From assembly GCF_001718695.1 (NCBI RefSeq), contig NZ_CP013420.1, positions 1,860,001-1,924,000 of the forward strand: a stretch of 64,000 nucleotides of DNA, given 5' to 3'. Below the pieces are notes generated by a model. It made no database searches. It saw nothing but the letters and a program-made list of their open reading frames with translations, and was not told where the DNA came from. Of this stretch, positions 1-64,000 are shown one piece after another (the stretch's first letter is position 1; the number at the start of each line of letters is the position of its first letter). A program made the position numbers and the translations under genes. The DNA is from Burkholderia ubonensis (GTDB lineage Bacteria; Pseudomonadota; Gammaproteobacteria; Burkholderiales; Burkholderiaceae).

Positions 1-282
<282 letters not shown>

Positions 283-314
283 CGACGCGCATTTTAGCAC
301 CGTGCGTCCGGCCG

Positions 315-1184
315 TTACAGTGGCCGAGTCCGCCGCCCGCTGCGAAACACCGCGGAATCGTCGTAGAACCCGGGATCGGCGTTCGCCGCGCACCAGCCCG
401 GCACGCCCAGCACCGGCAGCGGCGCGAAATCGCGGCTCGTCAGGTCTCGCGTCGCGAGCATCCGCGCGACCTGCGCATCGACATGCGCGGCCCGGCACGC
501 GGCCGGCCACGAAAAATAGTCGTCGCTCACTTCGACGATCCACGCGTGCGCGGTGCAGGACTTGTACGGCGCGACGAGCTTCTCGAGCAGCGCATGCCCG
601 ACGAGCCGCGCCTCGCAGCGCGCCCCCCACGCGTCGCGCGCGGCCACCAGCAGCGCGCGCCAGTCGAAGCCGCGCAGCGCATCGGCGAGTGCCGGATCGG
701 CCGTCACGAACAGTGCGGCATTCTCGTCGAACAGCGTCAGCGCGTCGCGCAACGAGCCGCGCACGGGCCCGACGCCGCCCGCCGTATCGATCGCCGCGGC
801 CTGGCGCGCGTTCAGCGCCGCCTTGATGCGCGGATACGCGAACCAGACGAGCGCATTGAAGAAATCGTGGAGATTGTGCCGGGTCGGCACGCCGCCCGTT
901 GCGGCGATATGGGTCTCGTACGCGACGCCGGCCGGCAGGTCGGCCTGCGGCACGAAGCGCAGCGGCGCGCCGCGGCCGGTGACGAGCGGCGTGCCGCCCG
1001 TCGCGCCATTCAGTGCGCCATTCAGCGCGGCGAGCAGCGCGGACTCGCCGTCGAGCGCGCCCGCCTGCACGACGCGCCCCGTCGCGGCATAGCCCGCGAG
1101 CCACGGCGCGGACCAGTCGATCCGCGCGAACGCCGCCGCACCGCTGTCCGGCTCACCGGCCGCGCGCGGCGGCGCGGCGCTCAC
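315..1184 (-). CDS. DUF3025 domain-containing protein
   Basis: This is a conserved beta-proteobacterial protein of about 289 residues whose function is unknown to me. The sequence has the DUF3025 pattern: an N-terminal IDWSAPW motif, a central [20 protein letters not shown] block, and a C-terminal [10 protein letters not shown] segment followed by [10 protein letters not shown] chose the GTG start because it overlaps the pyrC stop as GTGA, a typical translationally coupled junction, and no good start lies further in. It sits between pyrC and rnpB on the same strand and is probably expressed from the pyrC promoter. The family name rests on recalled motif similarity; the reading frame itself is secure. 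Confidence 0.85.
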
Positions 1185-2247
1185 GCGAGTTTCCAGCCGA
1201 TCGCTTCGCCCGCGCGCAGCGGCACGACCGGCGTGTCGCCTGCGAGGATCTCGAGCGGCAGCTCCCACGGTTCGCGGCGCAGCGTGACCGTCTCGGCCGC
1301 GCGCGGGGCAGGCCGTAGAAATCGGCGCCGTAGAAGCTCGCGAAGCCTTCGAGCTTGTCGAGCGCGCCGGCGTTGTCGAACGCTTCCGCATACAGCTCGA
1401 GCGCGTGCAGCGCCGTGTAGCAGCCCGCGCAGCCGCACGCGGCTTCCTTCGCGTTGCGTGCATGCGGCGCGCTGTCGGTGCCGAGGAAGAAGCGCGGGTT
1501 GCCCGAGGTCGCCGCCTCGACGAGCGCGACGCGGTGCGTCTCGCGCTTGAGCACCGGCAGACAGTAGTAATGCGGACGAATCCCGCCGACGAAGATCGCG
1601 TTGCGGTTGTACAGCAGGTGATGCGCGGTGATCGTCGCGCCGATCAGGCCCGGCGCCGCGTCGGCGTCGCGCACGTAGTCGGCCGCATCCTTCGTCGTGA
1701 TGTGCTCGAACACGACCTTCAGGCCCGGGAAATCGCGGCGCAGCGGCGTCATCACGCGGTCGATGAAGACCTTCTCGCGGTCGAACAGGTCGATCGACGC
1801 GTCGGTCACCTCGCCGTGCACGAGCAGCGGCATCCCGACTGCCTGCATCGCCTCCAGCGTTTTCGCGCATTTCGCGAGATCGGTCACGCCGTGGTCCGAA
1901 TTGGTCGTCGCGCCCGCCGGATACAGCTTCACGCCGTGCACGAAGCCGCTTTCGCGCGCGCGGCGGATCTCGTCGGGCGGCGTGTTGTCGGTCAGGTACA
2001 GCGTCATCAGCGGCTCGAACGCCACGCCGGCCGGCACCGCGGCCAGGATCCGCTCGCGGTACGCGTACGCCTGCGCGGTGGTCGTCACGGGCGGCTTCAG
2101 GTTCGGCATGATGATCGCGCGGCCGAACTGGCGCGCGGTGTGCGGCAGCACGGCGGCGAGCATCTCGCCGTCGCGGACGTGCAGGTGCCAGTCGTCGGGA
2201 CGGGCGAGCGTCAGCGTCGCCGGGGAGGAAGCGTTCGAGGCAGTCAT
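1181..2247 (-). CDS. pyrC: Dihydroorotase, with an apparent frameshift near the 3' end
   Basis: This enzyme catalyses the zinc-dependent cyclisation of carbamoyl aspartate to dihydroorotate in pyrimidine synthesis. The class II PyrC signature is clear: [10 protein letters not shown] near residue 20 with metal-binding histidines, then [23 protein letters not shown] with the catalytic lysine, VFEHITT, and HAPH near the C-terminus. The frame changes once around 1297-1308: upstream it reads [12 protein letters not shown], and the natural continuation [19 protein letters not shown] lies in another frame ending at 1181. A net +2 or -1 change in a CGCGCG run explains this, and the restored protein would be about 354-355 residues. 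The ATG at 2247 gives the normal N-terminus. I read this as a sequencing indel, since the product is otherwise complete. Confidence 0.9.
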
Positions 2248-2449
2248 AGGAGGCGTCGTGAGGAACGGGAGCGGGAAAACGGTGCCGGATGCCACCGGCG
2301 CGGGCCGACTGACGGCTAACCGCAACACGGGGCCGTTCGTCGGCGGAATCCGCTTTTTACCGCTGTTGGCTCGGTGATATGCTAGAAGCATGCATTGTAC
2401 CGGGGTTCGCCCGGTGCGTTATCCGCTTCAGCCTGCCGCCCCAAGTAAA

Positions 2450-3352
2450 ATGTGCCAACTCTTAGGAATGAACTGCGCCGCGCCGACGGACGTCACATTC
2501 TCCTTCACCGGTTTCGCGGCCCGGGGCGGACTCACCGATCACCATGCCGACGGCTGGGGCATCGCGTTCTTCGAAGACAAGGCCTGCCGCCTGTTCATCG
2601 ATCACCAGGCATCGGCCACGTCGCCGATCGCCGAGATGGTCAAGCGCTACCCGATCAAGTCGAAGAACACGATCGCGCACATCCGCAAGGCGACGCAGGG
2701 CCACATCCTGCTCGAGAACAGCCACCCGTTCATGCGCGAGCTGTGGGGCCGGCACTGGATCTTCGCGCATAACGGCGACCTGCAGGACTACGCGCCGGAC
2801 ATGGAAGGCAGCGTCTATCATCCGGTCGGCACGACCGACAGCGAACGCGCGTTCTGCGTGCTGATGCAGGGGCTGCGCGAAGCGTTCCCCGGCGCGCAGC
2901 CGCCGCTGCCCGAGCTGTTCGAGCGGGTCGGCGAGCTGACCCGCGGCATCACCGACCACGGCGTGTTCAACTTCCTGATGTCGAACGGGCAGGCGCTGTT
3001 CGCGCACTGCTCGACGCGGCTGCACTACATCGTGCGCCGCTGGCCGTTCTCGACCGCGCATCTCGTCGACGAAGACCTGTCGATCGACTTCGCGAAGTAC
3101 ACGACGCCGGAAGACCGCGTCGCGGTGATCGCGACGCAGCCGCTCACCGACAACGAAGTGTGGACCGCGTTCGAGCCGGGCGAGCTGATCATGTTCCAGT
3201 GCGGCGACGTCGCCGCGCGGATGCAGATCCCGGTGCCGCCCGCCGTGCTCGAGAAGCTGCGCAACCCGGCGCTCGACGCGTCGGCGTCCGCGCCCGTGCG
3301 GCCGCTGCCGGCCGTCGAGGCGGACGTCAGCGAAGACGCGTTCGACTTCTGA
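2450..3352 (+). CDS. Class II glutamine amidotransferase, YafJ family
   Basis: This is a cytosolic N-terminal-nucleophile amidotransferase-like protein of 300 residues. The start at 2450 places Cys at position 2 (MCQLLGMNC), the catalytic nucleophile exposed after Met removal. The family core follows: GFAARGG, HADGWGIAFF, IRKATQG, NSHPF, FAHNGDL and GTTDSERAF. A longer upstream reading frame exists, but it would bury the cysteine. E. coli YafJ is the closest relative I recall; the physiological substrate is not established. The gene is divergent from pyrC and convergent with gltL, from which a strong bidirectional terminator separates it. Confidence 0.92.
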   Translation: MCQLLGMNCAAPTDVTFSFTGFAARGGLTDHHADGWGIAFFEDKACRLFIDHQASATSPIAEMVKRYPIKSKNTIAHIRKATQGHILLENSHPFMRELWGRHWIFAHNGDLQDYAPDMEGSVYHPVGTTDSERAFCVLMQGLREAFPGAQPPLPELFERVGELTRGITDHGVFNFLMSNGQALFAHCSTRLHYIVRRWPFSTAHLVDEDLSIDFAKYTTPEDRVAVIATQPLTDNEVWTAFEPGELIMFQCGDVAARMQIPVPPAVLEKLRNPALDASASAPVRPLPAVEADVSEDAFDF

Positions 3353-3377
3353 ACGCGCGCCCCGGCGCGCGGATACG

Positions 3378-3411
3378 AAAAAAAACGCCCGGCAGCGCCG
3401 GGCGTTTTCGT
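3378..3411. terminator. Bidirectional intrinsic terminator
   Basis: A perfect 10-bp stem (3384-3393 with 3397-3406) with a 3-nt loop is flanked by an A-run on the left and a T-run on the right, so it can stop transcription of the amidotransferase gene (+) and of gltL (-). Confidence 0.9.
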
Positions 3412-3453
3412 TTTCAGCGGCATGTGAAGGGCGGCCCCGCCGCCCTCCCCGCG

Positions 3454-4179
3454 TCAATGCAGGATCTTCGCGAGGAAGTCCTTCGCGCGGTCCGACCGCG
3501 GATTCGCGAAGAAGTCTTCCTTGCGGTCGTCCTCGACGATCGCGCCCTTGTCCATGAAGATCACGCGGTGCGCGACCTTCTTCGCGAAACCCATCTCGTG
3601 CGTGACGACCATCATCGTCATCCCTTCCTTCGCGAGTTCGACCATCACGTCGAGCACCTCGTTGATCATCTCGGGATCGAGCGCCGACGTCGGCTCGTCG
3701 AACAGCATCGCGATCGGGTCCATCGACAGCGCGCGCGCGATCGCGACCCGCTGCTGCTGGCCGCCCGACAGCTGGCCCGGATACTTGTGCGCGTGCGCCT
3801 TCAGGCCGACGCGGTCGAGCAGCTTGATGCCCTTCTCGGTCGCCTCGTCCTTGCCGCGGCCGAGCACCTTGATCTGCGCGAGCGTCAGGTTCTCGGTGAT
3901 CGACAGGTGCGGAAACAGCTCGAAGTGCTGGAACACCATCCCGACCTTCGAGCGCAGCTTCGACAGGTTCGTCTTCTTGTCGCCGACCGACTGGCCGTTG
4001 ACGAGGATCTCGCCCTGCTGGAACGGCTCGAGGCCGTTCACGGTCTTGATCAGCGTCGACTTGCCCGAACCCGACGGACCGCAGACGACGACCACCTCGC
4101 CCTTCTTCACCTCGGTCGTGCAATCGGTGAGGACCTGAAACTGGCCGTACCACTTCGAAACGTTCTTGATGGAAATCAT
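3454..4179 (-). CDS. gltL: Glutamate/aspartate ABC transporter ATPase
   Basis: This is the ATP-hydrolysing subunit of the GltIJKL importer on the inner face of the membrane (241 residues). Walker A (GPSGSGKST) is near residue 40, the Q-loop FQHFELFPH near 85, the signature LSGGQQQR near 135, and Walker [14 protein letters not shown] near 158, followed by the switch histidine in VVTHEMGF. Length matches polar amino acid transporter ATPases. Its ATG overlaps the gltK stop (ATGA), indicating coupled translation. It is the last gene of the gltI-J-K-L operon. Confidence 0.95.
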
Positions 4180-4853
4180 CTTGTGACCTTTTTCTGGAGA
4201 CCTTTGACGAGGGCGGACGCCACCGAGCAAATCACGAAATAGCATGCACCCGCGAACAGGATCATCTCGACGCTCGTGCCGTCGCGATCGCCGATGTTGG
4301 CGGCCGTGCGGAAGAAGTCCGCGAGACTGATCACGTAGACGAGCGACGTGTCCTGGAACAGCACGATCGCCTGCGTGAGCAGCAGCGGCACCATCGCGCG
4401 GAAGGCCTGAGGCAGGATCACGAGGCGCATCGCCGTCGCGTAGTTCATGCCGAGCGCGAACGCGGCGTTCACCTGCCCGCGCGGCACCGCCTGGATGCCG
4501 GCGCGGATGATCTCGGAATAATACGCGGCCTCGAACAGCGAGAACGCGACCATCGCCGACGCGAGCCGGATGTCGATCGTCGGCGACAGCCCGAGCACGC
4601 CCTGCAGCACCTGCGGCACGATCAGGAAGAACCACAGCAGCACCATCACGAGCGGAATCGAGCGGAACACCGTCACGTAGCCCTGCGCGAACCACGCGAG
4701 CGGCTTGACGCCCGACAGCCGCATCAGCGCGAGCAGCGTGCCCCAGACGATGCCGACGACGATCGCGAGCGCCGTGATCTGGAGCGTGATGACCGCGCCC
4801 GTCCAGAGCGTCGGCAGCGCGCCGGGAATACTACTCCAGTCGAACTGATGCAT
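4176..4853 (-). CDS. gltK: Glutamate/aspartate ABC transporter permease
   Basis: This is a membrane-spanning permease of the polar amino acid (HisM/GltK) family, about 225 residues. Several hydrophobic helices are visible and the cytoplasmic EAA-type loop appears as [20 protein letters not shown] around residues 110-130, the contact site for GltL. I chose the ATG at 4853, which overlaps the gltJ stop by one base (TGATG). A GTG one codon upstream (4856) is an alternative that would give a GTGA overlap. It pairs with GltJ to form the channel. Confidence 0.94.
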
Positions 4854-5593
4854 CACTTGCCTCCGATGTAGCCGGGCAGCCGGGACTTGCCTTCGACCCA
4901 GCGCATGAACGCCATCACGACGAGGTTGATGACCACGTACGCGAGCGTGACGGCGATGAACGATTCATACGTCTGCGCGGTGTAGTCGACGAGCTGGCGC
5001 GCCTGTGCGGACAGGTCGAGCAGGCCGATCGTCGACGCGACCGCGGAATTCTTGAAGATGTTCAGGAATTCCGACGTGAGCGGCGGCACGATGATCCGGT
5101 ACGCGACCGGCAGCAGCACGTAGCGGTACGTCTGCCACTGCGTGAAGCCCATCGCGAGGCCGGCGGCGCGCTGGCCCTTCGGCAGCGCGTTGATGCCCGA
5201 GCGCACCTGCTCGCACACGCGCGCGCCCGTGAACAGGCCGAGACAGACGATCGACGCGGTGAAGAACTGCGTGCCCGGCGGCAACTGCTTGATCCAGGTG
5301 CCGATCGACGGCGGCAGCAGTTCCGGCACGACGAGGTACCAGATGAAGAACTGCACGATCAGCGGGATGTTCCGGAAGATCGACACGTAGACCGTGCCGA
5401 TCGCCGACAGCCATTTGTTCGGCACGGTGCGCAGCACGCCGAACAGCGAACCGACGACCAGCGCGATCACCCAGGCGGTGAGCGACACCTTGATCGTCAC
5501 CCCGAACCCGGACATCAGCCATCCGAAGTAAGTGGTCGGCTCGCCGGTCGATACGGGGCTCAGGAAGATGCCCCAGTTCCAGTGGTATGACAT
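4853..5593 (-). CDS. gltJ: Glutamate/aspartate ABC transporter permease
   Basis: This is the second channel subunit of the acidic amino acid importer, about 246 residues, with hydrophobic segments and the permease loop [20 protein letters not shown] near residues 140-160. I chose the ATG at 5593 because a GGAG ribosome site lies about 9 nt upstream. A TTG two codons earlier is less likely. A strong hairpin lies between gltI and this gene, so its expression may be lower than that of gltI. It is translationally coupled to gltK. Confidence 0.94.
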
Positions 5594-5608
5594 GGACAAG
5601 ACTCCAGC

Positions 5609-5644
5609 AAAAAGAAACGGAAGAAGCGTGGCCTCTTCCGTTTC
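5609..5644 (-). terminator. Attenuator or 3'-stabilising hairpin between gltI and gltJ
   Basis: A perfect 11-bp stem (5614-5624 with 5634-5644) with a 9-nt loop is followed on the minus strand by TTTTT. Partial terminators in this place commonly let the binding protein be made in excess over the membrane subunits; that role is inferred here. Confidence 0.75.
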
Positions 5645-5678
5645 GTCAGCGTCATTTCTGCATCAACGGACACGCGGG

Positions 5679-6572
5679 TCAGTCGAGCGCCTTGTCGTTC
5701 GGGTTCGCGTACAGCTTCTTCATCGAATCGGACAGCGGGAAGTTCAGGTTCAGCCCCTTCGGCGGGATCGGGTTCTCGAACCACTTCGCGTAGATCTTCG
5801 CGGCTTCGCCCGACTTCTCGACCTGCGAGATCGCGTCGTCGACGACCTTCTTGAAGTCCGCATCGCCCTTGCGCATCATGCAGCCGTACGCCTCTTCCGA
5901 TTGCGGCGTGCCGACGATCACCCATTCGCCCGGCTGCTTCGCCTTCGCGCGCTCGCCCGCGAGCAGCGCGTCATCCATCATGAACGCGACCGCGCGGCCC
6001 GATTCCAGCGTATTGAACGAATCGCCGTGATCCTTCGCGCTGATGATGTTCATGCCGAGCTGCTTGTCGTTGTTCATCTTGCGCAGCAGGCGCTCGGACG
6101 TCGTGCCGGCCGTCGTCACGACCGTCTTGCCCTTCAGGTCCGCGAAATCCTTGATGCCCGAATCCTTCTTCGTCATCAGGCGCGTGCCGATCACGAAGAT
6201 CGTGTCGGAGAACGCCGCCTGCTGCTGACGCTCGGTGTTGTTGGTCGTCGAGCCGCACTCGATGTCGACCGTGCCGTTCTGCACGAGCGGGATACGGTTC
6301 TGCGACGTGACCGGGATGTTCTTCACCTGCAGGTTCGGCAGGTTCAGCTTCTTCTTCACCGCGTCGACCACCTTCAGCTGGAAGTCCCGCGAATAGCCGA
6401 CCACCTGCTGGTTCTGGTCGTAATACGAGAACGGGATCGACGATTCGCGGTGTCCCAGCGCGATCACGCCCGTGTCCTTGATTTTCTTCAGCGTGCCGGT
6501 CTCCTGCGCATGCGCGCCGCTTGCGAACGCGCAGAGCGCCGCGGCCATCAGGATTGCCTTGTGGTATTTCAT
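5679..6572 (-). CDS. gltI: Glutamate/aspartate periplasmic binding protein
   Basis: This is the solute-binding subunit of the acidic amino acid importer, 297 residues and exported. The N-terminus MKYHKAILMAAALCAFASGAHAQE is a Sec signal peptide with probable cleavage after AHA. Family features follow: GVIALGHRESSIPFSYYD, RIPLVQNGTVDIECGSTTNNTERQ, GTTSERLL and EEAYGCMMRKGD. I prefer the ATG at 6572 because AAGGAG lies 9 nt upstream; an in-frame ATG three codons earlier (6581) abuts the same site too closely. It is the first gene of gltIJKL. Confidence 0.95.
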   Translation of the reverse strand: MKYHKAILMAAALCAFASGAHAQETGTLKKIKDTGVIALGHRESSIPFSYYDQNQQVVGYSRDFQLKVVDAVKKKLNLPNLQVKNIPVTSQNRIPLVQNGTVDIECGSTTNNTERQQQAAFSDTIFVIGTRLMTKKDSGIKDFADLKGKTVVTTAGTTSERLLRKMNNDKQLGMNIISAKDHGDSFNTLESGRAVAFMMDDALLAGERAKAKQPGEWVIVGTPQSEEAYGCMMRKGDADFKKVVDDAISQVEKSGEAAKIYAKWFENPIPPKGLNLNFPLSDSMKKLYANPNDKALD

Positions 6573-6627
6573 TTTGTTCATCTCCTTGGCTAAAACCCGC
6601 GCCAGTGTATCAAAGTAATTTTTCTGA

Positions 6628-10878
<4,251 letters not shown>

Positions 10879-10897
10879 GCGCGACCGTCGGCTGACG

Positions 10898-10938
10898 CAA
10901 AAAAGCCCGATGCGAACTGCTTCGCATCGGGCTTTTTG
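10898..10938. terminator. Bidirectional intrinsic terminator
   Basis: A long stem (AAAAAGCCCGATGCGAA pairing with TTCGCATCGGGCTTTTT) with a 4-nt loop serves purB (+) and gntK (-). Confidence 0.92.
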
Positions 10939-10987
10939 CTTTTCAGACGGTCGGAACGGAATCGTCCGTCCCGGCTCGAGCGGCAGC

Positions 10988-11491
10988 TCAGTGCTGCTGC
11001 GCGACGCCGATCTTCTGCATCACGTGATCGACGATCTGTTCGGGCGTCAGCTCGATGCTGACCTCGATCGCTTCGTCCGGGCCCGGCTCTTCGAGCGTGT
11101 CGAGCTGGCTCTGCAGCAGCGACGGATCGAAGAAATGGCCGGTGCGGCTCTTCAGGCGCTCGTGCAGCACGTCGAACGAGCCCTTCAGGTAAACGAACCG
11201 CACGTCGGCGTCGTTGCCGCGCAGCACGTCGCGGTACGAACGCTTCAGCGACGAGCACGTGAAGACGGCCGTCTCGCCCGCGCGCTGCTTCTCCTCGATG
11301 GCGGCACGGATCGTCCGCAGCCACGGCCAGCGGTCGTCGTCGGTCAGCGGAATGCCCTGGTGCATCTTCTCCTTGTTGGCGGCGCTGTGAAACGCGTCGC
11401 CGTCGGTATAGCTGCACGACAGGCGCTCCGCCAGCATCTCGCCGATTCGCGACTTGCCCGCGCCCGATACGCCCATTGCGATCAGAATCAT
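10988..11491 (-). CDS. gntK: Gluconokinase
   Basis: This enzyme phosphorylates D-gluconate to 6-phosphogluconate, feeding the Entner-Doudoroff enzymes encoded just upstream. At 167 residues it has the usual size of the GntK P-loop family. The Walker A motif GVSGAGKS is near residue 7; DGDAFHS and NKEKMHQGIPLTDDDRWPWL follow; and CSSLKRSYRDVLR near residue 80 is diagnostic. It lies 13 nt downstream of the gluconate permease gene and shares its transcript. Confidence 0.95.
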   Translation of the reverse strand: MILIAMGVSGAGKSRIGEMLAERLSCSYTDGDAFHSAANKEKMHQGIPLTDDDRWPWLRTIRAAIEEKQRAGETAVFTCSSLKRSYRDVLRGNDADVRFVYLKGSFDVLHERLKSRTGHFFDPSLLQSQLDTLEEPGPDEAIEVSIELTPEQIVDHVMQKIGVAQQH

Positions 11492-11504
11492 TGACTACCC
11501 CTTG

Positions 11505-12866
11505 TTACAGAAACGCGCTCAGCACCAGCGTAAACGTGAGGCCGAGCACCGAGATGATCGTTTCGAGCAGCGTCCAGGTCTTGAACGTCTGGCCGACCGT
11601 CATCCCGAAATACTCCTTGATCAGCCAGAAGCCGCCGTCGTTGACGTGCGAGAAGATCAGCGAACCCGATCCCGTCGCCAGCACCAGCAGTTCCGGACGA
11701 ACCGTCACGCCCGACGCGGCCGCGATCGGCGCAACGATGCCGCAGGCGGTCGTCATCGCGACCGTCGCCGAGCCCGTGGCCAGGCGAATCAGCGCCGCGA
11801 CGAACCAGCCGAGCAAGAGCGGCGACAGATGCGCCTGCGTCGCGGTCGCGACGATCTGCTGCGAGATCCCGCTGTCACGCAGGATACCGCCAAAGCCGCC
11901 GCCCGCGCCGACGATCAGCGTAATCCCTGCGATCGGCGCCAGGCACTCGCCGCAGAACTTCTGGATCTGCTCGCGGTTGAAGCCCTGCAGCCGGCCGAAC
12001 GTGAAGAAGCTCACGAGCACCGCGATCAGCAGCGCGACGTCCGAGTTGCCGGCGAAGCGCAGCAGGCTGTTCGGCAGCGTCTTCGGCGCGAACACGAGGT
12101 CGGCCCAGCTGCCGACCAGCATCAGGATCACCGGCAGCATGATCGTGAACAGCGTGATGCCGAAGCCCGGCAGCTCGCGCTTCTTGCCCTCGGTGTGCGA
12201 TTCGACGAATTGCGCGGCGAGCGGGTTGTCGTTCGGCAGCTTCACGAACTTCGAGATCGTCAGCGCGAACAGCGGACCGGCGACGATCGCGGTCGGCACA
12301 CCGACGATCAGGCCGAACGCGATCGTCTTGCCGATGTCGGCGCCATATTGCTGCACCGCGAGCAGCGCGGCCGGGTGCGGCGGAATCAGGCCGTGCACGA
12401 CCGACAGGCCCGCGACCATCGGCAGGCCGACGACGAGCAGTGACTTGCCGGTGCGCTTCGCGACGTTGAACGCGATCGGGATCAGCAGCACGAAGCCGAC
12501 TTCGAAGAACACCGGCAGGCCGACGATGATCGCGACGAACATCATCGCCCAGTGGATGTTCTTTTCACCGAACCAGTCGATCAGCGTGGTCGCGATCCGC
12601 TCCGCGCCGCCCGATTCGGCCATCATCTTGCCGAGCATCGTGCCGAGGCCGACGACGATCGCGATGTGGCCGAGCGTGCCGCCGGTGCCCGTCTCGAACG
12701 ACTTGACGATCTTGTCCATCGGCATCCCGACGACCAGGCCGAGGCCAAGCGACACGATGATGAGGACCAGGAACGGATAGATCTTGAACCGCGCGATCAT
12801 CACGATCAGCGCCACGATCGCGATCACGGTGTAAATGAGCAGCATGCTGCCCTGGACAGCGCCCAT
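11505..12866 (-). CDS. Gluconate:H+ symporter, GntP family
   Basis: This is an inner-membrane permease of 453 residues with about 12 hydrophobic segments. Family marks are GTGGTLGHIAIVVGLGTMLGKMMAESGGAERIA near residue 60, GLIPPHPAALLAV near 155, and GAGGGFGGILRDSGI in the second half. A strong AAGGAGG site lies 7 nt before the ATG. It forms a two-gene unit with gntK and is preceded by edd-eda, so the four genes form one gluconate-degradation locus. It is GntT/GntP-like; the exact paralogue name cannot be fixed from sequence alone. Confidence 0.93.
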   Translation of the reverse strand: MGAVQGSMLLIYTVIAIVALIVMIARFKIYPFLVLIIVSLGLGLVVGMPMDKIVKSFETGTGGTLGHIAIVVGLGTMLGKMMAESGGAERIATTLIDWFGEKNIHWAMMFVAIIVGLPVFFEVGFVLLIPIAFNVAKRTGKSLLVVGLPMVAGLSVVHGLIPPHPAALLAVQQYGADIGKTIAFGLIVGVPTAIVAGPLFALTISKFVKLPNDNPLAAQFVESHTEGKKRELPGFGITLFTIMLPVILMLVGSWADLVFAPKTLPNSLLRFAGNSDVALLIAVLVSFFTFGRLQGFNREQIQKFCGECLAPIAGITLIVGAGGGFGGILRDSGISQQIVATATQAHLSPLLLGWFVAALIRLATGSATVAMTTACGIVAPIAAASGVTVRPELLVLATGSGSLIFSHVNDGGFWLIKEYFGMTVGQTFKTWTLLETIISVLGLTFTLVLSAFL

Positions 12867-12960
12867 GTGGACTCCTCCTTGGGATTTATTCGAACCGGGC
12901 CGTCTTGCGCAACGCGCGAAGCTGGTTGCGAGTATGCCCGGCTATGCAGGTCTCCGAAAT

Positions 12961-12979
12961 GGCGGGGTGGCCCCCCGCC
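12961..12979 (-). terminator. Candidate terminator after edd-eda
   Basis: A 7-bp G/C stem (12961-12967 with 12973-12979) lies about 130 nt past the eda stop and is followed by ATTT on the minus strand. This is weak evidence for an end of the edd-eda transcript before the permease promoter. Confidence 0.4.
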
Positions 12980-13021
12980 GTCAGGACGCTGAATTTTACT
13001 TATCTTTAACGCCGAGCGATA

Positions 13022-13031
13022 GAACCGGTTC
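13022..13031. promoter_or_regulatory. Palindrome, possible LacI-type operator
   Basis: GAACCGGTTC is a perfect palindrome with the central CG typical of LacI/GntR-type gluconate operators. It lies between eda and the permease gene. No LacI-family gene is present in the window, so the regulator would be elsewhere. Confidence 0.25.
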
Positions 13032-13105
13032 CATCAGCAAAAACCCTCGGCAAAACAAGCACTAAGCGCTGTTCGACCGAGGTGAATCTGCCATTTCGTA
13101 CAAGT

Positions 13106-13732
13106 TCAGCGGGGGAGCAGGCTGGCGGCTTGCGCGAGGCGCGTGACTTCCGCCCAGTCCTGCGCGGCGAGCGCCGCCTTCGGGGTCAGCCACGAGCCGC
13201 CGACGCACACGACGTTCGGCAGCTTGAGGAAATTCGGCGCGGTGTCGACCGTGATGCCGCCCGTCGGACAGAACTTCAGCGCGGGAAACGGGCCGTGGAA
13301 CGCCTGCAGCATCGGCACGCCGCCCGCCTGCTGGGCCGGGAAGAACTTGACGATCTCGTAGCCGAATTCGAGCGCCTGGATGATGTCGCTCGGCGTCATC
13401 ACGCCCGGCAGCAGCGGCAGGCCGGCGTCGAGCGCGGCAAGGTGCAGGTCCTTCGTCAGGCCCGGCGACACGCCGAACTGCGCGCCGGCCTTCTTCGCCT
13501 GCGCGCAATGCTCGGGCTTCGTGATCGTGCCGACGCCGACGACGATGTCGTCCGCGAGCTGGCTCGCGCGTTCGATCGCCGCGAGGCCCGCCGCGGTGCG
13601 CAGCGTGATCTCGAGCACCTTCACGCCGCCCGCGTGCAGCGCGCGCGACACCTGTTCGCCCTGCTCGACCGAGTCGAATGCGAGCACCGGAATCACCGGG
13701 CCCAGCTTCACGATTTCGCCAATCGTCTTCAT
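13106..13732 (-). CDS. eda: KDPG/KHG aldolase
   Basis: This enzyme cleaves 2-keto-3-deoxy-6-phosphogluconate to pyruvate and glyceraldehyde 3-phosphate, the last step of the Entner-Doudoroff pathway (208 residues). The class I aldolase layout is visible: VIPVLAF at the N-terminus, KVLEITLRT near residue 40 with the catalytic glutamate, VGVGTIT near 65, FGVSPG near 87, and YEIVKFFPAQQAGG near 130 with the Schiff-base lysine, then FCPTGGI. It follows edd by 25 nt on the same transcript. Confidence 0.96.
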   Translation of the reverse strand: MKTIGEIVKLGPVIPVLAFDSVEQGEQVSRALHAGGVKVLEITLRTAAGLAAIERASQLADDIVVGVGTITKPEHCAQAKKAGAQFGVSPGLTKDLHLAALDAGLPLLPGVMTPSDIIQALEFGYEIVKFFPAQQAGGVPMLQAFHGPFPALKFCPTGGITVDTAPNFLKLPNVVCVGGSWLTPKAALAAQDWAEVTRLAQAASLLPR

Positions 13733-13757
13733 CGATGCCTCTCCTTGAATCTCGAAG

Positions 13758-15614
13758 TTACGCGGTGACGCGGGCGGCCGCTTCGCCGACCAGCGCCCCG
13801 AAAACCGATGCGCCCTGCTCCGCCGGCGCGGCCGCCGCGCGGAACACGCCGAACAGCTCGCGCCCGAAGCCCACCTCGTTGTCCGCCTGGTGCAGCGGCT
13901 GCGCGACCGGGCGCGCCTGCCATTCGGCGTCGTCGACCACGATGTCGAGCACGCCGGCCTCGGCGTCGATCACGATCGTGTCGCCCGTCTTCACCTTGCC
14001 GAGCGGGCCGTTCAGCAGCGCTTCCGGCGATACGTGGATCACCGCCGGCACCTTGCCCGACGCACCGGACATGCGGCCGTCGGTGACGAGCGCGACATGG
14101 AAGCCCTGATCCTGCAGCACGCCGAGCAGCGGCGTCAAACGGTGCAGCTCGGGCATCCCGTTCGCGCGCGCCCCCTGGAAGCGCACCACCGCGACGAAGT
14201 CGCGCTTCAGCTCGCCGCGGTCGAACGCTTCCTGCACGGCCTCCTGCGAATCGAACACGATCGCGGGTGCTTGCACCTTGCGGTGCTCCGGCGCGACCGC
14301 CGAAATCTTGATCACGCCGCGGCCGAGGCGGCCCTGCATCAGGCGCAGCCCGCCGTCCGGCTGGAACGGCTCGCCGATCGGGCGCAGCACCTTCGTGTCG
14401 TGGCTCTCGGCCGCGCCGTCGACCCACGTCAGCTTGCCGTCGATCAGCCTCGGCTCCTTCGTGTAGTGCGACAGGCCACGGCCGGCAACGGTCGTCACGT
14501 CCTCATGCAGCAGCCCGCCTTCGAGCAGGTTGCGCACCAGGAACGCGATGCCGCCCGCCGCGTGGAAATGGTTCACGTCGGCCTTGCCGTTCGGATAGAT
14601 CTTCGCGAGCAGCGGCACCGCGCCCGACAGCTCGTCGAAGTCGTCCCAGTCGATCAGGATGCCGGCCGCGCGCGCGATCGCGACGAGGTGCAGCGTGTGG
14701 TTGGTGGAGCCGCCCGTCGCGAGCAGCGCGACGATGCCGTTGACGATCGCCTTCTCGTCGATCACGTGGCCGATCGGCGTGTAGTGGCCGCGCTCGACGG
14801 TCAGGTCGAGCACGCGGCGCGCGGCCTCGGCCGTCAGCGCGTCGCGCAGCGGCGTGTGCGGATGGACGAACGCCGAGCCCGGCAGGTGCAGGCCCATCAG
14901 CTCCATCAGCATCTGGTTGCTGTTCGCGGTGCCGTAGAACGTGCAGGTGCCGTGGCCGTGGTATGCGGCCGACTCGGCCTCGAGCAGCGCGTCGCGGCCG
15001 ACCTGGCCGGTCGCGAACTGCTGGCGGATCCTCGCCTTGTCGTCGTTGGACAGGCCGCTCGTCATCGGGCCGGCCGGCACGAAGATCGTCGGCAGGTGGC
15101 CGAACTGCAGCGCGCCGATCAGCAGGCCCGGCACGATCTTGTCGCAGATGCCGAGGCACAGCGCCGCGTCGAACATGTTGTGCGTGAGCGCGATCGCGGT
15201 GCCCATCGCGATCGCCTCGCGCGAGAACAGCGACAGCTCCATCCCCGGGTTGCCCTGCGTGACCCCGTCGCACATCGCCGGCACGCCGCCCGCGAACTGC
15301 GCGACGCCGCCGTTCGCGCGCGCGGCCGCCTTGATGATGTCCGGGAAATCCTTGTACGGCGCGTGCGCGGACAGCATCTCGTTGTACGAGGACACGATGC
15401 CGATGTTCGGTTGCTTGATCGCCTTGATCTCGAACTTGTCGTTGCCTTCGAGGCCCGCGAAACCGTGTGCGAGGTTCGCGCACGACAGCGCGCCGCGTGC
15501 GGGGAACCGGCCCTGCGCGCCGTCGATGCGCTTCAGGTAAGCGGAACGGGTCGACTGGCTGCGCGCGATCACGCGTTCGGTGACTTTCGCCAGGGTGGGA
15601 TGCAGCGAGGTCAT
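13758..15614 (-). CDS. edd: 6-phosphogluconate dehydratase
   Basis: This enzyme removes water from 6-phosphogluconate to give KDPG, using an Fe-S cluster (618 residues, the normal size). The IlvD/Edd signatures are [14 protein letters not shown] near residue 135, CDKIVPG near 180, [17 protein letters not shown] near 225, and [20 protein letters not shown] in the C-terminal third. Cluster-binding cysteines are intact. The ATG at 15614 has a GGAG site upstream. The divergent hexR gene and two HexR-like operators lie upstream. Confidence 0.96.
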
Positions 15615-15698
15615 GCTGGGCGCTCCTGTATGCCGGCCGACACCGGCGGTTGGAATCGTGGGGACGGTCGAATGCAACGACTGAACGCAGCCAGTCTA

Positions 15699-15711
15699 GT
15701 AGAAAAACTAC
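15699..15711. promoter_or_regulatory. HexR-type operator, edd-proximal
   Basis: GTAG-AAAAA-CTAC forms an inverted repeat 85 bp upstream of edd. The wider site AGTAG-N5-CTACA differs by one base from the perfect hexR-proximal copy at 15841. Repression of edd-eda by HexR, relieved by KDPG, is known in proteobacteria; here it is inferred from position and sequence. Confidence 0.75.
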
Positions 15712-15840
15712 ATGCACGCAATGTGGATTGGCATACCCGAAACCCGCATTCCCGCTACAGCCAAGGCAATACCTAGTGAAAACCCTAATCTCGCCCCTCA
15801 AACCCTCCAGCAAACCCATCAATTCGAGCTAGCATTTTGA

Positions 15841-15855
15841 TGTAGATTTTCTACA
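15841..15855. promoter_or_regulatory. HexR-type operator, hexR-proximal
   Basis: TGTAG-ATTTT-CTACA is a perfect inverted repeat 56 bp upstream of hexR, matching the TGTAG-N5-CTACA class of HexR sites. It suggests autoregulation. Confidence 0.8.
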
Positions 15856-15910
15856 ATTCGATTGCGATACACTCACCATCCGAACCCGATTTCCACCTAC
15901 CTGCCGTCCC

Positions 15911-16759
15911 ATGCTGCCCCGCATCGAAGCGATCCGCCCCGAACTGCGCCCGTCCGAGCGCAAGCTCGCCGACTACATCCTCGCCGCGCCGCGCGAGGTG
16001 CTCGACCTCGCGATGACCGAGCTGTCCGCGCGCGCCGGCGTCAGCCAGCCGACGATCGCGCGCTTCTGCCAGGCGCTCGGCTGCAGCGGCTTTCGCGAGT
16101 TCAAGATCCGGCTCGCGCAGAGCGTCGCGCCGGGCGTGTCGTCGGTCTACCGCGACGTCGAGCCTAACGAGCCCGCGCCGGGCATCATCGGCAAGGTGTT
16201 CGACCGCACGATCGGCGCGCTGATCGAGGTGCGCAACAGCCTGTCGGCGGGCAGCGTCGCCGATGCGATCGCGCTGCTGTCGAACGCGTCGCGCATCGAG
16301 TTCTACGGCGCGGGCGGCTCGGGCATCGCCGCGCAGGACATCCAGCACAAGTTCTTCCGGCTCGGCGTGCCGAGCGTCGCGTATTCGGATCCGCACACGT
16401 TCTCGATGTCGTCGGCGCTGCTCGGCCCGCAGGACGTCGTCGTCGCGATCTCGAACACCGGCCGCACGCGCGACATCGTCGAGGCCGCGCGCGCGGCGCT
16501 CGCGTGCGGCGCGAAAGTCGTCGCGATCACGCAAAGCCACTCGCCGCTCGCGAAGCTGGCGACGGTGAACCTCGCGTCGAACGTCGCGGAGGAAACCGAC
16601 GTGTTCTCGCCGATGACGTCGCGGATGTCGCACCTCGCGATCGGCGACATCCTCGCGGTCGGCGTCGCGCTGTCGCGCGGGCCCGCGCTGATGGAACGGG
16701 TCGGCCGCGCGAAGGAAGCGATCACGCGCCGCCGGATCGACGCGAACGCGAAGGAGTAG
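15911..16759 (+). CDS. hexR: RpiR-family regulator of central carbon metabolism
   Basis: This is a transcription factor of 282 residues. An N-terminal HTH_6 domain covers about residues 1-75 (SERKLADYILAAP, then AGVSQPTIARFCQALGCSGFREFKIRLAQ). A sugar isomerase (SIS) domain follows, about residues 120-250 (IEFYGAGGSGIAAQDIQHKFFRLG, SNTGRTRDIVEAA), which in HexR binds KDPG. The gene is divergent from edd-eda with two matched operators between them, the usual arrangement. The name is given on this context and on the HexR-like HTH. A 12-bp terminator follows. Confidence 0.9.
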   Translation: MLPRIEAIRPELRPSERKLADYILAAPREVLDLAMTELSARAGVSQPTIARFCQALGCSGFREFKIRLAQSVAPGVSSVYRDVEPNEPAPGIIGKVFDRTIGALIEVRNSLSAGSVADAIALLSNASRIEFYGAGGSGIAAQDIQHKFFRLGVPSVAYSDPHTFSMSSALLGPQDVVVAISNTGRTRDIVEAARAALACGAKVVAITQSHSPLAKLATVNLASNVAEETDVFSPMTSRMSHLAIGDILAVGVALSRGPALMERVGRAKEAITRRRIDANAKE

Positions 16760-16788
16760 GCACGCTCGTCCGCGCGGAACGTGTAAAC

Positions 16789-16820
16789 GACAAACGGCGC
16801 CCCGAAGAGCGCCGTTTGTC
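16789..16820. terminator. Hairpin between hexR and the hemJ-like gene
   Basis: A perfect 12-bp stem (16789-16800 with 16809-16820) with an 8-nt loop separates convergent genes. T-runs are short, but the position fits a shared terminator. Confidence 0.7.
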
Positions 16821-16843
16821 CATTGCGGGCGGGAACGACGAAA

Positions 16844-17266
16844 TCAGAACGGCTTGATGACCGCGAGCGCGACCGCCGCGAGCATCCCGAGCACCGGCAG
16901 CTCGTTGAACACGCGATACCACCGGTCGGAGCGGCGGTTCTCGCCGCGCTCGAACACCTTCAGCAGGTGGCCGCAATACGCGTGATAGACGATCAGCAGC
17001 AGCACGACCGCGACCTTCGCGTGCACCCAGCCCTGCCCCTGGCCGATGCCGACCGCGAGCCACAGCCACATGCCGCACGCGAGCGCCGGAACCGCGATGA
17101 GCGTCATGAAGCGGAACAGCTTGCGCGCCATCACGAGCAGCCGGCGAATCGCGGCGGGATCGGTTTCCATCGCGAGGTTCACGTAGATGCGCGGCAGGTA
17201 GAACAGCCCCGCGAACCACGATGCGATCAGTACGATATGGAACGTCTTGACCCAGAGCATTGCCAT
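16844..17266 (-). CDS. HemJ-like protoporphyrinogen oxidase (CopD/UPF0093 family)
   Basis: This is a small four-helix membrane protein of 140 residues. The N-terminus MLWVKTFHIVLIASWFAGLFYLPRIYV carries the conserved histidine of the HemJ family, and later GWVHAKVAVVLLLIVYHAYCGH and RWYRVFNELPVL contain the conserved lysine, histidine and Arg-Asn-Glu residues. HemJ oxidises protoporphyrinogen IX in heme synthesis in bacteria without HemG/HemY; whether that is its job here depends on the rest of the genome. It lies 17 nt downstream of proA. Confidence 0.85.
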   Translation of the reverse strand: MAMLWVKTFHIVLIASWFAGLFYLPRIYVNLAMETDPAAIRRLLVMARKLFRFMTLIAVPALACGMWLWLAVGIGQGQGWVHAKVAVVLLLIVYHAYCGHLLKVFERGENRRSDRWYRVFNELPVLGMLAAVALAVIKPF

Positions 17267-17283
17267 CGGTTGCGCGCCTCGCG

Positions 17284-18555
17284 TTACTGACGGCCCTCGC
17301 CGTGCCCGAGCACGACGTACTTCAGCGACGTCAGCCCTTCGAGACCGACCGGCCCGCGCGCATGCAGCTTGTCGTTCGAGATGCCGATCTCCGCGCCGAG
17401 GCCGAATTCGAAGCCGTCGGCGAAGCGCGTCGACGCGTTGACCATCACGCTCGCCGAATCGACTTCGCGCAGGAAGCGCATCGCGCGGTCGTGATCCTCG
17501 GTGACGATCGCGTCCGTGTGGTGCGAGCCGTAATGGTTGACGTGCTCGATCGCGGCGTCGAGGCCGTCGACGACCTTGATCGCGAGCACCGGCGCGAGGT
17601 ATTCGGTGTGCCAGTCTTCCTCGGTCGCATCGACGAGCGGGCCGACGCCGGCGTCGGCGAGCACCGCGCGCGCGGCCGCATCGACGCGCAGCTCGACGCT
17701 CTTCTCGCGATACAGGCGGCCGAGCGGCGGCAGCACGGCTTGCGCGACGCCGCTCGCGACGAGCAGCGTCTCCATCGTGTTGCACGTGCCGTAGCGGTGC
17801 GTCTTCGCGTTGTCGCAGACGGTGAGCGCCTTGTCCAGGTCCGCGCGATCGTCGACGTAGACGTGGCAGATGCCGTCGAGGTGCTTGATCATCGGCACGC
17901 GCGCCTCGTTGATCAGGCGCTCGATCAGGCTCTTGCCGCCGCGCGGCACGATCACGTCGACGTATTCGGCCATCGTGATCAGCTTGCCGACCGCCGCGCG
18001 ATCGGCGGTTTCGACGACCTGCACCGCGTCCTGCGGCAGGCCCGCCGACGCGAGCCCTTCGCCGATCAGCTTCGCGAGCGCCGCATTCGATTCGAGCGCC
18101 TCGGAGCCGCCGCGCAGGATCGTCGCGTTGCCGGACTTCAGGCACAGCGCCGCCGCGTCGATCGTCACGTTCGGGCGCGATTCGTAGATGATGCCGATCA
18201 CGCCGAGCGGCACGCGCATCTGGCCAACCTGGATCCCGCTCGGGCGGAACTTGAGGTTGCCGATCTCGCCGATCGGATCGGCGAGCGACGCGACCTGGCG
18301 CAGGCCTTCGACCATCGTCTTCAGCGCCTTGTCGGACAGCGTCAGGCGATCGATGAACGCCGCATCGTGCCCCTTGTCACGGGCCCGCGCGACGTCGCGC
18401 GCGTTCGCGTCCTTCAGTGCCTGCGCATCGCGCTCGATCGCACGGGCGACCGCATCGAGCGCCGCGTTCTTCGCCGCCGTGCTGGCGCGCGCCATCGCGC
18501 GGGAAGCCTGCCGGGCGCGGCGACCCAGGTCCGTCATGTACTGGTCGATATCCAT
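17284..18555 (-). CDS. proA: Gamma-glutamyl phosphate reductase
   Basis: This enzyme reduces gamma-glutamyl phosphate to glutamate semialdehyde with NADPH in proline synthesis (423 residues). The aldehyde dehydrogenase-like fold shows [16 protein letters not shown] near residue 110, [44 protein letters not shown] with the catalytic cysteine near 265, and [26 protein letters not shown] near the end. It starts at MDIDQYM after holA. The frame continues open upstream into holA as a GC artefact. Confidence 0.95.
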
Positions 18556-18692
18556 CGTGTGACTCGAAAAGCGGGCCGCGCAACGCGGCATGAATTCGTC
18601 GGGAAAGGCGCGACGCGGCGGCATCGGCCGCGCCGGCTGTCGAAGCAATTGTAAGCGGGTTGCGGGCGGCGCGCTGGCGCCGCAGGCGGGAC

Positions 18693-19800
18693 TTAGCGCC
18701 GCACGCCGCGACCCGCGGTCGGCGGTCGCTCGCCTTGCGCGCCCTGCGCGAGCGCGACCGTCATCGCGAGCTGGAACAGGCCGTCCCACGGATCGGGCGG
18801 CGGTTCGTCCTGCGTGCGCCGGCCCGGCGTCACCGCGGACAGGCCCTTGACCTGCCGGTCGAGGCGCGCGGCGAACGCCAGCGCCTTCTCGAGCGCGGCT
18901 TCGGTCACGCGGCCGAGCGCGGGGCCGACCAGCCGCTCGCGCGGCCCCCATACGCGGTTCTCGCGCAGCAGCGTCGCGAGCGGCTTGCCGGCCGCGAACG
19001 CCGCGCTTGATCCGCAGCAGCGTGCGCAGCTCCTCGACGACCGCCCACATCACGAGCACGATCGCCTCGCCCTCGCCCTTCAGGCCGTCGATCATCCGCG
19101 CGAGCCGCGCGGCGTCGCCGGCGAGCATCGCCTCGTTCAGCTTGAAGACGTCGTAGCGGGCGACGTTCAGCACCGCGTCGTGCACCTGCTCGAACGACAG
19201 CGCGCCCTGCGGATACAGCAGGCCGAGCTTCTGGATTTCCTGGTGCGCGGCGAGCAGGTTGCCCTCGACGCGCTCCGCGATGAACTGCAGCGCGCGCCGG
19301 CCATCGTCGCCGGCCGCGACGCGCTGGCCCTGCATCGCGAGGCGCTGGCCGATCCAGTTCGGCAGCTGCGCGCGGTCGACCGGATCGATCTTCAGCGCGA
19401 CGCCACCGTTCAGGAGCGCGGTGAACCACGCAGATTTCTGCGTCGCCGCATCGAGGCGCGGCAGCGTGACGAGCACCAGCGCATCCGGATTGTTCGCGGC
19501 GGCGAGCGCCTTCAGCGCGTCGGCGCCTTCCTTGCCGGGCTTGCCCGACGGAATGCGCAGCTCGATCAGCTGGCGCTCGCCGAACAGCGACATCGCCTGG
19601 GTCGCGCCGAGCAGCAGGCTCCAGTCGAAGCCGCGCTCGACCGTGTGCACCGAGCGCTCGGTGAAGCCGGCCGCGCGCGCGGCGGCGCGGATCCGGTCGC
19701 ACGCTTCCTGCGCGAGCAGCGGCTCGTCGCCGAATACGGTATAGAGCCCGGCCAGCCCCTTCGCGAGGTGCGGCTCCAACGCGTCTAGTCGCAGTTGCAT
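18693..19800 (-). CDS. holA: DNA polymerase III delta subunit, with an apparent frameshift
   Basis: HolA is the clamp-loader subunit that opens the beta clamp. The N-terminal two thirds read normally: [33 protein letters not shown], then [22 protein letters not shown] and [20 protein letters not shown]. At about 18991-19000, after LLRIKRGV, the frame shifts; the continuation [22 protein letters not shown] lies in another frame and ends at 18693. The span is 3n+1, so one extra base explains it and restores about 368 residues. As holA is usually essential, an assembly indel is more likely than gene loss. It sits in the widespread leuS-lptE-holA order. Confidence 0.9.
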
Positions 19801-19820
19801 CGGTTCGTGCGCCCCGCGTT

Positions 19821-23042
<3,222 letters not shown>

Positions 23043-23133
23043 TCAGGCGGGCACGCGGAAGTGGACGAAATCGGGCAGCCCGGCGGCGGCGGCAGGCACA
23101 CGGGTCGCGGGCCTGCATCGTGGTTGCCGGATC

Positions 23134-23174
23134 TTCGCCGGGTAACCCGGCGGTGCTCCGGGTTACCCGGCGAA
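23134..23174. repeat. Perfect 17-bp inverted repeat in the exbD-leuS gap
   Basis: TTCGCCGGGTAACCCGG at 23134-23150 pairs perfectly with 23158-23174 across a 7-nt loop, and each arm contains the 13-nt palindrome CCGGGTWACCCGG. It may end the exbB-exbD transcript or act as a control site ahead of leuS. The 281-bp gap (23007-23287) holds no gene that I can see. Confidence 0.7.
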
Positions 23175-23287
23175 ACCCTGCCGACCGGGCGGAAACGACG
23201 ATTATACCGTCCGTGACGGCCGGTACGGCCGGTGTCGCGGGCCGGCATGCATTCTTGTGCGGAGCGCGTGCATGCGACGCGCTCCGC

Positions 23288-23743
23288 TCAGGGTTTCGCG
23301 CCCGCGGCGGTGGGCGCGGCGGCGCCCGCCGGCGGCAGGTCGGTCACGAAGCCGATCCGCGCGAGGCCCGCGGCTTGCGCCGCGCCCATCACCTGCGCGA
23401 TCACGTCATAGCGCGTCGCGCGCGACGCGCGCAGCCGCAGCTCGGGCGGCGTGCCGGCCGCGGCGGCCGCGCGCAACCGCGCCGGCAGCGCGTCGAGCGC
23501 GACCGGCGTGTCGTCCCAATAGAGCTTGCCCGCGTCGTCGATCGACAGCGTGATGGCCTGCGGCGTGTCGCGCGCGGCTTCGGCCGCGACCTTCGGCAAA
23601 TCGAGCCGGATCGCATGCGTCATCAGCGGCGCGGTCACGATGAAAATGACGAGCAGCACGAGCATCACGTCGATCAGCGGCGTCATGTTGATCTCCGCCA
23701 TCGGCGCGGACGTCTTGTGGTGCTCCAGTCCGCCGAATGCCAT
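23288..23743 (-). CDS. exbD: ExbD/TolR family biopolymer transport protein
   Basis: This proton-channel partner of ExbB energises an outer-membrane transport or Tol-type system. It has 151 residues: a short cytoplasmic N-terminus MAFGGLEHHKTSAPMAEINMTPLIDVMLVLLVIFIVTAPL, in which the transmembrane helix carries the conserved aspartate (PLIDVMLVLL), then a periplasmic domain with LDLPK and an Ala/Pro-rich tail. It follows exbB closely. ExbD versus TolR cannot be settled from the sequence alone. Confidence 0.88.
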   Translation of the reverse strand: MAFGGLEHHKTSAPMAEINMTPLIDVMLVLLVIFIVTAPLMTHAIRLDLPKVAAEAARDTPQAITLSIDDAGKLYWDDTPVALDALPARLRAAAAAGTPPELRLRASRATRYDVIAQVMGAAQAAGLARIGFVTDLPPAGAAAPTAAGAKP

Positions 23744-23770
23744 GGTTGCCCCTTTTTCGGAAAGCGCGCG

Positions 23771-24437
23771 TCAGGCGTCGCGCGCACACGAACACGTGCA
23801 GGTCGCGCGCGAAGCCGTCGAGCTCCTCGGCGAGCTGGCGCACGAGCCGCCCGAGGATGTTGTATGCGAGCACGGCCGGGATCGCGACCACGAGCCCGAA
23901 CGCGGTCATGATCAGCGCCTCGCCGACCGGCCCCGCGACGCTCTCGATCTGCGCCTGCCCGCTCGCGGCGATGCTGCCGAGCGCGTGATAGATGCCCCAG
24001 ACGGTGCCGAGCAGCCCGACGAACGGCGCGGTGCTGCCGATCGACGCGAGCAGCACCTGGCCGAACTCGAGCCGCCGCTGCGAGCGCAGCATCGCATGGC
24101 GCAGCGCGCGCAGCACCCGCTCGCTGCGTTCGACGCGCGCGGCCAGCGCGGCGGGGTCATGGTCGTGGGCCGCGTCGCGCGCGGCTTCGGCGAGCGGCAC
24201 GAACACGCGCTCGCGATCGGCGCCGGCGAGCGCCGCGATGCCCGCGTCGAGCGTCGGCGCCCGCCAGAACGCGGCGAGCGCGCCCGGCCCCTGCCACTTC
24301 GCACGGACCAGCAGCCAGGCCTTCACGACGAGGAAGCACCAGCTGGCGACGGACATCGCCGCCAGCACGTAGGCGACGGCGTGCGTGACCGCATCGCCGC
24401 TTTCGAGGTAGTGGATGACGCCGGTGGGAATCGCCAT
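23771..24437 (-). CDS. exbB: MotA/TolQ/ExbB family proton channel, frame disturbed at the 3' end
   Basis: This inner-membrane protein forms the channel with ExbD. It has three hydrophobic segments: VLAAMSVASWCFLVVKAWLL near residue 25, FGQVLLASIGSTAPFVGLLGTVWGIYHAL near 130 and GPVGEALIMTAFGLVVAIPAVLAYNILG near 175. As written, the frame runs on past FARDLHVFV and would overlap exbD by 338 nt in a shadow frame, which is not credible. A one-base change at about 23775-23790 would instead end the protein with a TGA at 23771, giving about 221 residues and a 27-nt gap to exbD. I give that expected end. Confidence 0.82.
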
Positions 24438-24455
24438 CGGAGTGTCCGCCGCGCG

Positions 24456-25253
24456 TCAGCGCAGGCCGAGCACGTCCTGCATCTCGTACAGGCCGGCGCC
24501 GCGCGCCGACAGGAAGCGCACCGCGCGCAGCGCGCCCTGCGCGTACGACACGCGGCTCGACGACTTGTGAGTGATCTCGATCCGCTCGCCGATCCCGGCG
24601 AACAGCACGGTGTGATCGCCGACGATGTCGCCGCCGCGGATCGCCGAGAAGCCGATCGTCGACGGATCGCGCTCGCCCGTCACGCCGTGGCGGCCGTACA
24701 CCGCGCAGTCGTCGAGCGAGCGGCCGAGCGCGCCGGCGACCGCTTCGCCCATCATCAGCGCGGTGCCCGACGGCGCATCGACCTTGTGACGGTGATGGGC
24801 CTCGATGATCTCGATGTCGTAGCCGTGCGAGAAGTGCTTCGCGGCGAATTCGAGCAGCTTCAGCGTGACGTTCACGCCGACGCTCATGTTCGCGGAGAAC
24901 ACGATGCCGATCCGGTCCGACGCGGCGCGCAACGTCGCCTTCTGCTCGTCGGTGAAGCCGGTCGTGCCGATCACGAGCTTCACGTCGTGGCGCAGCGCGG
25001 CCTCGACGTGCGCGATCGTGCCTTCCGGACGCGTGAAATCGATCAGGTAGTCGGCCTGCGCGAACACGGCGTCGATGTCATCGGTCAGCCGGATGCCGGT
25101 TTCCCTGCCGAGGAACGCGCCCGCGTCCTGGCCGAGATGCGGCGAGCCGGCGCGGTCGAGCGCGCCGACGAGCTGCGCGTCGGAATCGTTGAGAACGGTT
25201 TCGATCAGCATCCGGCCCATGCGGCCCGACGCCCCGGCAATCGCAATCTTCAT
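24456..25253 (-). CDS. dapB: 4-hydroxy-tetrahydrodipicolinate reductase
   Basis: This enzyme carries out the NAD(P)H-dependent step of lysine and meso-diaminopimelate synthesis (265 residues). The Rossmann motif GASGRMGRM lies at residues 7-15, IGTTGF near 95, and the substrate signature [15 protein letters not shown] near 150, with the catalytic His pair and Lys. It lies between bamE and exbB on the same strand, starting 63 nt after the bamE stop. Confidence 0.96.
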
Positions 25254-25316
25254 GGCTTTCTACACGAGAGGGTCAAGAGCGGGCGGCGCATGCCGCCCCG
25301 TTTCCGTGCGCCGCGC

Positions 25317-26114
25317 TTATTGCACCGGCGCGGTGACGGGCTGATTCTGCAGCGCATCGGACCCCTGCGGGCCGACGGGCGGCGCGGCCTCGTTCGACAC
25401 GGTCGGCTGCGGCGGGCGATGGAACTGGAACTGCGGCTGGATCGTCGGGTTCGCGCCCGGCGGCTGCCCGCCCGGCACCGGCGCGCCGGCCGACGCATGC
25501 GCGGACGGCGTGAAGCGCCGCGAGGACCCGCCCTGCCCGGACACCTGGCTGGTCGCGCGGTTGGCCGCGCGCGCGGCTTGCGCGTTCGCGTCCTGGTCGG
25601 CGACGGCGCCGACGCTCGCCGCTTCCGGCACCACGACCGCCGCCGGTGCGGCAGCCGCCTGCACCGCGCTCGCGCCGCTCGCACCGCTCGCAGCAGCGGC
25701 CGCCTGCTTCGCCTTCTTGCCGCGCTTGTCGCCGTCGATGTCGGCCAGCAGGTCGAGCTCCGACGGCAGGTTGTCGGCGCCCGTCCAGCTTGCGAGGCGG
25801 TCGCCCGAGAACGTCAGGACGAGATCGCGCTGCTGGACGACGGCCGTCGAGCCGCGCTTGAAGTAGAACAGGTAATCCCAGCGGTCGGCGTGGAACATGT
25901 CCGAGAGCAGCGGGGTGCCGAGCAGCGCGCGCACCTGCTCGCGCGTCATCCCGGTCTGCAGCTGCGACGCCTTCTCCTGCGACACGAAGTTACCCTGCAC
26001 GACCGTGATCCGGTAGGGCGTGATGCGCTGCGCGATGCGCTGCGTCACGCTGTCGTACGACGAACAACCAGCCAGCGCGGCAACGGCGGCGGCAGCGATG
26101 ATGACACTCCGCAT
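25317..26114 (-). CDS. bamE: Outer membrane assembly lipoprotein BamE
   Basis: This lipoprotein component of the BAM complex helps insert beta-barrel proteins. MRSVIIAAAAVAALAGC is a lipoprotein signal peptide with the acylated cysteine at 17. The SmpA/OmlA domain follows: PYRITVVQGNFVSQEKASQLQTGMTREQVRALLGTPLLSDMFHADRWDYLFYF at about residues 30-85. At 265 residues it is much longer than E. coli BamE (113), owing to a low-complexity Ala/Pro/Gln tail from about residue 130. That extension is common in Burkholderia as I recall. It is divergent from fur. Confidence 0.92.
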   Translation of the reverse strand: MRSVIIAAAAVAALAGCSSYDSVTQRIAQRITPYRITVVQGNFVSQEKASQLQTGMTREQVRALLGTPLLSDMFHADRWDYLFYFKRGSTAVVQQRDLVLTFSGDRLASWTGADNLPSELDLLADIDGDKRGKKAKQAAAAASGASGASAVQAAAAPAAVVVPEAASVGAVADQDANAQAARAANRATSQVSGQGGSSRRFTPSAHASAGAPVPGGQPPGANPTIQPQFQFHRPPQPTVSNEAAPPVGPQGSDALQNQPVTAPVQ

Positions 26115-26256
26115 GCGGCTCCTCTGAAAGTGCGAAAGAGATTCTGGAATCATTTCCCTCACCGTGCTGGCCCGCCTGGCAGGCCGCGCGTGTTTCTGGA
26201 ACGGCGAAAAGCCGGTAACATTGAAGCCCTGCATTGTACTCTAGGGATGCCTAGCC

Positions 26257-26685
26257 ATGACCAATCCGACGGATCTCAAGAATATCGGGCTGAAGGCCAC
26301 CCTACCGCGCCTCAAGATTCTCGAGATCTTCCAGCAAAGCCCCGTCCGCCACCTGACGGCCGAAGACGTCTACCGCAACCTGCTCAACGAGCAGCTCGAC
26401 ATCGGGCTCGCGACGGTCTACCGCGTGCTGACGCAGTTCGAGCAGGCCGGCCTGCTGACGCGCAGCAACTTCGAGTCCGGCAAGGCTGTGTTCGAGCTGA
26501 ACGAGGGCTCGCACCACGACCACCTCGTGTGCCTCGACTGCGGCCGGGTCGAGGAGTTCTTCGACGCGGAGATCGAGAGCCGCCAGCAGTCGATCGCGCG
26601 GGAACGCGGCTTCAAGCTCCAGGAGCACTCGCTCGCGATGTACGGCTCCTGCACGACCGAGAACTGCCCGCACCGCAAGCACTGA
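26257..26685 (+). CDS. fur: Ferric uptake regulator
   Basis: This is the iron-responsive repressor, a dimer of 142 residues. The winged HTH occupies about residues 10-85 ([29 protein letters not shown], then [19 protein letters not shown]). Metal sites are [16 protein letters not shown] near residue 90 and SCTTENCPH near the end, which together include the CxxC and Cys-x4-Cys ligands. Divergence from bamE (smpA/omlA) is a widely conserved arrangement. A terminator follows. Confidence 0.97.
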
Positions 26686-26706
26686 TCCGCGCGCACGCGC
26701 ACGCGA

Positions 26707-26748
26707 GACGGCCCGCCCGGCATTGCGCCGGCCGGGCCGTCGTCTTTT
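26707..26748 (+). terminator. fur terminator
   Basis: A 15-bp stem with one mismatch (26707-26721 with 26727-26741) and a 5-nt loop is followed by GTCTTTT. Confidence 0.8.
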
Positions 26749-26768
26749 GGGGCGCGTTCCGGCGCCGG

Positions 26769-27293
26769 TCAGGCCGCGCTTGCACAGGCCGGCGCGAGTT
26801 CGAGCCGCCAGACGCCGTCGAGCGGGATCTCGTCGCAGTTCGGCTGCGCGCCGCCGCGGTCGACGACGACGAAGTCGCTCACCGCGTCGAGCGCGAGCAG
26901 CGGATGGTGCCAGACGCCCTTCGCGTAGTTCACGCCCTGCCAGCCTTCCGCCAGGAACGCGCGCATCGCGTCCGGCCGGAACACGCCCGCCGGCGCGACG
27001 ACGATCGCGTAGCGCGACACCGCCGCGAGCGGAATGAACGCCTGGCTGCCGTGCGGATGGCGCTCCATCATCGTGATCGCGATCGGCAGCGTGCGCGGCT
27101 GCGCGCGGAACACGCTGACGAGCGGGCGCCCGCCGTCCTCGCACACGTCGATCGTCGCGAGGTCGTGGAACCGCTCGGTCGTGCCGCCGTTGATCGGAAA
27201 ATGCCGGGCGCCGTCGAGCGCGATCACGTCGCCGAACGGCGCGAACGCGTCGCGGGTCAGGCGCTCGACGCGCAAGATGTGCGGTCCGCTCAT
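26769..27293 (-). CDS. allA: Ureidoglycolate lyase
   Basis: This enzyme splits ureidoglycolate to glyoxylate and urea, following allantoicase in purine breakdown. It has 174 residues with the AllA cupin pattern: [30 protein letters not shown], then [24 protein letters not shown] near residue 75, [15 protein letters not shown] near 130 and FVVVDRGG. The ATG at 27293 has a GGAGGGGAAGG leader. It is the third gene of dctA-alc-allA and lies 14 nt after alc. Confidence 0.94.
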
Positions 27294-27307
27294 GCCCTTC
27301 CCCTCCG

Positions 27308-28315
27308 TCAGGCCGGTTCGCCCCACAGACGCAGGCGCGACACGCCGCCGTCCGGGAAGATGTTGAAGCGCACGTGCGTGACCGGGCCGAGCGCCGCGAG
27401 CGGGTCGAACGTGTGGACGTGGTCCATCGACAGCTTCTGCTCGCCGAGCAGTTCAGGCCAGAACATCGCCTGCGTGACCAGCGACTCGTCGGTGCCGCCC
27501 GCGACGTAGGCGGCCTGCAGCGAACAGCGGTCCGGGAAGTTGCCCTTGAAGAACGCGGTGTCGACCTCGACGCGGCGGATCACGCCCGGCCGCGCGAGCG
27601 CGACGATCGCCCAGTCGTTGCCCGGCTCCCGGCGGCGGCGGGTTTCCCAGCCGTCGCCCATGTTCACGCCGCGCCCCGGCATCAGCATCTGCGACGCCGC
27701 GCCGAAGTGCTGGTTGTTCGCGGCGACCACGTAGCCGCCGTGCTCGGCCGCAGCGAGGTCGGTCAGCTCGCCATGAGGCGCGCGGCTCCAGTCGCGCTGC
27801 GGCTGGCCGTACACGCGCAGCCGCGCGAGCCCGCCGTCCGGGTACAGGTTCACGCGCAGGTGCGTGCAGGGCTGCGGATCGGTCACGTCGACGTAGTGGT
27901 GGCTATTGCCCTGCAGCGTCGTCGCGGGCACGATCGGGCGCCATTCGGCGCCGTCGGGCGGCGTGTCCGTGTCGGCGAAGCAGCCTTCGATCGACGCGGC
28001 CGGCGGGAAGTTGCCGGTGAAGTGGCTGGTATCGAGATCGACGCCGTGGATCACGCCCGGCCGCGCGAGCCGGATCACGCAGAAATCGTGGCCGGTCGTG
28101 CGCTTGCGGCGCGTCTCCCAGCCGTCCATCCACTTGCCGTGATCGTCGTACTTGCCGGGAATGAACACGGCCGGCTCCGGGTTCAGCATGCGCTCCTTCG
28201 GCGCGAAGAACTCGTCGCTCGCGTAGAGCGCCTTCGCACCGAGGCGCGGATCGGCGAGGTTCATGTAGCGCCGCGTGAAGGCCGGCGCGTTCGGATCGAG
28301 AACGGGGGCTGCCAT
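27308..28315 (-). CDS. alc: Allantoicase
   Basis: This enzyme hydrolyses allantoate to ureidoglycolate and urea. Its 335 residues contain two allantoicase repeats, each with a GWETRRKR or GWETRRRR motif, an [18 protein letters not shown] or [13 protein letters not shown] motif, and an [17 protein letters not shown] or [19 protein letters not shown] motif. It is co-transcribed with allA downstream and dctA upstream (78-nt gap). Confidence 0.95.
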
Positions 28316-28393
28316 GTCGTCTCCTCAATTCTGGCTGAAACGCCGGCGCGTCGAGGCGCCGGCGGCATGACGGGAATGCGGGCCGAAGCGCGC

Positions 28394-29722
28394 TCAGATC
28401 GCGTGGGCCTGGTCGCCGGCAAGCGGCGCGCCGCCCGCGACGTCCTCCTCCTCGACCGACACGTAGCGCAGTTCGCGGTTGAGCACGCGCTTCGCGCGCG
28501 CCTTGTCGATATCGTTCTCCCACACCGCGACGACGACCGTCGCGACGCAGTTGCCGATCAGGTTGGTCAGCGCGCGGGCGATGCCGACGAACCAGTCGAC
28601 CGGCAGGATCAGCACGAGGCCGAGCACGGGAATCGCGGGAATCGCCGACAGCGTCGCCGCGAGGATCACGATCGCCGAGCCGGGAATCCCGTGCGCGCCC
28701 TTCGACGTGACGAGCGACACCAGCAGCACGACGATCAGGTCGTGCGTCGACAGCGGCGTGTTGGTCGCCTGCGCGATGAACAGCACCGCGAGCGTCAGGT
28801 AGATCGAGAAGCCGTCGAGGTTGAACGAATAGCCGGTCGGGATCACGAGGCCGACCGTCGAGTCCTTGATGCCCAGGTATTCGAGCTTGCGCATCACCTG
28901 CGGCAGCACCGCGTCCGACGACGCCGTGCCGAGCACGATCGACAGCTCCTCGCGCAGGTAGCGGATCAGCTTGAATACGGAGAAGCCGGCGAACCGCATC
29001 ACGATGCCGAGCACCACGGTGACGAACACGATGCAGCTCAGGTAGAACACCGCGACGAGGTAGCCGAGCTGCTTGAGCGACGCGACGCCGTACTTGCCGG
29101 TCGTGAACGCGATCGCGCCGAGCACGCCGAGCGGCGCGAGCTTGATGATGAAGCCGATCACGCGGAAGAACACGTGCGACAGCTCCTCGATCAGCGAGTT
29201 GACGCGCTTGCCCTTGTCGCCGAGCAGCGACAGCGCCGAGCCGAACAGCACCGCGAACACGAGGATCTGCAGGATGTCGCCCTTCGCGAACGCGTCGAGC
29301 GCGGTGTCGGGGATGATCTTCATCAGGTAGCCGGCCGTGTCCTTCAGGCTCTCGGCGTTCTTCGCGTACGACGCGAGCGACGCCGCGTCGAGCGAATGCA
29401 GGTCGATGTTCATGCCGACGCCGGGGCGCGTCAGCCACGCGAGCACGAGCCCGATGCCGAGCGCGAGCGTGGTCATCACCTCGAAGTAGACGACGGCCTT
29501 CAGGCCGACCCGGCCGACCTTCTTCAGGTCGCCCGCATTGGCCATCCCGCTGACCACGACGCAGAACACGATCGGGCCGATGACCATCTTGATGAGCTTC
29601 AGGAAACCGTCGCCGAGCGGCCGCAGCGACTCGGCGAAATGCGGGAAGAACGCGCCTAGCGCAACCCCGAGGATCAATGCGACGACTACCCGGCCAAACA
29701 GCGAATTGAGGAATTTCGACAC
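28394..29722 (-). CDS. dctA: C4-dicarboxylate/H+ or Na+ symporter, DctA family
   Basis: This is a glutamate/dicarboxylate-type carrier of 442 residues with 8 or more hydrophobic segments. DctA-like motifs are KLIKMVIGPIVFCVVVSGMANAGDLKKVGRVG near residue 50, SSDAVLPQVMRKLE in the re-entrant loop, PTGYSFNLDG near 300, and SLVTSKGAHGIPGSAIVILAATLSAIP near 350. I chose the GTG at 29722, preceded by GGGAG, over an upstream TTG. It is the promoter-proximal gene of an operon with alc and allA, so its substrate may be linked to purine catabolism instead of succinate. The substrate is not provable here. Confidence 0.9.
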   Translation of the reverse strand: MSKFLNSLFGRVVVALILGVALGAFFPHFAESLRPLGDGFLKLIKMVIGPIVFCVVVSGMANAGDLKKVGRVGLKAVVYFEVMTTLALGIGLVLAWLTRPGVGMNIDLHSLDAASLASYAKNAESLKDTAGYLMKIIPDTALDAFAKGDILQILVFAVLFGSALSLLGDKGKRVNSLIEELSHVFFRVIGFIIKLAPLGVLGAIAFTTGKYGVASLKQLGYLVAVFYLSCIVFVTVVLGIVMRFAGFSVFKLIRYLREELSIVLGTASSDAVLPQVMRKLEYLGIKDSTVGLVIPTGYSFNLDGFSIYLTLAVLFIAQATNTPLSTHDLIVVLLVSLVTSKGAHGIPGSAIVILAATLSAIPAIPVLGLVLILPVDWFVGIARALTNLIGNCVATVVVAVWENDIDKARAKRVLNRELRYVSVEEEDVAGGAPLAGDQAHAI

Positions 29723-29763
29723 GGCGCTCTCCCGAACCAACGGTTGCAGTTTCGTCTGTTCAT

Positions 29764-29778
29764 ACTGGTAAGACCAGT
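29764..29778. promoter_or_regulatory. GntR-type operator at the dctA-alc-allA promoter
   Basis: ACTGGT-AAG-ACCAGT is a perfect 15-bp palindrome with the TGGTNNNACCA core of FadR-type GntR sites. It lies just downstream of the dctA -10 box, a place suited to repression. Confidence 0.75.
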
Positions 29779-29791
29779 GATGTTATGGACG

Positions 29792-29820
29792 ATAGTAGGA
29801 AGCCGATATAGTCGAGTCAA
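29792..29820 (-). promoter_or_regulatory. Sigma-70 promoter of dctA-alc-allA
   Basis: On the minus strand, TTGACT (29815-29820) and TACTAT (29792-29797) are separated by 17 bp, one of the best consensus matches in the window. The predicted start is near 29785. Confidence 0.75.
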
Positions 29821-29932
29821 GGAAGAACAAAATAGGGATTTCCCGCCCCTTTCCGGCCGCTACGGCGGGGCTGCAGCGCGGGCCGGATCGTGACTTTCCC
29901 GTAGGCCGGCGGTGCACCGCGCGTGTGCGGAT

Positions 29933-29953
29933 TACAATGCCGGTCAGACCGGC
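29933..29953 (+). promoter_or_regulatory. Likely -10 box and operator of the GntR gene
   Basis: TACAAT (29933-29938) is followed directly by the 15-bp palindrome GCCGGT-CAG-ACCGGC (29939-29953), which has the same 6-3-6 layout as the operator in front of dctA. The arrangement indicates autorepression; the -35 element is weak. Confidence 0.6.
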
Positions 29954-29968
29954 CATCATTTTCGCATC

Positions 29969-30661
29969 ATGAAGAACGTTCCGCACACCGTGACCGACGC
30001 CGCCATCGCGACGATCCGCGACCGGATCGAGGCAGGCGTGTATCCGGTCGGCAGCCTGCTGCCGGCCCAGCGCCAGCTTTCCGAGGAGCTGGAGATCAGC
30101 CGCGCGTCGCTGCGCGAGGCGCTGTCGACCCTCGAGGCGCTCGGGATGCTGCGCATCCGCGCGGGCAAGGGCGTCTACGTCGAAAGCGCGCAGGCGAGCA
30201 CCAGCCATGCGTGGCGCTTCGCCGAGCAGTCGTCGCCGCCCGACACCTACCAGATGCGCTATGCGCTCGAAGGCTTCGCCGCGCGGATGGCCGCGCGCGT
30301 CGTCACCGACGACGACATCGCATGGTTCGAGGACAACCTCGCCGAGCTGCACGTCGCGCTGACCGAGAACGCGCTCGACGAAGCGTCGCAGCTCGACTTC
30401 GAATTCCACATGCGGATCGTCAACGTGGCCGGCAACGCGGCGATCGAATCGATCCTGCGCAGCAGCGCCGACATCATGAAGGAAAGCCAGCGGATGCCGT
30501 TCTACCGGCGCGAGCTGCTGTTCTCGACGTGGCACGAGCACCGCGCGATCGTCGACGCGCTGATCGCGCGCGACCCGGACGCCGCCGGCACGGCGATCGA
30601 GACGCACATCACGAATGCTGCGCGCCGTGCCGGAATCTTCTTTCCGACGCCGGGCGGTTGA
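29969..30661 (+). CDS. FadR-subfamily GntR transcriptional regulator
   Basis: This regulator has 230 residues. The winged HTH is at about residues 5-70 (VTDAAIATIRDRIEAGVYPVGSLLPAQRQLSEELEISRASLREALSTLEALGML), and the C-terminal FCD effector domain at about 80-215 has the usual metal-site residues (FEFHMRIVNVAGN, WHEHRAIVDALIARD). It is divergent from dctA-alc-allA, with a 6-3-6 palindrome at each promoter, so it is the probable local repressor. The inducer could be allantoate, ureidoglycolate or a dicarboxylate; sequence does not say which. Confidence 0.93.
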   Translation: MKNVPHTVTDAAIATIRDRIEAGVYPVGSLLPAQRQLSEELEISRASLREALSTLEALGMLRIRAGKGVYVESAQASTSHAWRFAEQSSPPDTYQMRYALEGFAARMAARVVTDDDIAWFEDNLAELHVALTENALDEASQLDFEFHMRIVNVAGNAAIESILRSSADIMKESQRMPFYRRELLFSTWHEHRAIVDALIARDPDAAGTAIETHITNAARRAGIFFPTPGG

Positions 30662-30750
30662 CGCACGGCGCGGGCGTCGCATGGCAGTCGCGCACCTGGC
30701 GCTCGCGGGCCGGGGAAACGGCTCGGCGCGCTGCTCATGTAGCGCCGGAC

Positions 30751-30784
30751 AATAAAAAACCCGGCCGAATAACCGGGCCGGGTT
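30751..30784 (-). terminator. gapA terminator
   Basis: A 9-bp stem (30758-30766 with 30776-30784) with a 9-nt loop is followed on the minus strand by TTTTTT. Confidence 0.85.
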
Positions 30785-30830
30785 CGTGCATCGCGCCGGC
30801 CGCGTCGCCGCGGCCGCACGATTCGCAGAC

Positions 30831-31841
30831 TTACTTCGCGTTCGCGAATGCGACAGCCGTATCCAGCATGCGGTTCGAGAAGCCCCACTCGTTGTCGTAC
30901 CAGCTCGACACCTTGACGAGACGGCCCGACACCTTGGTCAGCGTCGCGTCGAACGTCGACGAAGCCGGGTTGTGGTTGAAATCGATCGACACCAGCGGCG
31001 CGTCGTTGTAGCCGAGGATGCCCTTCAGCGCGCCTTCCGACGCTTCCTTCATGATCGCGTTGACTTCCTCGACCGTCGTGTCGCGCTTCGCGATGAACGA
31101 CAGGTCGACGATCGACACGTTGATGGTCGGAACGCGGATCGCGTAGCCGTCCAGCTTGCCGTTCAGTTCCGGCAGCACGAGGCCGACCGCGGAAGCCGCG
31201 CCCGTCTTGGTCGGAATCTGGCTGTGCGTGGCCGAACGCGCGCGGCGCAGGTCTTCGTGGTAGACGTCCGTCAGCACCTGGTCGTTCGTGTACGCGTGGA
31301 TCGTCGTCATCAGGCCGGTTTCGAGGCCGATCTTGTCGTTCAGCGGCTTGACGAGCGGCGCGAGGCAGTTTGTCGTGCACGATGCGTTCGAGATGACCGT
31401 GTGCTCGGCCTTCAGCACGTTGTGGTTCACGCCGTAGACGATCGTCGCGTCGACGTCCTTGCCGCCCGGCGCCGAGATGATGACCTTCTTCGCGCCGCCC
31501 TTCAGGTGCGCGCTCGCCTTTTCCTTCGTCGTGAAGAAGCCCGTGCATTCCATCACGACGTCGACGCCCAGCTCGCCCCACGGCAGTTCAGCCGGGTTGC
31601 GGTTCGCCAGCACGCGGATCTTGTCGCCGTTGACGACCAGGTAGTCGCCGTCGACCGACACTTCGCCAGGGAACTTGCCGTGCGCGGTGTCGTACTGGGT
31701 CAGGTGCGCGTTGGTCTTCGCATCGCCCAGGTCGTTGATCGCGACGATCTCGAGATCGTGCTTCTTGCCGTTTTCATAGAACGCGCGCAGCGTATTGCGG
31801 CCGATGCGGCCGTAGCCGTTGATTGCGACGCGGATCGTCAT
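30831..31841 (-). CDS. gapA: Glyceraldehyde-3-phosphate dehydrogenase
   Basis: This glycolytic enzyme oxidises glyceraldehyde 3-phosphate with NAD and phosphate (336 residues). The Rossmann start [20 protein letters not shown], the catalytic [10 protein letters not shown] near residue 155 and the histidine in [25 protein letters not shown] are intact, as is [12 protein letters not shown] near the end. It lies 87 nt downstream of tkt. A strong terminator follows. Confidence 0.96.
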
Positions 31842-31928
31842 GTCTATCTCCTGATGGCTGAAAAAATTCGTTTCGTGCAGCTTCACGGTGCGGCGCGCGC
31901 GTGGGGAACGCGCGCGCCGCGAATGCTT

Positions 31929-33956
31929 TTAGGCCAGCACGGCCTTGGCCGTCTCGACGACCTTGTCGACGGTGAAGCCGAAGTGCTTGAACAGCACGCC
32001 GGCCGGCGCCGATTCGCCGAACGTGTCGATCCCGACCACGCCGCCTTCCAGGCCGACGTACTTGTGCCAGAAGCTCGTCACGCCCGCTTCGATCGCGACG
32101 CGGCGCACGCCGTGCGGCAGCACGCGTTCGCGGTATTCGGCGTCCTGGCGGTCGAACACGGTGGTGGCCGGCATCGACACGACGCGCGCGGCGATGCCCT
32201 GCTGCGCGAGCGGCTCGACGGCCTTCATCGCGAGCTCGACTTCCGAGCCCGTCGCGATCAGGATGATCTTGCGCGCGACGATCTCCTCGTCCCAGTCCTT
32301 CAGCACGTAGCCGCCCTTCTCGATGTTCGCGATCTGCGCGTCGGTGCGCGGGTTGAACGCGAGGTTCTGGCGGCTGAAGATCAGGCTCGACGGACGATCC
32401 GCGGCGACTGCGTGGGTCCACGCGACGGCCGTCTCGACCGTGTCGGCCGGACGCCACACGTCGTGGTTCGGAATCAGGCGCAGGCTCGACACGTGCTCGA
32501 TCGACTGGTGCGTCGGGCCGTCTTCGCCGAGGCCGATCGAGTCGTGCGTGAACACGAAGATCGACGGCACCTTCATCAGCGCGGCGACGCGCAGCGCGTT
32601 GCGGCTGTAGTCGGAGAACGTCAGGAACGTGCCGCCGAACGGCTTGTGGCCGCCGTGCAGCGCGAGGCCGTTGATCGCGGCGCTCATGCCGAATTCGCGC
32701 ACGCCGTAGTTGATGTGGTTGCCCAGCTTGACGCCCGGGCCTTCCGGATTCGCACGAACCGCCTTCGACGCCTTCCAGTTGGTCAGGTTCGAGCCGGTCA
32801 GGTCGGCCGAGCCGCCGAGCAGCTCGGGCAGCACCGCAGCCAGCCCTTCGATCGCCTGCTGCGACGCCTTGCGGGTCGCGACCGTCTCGCCGCGCTCGTT
32901 CGCGCCGGCGATGATCGCCTTCGCCTTCTCCGCCCAGTCGGCAGGCAGCTTGCCGGCCATCCGGCGCTCGAATTCGGCCGCTTCCGCCGGATACTTCGCA
33001 CGGTACTGCGCGAACGCCGCGTCCCAGTCGGACTCGCCGCGCTTGCCCGCTTCCTTCGCATCCCACGCCGCGTAGACTTCCTGCGGAATCACGAACGGCT
33101 CCCACTTCCAGCCGAGCGCTTCGCGCGTCTTCGCGATTTCTTCCGCGCCGAGCGCCGCGCCATGCACGTCGTGGCCGCCGGCCTTGGTCGCCGCGCCCTT
33201 GCCGATCACCGTCTTGCAGCAGATCAGCGTCGGCTTGTCCGACAGCTTCGCCTTCGCGATCGCCGCGTCGACCGCGTCGACGTCATGGCCGTTCACGTTC
33301 GGGATCACGTTCCAGCCGTATGCCTCGAAACGCTTCGGGGTATCGTCGTGGAACCAGTTGACGACGTCGCCGTCGATCGAGATGCCGTTGTCGTCGTACA
33401 GCGCGATCAGCTTGTTCAGCTTCAGCGTGCCCGCGAGCGAGCAGGCCTCGTGCGAGATGCCTTCCATCAGGCAGCCGTCGCCGAGGAACACGTACGTGTG
33501 GTGATCGACGATCTTCGCGCCGTCGCGGTTGAACTCGTCGGCCATCAGCGCTTCGCCGAGCGCCATGCCGACCGCGTTCGCGAGACCCTGGCCGAGCGGG
33601 CCGGTGGTCGTCTCGACGCCCGGCGTGATCCCGTATTCCGGGTGGCCCGGCGTCTTCGAATGCAGCTGGCGGAAGTTCTTCAGCTCTTCCATCGGCAGGT
33701 CGTAGCCGGTCAGGTGCAGCAGCGCGTACAGCAGCATCGAGCCGTGGCCGTTCGACAGCACGAAGCGGTCGCGGTCGGCCCAGTGCGGGTTCGCCGGGTT
33801 GTGCTTGAGGTGGCGAGACCAGAGCGCGACGCCGATTTCGGCCATGCCCATCGGCATGCCGGGGTGGCCGGAGTTCGCTTGCTGGACGGCGTCCATCGCG
33901 AGCGCGCGGATCGCGTTGGCCATCAGGGTGGTGGAGGCGGGAGACGAAGTCGTCAT
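31929..33956 (-). CDS. tkt: Transketolase
   Basis: This thiamine diphosphate enzyme moves two-carbon units in the pentose phosphate pathway (675 residues). TPP and substrate motifs include [18 protein letters not shown] near residue 30, [14 protein letters not shown] near 120, [13 protein letters not shown] near 160, and in the second domain [18 protein letters not shown] near 475 and FGFTVDKVV at the end. I chose MTTSSPAST as start, although the upstream leader stays open. It forms a unit with gapA and is divergent from the spermidine synthase-like gene. Confidence 0.95.
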
Positions 33957-34189
33957 GTCGAGTCCGGAGATCGAGTCGAGAAAACGGGGCACGTGCGGTA
34001 TCCGGAAGCTCGCGGGCCAGCCGTTCCCGGCGCACAGTGCGGCGCCAGACGGACGCGAAGCGGGCGGAGCAAACGGACGGGGCTGCAAAGCCTGTCATTT
34101 TACCAGATGGGCCGGCATTTCCCTTCCGGACGGTCGGCGTTCCGGCACGGTTTTCCGTCAAACTTCCCGCTGTCCGTTTCACGCCCTCT

Positions 34190-34195
34190 ATAATT
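34190..34195 (+). promoter_or_regulatory. -10 box TATAAT ahead of the speE-like gene
   Basis: A perfect TATAAT lies 28 bp before the GTG start. No clear -35 is seen. If used, it would give a very short leader. Confidence 0.5.
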
Positions 34196-34222
34196 CAGAC
34201 GTTGGAACTGTCCGCCCCGCCC

Positions 34223-35080
34223 GTGAGCACGACGCTTCTCTTTCACCCGACGCCCGACTCCGCCTACGGCTTTCCGCATGCGCGGCGGCTTGCGCACGTC
34301 GCGTCCCCGCACCAGGAGATCGAGGTGTGGGAGACCCCGCAGCTCGGCCGACTGTTCACGCTCGACGGCCGGCCGATGACGTCGGTCGGCGACGAGTACA
34401 TCTACCACGAATGCATGACCCACCCGGCCGCGCTCACGCATCCGTCGCCGCGCAAGGCGCTCGTGCTCGGCGGCGGCGACGGCGGCGCGGCGCGCCAGCT
34501 GCTCAAGCACGCGTGCATCGAGCGGATCGTGGTCGCGGAGCTCGACGACGAGGTCGTCGGCATGGCGCGCCGCTTCCTCGACGACGTGCACCAGGGCGCG
34601 CTCGACGACCCGCGCGTCGAGGTCGTGATCGGCGACGCCGCGCACTTCGTCGAATCGACCGTCGAGCATTTCGATCTCGTCGTGTTCGACCTCACGCCGC
34701 CGGAGTCGCCGGCGGCCGGCCTCTACACGCGCGATTTCTACAAGCATCTCAAGCGGATCCTGACGCCGTGCGGCGCGATCACGATGCATCTCGGCTCGCC
34801 GGTCTTTCACGCGGCGCGCATCGCCGCGCTGCTCGCCGACCTGCGCGCGAGCTTCGCGGTCGTCGATCCGTTGTCCGCGCACGTGCCGCTGTACGGCTCG
34901 GTGTGGCTGATGGCGATCGCGAGCGACACGCTCGACGCGGCCGCGCTGTTCGCACACGACGTCGACGAGCGGCTCGCCGCCCGCCGCGTGCACGGATTGC
35001 GCTACTACGATGCGCGACTTCATGCGGCCCTCTTTGCCCTGCCGCGCGCGCTGCGCGATACACTGGGCGCGCGCCGCTGA
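34223..35080 (+). CDS. speE: Spermidine synthase-like methyltransferase-fold protein
   Basis: This is a class I SAM-fold protein of the polyamine synthase family (about 285 residues). Conserved blocks are EIEVWETPQLGRLFTLDGRPMTSVGDEYIYHECMTHPAALTHP near residue 35, VLGGGDGGAARQLLKH near 82, and FDLVVFDLTPP with the catalytic aspartate near 160. True SpeE would move an aminopropyl group from decarboxylated SAM to putrescine; many Burkholderia paralogues have unproven substrates. Starts are ambiguous: GTG at 34223 is chosen, and a TTG at 34202 is in frame. Confidence 0.85.
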   Translation: MSTTLLFHPTPDSAYGFPHARRLAHVASPHQEIEVWETPQLGRLFTLDGRPMTSVGDEYIYHECMTHPAALTHPSPRKALVLGGGDGGAARQLLKHACIERIVVAELDDEVVGMARRFLDDVHQGALDDPRVEVVIGDAAHFVESTVEHFDLVVFDLTPPESPAAGLYTRDFYKHLKRILTPCGAITMHLGSPVFHAARIAALLADLRASFAVVDPLSAHVPLYGSVWLMAIASDTLDAAALFAHDVDERLAARRVHGLRYYDARLHAALFALPRALRDTLGARR

Positions 35081-35213
35081 GCTTGGCGCAACGCGTCGTG
35101 ATGCCGGTTGATCGCGCGCTCGTCGGCGCGCAGCGGGCGGGCGCGGTAAACGCCCGTCGCGGCGGCCGCATGCGGCCGAACGCCCGCGCGACGACCTTTC
35201 CACAGGAGATTTG

Positions 35214-35630
35214 ATGACCGATCCACGTCCGGCCGACGTGCCTTGGTTGACGCCTTACCTGGCCGTGCGCAACGCGCACGCGAGCATCGATTTCTTCAAG
35301 GCCGCGTTCGGCTTCGAGCTGCGCGACGTGCTCGACGAGGACGGCGCGATCATGCACGTCGAGATGGTCTATCGCGGCCAGCTGATCGTGATGTTCGCGC
35401 CCGAAGGCGCGTTCGGCTCGACCGCCCGCACGCCGCGGAGCGCGGGCGCGACCGCGCCGCAATCGTTCTATCTGTACGTCGACGACGTGGACGCGACCTG
35501 GCAGCGCGCGCTCGACGCCGGCGCGAAATCGCTGAGCGCGCCGCAGGACCAGTTCTGGGGCGACCGCTTCGCGCAGGTCGAGGATCTCGACGGCTACCGC
35601 TGGGCGCTCGCGCGCCGTCTCGAATCATGA
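35214..35630 (+). CDS. VOC (glyoxalase/bleomycin resistance) family protein
   Basis: This is a small PhnB-type vicinal oxygen chelate protein of 138 residues, with paired beta-alpha-beta-beta-beta modules: PWLTPYLAVRNAHASIDFFKAAFGFELRD and HVEMVYRGQLIVMFAPEG in the first half, YLYVDDVDATWQRALDAGAK, then QFWGDRFAQVEDLDGYRWALA in the second. AGGAG precedes the ATG, and its stop overlaps the rsmE start (ATGA), so the two are coupled. Its substrate is unknown. Confidence 0.9.
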   Translation: MTDPRPADVPWLTPYLAVRNAHASIDFFKAAFGFELRDVLDEDGAIMHVEMVYRGQLIVMFAPEGAFGSTARTPRSAGATAPQSFYLYVDDVDATWQRALDAGAKSLSAPQDQFWGDRFAQVEDLDGYRWALARRLES

Positions 35631-36394
35631 GCGAAGCCACCACGACCGCGGCCGTGCCGCGCTTTTTCGTCGAAGCGGCGCTGAGCGCCGGCGCCGTGCT
35701 CACGCTGCCGGCCGACGTCGCCCGTCACGCGCAGGTGCTGCGGCTGCAGCCGGGCGACGCGCTCGTGCTGTTCGACGGCACGGGCGGCCAGTACCGTGCG
35801 CGGCTCGTCGAGATCGACAAGCGCAGCGCGGTCGCGCAGCTCGACGCGTTCGAGCCCGCGGAGGCGGAGCCGCCGTATCGCGTGACGCTCGCGCAGGGGA
35901 TCGCCGGCGGCGACAAGATGGACTGGGTGATCGAGAAGGCGGTCGAGCTCGGGGTCGCCGCGATCGCGCCGCTGTCGACGTCGCGCGGCGTCGTGCGGCT
36001 GTCGGGCGAACGCGCGGAGAAGCGCGTCGCGCACTGGCGCGGCATCGTGCGCGCGTCGTGCGAGCAGTGCGGACGCAACCGCGTGCCGGACGTCGCGCCG
36101 GTGCGCGGCTTCGACGCGTGGCTCGATGCGCTGCCGGCCGCGCGGGCCGACGGCGAGCTGCGGCTGCTGCTGTCGCCGCGCGCGAGCATTCCGTTTGCGT
36201 CGCTGCCCGACGCGCCGCCCGCCGGCAGTGTCACGCTGTTGATCGGGCCGGAAGGCGGGCTGTCGCCCGACGAGGAACACGCAGCGCGCGCGCACGGGTT
36301 CACGGCGCTGTCACTCGGGCCGCGGGTGCTGCGCACGGAGACGGCCGGCGCGGCCGTGCTCGCGGCGCTGGCGGCGCGCTGGGGGGGGTGGTGA
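35627..36394 (+). CDS. rsmE: 16S rRNA (uracil1498-N3)-methyltransferase
   Basis: This SPOUT-class enzyme methylates U1498 of 16S rRNA with SAM (255 residues). An N-terminal PUA-like region (PRFFVEAAL, VARHAQVLRLQPGDALVLFDGTGGQY) precedes the knot domain with KMDWVIEKAVELGVAAIAPL near residue 100, RNRVP near 150, LLIGPEGGLSPDEE near 205 and SLGPRVLRTETA near 230. The start overlaps the VOC gene. Confidence 0.95.
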   Translation: MSEATTTAAVPRFFVEAALSAGAVLTLPADVARHAQVLRLQPGDALVLFDGTGGQYRARLVEIDKRSAVAQLDAFEPAEAEPPYRVTLAQGIAGGDKMDWVIEKAVELGVAAIAPLSTSRGVVRLSGERAEKRVAHWRGIVRASCEQCGRNRVPDVAPVRGFDAWLDALPAARADGELRLLLSPRASIPFASLPDAPPAGSVTLLIGPEGGLSPDEEHAARAHGFTALSLGPRVLRTETAGAAVLAALAARWGGW

Positions 36395-36490
36395 TGCGGC
36401 GGGCCGCCGCGCGTGGCAAGCGGCGGCCCCGAACTCTCGGCGAGTCGCATATCGAGCACCGGCTGCGCCCGGCCCGCGCGAGCGCGGACG

Positions 36491-36516
36491 CAAAAAAGCC
36501 CGCTCGACGCGGGCTT
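36491..36516 (-). terminator. Terminator of the RNase-barstar unit
   Basis: An 8-bp stem (36496-36503 with 36509-36516) with a 5-nt loop is followed on the minus strand by TTTTTT, about 40 nt past the barstar stop. It lies between convergent rsmE and barstar. Confidence 0.85.
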
Positions 36517-36556
36517 CCTGCAGGATGGGCCGCGTAGGCGGCCGCCGCACCTGCGC

Positions 36557-37126
36557 TTACGCAAACGAATAAAACACGCGGAACGCAACCTTGCGCTCGG
36601 CCCAGAACTCGGCCGCTTCGCGGAACACGTCGAGCAGCGTCTCGCGGCCTTCCTTGTCGAACTTCTGCGCGATCGGCAGCCCTTCGAGCACGATCACGAA
36701 ACCCGGCTGCGCGCCCGCCTTCGCGACGAGATCGGTCAGGCAGTCGTACAGCGCATCATAGTTCTTGCCGAAATGCTTCGGAAACAGGAACGACGTCGCG
36801 ATCGTTTCCATCACTTCCTGCTTCGACTGCGCGGCGCCGCAATACGCATACAGGAAATGCTGGCCGAGCCGGCCGGCTTCGTCGGCGAGATCCTGCACGC
36901 GAAACGCGCGAATCGACTGCACGAGATTGGGTCGCACGGTCGTGAAAAGGCTCATAGGCTCCTCGTTCGATGAAAGCCCGGGGCTGGCTTCCTGCTCTGC
37001 CGGCGCGTCGCCGGCCTGCACCGCCGCGCGCAGCTGCATCACGCGCTGAAACAGATTGCCGTCGCCGGCCGCGAACAGATCCGCCGCCGACGACGCCGTG
37101 TCGTGCGTGTAGATGGAGTCGCTCAT
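36557..37126 (-). CDS. Barstar-family ribonuclease inhibitor
   Basis: This is the probable cytosolic inhibitor of the RNase encoded 16 nt upstream. The barstar fold lies in about residues 85-189: FRVQDLADEAGRLGQHFLYAYC, then FPKHFGKNYDALYDCLTDL (the helix that plugs the barnase active site) and GFVIVLEGLP. The total is 189 residues against about 90 in classical barstar. The first 57 residues keep high third-position GC and look coding. An internal ATG at 36955 (residue 58) has a much stronger ribosome site, GAGGAGCCT, and would give a 132-residue form. Confidence 0.88.
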   Translation of the reverse strand: MSDSIYTHDTASSAADLFAAGDGNLFQRVMQLRAAVQAGDAPAEQEASPGLSSNEEPMSLFTTVRPNLVQSIRAFRVQDLADEAGRLGQHFLYAYCGAAQSKQEVMETIATSFLFPKHFGKNYDALYDCLTDLVAKAGAQPGFVIVLEGLPIAQKFDKEGRETLLDVFREAAEFWAERKVAFRVFYSFA

Positions 37127-37142
37127 GCCGTTCATCCCGAAG

Positions 37143-37574
37143 TCATTCAACAATACGTTTGAAACTGTTGTAGTGGTCGTCCGTGTAATAACAGTTGTCG
37201 ACCCGGCGCAGCGGCCCGCCGCAGACGATCCGGCGCGCGCCTCGATTGCGCGCGCGCGGGGTCGGCACGGTGTACTCGTGGTAGAAGCCGCGCTTCGCCT
37301 TCGGCAGGATCCGCTCGCGGTTGCCGAACACGACGCCGTCTTTCTCGTACGGATAGGGACCGCCACCGGCAATCAGGCCGAGCGTGGTCACGGCCTCGCG
37401 CGGAAGGCGGGCGGTCGGGATCGTATCGAACCCGCCGGCGGCCACGTCGGCCGCAACGGCCTGCCGTGCGTAGGCGGCGGAAACCAGACTGCCCGTCGGC
37501 GTGCCGACGATACCCATCGCGAACATCGCGAAGACGGACGCGAGCGCGCCGTTGCGGAGCCACTTGCGTGCCAT
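37143..37574 (-). CDS. Secreted barnase-like guanyl-specific ribonuclease
   Basis: This is an N1/T1/barnase-superfamily RNase of 143 residues. A signal peptide is evident (ALASVFAMFAMGIVGTPTGSLVSAAYA, probable cleavage near residue 37). The catalytic domain has LPREAVTTLGLIAGGGPYPYEKDGVVFGNRE, then GFYHEYTVPTP with the general base E100, RGARRIV with R114/R115, and DDHYNSF with the general acid H134; all barnase-type catalytic positions are present. Cys118 and Cys128 may form a disulfide. The downstream barstar gene protects the producer before export. Confidence 0.92.
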   Translation of the reverse strand: MARKWLRNGALASVFAMFAMGIVGTPTGSLVSAAYARQAVAADVAAGGFDTIPTARLPREAVTTLGLIAGGGPYPYEKDGVVFGNRERILPKAKRGFYHEYTVPTPRARNRGARRIVCGGPLRRVDNCYYTDDHYNSFKRIVE

Positions 37575-37751
37575 GAACCAGGGTTCCCGCTGTTAAATCA
37601 AGTAGTTGACGACCAATAAAAGCGTTAGCGTAGCGCTATTGTCCGCGCGAATCAATGTTCGTTTGGGGATTGAAAGCCTGACCGGATCAGGCCCCGGGCA
37701 AATCTTACCGAAATATGGTTACTTTTATCTTACATGCGATAAAATGCCGAC

Positions 37752-37885
37752 GGCATCTCTCGCATGGCAAGACCCTGCCTCCTTGCTACGCTCGCAACCC
37801 GGAGTGGAGAGATGCTGCTGTTGCTTATGGGAAGCGCATGCGCGCCCTGCCCGGCGGCGTGCCCATTGCGGGCACGCCTCTTTTT
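37752..37885 (+). ncRNA. Candidate small RNA in the RNase-maeB gap
   Basis: The 376-bp gap 37575-37950 has no protein gene that I can support, yet contains a + strand promoter-like element (TTACTT at 37719, TAAAAT at 37740, 15-bp spacing) and an orphan + strand terminator. The predicted RNA would fold as a 9-bp stem (37753-37761 with 37807-37815) enclosing a hairpin (37767-37771 with 37782-37786) that exposes CCTGCCTC from the anti-Shine-Dalgarno-like CCTCCTT at 37778-37784. Both flanking genes are on the minus strand, so this cannot be their leader. It may belong to a known family I cannot name. Confidence 0.5.
37856..37885 (+). terminator. Orphan intrinsic terminator
   Basis: A 9-bp stem GGCGTGCCC/GGGCACGCC with a 5-nt loop is followed by TCTTTTT on the + strand only. 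It fits the end of the candidate small RNA. Confidence 0.8.
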
Positions 37886-37950
37886 GCCTTTGTTGACAAT
37901 TTCATCTGCTGTGCCGCGCCGGTTCGACCGGGCGGCACCCGCGTGTTGGC

Positions 37951-40251
37951 TCAGCGCGACGCGTTCACGTCGGCCACCAGCAGCGCGGCCATGTTGACGA
38001 TCCGGCGCACCGTCGCCGATTCGGTCAGCACGTGCACCGGCTGCGCGGCGCCGAGCAGGATCGGCCCGATCGCGATGTTGTTGCCCGCGGCCGTCTTCAG
38101 CAGGTTGTACGCGATGTTCGCGGCGTCGATGTTCGGCAGGACCAGCAGGTTCGCTTCGCCTTCCAGCGTCGATTCCGGCAGGATTTCCTTGCGCAGCGCC
38201 GCGTCGAGCGCGACGTCGCCGTGCATTTCGCCGTCGACCTTCAGGTCCGGCGCGCGTTCCTGCAGGATCGCGAGCGTATCGCGCATCTTCTGCGCGGACG
38301 GCGCGTTGCTCGTGCCGAAATTCGAGTGCGACAGCAGCGCGACCTTCGGCTCGATGCCGAAGCGGCGCACTTCCTCCGCCGCCATGATCGTGATCTCGGC
38401 GAGCTGTTCCGGGGTCGGATCGACGTTCACGTGCGTGTCGACGAGGAAGATCTGCCGGCCCGGCAGCACGAGGCCGTTCATCGCCGCGTACACGCTGCAG
38501 CCCGGGCGCTTGCCGATCACCTGGTCGATGAAGTGCAGGTGGCGGTGCGTCGTGCTGATCGTGCCGCAGATCATCCCGTCCGCTTCGCCCTTCTTCACGA
38601 GCATCGAGCCGATCAGCGTCGTGCGGCGGCGCATCTCGACGCGCGCGAGCTGCTCGCTGATGCCCTTGCGGGCCATCATCTTCGCGTAGTCCTGCCAGAA
38701 CTCGCGGTAGCGCTCGTCGTGCTCGGTGTTGACGACGGTGTAGTCGACGCCCGGCGTCAGGCGCAGGCCGTAGCGCTGGATACGGTGCTCGATCACGGCC
38801 GGACGGCCGATCAGGATCGGTTTCGCGAGCTTTTCGTCGACGACGATCTGAACGGCGCGCAGCACGCGCTCTTCCTCGCCTTCCGCGAACACGACGCGCT
38901 TCTTCTCGGCCGGCACGCTGCGCGCGAGCTGGAAGATCGGCTTCATCGTCGTGCCGCTGTGGTACACGAACTGCTGCAGGTGCTGCTTGTACGCGTCCAT
39001 GTCCTCGATCGCGCGCGTCGCGACGCCGCCGTCCATCGCGGCCTGCGCGACGGCCGGCGCAATCTTCACGATCAGGCGCGGATCGAACGGCTTCGGAATC
39101 AGGTATTCGGGGCCGAACGACAGGTCCTGGATCCCGTACGCGGTCGCGACGATGTCGCTCTGCTCCTGCTGCGCGAGCTCGGCGATCGCGTTGACGGCGG
39201 CGATCTCCATTTCACGCGTGATCGTCGTCGCGCCGACGTCGAGCGCGCCGCGGAAGATGAACGGGAAGCACAGGACGTTGTTGACCTGGTTCGGATAATC
39301 GGTGCGGCCGGTCGCGAGCACGGCGTCCGGGCGCACTTCGAGCGCGAGCTCCGGCAGGATTTCCGGCGTCGGGTTCGCGAGCGCGAGGATCAGCGGGCGC
39401 TCGGCCATCCCCTTGACCATCTCCTGCTTCAGCACGCCGGCCGCCGACAGGCCGAGGAAGATGTCCGCGCCGTCGATCACCTCGGCGAGCGTGCGCGCGT
39501 CGGTTTCGCGCGCGAAACGCTCCTTGTCCGGGTCCATCAGCTCGGTGCGGCCCTTGTAGACCACGCCGGCCAGGTCGGTCACCGTGATGTTCTCGAGCGG
39601 CAGGCCGATGTCGACCAGCAGGTCGAGACACGCGAGGGCGGCCGCACCCGCGCCGGACGCGACGAGCTTGACCTCCTTGATGTTCTTGCCGACCACCTTC
39701 AGGCCGTTCGTGACGGCCGCGGCGACGACGATCGCGGTGCCGTGCTGGTCGTCGTGGAAGACCGGGATCTTCATCCGCTTGCGGGCTTCGCGCTCGACGA
39801 TGAAGCAATCCGGCGCCTTGATGTCTTCCAGGTTGATCCCGCCGAAGGTCGGCTCGAGCGCGGCGATCACGTCGACGAGCTTGTGCGGATCGGACTCGTT
39901 CAGCTCGATGTCGAACACGTCGATGCCGGCGAACTTCTTGAACAGCACGGCCTTGCCTTCCATCACCGGCTTCGACGCGAGCGGGCCGATGTTGCCGAGG
40001 CCGAGCACCGCGGTGCCGTTCGTGACGACGCCGACCAGGTTGCTGCGCGCGGTGAAGCGGGCCGCGTTGAGCGGATTCTCGACGATCTCCTCGCACGCGA
40101 ACGCGACGCCCGGCGAATAGGCGAGCGCCAGGTCGCGCTGGTTGATCATCTGCTTGGTCGGCGCAATCGCGACCTTGCCGGGGGTCGGGAATTCGTGGTA
40201 ATCGAGGGCGGCTTCGCGGAGCTTGGCTTTGGAGGAGGCTTGCGTGGACAT
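37951..40251 (-). CDS. maeB: NADP-dependent malic enzyme (MaeB type)
   Basis: This enzyme decarboxylates malate to pyruvate with NADP. At 766 residues it is the two-domain form. The malic enzyme domain covers about residues 1-430 (YSPGVAFACEEI, NGTAVLGLGNIGPLASKPVMEGKAVLFKKFAGIDVFDIE, HDDQHGTAIVVAAA, ASGAGAAALACLDLL). A phosphotransacetylase-like C-terminal half follows (VFAEGEEERVLRAVQ, GSMLVKKGEADGMICG, LSHSNFGTSN), which in MaeB is regulatory and binds acetyl-CoA. The start MSTQASS at 40251 is divergent from thiL. Confidence 0.95.
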   Translation of the reverse strand: MSTQASSKAKLREAALDYHEFPTPGKVAIAPTKQMINQRDLALAYSPGVAFACEEIVENPLNAARFTARSNLVGVVTNGTAVLGLGNIGPLASKPVMEGKAVLFKKFAGIDVFDIELNESDPHKLVDVIAALEPTFGGINLEDIKAPDCFIVEREARKRMKIPVFHDDQHGTAIVVAAAVTNGLKVVGKNIKEVKLVASGAGAAALACLDLLVDIGLPLENITVTDLAGVVYKGRTELMDPDKERFARETDARTLAEVIDGADIFLGLSAAGVLKQEMVKGMAERPLILALANPTPEILPELALEVRPDAVLATGRTDYPNQVNNVLCFPFIFRGALDVGATTITREMEIAAVNAIAELAQQEQSDIVATAYGIQDLSFGPEYLIPKPFDPRLIVKIAPAVAQAAMDGGVATRAIEDMDAYKQHLQQFVYHSGTTMKPIFQLARSVPAEKKRVVFAEGEEERVLRAVQIVVDEKLAKPILIGRPAVIEHRIQRYGLRLTPGVDYTVVNTEHDERYREFWQDYAKMMARKGISEQLARVEMRRRTTLIGSMLVKKGEADGMICGTISTTHRHLHFIDQVIGKRPGCSVYAAMNGLVLPGRQIFLVDTHVNVDPTPEQLAEITIMAAEEVRRFGIEPKVALLSHSNFGTSNAPSAQKMRDTLAILQERAPDLKVDGEMHGDVALDAALRKEILPESTLEGEANLLVLPNIDAANIAYNLLKTAAGNNIAIGPILLGAAQPVHVLTESATVRRIVNMAALLVADVNASR

Positions 40252-40427
40252 GTGTCTCGTGGCGTGCGGATTAGAATACCTAGTCGACCATTGTAGCGCC
40301 AATCGAAGTCGCCAAAACCTCCATTCAGGTGCAACAGTCGCGACAAAATTGTACTGAACGGTGCAGGAGCGCCGCCGTTCGCCTCGTACAATGTGCCGTT
40401 CTCTCAACCGCTTCGGGTCCGTCCGCC

Positions 40428-41427
40428 GTGCCAGCCTCCCTCTCCGAGTTCTCGTTGATCGACCGCTTCTTCGCGCGCCGCGCGGCCCGGGGCGCGCGCG
40501 CCGCGACGCTCGGGATCGGCGACGATTGCGCGCTGTTCGCGCCGCGTTCCGGGAAATTGCTCGCCATTTCGACGGACATGCTGGTCGAGGGCCGCCACTT
40601 CTTCCCCGACGTCGCGCCGCACGCGCTCGGCCACAAGACGCTCGCGGTCAACCTGTCCGACCTCGCGGCGATGGGCGCCGAGCCGCGTGCGTTCACGCTC
40701 GCGTGCGCGCTGCCGCGCGCCGACGCGGCGTGGCTCGAAGCGTTCAGCGACGGGCTCTTCGCGCTCGCGGAGCGGTTCGGCTGCGAGCTGATCGGCGGCG
40801 ACACGACGAGCGGGCCGCTGAACCTGTGCGTGACCGTGTTCGGCGAAGTCGCGCCCGACGCCGCGCTGCGGCGCGACGCCGCGCGCGACGGCGACGACGT
40901 CTGGGTGTCCGGCACGCTCGGCGACGCGCGGGCCGGGCTCGGCGTCGCGCGCGGAGAATGGACGGCCGGCGCGCAGGAAGCGGCCGTGTTCCGGGCGGCG
41001 CTCGAGCGCCCCGAGCCGCGCGTCGCGCTCGGCCTCGCGCTCGCGGGCGTCGCGCACGCGGCGCTCGACCTCTCGGACGGCCTCGCCGGCGACCTGCAGC
41101 ACATCCTCGAGCGCTCGCGCGTGCGCGCGGACATCGACGCCGACGCGGTGCCGCGCTCGGCCGCGCTCGCGACGCTGCCGCCCGACGTGCAGCGCCGCTG
41201 CACGCTCGCCGGCGGCGACGACTACGAACTGTGCTTCACCGCGCCCGCCGCCGCCCGCGCGGCGGTCGAGGCGGCGGGCACCGGCGCCCGGCGTCGCGGT
41301 CACGCGAATCGGTACAATACGCGCGTTGTCCACGCAGTCGGAGCGGCCCGCGATCGCGTGGCACGACGCCGCCGGCGCGCCCCTCGCTCTCACGTTGCAC
41401 GGTTTCGACCACTTCCATGCAGACTGA
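40428..41427 (+). CDS. thiL: Thiamine-monophosphate kinase, with an apparent frameshift
   Basis: This enzyme makes thiamine diphosphate from thiamine monophosphate and ATP. The PurM-like fold shows EFSLIDRFFARR at the start, GIGDDCALFAP near residue 28, DMLVEGRHF, KTLAVNLSDLAAMGAEP, GGDTTSGPLN, ALDLSDGLAGDLQHIL near 210 and GGDDYELCFT. The frame shifts at about 41286-41292 in GCCCGG; the expected end VAVTRIGTIRAL..LHGFDHFHAD lies in another frame with TGA at 41425-41427. One surplus C explains the 3n+1 length (about 332 residues). The GTG start at 40428 has no clear ribosome site. Confidence 0.88.
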
Positions 41428-41962
41428 CCCGACGCCCCCGCGCGCCGCGGCCGACGCCGGCGCAACGCCCCACGCGCCGAGACGCGCCACCGTGCGCTTC
41501 ATGTTCTCGCATCCCGCGCACCTGCTGTCGCTCGGGTTCGGCAGCGGCCTCGCGCCGATCATGCCCGGCACGTTCGGCACGCTGTTCGGCTGGCTGACGT
41601 TCGTCGCGTTCAGCCGCTACCTGACGGTGCCCGAATGGTGGGGGCTGATCGCGGCCGGCTTCGTCGCCGGCGTCTGGCTCACCGGCTTCACCGCGAAGAA
41701 GCTGGGCAACGCCGACCCGGGCCCGGTCGTCTGGGACGAGATCGTCGCGATCTGGATCGTGATGCTGTTCGTCACGCCGGCGACGTTCATCGGCCAACTC
41801 TGGGCCTTCGTCGTGTTCCGCTGCTTCGACATGCTCAAGCCGCCGCCGATCCGCTACCTCGAACGCCGGATGAAGGGCGGCCTCGGCATCATGGCCGACG
41901 ACCTGATCGCCGCGTTCATGTCGCTGCTCGTGATCGCGCTGTGGCGGTCCTTCGCCGGCTGA
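41417..41962 (+). CDS. pgpA: Phosphatidylglycerophosphatase A
   Basis: This membrane enzyme dephosphorylates phosphatidylglycerophosphate to phosphatidylglycerol (181 residues). PgpA motifs are GFGSGLAPIMPGTFGTLFGW near residue 45, DPGPVVWDEIVAIWIVML with the acidic pair, FRCFDMLKPPPIRYLERRMKGGLGIMADDLIAA near 140. Its ATG lies inside the 3' end of thiL (11-nt overlap in the restored frame), and thiL-pgpA adjacency is common. Confidence 0.94.
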   Translation: MQTDPTPPRAAADAGATPHAPRRATVRFMFSHPAHLLSLGFGSGLAPIMPGTFGTLFGWLTFVAFSRYLTVPEWWGLIAAGFVAGVWLTGFTAKKLGNADPGPVVWDEIVAIWIVMLFVTPATFIGQLWAFVVFRCFDMLKPPPIRYLERRMKGGLGIMADDLIAAFMSLLVIALWRSFAG

Positions 41963-41992
41963 CCTTTCCGACTCCTGCCTCTCCCCTTTCGC

Positions 41993-42493
41993 ATGCCAAC
42001 CGATTCCGTCGTCCATCAGCTTGCGATCCGCGCAGGCAACAAGCTGCGCGACGAGCACCTGCTGCTCGCGACCGCCGAATCCTGCACCGGCGGGATGATC
42101 GCCGCGGCGATCACCGACATCTCCGGCAGCAGCCAGTGGTTCGAGCGCGGCTTCGTCACCTATTCGAATCAGGCCAAGAGCGAGATGATCGGCGTGCCGC
42201 CCGAGCTGATCGACAAGCACGGCGCCGTCAGCGAGCCGGTCGCGCGCGCGATGGCCGAAGGCGCGCTGCGCAACAGCCGCGCGCAGGTGTCGCTCGCGGT
42301 GACCGGCATCGCCGGGCCCGCGGGCGGCAGCGAGAAGAAGCCGGTCGGCACCGTGTCGTTCGCGTGGAGCAACCGGCTGCATACCGACGCCGAGACGCAG
42401 GTGTTCAAGGGAGATCGCGAGCAGATCCGCACGCAGGCCGCCGCGCATGCGCTGCGCGGGCTGCTGAAGCTGCTCGAAGAGCGCGAGGGCTGA
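41993..42493 (+). CDS. pncC: Nicotinamide-nucleotide amidohydrolase (CinA C-terminal type)
   Basis: This enzyme deamidates NMN to nicotinate mononucleotide in pyridine nucleotide recycling (166 residues, a stand-alone CinA domain). LLATAESCTGGMIAAAITDISGSS carries the catalytic serine and the glycine-rich loop near residue 30; VTYSNQAKSEMIGV, GAVSEPVA and AVTGIAGPAGGSEKKPVGTV follow. It is third in thiL-pgpA-pncC. Confidence 0.94.
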   Translation: MPTDSVVHQLAIRAGNKLRDEHLLLATAESCTGGMIAAAITDISGSSQWFERGFVTYSNQAKSEMIGVPPELIDKHGAVSEPVARAMAEGALRNSRAQVSLAVTGIAGPAGGSEKKPVGTVSFAWSNRLHTDAETQVFKGDREQIRTQAAAHALRGLLKLLEEREG

Positions 42494-42500
42494 CGCGCCG

Positions 42501-42519
42501 GCGGCCCGGTGCGGGCCGC
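42501..42519. terminator. Hairpin between pncC and pyrF
   Basis: A perfect 8-bp G/C stem (42501-42508 with 42512-42519) with a 3-nt loop separates convergent genes. There is no T-run, so its termination role is uncertain. Confidence 0.4.
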
Positions 42520-42571
42520 ACGAGATGGGTGTGGGTCGCGGAAACGAGCCGCGATCGGCGGCCCGCCCCGC

Positions 42572-43429
42572 TCAACGATGCGCGTTGATCGCGTCGCGGG
42601 TCTTCTGCGCGGCGAGCGCCGCGGCTTCGGCGAAATCCTCGTCCTTGCTCGCGTACAGGATCGCACGCGACGAGTTGATCATCATTCCGGTGCCGTCGGC
42701 CGTGCGGCCTGCGCGGACGGTCGCCTCCACGTCGCCGCCCTGCGCGCCGATGCCGGGAATCAGCAGCGGCATGTCGCCGACGATCCCGCGCACGACTTCG
42801 ATTTCGTTCGGGAACGTCGCGCCGACGACGAGGCCGAGCTGGCCGCTCTTCGCGTTCCACTTGTTCGCCGCGAGGTCGGCGACCACCTGATACAGCGGGC
42901 GGCCCGGATGGCCGGCCCCCGGATGGCCGGCCCCGTTCGTTTCCAGAAACTGCAGGTCCGAGCCGCCCGGGTTCGACGTGCGGCACAGCACGATCACGCC
43001 CTTGCCTTCGTGCTCGAAATACGGCTCGACCGAGTCGAAGCCCATGTACGGGTTCACCGTCACCGCATCCGCGCGGTAGCGCTCGAACGCTTCGCGCGCG
43101 TATTGCTCGGCGGTGCTGCCGATGTCGCCGCGCTTCGCGTCGAGGATCACCGGCAGGCCCGGATGCTGCAGGTGGATGTGCGCGATCAGCCGCTCGAGCT
43201 GGTCTTCCGCGCGGTGCGCGGCGAAGTAGGCGATCTGCGGCTTGAACGCGCTTGCGTACGGCGCGGTCGCGTCGACGATCTGCCGGCAGAATTCGAAGAT
43301 CGCGTCGGGCTGGCCGTCGAACTGCACGGGGAAGCGCGACGGCTCGGGATCGAGGCCGACGCACAGCAGCGAATTGGTGCGCTGCCACGCGGCGCGCAGC
43401 GATTCGATGAAAGTAAGCGGGGAAGACAT
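42572..43429 (-). CDS. pyrF: Orotidine 5'-phosphate decarboxylase
   Basis: This enzyme makes UMP from OMP, the last step of pyrimidine synthesis (285 residues, the longer type). [14 protein letters not shown] near residue 20, [12 protein letters not shown] near 60, [16 protein letters not shown] near 95 with the catalytic Lys and Asp, and [30 protein letters not shown] near the end are present. A 15-bp tandem duplication (42903-42917 and 42918-42932) adds a GAGHP repeat around residue 170, which I do not expect in other PyrF proteins; it keeps the frame. Confidence 0.95.
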
Positions 43430-43468
43430 GGCGGATACTCGCGGCTAACCGTTGGTAGACCGCCCATT

Positions 43469-44540
43469 TTACCCGCGTCGCCGGCGGCTTTCGCGCGCGG
43501 GCGCATCACCGCGTACCTCGCCGCGCACGTCGCCGCGCTCGACGGTGAACGCGAAGCGCCGCGCGAGCCGCTCGCCCGGCGCGAGCAGCGTCATCCCGTG
43601 CGCGGCCGCGCCGCCCGGCAGGTTCACCGCATTGATCGGATGATCGACCGGCTCGAAGCAGAAGAAATCCTCGCCGGGCGGCGTATAGAGCACGTAGGCA
43701 TCCGCATCGGCCGCGACGGTCAGCGTGAGCCCGCGGCGCGGCCAGCTCACCGTCGCATGGCCGCCCCAGCCGGTGAACGCATGATTCACGAGCGTCGCCG
43801 GCAGCGGATACGCGACGCCGAACTGCCACGCCGGCGGCACGTTCACGTGCCGCACCGGCAGGAAGTCGGCGCCCGACAGCCACAGCCCGCCCGCCGCGGC
43901 GGCGAGCGCGGTCGCGTCGTCGCGCACCAGGAACGGATGCACGCCGAGCCCGAACGGCAGCCGCGCGCGGCCGGCGTTCTCGATCGCCAGCGCGATCGAC
44001 AGCGTCGCGTCGTCGAGCGCGAAGGTCTGCGTCGCGCGAAACGCATAGGGCGCGCCGTCGCCCGCGATCGAGCGACAGCCGCAGCGTCGTGTCGGTTGCG
44101 GCGTCGACCTGCCAGCGCGCGAGCCAGCCGTCGCCGTGGATCGGCAGCGGCTCGTCGCGGCGGTTGCGCGGCACCGCGACGCGGCGGCCGTCGCATTCGA
44201 AGCGCGCGCCGCCGATCCGGTTCGAGTACGGCAGCAGCGGATAGCACGCGAGCTCGTTCGGATCGGTCGCAGCGTCGGGCCGTTCGCAGCGGCGGAACAC
44301 CGGCGTGAGCGCGCCGTCGTCGCGCCAGTCGAAACGCGCGATCCCGCCGCCCAGATGCGGCAGCACGTCGACCCGCAGCGCCGCATTCGACAGCGTGACG
44401 GCCGCCGTGTGCGACGCGCCGACGCCCTGCGCGAGCGCGGCGGTCTGCGGTCCGGCGCTGACCGGATGCGCGGCGGCGGCGAGCCGCGCGCGGCGCGTCT
44501 GGCTCGTGGACGACGATGCGCGCGAGGGCGTGGCAGTCAT
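43469..44540 (-). CDS. galM: Aldose 1-epimerase family protein, with an apparent frameshift
   Basis: This is a mutarotase-like protein that interconverts sugar anomers. The first part reads NAALRVDVLPHLGGGIARFDWR, then YPLLPYSNRIGGARFECDGRRVAVPRNR and PLPIHGDGWLARW. At 44064-44074 the frame shifts after LRLSLD, and the continuation GDGAPYAFRATQTFALDDATLSIALAIEN..GLGVHPFLVRDD..FEPVDHPINAVNLPGG ends at 43469. The length is 3n+1 and the restored protein is about 357 residues. AAAGGAG precedes the ATG. It closes the galactose/arabinose operon, where it would supply the anomer used by the dehydrogenase. Confidence 0.85.
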
Positions 44541-44613
44541 GTCGAACTCCTTTCCTTCGTCGATGAAACGATACGGCGCGCTCGCGCGGCGCCGTGCGAA
44601 CGCGACATCGCAA

Positions 44614-45393
44614 TCAGGCCCAGCCGCCGTCGACGATCAAGTCCTGCGCGGTGATCATCCGGCTGTCGTCGGCCGCGAGGAACAGCGCCATGCGCGCCAG
44701 ATCGGCGGGCAGCAGCTCGGCGTCGAGGCACTGGCCGGCCTTGATCGCCGCGCGGCCCGCGTCGTCGAGCCACAGCCGGCGCTGCTTGTCGGTCATCACC
44801 CAGCCCGGCACCAGCGAATTGACGCGGATGCCGAACGGGCCGAGGTCGCGCGCGAGCCCGCGCGTGAGCCCCTGCACGGCCGCCTTCGCGGTCACGTACA
44901 CCGGATAGCCGCCGTTCTTCAGCATCCAGCTGATCGAGCCGAGATTGATGATCGCGCCGCCGCCGAGCTGCTTCATGTCGTCGATCACCGCCTGCGCGGC
45001 GAAGAACTGGTGGCGCAGGTTCACCGCGATGCCCGCGTCGAACGATTCGGGCGTCACGTCGCCGATCGCGTGGCGCACGTCGTTGGCCGCGTTGTTGACG
45101 AGCACCGCAATCGCGCCGGCCTGCGCGCGGATCGCGTCGATCGTGCGGCGCAGCGCGCCGATGTCGGTGAGGTCGCATGCGGCGAACAGCGGCACATGGC
45201 GTGCGTGCGCGAGACGCGCGGCCAGCGCGTGGCCCGCCGCGGCGTCGAGATCGACGAACGCGACGCGCGCGCCCTGCTCCGCGAAGTGCTCGACGAACGC
45301 GGCGCCGATGCCGGTTGCGCCGCCGGTGATCAGCACGGTGCGGTCGGCGAGGCTCGGGTAGCGCGCATAGCGCGCGGACGTTTCGTTATGCAT
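44614..45393 (-). CDS. SDR-family sugar 1-dehydrogenase (XylB/galactose dehydrogenase-like)
   Basis: This is a 259-residue short-chain dehydrogenase. The cofactor motif is TGGATGIG near residue 25; VLVNNAANDVRH near 95 and VNLRHQFFAAQAV resemble Caulobacter xylose dehydrogenase; the catalytic Ser lies in NLGSISW and Tyr-x3-Lys in YVTAKA near 160; GQCL and DLIVDGGWA close it. I infer oxidation of D-galactose or L-arabinose to the lactone, from this similarity and from the surrounding sugar operon. I chose the ATG at 45393, with GGAG 9 nt upstream; the ATG at 45408 is possible. Confidence 0.85.
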   Translation of the reverse strand: MHNETSARYARYPSLADRTVLITGGATGIGAAFVEHFAEQGARVAFVDLDAAAGHALAARLAHARHVPLFAACDLTDIGALRRTIDAIRAQAGAIAVLVNNAANDVRHAIGDVTPESFDAGIAVNLRHQFFAAQAVIDDMKQLGGGAIINLGSISWMLKNGGYPVYVTAKAAVQGLTRGLARDLGPFGIRVNSLVPGWVMTDKQRRLWLDDAGRAAIKAGQCLDAELLPADLARMALFLAADDSRMITAQDLIVDGGWA

Positions 45394-45412
45394 GCCGGTA
45401 AGCTCCATCGGT

Positions 45413-46429
45413 TCAGTCGCGCCCGCCGCGGTTCTTCAGCTGGTCGAGCAGCACCGCCGCCAGCAGGATCGCGCCGCGCACCAGGTATTGATAGAACGCG
45501 TCGATGTTCAGCAGGTTCATCACGTTCTCGACGGTGCCCATGATCAGCACGCCGATCACGACGCCCGAGATCGTCGCGCGCCCGCCCAGCAGCGACACGC
45601 CGCCGAGCACGCACGCGGAGATCACGTTCAGCTCGAAGCCCTGCGCGGCGTTCGGCTGGCCCGACGTGATGCGCGACGCGAGGATCACGCCCGCGAGCGC
45701 CGTCACCGCGCCCTGGATCAGGAAGATCCAGACGCGCGTGCGCTCGACGTTGATCCCCGCGAGCCGCGACGCCTCCGGGTTGCCGCCGATCGCGAGCGTG
45801 TTGCGCCCGTACACGGTCTGGTTCAGCAGCACGCCGAACACGACGAAGCACAGCAGCGTGACCCAGATCGGCAGCGACACGCCGAACAGCGTGAGGCCGC
45901 CGAGCGCGATGAAGGTGTCCGACGACACGCCCACCGCCTGCCCTTTCGACACGATGAAGCCGAGCCCGCGCACGATTTCCATCGTCGCGAGCGTCGTGAT
46001 CAGCGCGTTGATCCGCAGGTACGCGATCACCGCGCCGTTCACGAAGCCGATCGCGGCACCCGCCGCGACCGCGGCGAGGATCGCGACGAACGTGTTGTCG
46101 GTCGCGTTGAGCACCATCGCGCACAGCACGCCCGAGAACGCGACGGTCGAGCCGATCGACAGGTCGAAGTCGCGCGACGCGAGACAGAACATCATCGTGC
46201 ACGCGACCATCCCGATCTGCGAGATCGACAGCGCGAGGCCCAGCATGTTGTCGATCGAGAAGAAGTGATCGACGCTCAGCGACATCGTCACGAACATCGC
46301 CGCGAAGATCGCGATCAGGCTGTAGTCGGTGAGCTGCTGCCACCATTTCTGGCGATCGGTCGGCTGTGGAACCAGTGCATCGGCCGCGGGCTTCACGGCG
46401 GCGCCGGCGAGGTTTTCTCTGACTTGCAT
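45413..46429 (-). CDS. araH: Sugar ABC transporter permease, AraH-like
   Basis: This is the membrane channel of a carbohydrate importer (338 residues, about 8-10 hydrophobic helices). It closely follows E. coli AraH in recalled motifs: GMVACTMMFCLASRDFDLSIGSTVAFSGV near residue 80, INALITTLATMEIVRGLGFI near 145, TVYGRNTLAIGGNPEASRLAGI near 215, and ASRITSGQPNAAQGFELNVISACVLGGVSLLGG near 255. It lies between araG and the SDR gene. The substrate is L-arabinose or D-galactose by similarity and context. Confidence 0.9.
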   Translation of the reverse strand: MQVRENLAGAAVKPAADALVPQPTDRQKWWQQLTDYSLIAIFAAMFVTMSLSVDHFFSIDNMLGLALSISQIGMVACTMMFCLASRDFDLSIGSTVAFSGVLCAMVLNATDNTFVAILAAVAAGAAIGFVNGAVIAYLRINALITTLATMEIVRGLGFIVSKGQAVGVSSDTFIALGGLTLFGVSLPIWVTLLCFVVFGVLLNQTVYGRNTLAIGGNPEASRLAGINVERTRVWIFLIQGAVTALAGVILASRITSGQPNAAQGFELNVISACVLGGVSLLGGRATISGVVIGVLIMGTVENVMNLLNIDAFYQYLVRGAILLAAVLLDQLKNRGGRD

Positions 46430-46499
46430 GGTGGTGTCTCCTGCTCCTGCATCGCGCGGTCCGTCGGCGGCCGCGCGGAAATCGAATGTCTTGGTGGAT

Positions 46500-48011
46500 T
46501 CAGGCCGCCTGCGCGGCGCTCGTCTGCGGCAACGCGAGGCTCAGCACCGCATGCTCGTTCGCCTGCGCGCGCGGCAGCTCGCCCGCGATGCGCCCTTCGC
46601 GCATCACGACGATGCGGTCGGACACGCCGAGCACTTCCGGCAGCTCCGACGACACCATCACGATCGCGCAGCCGCGCTCCGCGAGCCGGTAGATCACGTC
46701 GTAGATCTCGTGCTTCGCGCCGACGTCGATGCCGCGCGTCGGCTCGTCGAGGATCACGACCTTCAGGTCGGGCTCCGCGAGCCAGCGCGACAGGATCGCC
46801 TTCTGCTGGTTGCCGCCCGACAGGAAGCGGATCTTCTGGCGGCGGCTCGGCGTCTTGATCTTCAGCCGCTGGATGAAGCGGTCGGCGGTTTCGCTTTCCG
46901 TCTTGCGATCGATGAACAGCCCGGCACGCAGCGAATGGCGGCGGCAGCTGATGTTGATGTTCTCCGCGACCGACGCCATCGCGATGATCCCTTCCTCCTT
47001 GCGGTCCTCCGGGCACAGCACGATGCCGTGGCGGATCGCGTCGCCGGTGCGCTTCACGTCGATGCGCGCGCCGTCGAGCGCGAGCGCGCCCGCGCGCTTG
47101 CGATCGGCGCCGTACACGAGCCGCATCAGCTCGCTGCGCCCCGCGCCGACGAGGCCGAAGAAGCCGACGATCTCGCCCGCGCGCACCGCGAAGCTCGCCG
47201 GCTCGCGCAGCGCGTCGCCCTCGATCCCTTCGACCGACAGCCGCACGTCGCCGAGCGCGCGCGGCGCATAGTGATAGATGTCGGCGATCTCGCGCCCGAC
47301 CATCTCCGCGACGAGGCGCTCGCGCGGCACGTCGGCGAGCGACGCGTGCGACGCGATCCTGCGGCCGTCGCGGAAGATCGTGCACGCGTCGCACAGCCGG
47401 TAGATCTCGTCCATCCGGTGCGAGATGTAGATCAGCGCGCGGCCGTCGGCGCGCAGGTCGTCGACGAGCTTGAACAGCACCTCGGTCTCGCGGTGCGACA
47501 GCGAGCTCGTCGGCTCGTCGAGCGCGATCACGCGCGCGTTGCGCAGCAGCGCCTTGCAGATCTCGACCATCTGCCGCTGCGCGATCGACAAGCGGCCGAG
47601 CTTCGCGTCCGGATCGAGATCGACGCCCATCGCGGCGAGCCGCTCGCGCACGTAGCGCTTCGCCTCGCCCTTCCTCACCCAGCCGAACGCATTCGGCAGG
47701 CGGCCGAGCAGCAGGTTCTCCGCGACCGTCAGGTCGGGCACGTATTGCAGCTCCTGGTGGATCACCGCGATGCCGGCCGCGATCGACGCAGCCGCATTCG
47801 GAAAATGCACGGGCCGGCCGTCGACCAGCACGCTGCCCGCATCGGGCTGATATTCGCCGCCGAGAATCTTCAGCAGCGTCGACTTGCCCGCGCCGTTCTC
47901 GCCCATCAGGCCGTGCACCTCGCCCGCACGCACGTCGAACGAGATGCCGTCGAGTGCGCGCACGCCGGGAAACACCTTGCCGATATTGTCAAAACGCAGT
48001 GCCGCTGACAC
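46500..48011 (-). CDS. araG: Sugar ABC transporter ATPase, AraG-like
   Basis: This is a double ATPase of 503 residues. The N-terminal cassette has Walker [10 protein letters not shown] near residue 38, signature [15 protein letters not shown] and Walker [12 protein letters not shown]. The C-terminal cassette has a modified Walker A (GLVGAGRSE near 280), [15 protein letters not shown] near 395 and [16 protein letters not shown], the normal pattern for sugar importers. The GTG start at 48011 follows GGAGAGGCGAA. Confidence 0.92.
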
Positions 48012-48047
48012 TTCGCCTCTCCAGTTACGATCGATCGACCGTCGGCC

Positions 48048-48062
48048 GCCGCAGCATGCGGC
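48048..48062 (-). repeat. Small hairpin between araF and araG
   Basis: A 6-bp stem GCCGCA/TGCGGC with a 3-nt loop just after araF may protect the araF end of the mRNA. This is weak evidence. Confidence 0.35.
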
Positions 48063-48077
48063 AGCCGCCCGGGACGG

Positions 48078-49073
48078 TTACTTCGACGCGAGCCCCATCT
48101 CGTCGCGCACCTTGCCGACGTTCTCGCGCGTCGCGAGCATGCCGGTCGTGAGCGTGAGCGGCGCCGGCGCCTTGCCCTGCGTGATCCACGCGTACATCAG
48201 CTCGGACGTTTCCTCGCCGTGGCGCTTCGGGCTGATGATCACGGTGCCGAAGAAGCCGGTCGGCTGCGGCTTCTTGAATTCGTTCAGCGCCGAGTCGGAG
48301 CCGCCGATGCCGATGCCGATCATGTCCGCCGCCTTGAAGCCGCGCCCTTCGGCCGCGCGCACGGCGCCGAGCACCGCCTCGTCGTTCAGCCCGTATGCGA
48401 CCCAGTGCTTGAACTGCGGGTTCTTCGTGAGCGCGATGTTCGCGGCGTTGAACGCGTTCTCGGTGTCGGTCTTCGCCTGCGGCGCGGCGATCACGTTCGC
48501 CTTCGGAAAGCCCGCGGCGACGAGCGCGTCGGTCGCGCCGGCGGTGCGGTCATGCGCGGTCGGCAGCTGCTCGTAGGTGATGTCGATCGCGCCGACCTCC
48601 TTCATGTTCCAGCCGCGCTTCCTGATCTCGGCCGCGATGCCGTCGCCGACCTGCTTGCCGATGTTGTACGCGGAGATGCCCATGTGCGGCACCGCTTCGA
48701 GCGGCTTGCCGGCGCCGTCGACGAGGCGGTCGTCGACGGTCATCATCTTCAGCCCGTGCGACTTCGCCTTCGCGACGATGCCCGGCCCGAGCTTCACGTC
48801 GGGCGTGCAGATGATGAAGCCCTGCGCCTTCTGCGCGGCGAGGTTGTCGATCGCGCTCATCACCTTCTCGCCGGACGGCGCGCCGATCTTCACGAGCGTG
48901 AAGCCCTTGTCCTTCGCGGCGAGCTCCGCGAACTTCCACTCGTCCTGGAACCACGGCTCCTCCGGCTGCTTCACGAGGAAGCCGATCTTGACCGGGTCGG
49001 CCGCGTGTGCGAGCGGGCTGCCCATCAGCACCGCGGCGGCGGCGGCGAGCGTGACGAACGATCTGCGTTTCAT
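48078..49073 (-). CDS. araF: Periplasmic sugar-binding protein, AraF-like
   Basis: This is the solute-binding subunit, 331 residues. The signal peptide MKRRSFVTLAAAAAVLMGSPLAHA probably ends after AHA. Mature features match AraF: KIGFLVKQPEEPWFQDEWKFAELAAKDKGF, CTPDVKLGPGIVAKAKSHGLKMMTVDDRLVD, ITYEQLPTAHDRTAGA and GLNDEAVLGAVRA. E. coli AraF binds L-arabinose, D-fucose and D-galactose, which suits a galactose/arabinose operon. It stands 112 nt after the SDR gene. Confidence 0.92.
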   Translation of the reverse strand: MKRRSFVTLAAAAAVLMGSPLAHAADPVKIGFLVKQPEEPWFQDEWKFAELAAKDKGFTLVKIGAPSGEKVMSAIDNLAAQKAQGFIICTPDVKLGPGIVAKAKSHGLKMMTVDDRLVDGAGKPLEAVPHMGISAYNIGKQVGDGIAAEIRKRGWNMKEVGAIDITYEQLPTAHDRTAGATDALVAAGFPKANVIAAPQAKTDTENAFNAANIALTKNPQFKHWVAYGLNDEAVLGAVRAAEGRGFKAADMIGIGIGGSDSALNEFKKPQPTGFFGTVIISPKRHGEETSELMYAWITQGKAPAPLTLTTGMLATRENVGKVRDEMGLASK

Positions 49074-49185
49074 CTCCAGTGTCTCCTTGTCTTCATCGAT
49101 CGGAATACGGCCGCTTACTTGTGTCGACGCAGCGTGCGCGCGGCCCTCGCACGCTGCGGTCTTTCGATTCGGTCCTGCAGCTCCT

Positions 49186-49968
49186 TCAGTCGTGATACAG
49201 CGCCGCGCGCCCGCCATCGACCGTGATGCAGGTCGCGTTGATGAACGGCGCCTCGTCCGACGCGAGGAACACGGCCGTCATCGCGACTTCCTCCGGCCGG
49301 CCGATCCGCTTCATCGGCTGCAGCGCGAGCGTGTCGGCCCGCGCGACGGCCGGGTCCGGCTGCGCGTCCCACCAGTCGCGCGTGAGCTGCGTCTCGATGT
49401 AGCCCGGCGCGATCGCGTTCACGCGCACGTTGCGCGCCGCGTATTCGATGCCGAGCGCGCGCGTCAGGCCCAGCACGCCGTGCTTCGCGACCGGGTACGG
49501 AAAGCAGCCCGGAATGATCCGGAACGCATGCGTCGACGCGATGTTCACGATGCTGCCGCGCCCGCGCTCCACCATGCCGGCCAACGCCGCGCGGCAGCCG
49601 TGCCACACGCCGTCGAGATCGACCGCGAAGCAGCGGCGCCAGTCGTCGTCGGTCATCGTCAGCGGATCGCGGAACACGTTGATGCCCGCGTTGTTGACGA
49701 GCGCGTCGAGCGGCCCGAGCGACGCTTCGGCCTGCGCGAGCGCGTCGCGCACCGAGTCCTGGCGCGTGACGTCCGCGTGAAGCGGCAGCACGCGCGCACC
49801 GTCGACCTCGGCGGCGATCGCGGCGGCGGTGCGCTGCGCGTGCTCGACGTCGACGTCGAGCAGCGCGACGCACGCGCCTTCGCGCGCGAACGCGTGCGCG
49901 ATCGCCGCGCCGATGCCGCGGCCCGCGCCCGTCACCATCGCGACCTTGCCCGCGAGGCGGCCCATCAT
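49186..49968 (-). CDS. SDR-family oxidoreductase
   Basis: This is a second short-chain dehydrogenase of about 260 residues. The NAD(P) motif VTGAGRGIG is near residue 15, VNNAGINVFRDPLT near 90, NIASTHAF with the catalytic serine near 145 and YPVAKHG (Tyr-x3-Lys) near 160, then ITVDGGRAALYHD. It overlaps the dgoA stop (ATGATG), so the ATG at 49968 or 49965 is used. A sugar or sugar-acid dehydrogenase role is inferred from context; fucose and galactose dehydrogenases are candidates. Confidence 0.88.
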   Translation of the reverse strand: MMGRLAGKVAMVTGAGRGIGAAIAHAFAREGACVALLDVDVEHAQRTAAAIAAEVDGARVLPLHADVTRQDSVRDALAQAEASLGPLDALVNNAGINVFRDPLTMTDDDWRRCFAVDLDGVWHGCRAALAGMVERGRGSIVNIASTHAFRIIPGCFPYPVAKHGVLGLTRALGIEYAARNVRVNAIAPGYIETQLTRDWWDAQPDPAVARADTLALQPMKRIGRPEEVAMTAVFLASDEAPFINATCITVDGGRAALYHD

Positions 49969-50642
49969 GCGGCTCCGCCGCGCGCCGCGCGCAGCCCGGC
50001 CTGGAACGCGCGCGCGTGGGCCGCGGTCGCGTCGGCGGACTGGCCGGGCCGGTACAGCGCGGAGCCGAGCCCGAAGCCGTTCGCGCCGGCGGCGAGGAAC
50101 GCCTGCATGTTGTCGGGCGTGACGCCGCCGACCGGCACCAGCGGCACCGCGCGATCGATCACCGCGCGCCACGCCTTCACGACCGTCAGGCCAAGCTGCT
50201 CGGCCGGGAACATCTTCAGCACGTCCGCGCCGTTCGCGAGCGCGGCGAACGCCTCGGTCGGCGTCGCGACGCCGGGCGCGCTCGCGAGGCCCAGCTCGCG
50301 CGCGCGGCGGATCACCGCGCCGTCGCTGTGCGGCATCACGATCAGCGCGCCGCCCGCGTCCCGCACGCGGTCGACGTATTCGGGCCGCAGCACGGTGCCC
50401 GCGCCGACGATCGCGTCGTCGGGCAGCGCGCGGCGCAACGCCGTGATGCTGTCGAGCGGCTCGGGCGAGTTGAGCGGCACTTCGACGATCCGGAAGCCCG
50501 CTTCATAGAGCGCATGGCCATGCGCCGCCGCGTCGCCGGGCGCGATGCCGCGCAGGATCGCGATCAGCGGGCACGCGGCGAACGCCTGCATCAGCGCGGG
50601 ATGCGGCGCATACGGCGCGGGCAGCGTGAGTTCGGACGACAT
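49965..50642 (-). CDS. dgoA: 2-dehydro-3-deoxy-6-phosphogalactonate aldolase
   Basis: This enzyme splits KDPGal into pyruvate and glyceraldehyde 3-phosphate. At 225 residues it has the Eda-like fold: CPLIAILRGIAPGDA near residue 25, FRIVEVPLNSPEPLDSI with the catalytic glutamate, VGAGTVLRPEYVDRVRDAGG, LASAPGVATPTEAFAALANGADVLKMFPAEQLG with the Schiff-base lysine near 150, and PVGGVTPDNM. It is distinct from eda at 13106 in the LNSPEP motif, typical of DgoA. GGAGGAAA precedes the ATG. Confidence 0.93.
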   Translation of the reverse strand: MSSELTLPAPYAPHPALMQAFAACPLIAILRGIAPGDAAAHGHALYEAGFRIVEVPLNSPEPLDSITALRRALPDDAIVGAGTVLRPEYVDRVRDAGGALIVMPHSDGAVIRRARELGLASAPGVATPTEAFAALANGADVLKMFPAEQLGLTVVKAWRAVIDRAVPLVPVGGVTPDNMQAFLAAGANGFGLGSALYRPGQSADATAAHARAFQAGLRAARGGAA

Positions 50643-50674
50643 GGATGGCTTTCCTCCGCAATCGGTTCGGTTCA

Positions 50675-51715
50675 TCAATCGGCGCAGACCGGCGCACTGT
50701 CCGCGCGCACGAGCCCGGCGCGAGACGCGATCCGCCACAGTCCGCGCTCGGTCGCATTGGCGACGACCCGCGCATGCGGGCAGCCGAACGCGTGCAGCGC
50801 GGCCGCGTAGCGCGCGCACAGCGCGTCGTCGCCGATCAGCAGCAGCGGCTGGTTCGCGAGCGCGACGCCGCGCTCCGCGAGCATCGCGTCGAGCGCATTC
50901 AGCTCGTGGCCGATCAGCAGGCCGGACAGATAGTCGCCCTGCGCTTGCGGCGCGAGACGGCCGGTCAGGCCCAGCGTGCGCGTGCTGAAAATCGTCGCGA
51001 GCAGGCCGGCCCGCTGCGCGCCGCGCGCGACCGACACGCCGCGCAGGAACGCCGCGCGATCGGGTTCATCGGGCGAGCGCATCGTGCGGCCGAGGATCGT
51101 GTGATCGCGCAGCGCGCCGAACAGCTCGCCCGTCATGAAGGTCTGGAAGCGCTCGACGAGCCCGCGCTTCACCCACGCCCATTTCGCGTGCGTGCCCGGC
51201 AGCCCGATCAGTAGACCTGAATGATCCGCTCCAATTGAAGAAGCTGCATCGAGTGCGCCGACGATCTGCGTTTCTTCGCCGCGCATCACGTCGGGCAACT
51301 CGCCCGTCGCGATCACGCCCGGCACGATCGACACCGTCGCGCCGCGCGCGCTTTCGATCGTGACGATGCCGACGACCAGCGCGTCGACGCCGGCCGGCGC
51401 TTCGACATAAGGCGCCTCGCGCCAGCCCTGCGCGCTGCCGACCATGCCGGCGGCGAGCACCGGCACGCCGGGTGCGCGGTCGAGCCAATCGCCGCACGCG
51501 TCCTCGAACGCGGCGTCGAACGCGCGCGCGCCGCCCGCCGGCACGTGCATCACGCCCGCCGCGCGGCTGCGTGTCGCGAGCAGTGCGCCGTGCGCGTCGT
51601 ACAGGTACGCGCGCAGCGACGTCGTGCCCCAGTCGAGCGCGATCAGCGCCGGGGCGGCGGTGAAGGTGGTGAAGGTGGTGAAGGTGTCCGGAGCGATCCG
51701 GGTCGGGTTCGTCAT
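50675..51715 (-). CDS. dgoK: 2-dehydro-3-deoxygalactonokinase
   Basis: This enzyme phosphorylates 2-keto-3-deoxygalactonate for the DgoA aldolase (346 residues). The ASKHA-type fold shows ALIALDWGTTSLRAYLYD near residue 25, LAAGMVGSAQGWREAPYVEAPAG near 95, GVIATGELPDVMRGEETQIVGAL near 145, GLPGTHAKWAWV near 190 and LFGALRDHTILG near 215. An N-terminal TFTTFTTFT stretch comes from a 9-bp tandem repeat (51661-51687). Its start overlaps the iclR stop (ATGA). Confidence 0.93.
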   Translation of the reverse strand: MTNPTRIAPDTFTTFTTFTAAPALIALDWGTTSLRAYLYDAHGALLATRSRAAGVMHVPAGGARAFDAAFEDACGDWLDRAPGVPVLAAGMVGSAQGWREAPYVEAPAGVDALVVGIVTIESARGATVSIVPGVIATGELPDVMRGEETQIVGALDAASSIGADHSGLLIGLPGTHAKWAWVKRGLVERFQTFMTGELFGALRDHTILGRTMRSPDEPDRAAFLRGVSVARGAQRAGLLATIFSTRTLGLTGRLAPQAQGDYLSGLLIGHELNALDAMLAERGVALANQPLLLIGDDALCARYAAALHAFGCPHARVVANATERGLWRIASRAGLVRADSAPVCAD

Positions 51716-52611
51716 CGTTTGATCCTGCGGGTACCCTGCGGCGGGCTCCAGCCCAGTTCCGCGGAAATGGCTCGCGCTTCGCGCTGCACGAGCGGAATCA
51801 GTTCGTCCATCCGGTCGTGCGGCATGTACGGAATCGTGCTCGCGACCGACACCGCCGCGACGATCGCGCCGGACGCATCGCGGATCGGCGCGGCGACGCA
51901 GCGGATCGACGCTTCGTTTTCCTCGAGATCGAACGTGTAGCCGCCCGCCGCGTAATGCGCCATGCGCTGCAGGAACGCGCTCGCGTCGGGGTGCCGGTCC
52001 GGCTTGAAGTTCACGCCGGCGAGCGCGCGCCGCGCGGCTTCGAACAGCGTGCGCCACGTGTCGGGCTCGAGGTCGAGCATCATCGCCTTGCCGATGCCGG
52101 TCGACGCGAGCGGCATCCGGTGGCCGACGCGCGAACGCATCTCGAGCCCGCGCGTGCCGGGAATCTTGTCGATGTAGAGCACGTCGTCGCCGTCGCGCAC
52201 GCCGAGGTGGATCGTATCGAGCGTCGCTTCGGCGAGCGCCTCCAGGTGCGGCCGCGCGACCGCGGTCAGCGGCATCTGCTCGAGCGCGATCGTGCCGAGC
52301 TCGATCAGCTTCGGGCCGAGCAGGTAGCCGCCCTGCACCTGGCGCAGGTAGCGCGCCTGCACGAGGCTGCTGACGAGGCGGTGCGTGGTGCTGCGCGTCG
52401 TGCCGAGCGCCGCGCCGATCGCGCGCATGTCGCGCGCGCCGTTCGCGATCGCCTCGAGGATCGCGAGGCCGCGCAGCAGCGTCTGCGTGCCGGCCTGCTG
52501 CGCCGCGAGATCGAGCGGCGTGCTGGTCGCGCCGATGCTGTCGGTCAGCGGCGCATCGTCCGGCGTCGCGCGCCGGGCGTCGAGAGCAAGGGTGTCGGGC
52601 ATGTTGGTCAT
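51712..52611 (-). CDS. IclR-family transcriptional regulator of the galactose/arabinose operon
   Basis: This regulator has 299 residues. The winged HTH is at about residues 42-100 (TLLRGLAILEAIANGARDMRAIGAALGTTRSTTHRLVSSLVQARYL), and the IclR effector domain follows (GTIALEQMPLTAVARPHLEALAE, PLASTGIGKAM near residue 165, then SIRCVAAPIRDASGAIVAAVSV near 240). It is the first gene of the operon it probably controls, so it would be autoregulated. An inverted repeat overlaps its -35 box. An alternative start is three codons further in. Confidence 0.92.
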   Translation of the reverse strand: MTNMPDTLALDARRATPDDAPLTDSIGATSTPLDLAAQQAGTQTLLRGLAILEAIANGARDMRAIGAALGTTRSTTHRLVSSLVQARYLRQVQGGYLLGPKLIELGTIALEQMPLTAVARPHLEALAEATLDTIHLGVRDGDDVLYIDKIPGTRGLEMRSRVGHRMPLASTGIGKAMMLDLEPDTWRTLFEAARRALAGVNFKPDRHPDASAFLQRMAHYAAGGYTFDLEENEASIRCVAAPIRDASGAIVAAVSVASTIPYMPHDRMDELIPLVQREARAISAELGWSPPQGTRRIKR

Positions 52612-52794
52612 GGAGCGGGCTTCGTCAACGGAATCGGTGAAGCCGCCGTCGCGACGCGCAAGCGAGCGCGGGCGTCGCGGCGAGGCGGCGGTCGATGCAC
52701 CGAGTAAAGCGCCCGGCGAACGTCATGGAAAGTGTCTCCGTGTGCGTCGGGCGCCGCGCGATGCGGGAGTCCGAAGCCTGTCGATATGCTTCGG

Positions 52795-52849
52795 ATTGTA
52801 GAAGTGCGCGCATTCAGCTCCAATATTTGAATGCGTTGTCCAGATATTG
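52795..52849 (-). promoter_or_regulatory. Promoter and IclR-type operator of the iclR-dgo-ara operon
   Basis: On the minus strand, TTGGAG (52818-52823) and TACAAT (52795-52800) are 17 bp apart. An inverted repeat, CAATATTTG at 52821-52829 and CAGATATTG at 52841-52849, overlaps the -35, a suitable place for repressor binding. A second inverted repeat, TCCGAAGC/GCTTCGGA (52770-52795), starts at the -10 and could be a leader hairpin or another operator. The surrounding 329-bp gap (52612-52940) has no gene and is AT-rich for this genome. Confidence 0.6.
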
Positions 52850-52879
52850 AGAGATTGCGGCGCGCGTGCACGATGTAAT

Positions 52880-52920
52880 ACGGGGGCGGAACCCGCATTC
52901 GCCGCAGGTTCCGCCCCCGT
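52880..52920 (-). terminator. Large hairpin after the EF-hand gene
   Basis: A perfect 14-bp stem (52880-52893 with 52907-52920) with a 13-nt loop lies 20 nt past the EF-hand protein stop. The U-tract is poor but the stem is very stable. Confidence 0.65.
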
Positions 52921-52940
52921 TTGTCGTGCTCGCGATGCGC

Positions 52941-53339
52941 TTATTGCTGCTTCGCGTCGCGCGTCTGCATGTAGCGCTGCACGTCGCTGAACGACACGCG
53001 CCCGCTGCCGGTCGAGTCGATCTGCCGGAAGTGGTTCGCGACGTAGCCGAGTCCGGCCGCGCGCGCCTGCGCTTCGGTCACCGAGCCGGTGTTCTGCGTG
53101 TCGGCCGCGCGGAACTGCCGGGCGAGCTTGGCCACCACCTGCGCGTGCAGCGCGGCGCCGGTCGTCTGCGTGCCCGCGGTCGGCTTGCGCGCGGCGGGCG
53201 GCACGTACGGATCGCCGAGCTGCGCCTGGCGGGATCGCACGGGTGCGGCGGCATCGCTCGCCTGCGCGAGCGCGGAGAACGAGGTGGCGAGACTGCCGCA
53301 GGCGAGCGCTGCGGCGATGACGATAAATCGCTTCTTCAT
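52941..53339 (-). CDS. Exported EF-hand domain protein
   Basis: This is a small exported protein of 132 residues. The signal peptide MKKRFIVIAAALACGSLATSFSALAQA is followed by a variable linker and two EF-hand-like loops: D80-T-Q-N-T-G-S-V-T-E near residue 80 and D108-S-T-G-S-G-R-V-S-F-S-D near 108, both with the calcium-ligand spacing. A calcium-sensing or structural role in the periplasm is inferred. It is preceded by the carboxypeptidase gene, 91 nt away, on the same strand. Confidence 0.85.
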   Translation of the reverse strand: MKKRFIVIAAALACGSLATSFSALAQASDAAAPVRSRQAQLGDPYVPPAARKPTAGTQTTGAALHAQVVAKLARQFRAADTQNTGSVTEAQARAAGLGYVANHFRQIDSTGSGRVSFSDVQRYMQTRDAKQQ

Positions 53340-53430
53340 GTCAGGCTCCAGTCTGGAATGAGGTCGTCGACGGCCGGCGGCCCGCGCCATGGCGCGCGCG
53401 CGCGCGCGCGCCGCCGGTCCGCGCATCGAA

Positions 53431-55047
53431 TCAATGCGCGATCGCGTTGTAGAAGGTCACGAGATCGGCCTTCTCCTGCGGACGCGACGTATCGTCGAGA
53501 TAGACCATGTGTCCACCCTGATAGTCCTTGATCGTCAGGTTCGGCTGCGACCCGAGCCGCGCGAGATCGAGCTCCGTCTGGTAGAACGGCGTCGCGATGT
53601 CGTGATACCCGTTCAGCGACAGCACCTTCAGCGCCGGATTCAGCGTCAGCGCCGCGGCGAGATCGGGGATCGTGTCGGGCATCGCGAGGCCGTCATGGCT
53701 CCAGTCCCACGTCTGGATCGCATTGCTGCTTACAGAATAGGCCGATTGCGCCGTGTACTTCAGCTCGTTCGGCAGATAGCGGCCGATCGTGTCGGTGAAC
53801 GGCTTCGTGATGAACGTGCTCGACGGATCGCCTTCCGACGCGAGCGGACTCGACACCGGCACGTTCACGCGCGCGTCGTAGCGGCCGATCAGCGTGCCCG
53901 GGATCAGCGACAGCTGGTAGCTGTTGTCGTAGTAGGTCGGAATCACGTTGAAGTCGGCGCGCCACATCGGCGCCTTCGCGCCGGTCGAATTCGCCATCGT
54001 CGTGACGAGGCTGCCCGGCGGCGCGGCATGGCTCGCGAGGTAGGCGTTCACCGCCGGCACGTAGGAGCCCGCCGTCAGCAGGCGCATCTGGTCCGCGTAC
54101 TGCGGCATGCTGGACGGGTTCGGATTGTCGAGCTGGTAGTACGCGCCGACCTCGCCGTAGCTCGGCACGTAGCCCGCGCAGCTCACCGGGCTCGCGCCGT
54201 TGTTCGAGTTGCCGACGTTGTTGCTCGCCATGTCGCAGTTGCTGTTGTAGTCGAGAATCGACGACTGCAGCACGATGCCCGTGAGATTCACGCCGGCGGT
54301 CTCGAGCAGGTTCGCGAGCACGTCGGTGCGCGGCGTTCCGTACGATTCGCCGAACAGGTATTTCGGCGAGCTGTTGCGCTGGTTCACGGCCAGGTAGCGG
54401 ATCACGAAGTCGCGGAACGCGCCCGCGTCCTCGTCGACGCCCCAGAACGACTGGTTCGTGTTCGGCGCGATCGCTTCCGAGAAGCCGGTGCCGATCGCGT
54501 CGACGAACACGAGGTCGGAGGTGTCGAGCAGGCTTTCCGCGTTGTCGACGAACGGGAACGACGACGTGTTCGCGTTCGGGTCGCCGGTCTGGATGCGCCG
54601 CGGGCCGAACGAGCCGAGATGCAGCCACACCGATGCGGAACCCGGCCCGCCGTTATAGAAGAACGTGACCGGCCGCTGCGCCGCCGGCTGGTTGTCGGCC
54701 GTATACGCGACGTAGAAGAACGACGCCTCGGGCGCGCCCGTCTGCGGGTTGCGCGCGCTCAGGTGGCCGGTGGTGGCCGTGTAGCGGATCGTCTTGCCGT
54801 TCAGCGTGATCTGGTGATGCGTGACGGCGGCGCGTTCGAGCGCGGCCGACGCGGCGAGCGATGCGCCCGGGTCCGACGAATAGCGGTTGGGATCGTTGTA
54901 AGGCTTGTCCGCCCTGGAAGCGGCATCGGCTGAGCTGTCGGCGCTTGCGGAGCTGGAGGCCGACGTCACGTCGTCTCCATTGCACGCCGCCAGGATCAGC
55001 GAAGAGAGAACTGCACCCAATAACAACTTCGCTTTGCTCGCTGGCAT
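53431..55047 (-). CDS. S10-family serine carboxypeptidase-like lipoprotein
   Basis: This is an exported hydrolase of 538 residues. The N-terminus has the lipobox LAAC with Cys22, followed by a Ser/Ala-rich linker of about 25 residues. The alpha/beta-hydrolase core has RPVTFFYNGGPGSASVWLHLGSFGPR near residue 130 (oxyanion region), GESYG with the nucleophile S235, an NGYHD aspartate near 490 and GGHMVYLD with the catalytic histidine near 515. S10 enzymes remove C-terminal residues from peptides. GAAGG precedes the ATG. Confidence 0.9.
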   Translation of the reverse strand: MPASKAKLLLGAVLSSLILAACNGDDVTSASSSASADSSADAASRADKPYNDPNRYSSDPGASLAASAALERAAVTHHQITLNGKTIRYTATTGHLSARNPQTGAPEASFFYVAYTADNQPAAQRPVTFFYNGGPGSASVWLHLGSFGPRRIQTGDPNANTSSFPFVDNAESLLDTSDLVFVDAIGTGFSEAIAPNTNQSFWGVDEDAGAFRDFVIRYLAVNQRNSSPKYLFGESYGTPRTDVLANLLETAGVNLTGIVLQSSILDYNSNCDMASNNVGNSNNGASPVSCAGYVPSYGEVGAYYQLDNPNPSSMPQYADQMRLLTAGSYVPAVNAYLASHAAPPGSLVTTMANSTGAKAPMWRADFNVIPTYYDNSYQLSLIPGTLIGRYDARVNVPVSSPLASEGDPSSTFITKPFTDTIGRYLPNELKYTAQSAYSVSSNAIQTWDWSHDGLAMPDTIPDLAAALTLNPALKVLSLNGYHDIATPFYQTELDLARLGSQPNLTIKDYQGGHMVYLDDTSRPQEKADLVTFYNAIAH

Positions 55048-55490
55048 CGTTGTTTTCCTTCTCTCGAATATTGTTGTGTCGAGCGGTCGGATAGGCCGCC
55101 CCCTGCCTCGAAGGCACGGCCGATAGGCCGAGGCGCTGGCCAATATACGTGAGCCGGTCCGCTTTGAAAAATTCGGAAATATTCGAAGGAAATTCGATGC
55201 GGCGCGGAGCTTTCAGAAATGATTCGAGTTCCGAAACGTTGCATTTCGCGCTGCTTTCAACCAGCTGCACGTTCATTCGAATCCGCTGACAACCGCCGGG
55301 TTTTTCGTTGTGCCTGCAACCAAACAGGGCCCGAACATGGGCATTGGTCAGCAAACTGAAATAGAGGAATTCGTCTAGACAATGCGTGCGCAATGCATGA
55401 CGTCGCGCATGCATTGCGGCGCAAAAATGCGGCAGGAGCTGCTGAACGGCCGATGGGTCAGATCGGGCCAAACGCGCGCGCGCAGCGCGC
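55048..55490. other. Gene-free gap with lower GC
   Basis: These 443 bp between the carboxypeptidase start and the mtgA stop contain no reading frame I trust. They hold a perfect 10-bp inverted repeat (GCAATGCATG at 55390-55399 with 55408-55417), possibly the mtgA transcript end. The carboxypeptidase promoter should lie here. Confidence 0.6.
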
Positions 55491-56231
55491 TCACTCCGAC
55501 TGCGGCAGCGCGGCCGCGCCCATGCGCCGGGCGATGACGGCCGCGCGCTGCGCCTGGTAGGCGGTGCCGCGATGCGCGTCGAAATAGCGCGGCTTCGGCA
55601 GCATCACCGCGAGCCGCGCGGATTGCCACGCGCCGAGCCGGCTGGCCGGAATCCGGTAGTAGTAGCGCGCGGCCGCCTCGGCGCCGTACACGCCCCGCCC
55701 CCATTCGACGGAATTCAGATAGATCTCGAAGATCCGCTCCTTGTCGAGCAGCGTCTCGAGCATCCACGTGATGACGAGCTCCTGTCCCTTGCGGATGTAG
55801 CTTTTCTCGCGCGACAGGAACAGGTTGCGCGCGAGCTGCTGCGTGATCGTCGAGCCACCGGCGACGATGCGGCCCCGCGCCTTGTTCTTCTCCCACGCCT
55901 GCAGGATCGCGTCGGCGTCGTAGCCGTTGTTGGTCGCGAAGGTTGCGTCCTCCGACGCGATGAGCGCACGCTTCAGGTTGCGCGAGATCTGGTCGTACGG
56001 CACCCATTGATGCTGGATCGACGCGGGTGGATTGTCGCGCGACAGCCACCACGCGTCGGTGCGCATGAACGCGGTCGAGCCCGGGTTCACGACAGACCAG
56101 ATCGCGATCTGCGCGAAATAGTAGAGCTGCGTCGCGAGCCACGCGCTCGCGAACACCGAGCCCGCGTAGACGAGCCAGCGCGCCGGGCCGACCGCCCGCT
56201 CGCGCCGCTGCGCACCGCTGACCGCGACCAC
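55491..56231 (-). CDS. mtgA: Monofunctional biosynthetic peptidoglycan transglycosylase
   Basis: This is a GT51 enzyme that polymerises lipid II glycan strands (246 residues). An N-terminal membrane anchor ([27 protein letters not shown]) is followed by the GT51 core: [17 protein letters not shown] with the catalytic glutamate near residue 100, [16 protein letters not shown] near 135, [12 protein letters not shown] and [30 protein letters not shown] chose the GTG at 56231, which lies 16 nt after the aroE stop. Confidence 0.93.
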
Positions 56232-56247
56232 CTGCCGCCGCCCCCGC

Positions 56248-57111
56248 TCAGTGGGCGGCGAGCGCCTGGCGCAGCGCCGCGAGCACCGGCGCGCTGTCCG
56301 GCCGCACGCCGCGCCAGATGAAAAACGATTCAGCCGCCTGCTCGACGAGCATCCCGAGCCCGTCCGCCGCGCGCGCGCCGAGCGACGCCGCATGCTGCAT
56401 GAACACGGTCGGCTGCGCGCCGTACATCATGTCGTACGCGAGCGTGTCCGGGCCGAACGCGGCCGGGCTGCATTCCGGCAGCGCGGCGTCGAGGCTGCCC
56501 GCGGTCGCGTTGACGATCACGTCATACGGTTCCGCGCGGACCGTGTCCGGGCCGCCGCCCGCGAGCGTGCAGCCCGCGTCGTGCGCTGCCTGCGTGAACT
56601 GGCCGACCAGCGCTTCCGCCTTGCTGGCCGTGCGGTTCACGATCGTGATCGACAGCGGCGCGCGCTCGAGCATCGGCAGCACGACGCCGCGCGCGGCGCC
56701 GCCCGCGCCGAGCAGCAGGATGCGCGCGCCGGCGAGGCGCACGCCGCGATTCGTCTCGATGTCGCGCACGAGGCCGACGCCGTCGGTGTTGTCGCCGAAG
56801 ATGCCGTCGGCGTCGAAGCGCAGCGTGTTCACCGCGCCCGCGGCCGCCGCGCGCGGCGACAGCGTGTCGGCGAGCGCGTGCGCGTCCAGCTTGAACGGCA
56901 CCGTCACGTTCGCGCCGCGTCCGCCTTCGGCGATGAACGCGCGCACGGCGGGCTCGAAGCCGTCGACCGGCGCGAGCCGGTGCGCGTAGACGACCGGCTC
57001 GCCGGTCTGCGCGGCGAACTGCGCGTGGATGAACGGCGACTTGCTGTGCGCCACCGGGTTGCCGAACACGACGTAGCGGTCGGGCCCGCGCGTCGACGCG
57101 GCCGGATTCAT
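56248..57111 (-). CDS. aroE: Shikimate dehydrogenase
   Basis: This enzyme reduces 3-dehydroshikimate with NADPH in aromatic amino acid synthesis (287 residues). The N-terminal domain has [17 protein letters not shown] near residue 17 and [10 protein letters not shown] with the catalytic lysine near 70; [10 protein letters not shown] near 105; the Rossmann motif [14 protein letters not shown] near 135; and [12 protein letters not shown] near 230. Its ATG overlaps the stop of the RNB gene. Confidence 0.95.
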
Positions 57112-59195
57112 GATGCGCGCTCCTCCTCGTTGCCGTTGCTTTCGGCCGCGGCGCCATCGCCGTCCGCCGGGCCGGCATCCGCCTCGGCGAGCGCTTCGGC
57201 CTCGGCTTGCGCCGACGCGTCGCCCGCGTCGAGCAGCACGTCGTCGCCGTTCTCGCCGTCTTCCTCTTCGTCGGCCGCTTCGCCGCCCGCCGCGACCGGC
57301 GCGTCGAGCACGTTGAGCAGCCGCACCGACGCCTCGATCGTCAGCTCGTCGATCGACATCACGTCGAGCAGCACGCGGGTGCCGCGCGCATGCACGCCGA
57401 GCGCCGGCACGTGCAGCAGCAGCGGCACGTCCTCGAGACGCACGAGGTCACCCTTCACGACGCTCGCGACGACCTGCTTCTTGCCTTCCTGGACGAGCCA
57501 GCGCAGGCACCAGAAGTATTCCATCCGGCGCTGGTAGTCGGCGTACGCGGAATAGGTGTCGTCGAAGCCCTGCACGACCGCGTACAGGTCGGCGTCCTTC
57601 GGCTTGAACGGCGCGGCGAGCTTCGCGGTGACGCCATGCTGCACGCATGCGAGCAGCTGCCACTGGTTGACGAGGTCGACGTAGCGGCGCAGCGGCGACG
57701 TGCTCCATGCGTACTGCGGCACGCCGAGGCCTTCGTGCGGCGCGGCGCTCGTCTGCATGCGCGTGCGCTTCGGGCCCGGCGCGCCGAAGCCCCGCTGCGA
57801 GCGATAGATCCCCGGCACCGTGTGGTCGTGCAGGAACGCGCCCCACGTCGAGTTCGCGAGGATCGCGAGCTCCGACACGATCAGGTCGAGCGGCGAGCCG
57901 CGCCGGCGCGGCGTGATCGTCACGTGTTCGCCGTCGACGTAGAAGTTGTAGTCGGTGTTGCGCTGCACCTCGCGCTTCAGGCCGTAGCCCGCGCGCGCCA
58001 GCTGGCGCTTCTCGAACAGCGCCTGCGCGAGCGGCCACAGCACCGCGATGTCGTCCTTGTGCGGATAGTCGCCGCTGCCGTCAGCGAGCGTCTGTTCGGT
58101 GACGAGCTCGTCGAGCGTGTTGTGGCGCAGGTTGTTCTTGACGAACACGCGTTCCGCGCGCGTCTCGTTCGCGACGATCTCCTGCGTGTCGCGGTTCACG
58201 ATGATGTACAGCGACAGCGCCGGGCGGTAGTCGCCCTCCTTCAGCGTAAACACGTCGACGACGTCGTCCGGCAGCATCGTGATCTTGTCGCCGGGCATGT
58301 AGACGGTCGACAGGCGCGTGCGCGCGATCGCGTCGACCGCATCGCCGCGCACGATGCCGAGCGCCGGCGCCGCGATATGGATGCCGATCCGCGCGCGGCC
58401 GTCGGCCAGGTGCTCGACCGAGAATGCGTCGTCGATTTCGGTCGTCGTGATGTCGTCGATCGAGAAGGCGTTGACGTCGGCGCGCGGCAGGTCGTCCGGC
58501 AGGCTGCCGACCGTCACCGGCGGGAAGCCCGTGCCGTGCGGGAAGAATTCGGCGAGGAAGCGCGCCTCGTGCAGCGCACGCGCCGACGCGATGCCGCCGC
58601 AGTCGAGCATCAGCCGCGCCGGCGACACGCCGCGTGCGCCGGCCGCCGCCTCGAGCGCCTTGTATTCGATCGCGTTCTTGTCCGGGCGCGTCAGCAGCCC
58701 GAGCACCTTGCCGTCGAACGCGGCGGGCAGCTTGCCGGCCTTCAGCTCTTCCTCGTACTGCGCCTGCACGAGCGCCTGCTGGCGCTTGCGCTCGAGCGAC
58801 GCGAGCGCCATCTTCAGCTGCTCTTCCGGCGCGCGCTGGTACTGCCCGCGCCCCTTGCGGCGGAAGTAGACGGGCGAGCCGTGCAGGCGCAGCACCAGCG
58901 CCGCGCGCTCGACCGGGCCGTAGGTCTCGCCGAAGTATTCCGCGGCGAGCGCCGTGTACGCGAACTCCTCCGCCGGCGCGCATTCCCACAGGAAATCCAG
59001 GTCGATCTCCTGCGCGGCCGCGTCGGCCTGCTGCATCAGCTCGCTCGCGGCCGGCTTCTCGAATTCGATCAGCACGTCCTTCGCGCGCACCTTTGCGCGC
59101 CGCCCGCCGGGCAGCTCGACCTGAAACGCGTCGCCCTGGCGCGACAGCACGCTGCCCGCCTTGAAACTGCCCGATTCCTCGAAGAAAACGTTCAC
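57108..59195 (-). CDS. RNB-domain exoribonuclease (RNase II/R family)
   Basis: This is a processive 3'-5' exoribonuclease family protein of 695 residues. The RNB catalytic domain covers about residues 245-560, with AFSIDDITTTEIDDAFSVE supplying the metal-binding aspartates, then YMPGDKITMLPDDVV, TITPRRRGSPLDLIVSELAILANSTWG and YAWSTSPLRRYVDLVNQWQLLA. A strongly acidic C-terminal tail (DEEEDGENGDD, then Ala/Glu-rich) is unusual for RNase II. It stands between yqiA and aroE on the same strand. Confidence 0.92.
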   Translation of the reverse strand: MNVFFEESGSFKAGSVLSRQGDAFQVELPGGRRAKVRAKDVLIEFEKPAASELMQQADAAAQEIDLDFLWECAPAEEFAYTALAAEYFGETYGPVERAALVLRLHGSPVYFRRKGRGQYQRAPEEQLKMALASLERKRQQALVQAQYEEELKAGKLPAAFDGKVLGLLTRPDKNAIEYKALEAAAGARGVSPARLMLDCGGIASARALHEARFLAEFFPHGTGFPPVTVGSLPDDLPRADVNAFSIDDITTTEIDDAFSVEHLADGRARIGIHIAAPALGIVRGDAVDAIARTRLSTVYMPGDKITMLPDDVVDVFTLKEGDYRPALSLYIIVNRDTQEIVANETRAERVFVKNNLRHNTLDELVTEQTLADGSGDYPHKDDIAVLWPLAQALFEKRQLARAGYGLKREVQRNTDYNFYVDGEHVTITPRRRGSPLDLIVSELAILANSTWGAFLHDHTVPGIYRSQRGFGAPGPKRTRMQTSAAPHEGLGVPQYAWSTSPLRRYVDLVNQWQLLACVQHGVTAKLAAPFKPKDADLYAVVQGFDDTYSAYADYQRRMEYFWCLRWLVQEGKKQVVASVVKGDLVRLEDVPLLLHVPALGVHARGTRVLLDVMSIDELTIEASVRLLNVLDAPVAAGGEAADEEEDGENGDDVLLDAGDASAQAEAEALAEADAGPADGDGAAAESNGNEEERAS

Positions 59196-59278
59196 TCAGT
59201 ACTCTCGTTCAGACTGCCGGACGCCGCCGTCGCACGACGGCGCCTCGTGATAATGGGATTCGATGGCCTGCGGCCGGC

Positions 59279-59848
59279 TTACGTCGTCTTCCCGTCGCAA
59301 AACGCGAGAACGTCGTCGACGTAGTCGGCAAATTCGCTGATCCCGTGATCGCTGCCGGCGATCACGCGGGTTTTCGCGCCGGGGTAATGGGCGAGCATCT
59401 CGCGATAGTCGAGCACTTCGTCGCCGGTCGCCGCGAACAGATAGTAGCGCTCGGGGCGCGTGATCGCCGCCACGCGCAATGCGTTCAGTTCGTCCAGATG
59501 ATGCCGCTCGACGACGATCGTGCCGCCGCCGTGCCACAGCGGCTGCTCGCCGAGATACTGCTCCAGGTCGCGCTGCGGCTCGGTCGCGGGATTCAGCACC
59601 ACCGCCTTCCAGCCGTGCCGCTCGGCGAGCCAGGTCGCGTAATAGCCGCCGAGCGAGCTGCCGATCACCGTCACGTCGCGCGCGCCGGCGACCTCCTCTT
59701 CCGCCGCCGCGATCGCCGCGAGCGGCGACATCGACAGCGACGGGCAGCGCCATTCGGCGGTGCGGCCCAGTTCGGCCATGCGCGCGGCGAGCAGCCGCGA
59801 CTTCATCGATTCCGGCGACGAGCGAAAGCCGTGCAGATACAGGATCAC
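59279..59848 (-). CDS. YqiA-like alpha/beta-hydrolase (esterase)
   Basis: This is a 189-residue UPF0227-type hydrolase. The N-terminus VILYLHGFRSSPESMKS gives the oxyanion loop; VTVIGSSLGGYYATWLAERHG near residue 75 has the nucleophile serine; and VIAGSDHGISEF near 165 has the catalytic histidine, with an acidic residue in ATGDEVLDY. The GTG at 59848 overlaps the mpl stop (GTGA). The substrate is unknown. Confidence 0.9.
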   Translation of the reverse strand: MILYLHGFRSSPESMKSRLLAARMAELGRTAEWRCPSLSMSPLAAIAAAEEEVAGARDVTVIGSSLGGYYATWLAERHGWKAVVLNPATEPQRDLEQYLGEQPLWHGGGTIVVERHHLDELNALRVAAITRPERYYLFAATGDEVLDYREMLAHYPGAKTRVIAGSDHGISEFADYVDDVLAFCDGKTT

Positions 59849-61248
59849 GCGCGGCTCCCGGCGGTGTCGGCGGTGTCGAGCGCGTCGAGCAGCTTCTGGT
59901 GGACGCCGCCGAACCCGCCGTTGCTCATCACGAGCACGTGGTCGCCCGGGCGCGCCACCGCCACGACCGCCTTCACCAGTTGATGGAGGTCGTCGAACGC
60001 ATGCGCTTTGCCGCCGAGCGGCGCGAGCGCTTCGCCGAGGTTCCAGCCGAGCGCGTCGCGGCCGGCCGGCGCGCCGTAGCCGAACACGAGGTCGGCATCG
60101 GCGAGGCTCGCCGGCAATTGCGACTTCATCACGCCGAGCTTCATCGTGTTCGAACGCGGCTCGAGCACCGCGAGGATGCGGGCATTTTGCTGGCCGATGC
60201 GCGCACGAAGGCCGGCGATCGTGGTTTCGATCGCGGTCGGATGGTGCGCGAAGTCGTCGTAGACGGTCACGCCGTTCACGCTGCCGCGCACTTCCATGCG
60301 CCGCTTCACGTTGCGGAACGACGCGAGCGAAGCTGCCGCCTGCGCCGGCGGCACGCCGACGTGGCGCGCGGCGGCGATCGCCGCGAGCGCGTTCATCCGG
60401 TTGTGCTCGCCCTGCACCTGCCACGCGACTTCGCCGAGCCGCTCGCCGCGCCAGTAGATGGCAAAGCGCTCGTCGACCGGCACGCCGTCCTCGGCCGCCA
60501 GCGCCTGCCAGCCGCCGTCGACGCCGAAGCGCTCGACCTCGCTCCAGCAGCCGCGCGCGAGCACCCGTTCGAGCGCGGCCTCGCGGCCATTCGAGACGAG
60601 CCGCCCGACGCCCGGCACGGTGCGCACGAGATGGTGGAATTGCGTCTCGATCGCGGCGAGATCCGGGAAGATGTCGGCGTGATCGAATTCAAGATTGTTC
60701 AGCACCGCGGTGCGCGGCCGGTAATGGACGAACTTCGAGCGCTTGTCGAAGAACGCGGTGTCGTATTCGTCCGCCTCGATCACGAAGAAGCTCGAATCGG
60801 TCAGCCGCGCCGATACGCCGAAGTTCAGCGGCACGCCGCCGATCAGGAAGCCCGGGTTCAGGCCCGCGTCCTCGAGCAGCCACGCGAGCATCGACGACGT
60901 GGTCGTCTTGCCGTGCGTGCCCGCGACCGCGAGCACCCACTTGCCGGCGAGCACGTGCTCGCCGAGCCACTGCGGGCCCGACACGTACGGCAGGCCGCGA
61001 TCCAGGATCGCCTCCATCAGCGGGTTGCCGCGCGTCACGACGTTGCCGATCACGAACAGGTCCGGCTTCAGGTCGATCTGTTCGGCGCCGTAGCCCTCGA
61101 TCAGCTGGATGCCCTGCGCCTCGAGCTGCGTGCTCATCGGCGGATAGACGCCCGCGTCGCAGCCGGTGACCGTATGCCCCGCCGCGCGCGCGAGTACGGC
61201 CAGACCGCCCATGAAGGTGCCGCAGATGCCAAGAATATGGATGTGCAT
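59845..61248 (-). CDS. mpl: UDP-N-acetylmuramate:tripeptide ligase (murein peptide ligase)
   Basis: This enzyme re-attaches recycled L-Ala-D-Glu-mDAP to UDP-MurNAc (467 residues). The Mur ligase layout is MHIHILGICGTFMGGLAVLARAAGH (N-terminal nucleotide-like fold), AVAGTHGKTTTSSMLAWLLE with the ATP P-loop near residue 110, LNNLEFDHADIFPDL near 185, QGEHNRMNALAAIAAA near 285 and VYDDFAHHPTAIETTI near 340. It is the first gene of mpl-yqiA-rnb-aroE-mtgA. Confidence 0.95.
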   Translation of the reverse strand: MHIHILGICGTFMGGLAVLARAAGHTVTGCDAGVYPPMSTQLEAQGIQLIEGYGAEQIDLKPDLFVIGNVVTRGNPLMEAILDRGLPYVSGPQWLGEHVLAGKWVLAVAGTHGKTTTSSMLAWLLEDAGLNPGFLIGGVPLNFGVSARLTDSSFFVIEADEYDTAFFDKRSKFVHYRPRTAVLNNLEFDHADIFPDLAAIETQFHHLVRTVPGVGRLVSNGREAALERVLARGCWSEVERFGVDGGWQALAAEDGVPVDERFAIYWRGERLGEVAWQVQGEHNRMNALAAIAAARHVGVPPAQAAASLASFRNVKRRMEVRGSVNGVTVYDDFAHHPTAIETTIAGLRARIGQQNARILAVLEPRSNTMKLGVMKSQLPASLADADLVFGYGAPAGRDALGWNLGEALAPLGGKAHAFDDLHQLVKAVVAVARPGDHVLVMSNGGFGGVHQKLLDALDTADTAGSRA

Positions 61249-61321
61249 AGATGAATGCTTTCGCGCCGCCGGGGGCGCCGTCGATTCGGAAAGTGGATGG
61301 GCGAGACACCGGACAGGCCGC

Positions 61322-61400
61322 GCGGCCGGCGCAGTTCGCCGGCCGCTATTGTAACTGACGGCCTGCGGCGGCCGGCGGCCCGTGCGAGGCCGGCCGCCGC
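61322..61400. repeat. Clustered GC palindromes upstream of mpl
   Basis: There are two perfect inverted repeats, GCGGCCGGC (61322-61330 with 61338-61346) and a 12-bp one (61365-61376 with 61389-61400). They share the GGCCGGC motif, which recurs again to about 61425. They lie in the mpl leader and could form a structured leader; no function is shown. Confidence 0.4.
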
Positions 61401-61466
61401 GGCAGCCGGCGGCAAGCGGCCGCACCGCCATCGGCCGCGGCGTCGATCGAGTATGATTGCCGCATC

Positions 61467-62111
61467 ATGTCTCGCAAACCCTTAGTCGACCCGCGGCGCG
61501 TCCGCGAGGAAATTGCCCAGGCCGCCGCGCGCCTGATCGCGGAGGACGGCCTGGACTACGCCGGCGCGAAGCGCAAGGCCGCGCGCCAGCTGCTCGGCGA
61601 TGCGCGTGTTGCCGGCGAATGGCTGCCGGATAACGACCAGATCGAGGAGGAGCTCCACGAATACCTCGCGCTGTTCCAGAGCGACACGCAGCCGGACGAA
61701 CTGCGCCACCTGCGCGAAGTTGCGCTCGACTGGATGCGCCGGCTCGCCGATTTCAATCCGTACGTGACGGGCGCGGTGCTGAACGGCACCGCGAACGCGC
61801 ATTCGGACATTCACCTGCAGACGTTCACTGACAATCCGAAGGATGTCGCGATTTCGCTGCTGAACCAGAATGTCCAGTACGACGTGTCCGAAACCCGGCA
61901 CTTCGCCGGCCGCGGCGACGTCGAGACGCTGAGCTTCCTGTGGCGCGGCCGGCGCGACGACGAGCCGGTCGGCATCCACGTCGCGCTGTATGCGAGCGAC
62001 GACCTGCGCGGCGCGGTGAAGGCCGACGCGCGCGGGCGCGTCGCGCGGGCCGACGCCGCCGCGTTGCGCGCGCTGCTCGAAGCCGGCGACGCGCCTTCCG
62101 AACCGGAATGA
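61467..62111 (+). CDS. Conserved protein, possible nucleotidyltransferase fold
   Basis: This is a 214-residue soluble protein that I do not recognise by name. The first half is helical and charged (VREEIAQAAARLIAEDGLDYAGAKRKAARQLLG). NPYVTGAVLNGTANAHSDIHLQTFTDNPKDVAISLLNQ near residue 95 has the spacing of a minimal nucleotidyltransferase motif (G-T-x-D region), but the catalytic acids are not convincing. It is divergent from mpl and lies 7 nt before the thioredoxin-like gene. Confidence 0.85.
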   Translation: MSRKPLVDPRRVREEIAQAAARLIAEDGLDYAGAKRKAARQLLGDARVAGEWLPDNDQIEEELHEYLALFQSDTQPDELRHLREVALDWMRRLADFNPYVTGAVLNGTANAHSDIHLQTFTDNPKDVAISLLNQNVQYDVSETRHFAGRGDVETLSFLWRGRRDDEPVGIHVALYASDDLRGAVKADARGRVARADAAALRALLEAGDAPSEPE

Positions 62112-62118
62112 TTCCACG

Positions 62119-62700
62119 ATGATGATGAAACGCATGTTGGCGGTGGCGCTCGTCGCGGCCGCGGCGATCGGCGGCGGCCTCGCCGCCGGCCACTGGTTCC
62201 GGGGCGGCAGCGCCGACGACGGTGTGGCGGCCGCCACATCGGCCACATCGGACTCATCGGCCGCGCCGGCTCCGTCCGGCAGCCCGGTCGAGCAGCTGTG
62301 GGCCGCCGCGCTGACCGACGCCGACGGCAAGCCGGCGACGCTCGCGTCGTTCAAGGGCCAGAAGGTCGTCGTCAATTTCTGGGCGTCGTGGTGCGGCCCG
62401 TGCGTCCAGGAAATGCCGGAGCTCGTCGCGCTGTCGCATGAATACCGGCAGAAAGGCATCCGTTTCATCGGGATCGGCGTCGATTCCGGGCAGAACGTGA
62501 AGAATTTCCTGCAGAAGGTGAAGGTCGACTACCCGGTGTTCGTCAGCGGCTATGCCGGCGCCGATCTGGCCCGTAATTTCGGGAACACGGCCGGCGCCCT
62601 GCCGTTTACGGTCGTCATCGACGAACATGGCAAAATCCGCGAGACGAAATTAGGACAAATCCAACCCGCGGAGCTGAAAAAGACCCTCGACACGTTGTGA
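62119..62700 (+). CDS. TlpA-family thioredoxin-like protein
   Basis: This is a membrane-anchored or exported redox protein of about 193 residues. An N-terminal hydrophobic segment (MLAVALVAAAAIGGGLAAGHW) has no lipobox. The thioredoxin fold has WASWCGPCVQEMPELVALSHEY with Cys92 and Cys95, then FIGIGVDSGQNVKNFLQKV and the cis-proline in GALPFTVVIDEHGKI. Three consecutive ATGs make the exact start unsure. A cytochrome c maturation or general disulfide-reduction role is inferred. Confidence 0.92.
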   Translation: MMMKRMLAVALVAAAAIGGGLAAGHWFRGGSADDGVAAATSATSDSSAAPAPSGSPVEQLWAAALTDADGKPATLASFKGQKVVVNFWASWCGPCVQEMPELVALSHEYRQKGIRFIGIGVDSGQNVKNFLQKVKVDYPVFVSGYAGADLARNFGNTAGALPFTVVIDEHGKIRETKLGQIQPAELKKTLDTL

Positions 62701-62894
62701 CATGCGCGAATGGGCGCCCGCACGTTCGCGGTGTTTTGCAGGTCGATCGCCGCAGTTTCACCGGAATTCGCGAATACTTCGCTTAGCTCCCGGTAATTCT
62801 TGCAGGCCCGGCGCCGTTGGCCGTTCGGCGAAACTGGACAAATTTCTCTAAATAGCGCTAAAGTTCGCGCAATTCCGCAGAAATAGAAGCGACC

Positions 62895-63347
62895 ATGACA
62901 CGATTGCTGGTGCTGCACGGCCCCAACCTGAACCTTCTCGGCACCCGGGAACCGGAGGTGTACGGCCGCGTCACGCTCGCGCAGATCGATCAGGCGCTTG
63001 CCGCGCGGGCGCAGGAAGCGGGCGTCGAGCTCACGTCGTTCCAGAGCAACCACGAAGGCGCGCTCGTCGACCGCATCCAGGCCGCGCGGGATGAACAAAC
63101 CGATTTCATTCTGATCAATCCGGCCGCGTATACGCATACGAGCGTCGCGATCCGGGACGCGCTCGCCGGCGTGGGCATCCCGTTCGTCGAGATTCACCTG
63201 TCGAACGTGCACCGCCGCGAAGCGTTCCGGCACCACTCCTACTTTTCCGACCAGGCCGAAGGCGTCATCTGCGGGCTCGGCTGGAAAGGTTACCTGTACG
63301 CGCTCGAATACGCGCTCGACAAGCTGCAAGGCGCGTCGCGCGGCTGA
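62895..63347 (+). CDS. aroQ: 3-dehydroquinate dehydratase, type II
   Basis: This enzyme converts 3-dehydroquinate to 3-dehydroshikimate (150 residues). The start [20 protein letters not shown] contains the catalytic tyrosine and arginine loop; [18 protein letters not shown] near residue 50, [17 protein letters not shown] near 75 with the active-site His, and [23 protein letters not shown] near 105 are intact. It is 194 nt after the thioredoxin gene and upstream of accBC. Confidence 0.96.
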
Positions 63348-63364
63348 TTTCACGATCTGGATTC

Positions 63365-63389
63365 AGCGCCGGCTCGAACCGGCGCTTTC
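63365..63389 (+). terminator. Hairpin after aroQ
   Basis: An 8-bp stem (63365-63372 with 63379-63386) with a 6-nt loop and a short TTT lies between aroQ and accB. It is a weak terminator or an attenuator. Confidence 0.55.
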
Positions 63390-63412
63390 ACGCATTGAAA
63401 GGGGAATTCCCG

Positions 63413-63889
63413 ATGGATCTTCGTAAGCTGAAAACTCTGATCGACCTCGTCTCCGAATCCGGCATCTCCGAGCTGGAAGTGACGGAAGGCGAAGGCAAGG
63501 TGCGCATCGTCAAGAACGCGCCGCCGGTCTACGTGCAGCCGACGGGCGGGTATGCCCCGCAAATCAGCGCGCCCGCGCAGACGGTCGCGCTGCCGGCCGA
63601 GAGCGCCGCTGCCGCGCCGGCCGCAGGCGCCGCCGCCGCGCCCGCCGCGCCGCAGGGCCACGTCGTGACGTCGCCGATGGTCGGCACGTTCTACCGCGCG
63701 CCGTCGCCGGGCGCCGACCCGTTCGCCCAGGTCGGCGACACGGTCAAGGAAGGCCAGACGCTCTGCATCATCGAAGCGATGAAGCTCCTCAACGAGATCG
63801 AGTCCGACAAGGCCGGCGTGATCAAGGAAATCCTCGTCGAGAACGGCCAGGCCGTCGAATACGGCCAGCCGCTTTTCGTGATCGGCTAA
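63413..63889 (+). CDS. accB: Acetyl-CoA carboxylase biotin carboxyl carrier protein
   Basis: BCCP carries biotin between the AccC and AccDA half reactions at the start of fatty acid synthesis (158 residues). The N-terminus [32 protein letters not shown] is typical, an Ala/Pro linker spans about residues 55-85, and the biotinyl domain has [14 protein letters not shown] and the biotin-accepting lysine in [13 protein letters not shown] near 124. GGGGAA precedes the ATG. Confidence 0.96.
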
Positions 63890-63974
63890 AGTCCGCCGCG
63901 CGGCCGCTGCGCCGCGCGCCGCCGATGCTCTCCAGGCGCCATTCGCGCGCCCCTCGAAGAGACGAATACTCGCT

Positions 63975-64000
63975 ATGTTTGAAAAAATCCTCATTGCCAA
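63975..64000 (+). CDS. accC: Biotin carboxylase, first codons only
   Basis: The ATG at 63975 begins MFEKILIA, the expected AccC N-terminus, 85 nt after accB. The rest is outside the window. Confidence 0.85.

Follow-up and report, generated by a model that had tools for sequence, protein, structure and literature searches.

The window analyzed here is a 64,000-nucleotide stretch of the Burkholderia ubonensis genome (C1:1860001-1924000 of 6.68 Mb in three contigs). The locus under study is an intergenic region with a barnase-type RNase gene on one side and maeB on the other. An initial sequence-only reading had placed a plus-strand element between these two minus-strand genes, and the coordinates hold. 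The element is real, with coordinates, stem, inner hairpin, and terminator all present, and the locus probably holds a folded, stand-alone, non-coding RNA gene. Its parts and neighbors are as follows.

Within 36557-37123: barstar-domain frame (PF01337), which comes after the barnase-type RNase gene
37143-37574, minus strand: barnase-type ribonuclease gene (PF00545), flanking and divergent from the sRNA
37724-37743, no strand assigned: candidate operator, a TTTATC-N8-GATAAA palindrome that overlaps the -10-like element
37740-37745, plus strand: -10-like element TAAAAT, near-invariant in 54 species
37750-37885, plus strand: probable sRNA gene of ~136 nt, marked by synteny across the genus and by covariation
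37751-37761, plus strand: 5' arm of stem P1, pairing with 37807-37817 (11/11 pairs changed on both sides)
37765-37788, plus strand: hairpin P2 with the anti-Shine-Dalgarno loop (6/7 pairs changed on both sides)
37776-37782, plus strand: UGCCUCC motif, of which UGCCUC is unpaired and the last C closes the stem
37789-37806, plus strand: hairpin P3 of the three-way junction (5/5 pairs changed on both sides)
37807-37817, plus strand: 3' arm of stem P1, found by covariation
37829-37852, plus strand: hairpin P4 (5/7 pairs changed on both sides)
37856-37885, plus strand: intrinsic terminator and U tract, found by terminator scan and covariation
37951-40254, minus strand: maeB-type malic enzyme gene (malic domains and a phosphotransacetylase domain; start codon inferred), convergent with the sRNA

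The architecture is a three-way junction of P1, P2, and P3, followed by the further hairpin P4 and the terminator. The 9-bp stem originally described consists of nine contiguous pairs, GCATCTCTC/GAGAGATGC (37753-37761 with 37807-37815), and proves to belong to a stem of 11 pairs, with the inner hairpin present at 37765-37788. The intrinsic terminator has 9 bp and 5 loop bases (37856-37878), followed by TCTTTTT up to 37885. A terminator scan found two, against a mean of 1.6 in shuffled sequences, a count that alone is not above chance; the terminator stem is retained across species, with two-sided changes in 3 of the 9 pairs. The 167-base stretch has a predicted folding energy of -69.4 kcal/mol (z = -3.57), and none of 200 shuffles is as low. 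The P4 loop is C/U-rich in related genera, not in this species, and the RNA has one match in its own genome.

Several observations concern the surroundings. The leader/promoter region of the RNase gene (37575-37680) is near-invariant in 54 Burkholderia intergenic regions, is better conserved than the sRNA itself, and is in part retained in other genera. An RNase P gene is cut by the window edge (window positions 1-281), ~37 kb from the sRNA, and a copy of the double-hairpin sRNA RF02278 lies near it, ~1 kb left of the window (genome G000, C1:1858955-1859016). The closest match in the region of the sRNA locus is to genome G063, at 96% identity.

The promoter-like element proposed upstream stands in part: the -10-like TAAAAT is conserved, but it is weak by consensus, and a sigma-70 scan of 37000-38700 found no promoter. 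The RNA start is predicted from the sequence to fall near 37750-37752. Overlapping this element, a perfect dyad is found in 63 of 85 intergenic regions, always with a spacer of 8 (6 to 10 were allowed), and is missing in perfect form from the other 22; the same search succeeds in 21 of 17,200 mononucleotide-shuffled regions. The arms read TTTATC/GATAAA at 59 sites and TTTAGC/GCTAAA at 5, and the exact TTTATC-N8-GATAAA occurs once in the genome. Because the two arms change together between species, the sequence suggests that the dyad is bound by a dimeric DNA-binding protein.

We searched 65 genomes of the genus by DNA and obtained matches in 55; one of these (in G014) covers fewer than 40 bases, leaving 54 real matches, all of which sit between the RNase gene and maeB. 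In the 11 diverged genomes, the RNase gene was located by protein and the region was read up to maeB, with genome G024 as a positive control. The loop motif is shared by these loci; their stems differ, and in most of them so does the terminator stem. Since all 11 genomes lacking a long DNA match hold a diverged form of the RNA, it is present at the same site in 65 of the 65 genus genomes searched, 54 by DNA match and 11 by synteny.

Matches extend beyond the genus. A family-level search of 299 genomes matched 85, of which 47 lie outside the genus, and 20 of these 47 loci were fetched, picked from matches over the terminator. All 20 are located between the RNase gene and maeB, and TGCCTCC is found in 10: 3/3 in g13 (Trinickia), 6/6 in g25 (another genus), and 1/11 in g20 (Paraburkholderia-type). 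The ten motif-less g20 loci (L060-L065, L067, L068, L070, and L073) retain the terminator and mostly a P4-like hairpin, with a different 5' part; CCCC is frequent in their P4 loops. Named genomes were also scanned with a pattern that required the motif and is therefore biased; this returned 33 records from Burkholderia, Paraburkholderia (three: humisilvae, solisilvae, and rhizosphaerae), and Trinickia (two). As these three Paraburkholderia records carry the motif and most g20 loci do not, Paraburkholderia is mixed.

The distribution limits drawn from the fetched loci hold when 38 chosen genomes are searched more sensitively with the model: E values are below 1e-19 in 5/5 genomes of g13 and g25 and ~1e-8 in 2/2 of g20; in the other 31, no E value is better than 1e-6. 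Misses in a search of 399 genomes of the taxonomic order mean little, because the filters were strict and eight candidates per genome were scored among the matches listed. That search gave two matches outside the family (G578 and G335), the two that were followed up among matches with E between 1e-6 and 0.01; no RNase or maeB match lies in the ~3 kb around either, and we read both as terminator look-alikes rather than true homologues.

Conservation of the stems had been named at the outset as a check on the element, and the result favors a folded RNA: covariation among the paired bases is strong, and no unpaired stretch is as well conserved as the anti-Shine-Dalgarno loop. We built a covariance model from 15 sequences, taking the structure from the window's own predicted fold, and used it to align 74 sequences, comprising 65 from the genus (L026 included) and nine of the ten motif-bearing sequences from other genera (L076 omitted). 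In this alignment, which leans towards the structure because it was fitted to it and because the structure came from one of its members, 30 of 39 pairs are changed on both sides. Cells with a change on both sides number 213, against 40.2 (SD 5.4) in shuffles, and 96.9% of cells are paired, against 40.2 to 54.6% in six slid versions; none of 500 shuffles is as high on any of five covariation measures. In a plain alignment of 36 sequences that was made without reference to structure, the consensus fold has 15 pairs, of which 9 show changes on both sides; P2 and the terminator covary here too.

The sequence-only reading had put CCTCCTT in the loop region of the hairpin. Its first four bases are indeed unpaired, but the following CUU forms the 3' side of the stem, since the loop is ACCCUGCCUC. 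TGCCTCC is exact in 64 of the 65 genus regions, which were chosen without reference to the motif, and GCCTCC is found in all 65; the control for the former gave TGCCTCC in 146 of 3,250 mononucleotide-shuffled regions. Among columns of the 74-sequence alignment with at most 30% gaps, alignment ends omitted, UGCCUC is the sole invariant unpaired run (99 to 100%), and unpaired columns at or above 90% comprise UGCCUC plus three single bases. The motif falls within a hairpin loop in 67 of 74 separately computed minimum-energy folds, a set assembled from motif-bearing sequences (L076 included, L026 not), and the remaining seven show otherwise. Within the genus the motif is altered in L026 (genome G012) alone, where it reads CGCCTCC; this sequence also has a mismatched terminator pair and is perhaps a decaying copy.

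On structure and conservation, the locus has the marks of a stand-alone structured RNA gene with an intrinsic terminator and a conserved unpaired seed. Covarying pairs, the conserved loop, and the lack of an Rfam match support the original view of a small RNA with an anti-Shine-Dalgarno loop. In rhizobia, NfeR1 uses anti-Shine-Dalgarno loops to silence by pairing at ribosome sites (PMC10746234), and for Bordetella S17, direct repression of a target and regions complementary to ribosome sites are described (PMC11722255). Because the loop carries the anti-Shine-Dalgarno core and similar RNAs occur in rhizobia, probably in Bordetella, and in the RF02278 copies of this same genome, we favor, on the strength of its anatomy, a trans-acting sRNA that blocks Shine-Dalgarno sites as the most likely function, making it a probable translational repressor. 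In this model the RNA would have a promoter of its own, possibly controlled by a protein that recognizes the 20-bp dyad, and Hfq or another RNA chaperone might bind the U-tail. Pairing would begin at the loop, which folding predicts to be accessible, with (A)GGAGGCA-like Shine-Dalgarno sites in mRNAs from other loci; opening of the neighboring CUU in the stem could lengthen the duplex. Such a duplex would block ribosome entry and thereby reduce translation of several mRNAs.

An exact-pattern target search (AGGAGGCA 2 to 8 bases before ATG) gave no convincing target. The pattern AGGAGGCA-N(2-8)-ATG occurs at 13 exact sites in the genome. For three of the 13 genes (L162, L169, and L171), G059 holds a close homologue with the site, 83 to 94% identical, a count that has no background rate. 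In G021, again with no background rate, none of the 13 has a close homologue with the site, and there is one distant match at 27% identity. The comparison covered the 26 of 29 sites in G059 and G021 that gave a frame of at least 25 amino acids; three were dropped.

That no convincing target emerged would also suit a structured RNA working mainly by protein binding, in which the UGCCUC loop would be what the protein recognizes and not a seed for pairing. The fold, branched and strongly maintained, points the same way, as most pairing sRNAs need less elaborate folds than this. However, the invariant loop holds CCUC(C) of the anti-Shine-Dalgarno core, as do the pairing seeds of known families, and further C/U-rich loops appear in P4 of related genera; we therefore consider a mainly protein-binding role unlikely.

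Less probable still is a cis-acting element, either one exerting convergent antisense control over the maeB 3' end or one controlling the divergent RNase/barstar genes. The constant position between these neighbors, in every genus genome searched and in all 20 fetched loci of other genera, is what such an element would predict. Yet the conserved feature is the loop, in which we see no complementarity to either start region, and its pairing with those regions is no better than in shuffled sequence: 176 of 200 shuffles pair as well with the RNase start region, and 136 of 200 with that of maeB. Control of the neighbors by loop pairing is rejected on these numbers, and RNase and maeB are not predicted as targets. 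Further, no shared transcript needs the fold, because maeB converges on the element and the RNase gene diverges from it. It is very improbable that the locus holds no regulatory RNA but mere remnants of a promoter with a terminator, or a gene for a short peptide. Open frames do cross the element, but covariation extends to P1, P2, and P3, away from the terminator. In the 74 sequences, moreover, the three frames are stop-free in just 47, 52, and 63, and every motif-to-terminator spacing from 74 to 85 occurs, so that a coding function is rejected and, as initially claimed, no protein gene explains the terminator.

A trans-acting repressor fits into a wider picture that we offer as speculation. 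The locus may define a genus-wide RNA family, so far undescribed, in which a branched scaffold presents a single invariant anti-Shine-Dalgarno loop and which is switched by a dedicated palindrome-binding regulator. Such an RNA may broadly brake translation of mRNAs with strong Shine-Dalgarno sites rather than of a few targets, and most Paraburkholderia-type loci may have rewired the 5' part and kept the 3' part, so that targeting changed. Its fixed site in all Burkholderia genomes examined, its compensated stems, and its constant loop make the RNA a probable core regulator in these bacteria. A covariance model derived from it can be checked against existing Burkholderia RNA-seq and Hfq data, and the Paraburkholderia-type loci that have the 3' part and lack the loop offer a natural experiment on seed change in an sRNA.

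A literature search found no description of a family with this conserved loop. In three Burkholderia sRNA surveys, the RNA is not identifiable in the main-text tables; longer lists are in the supplements, so the transcript may already be listed there under a number. Table 1 in the main text of PMC5688073 has no entry that can be equated with it. One entry there, ncS54, is a 128-nt RNA at 1179680-1179807 of J2315 chromosome 1. The position of BCAL1277 in J2315 (1388805-1390997; PMC4603805) and the assignment of BCAL1261 as a carAB gene (PMC10175445) place ncS54 only ~0.2 Mb from carAB. The best carA match lies ~650 to 785 kb from our RNA in six relatives. It is unlikely that ncS54 is this RNA, and J2315 may be rearranged. 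Table 2 of PMC4035088 gives RNase P at 1381221-1381634 and, besides RNase P, has no entry between 1139475 and 1603625 of that chromosome, the relevant interval if gene order is the same. Similarly, for B. pseudomallei, with RNase P at 3481314-3481770 (Table 2 of PMC3521395), Table 3 of that paper has no validated sRNA less than 300 kb from RNase P, again assuming the same gene order.

Rfam and 6S RNA had both been named as checks on novelty. The locus has no Rfam match, whether the gathering score or E values up to 10 are used as the limit. 6S RNA is comparable in its long interrupted stem and similar size class, but the single 6S match (RF00013) of this genome lies ~1.3 Mb away, at C1:3228591-3228772, and none is found at the locus. 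The RNA, absent from Rfam, constitutes a new RNA family within a class already known.

Among characterized RNAs, MtvR of Burkholderia cenocepacia is likewise a Burkholderia sRNA of 136 nt. MtvR homologues are described as restricted to the B. cepacia complex (PMC4046987), whereas the present RNA occurs throughout the 65 genus genomes and in other genera; the distinction drawn here is one of distribution. The RF02278 "Betaproteobacteria toxic" double-hairpin sRNAs, which include ncS27/bdhR1 and others of Burkholderia and to which Bordetella S17 is related, are also Burkholderiales RNAs with CUCC-type anti-Shine-Dalgarno motifs and an intrinsic terminator. This genome has six RF02278 matches elsewhere, four of them over the cut-off, and these RNAs carry GTCTCCTCC motifs. 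The RF02278 model spans 64 positions, with GUCUCCUCC-type motifs and several copies per genome; in contrast, the RNA described here is ~136 nt long, is branched, carries UGCCUCC, and has one match in its own genome, and membership is rejected since the Rfam search gave no RF02278 match at the locus. The alpha-r14 or cuckoo RNAs of Alphaproteobacteria, which include NfeR1, have three hairpins, each with an unpaired CCUCCUCCC (PMC10746234). Our RNA has one UGCCUCC loop in a three-way junction and is not a member of that group, but it resembles these RNAs in combining a conserved anti-Shine-Dalgarno loop with freely varying stems (PMC10746234, PMC7143759).
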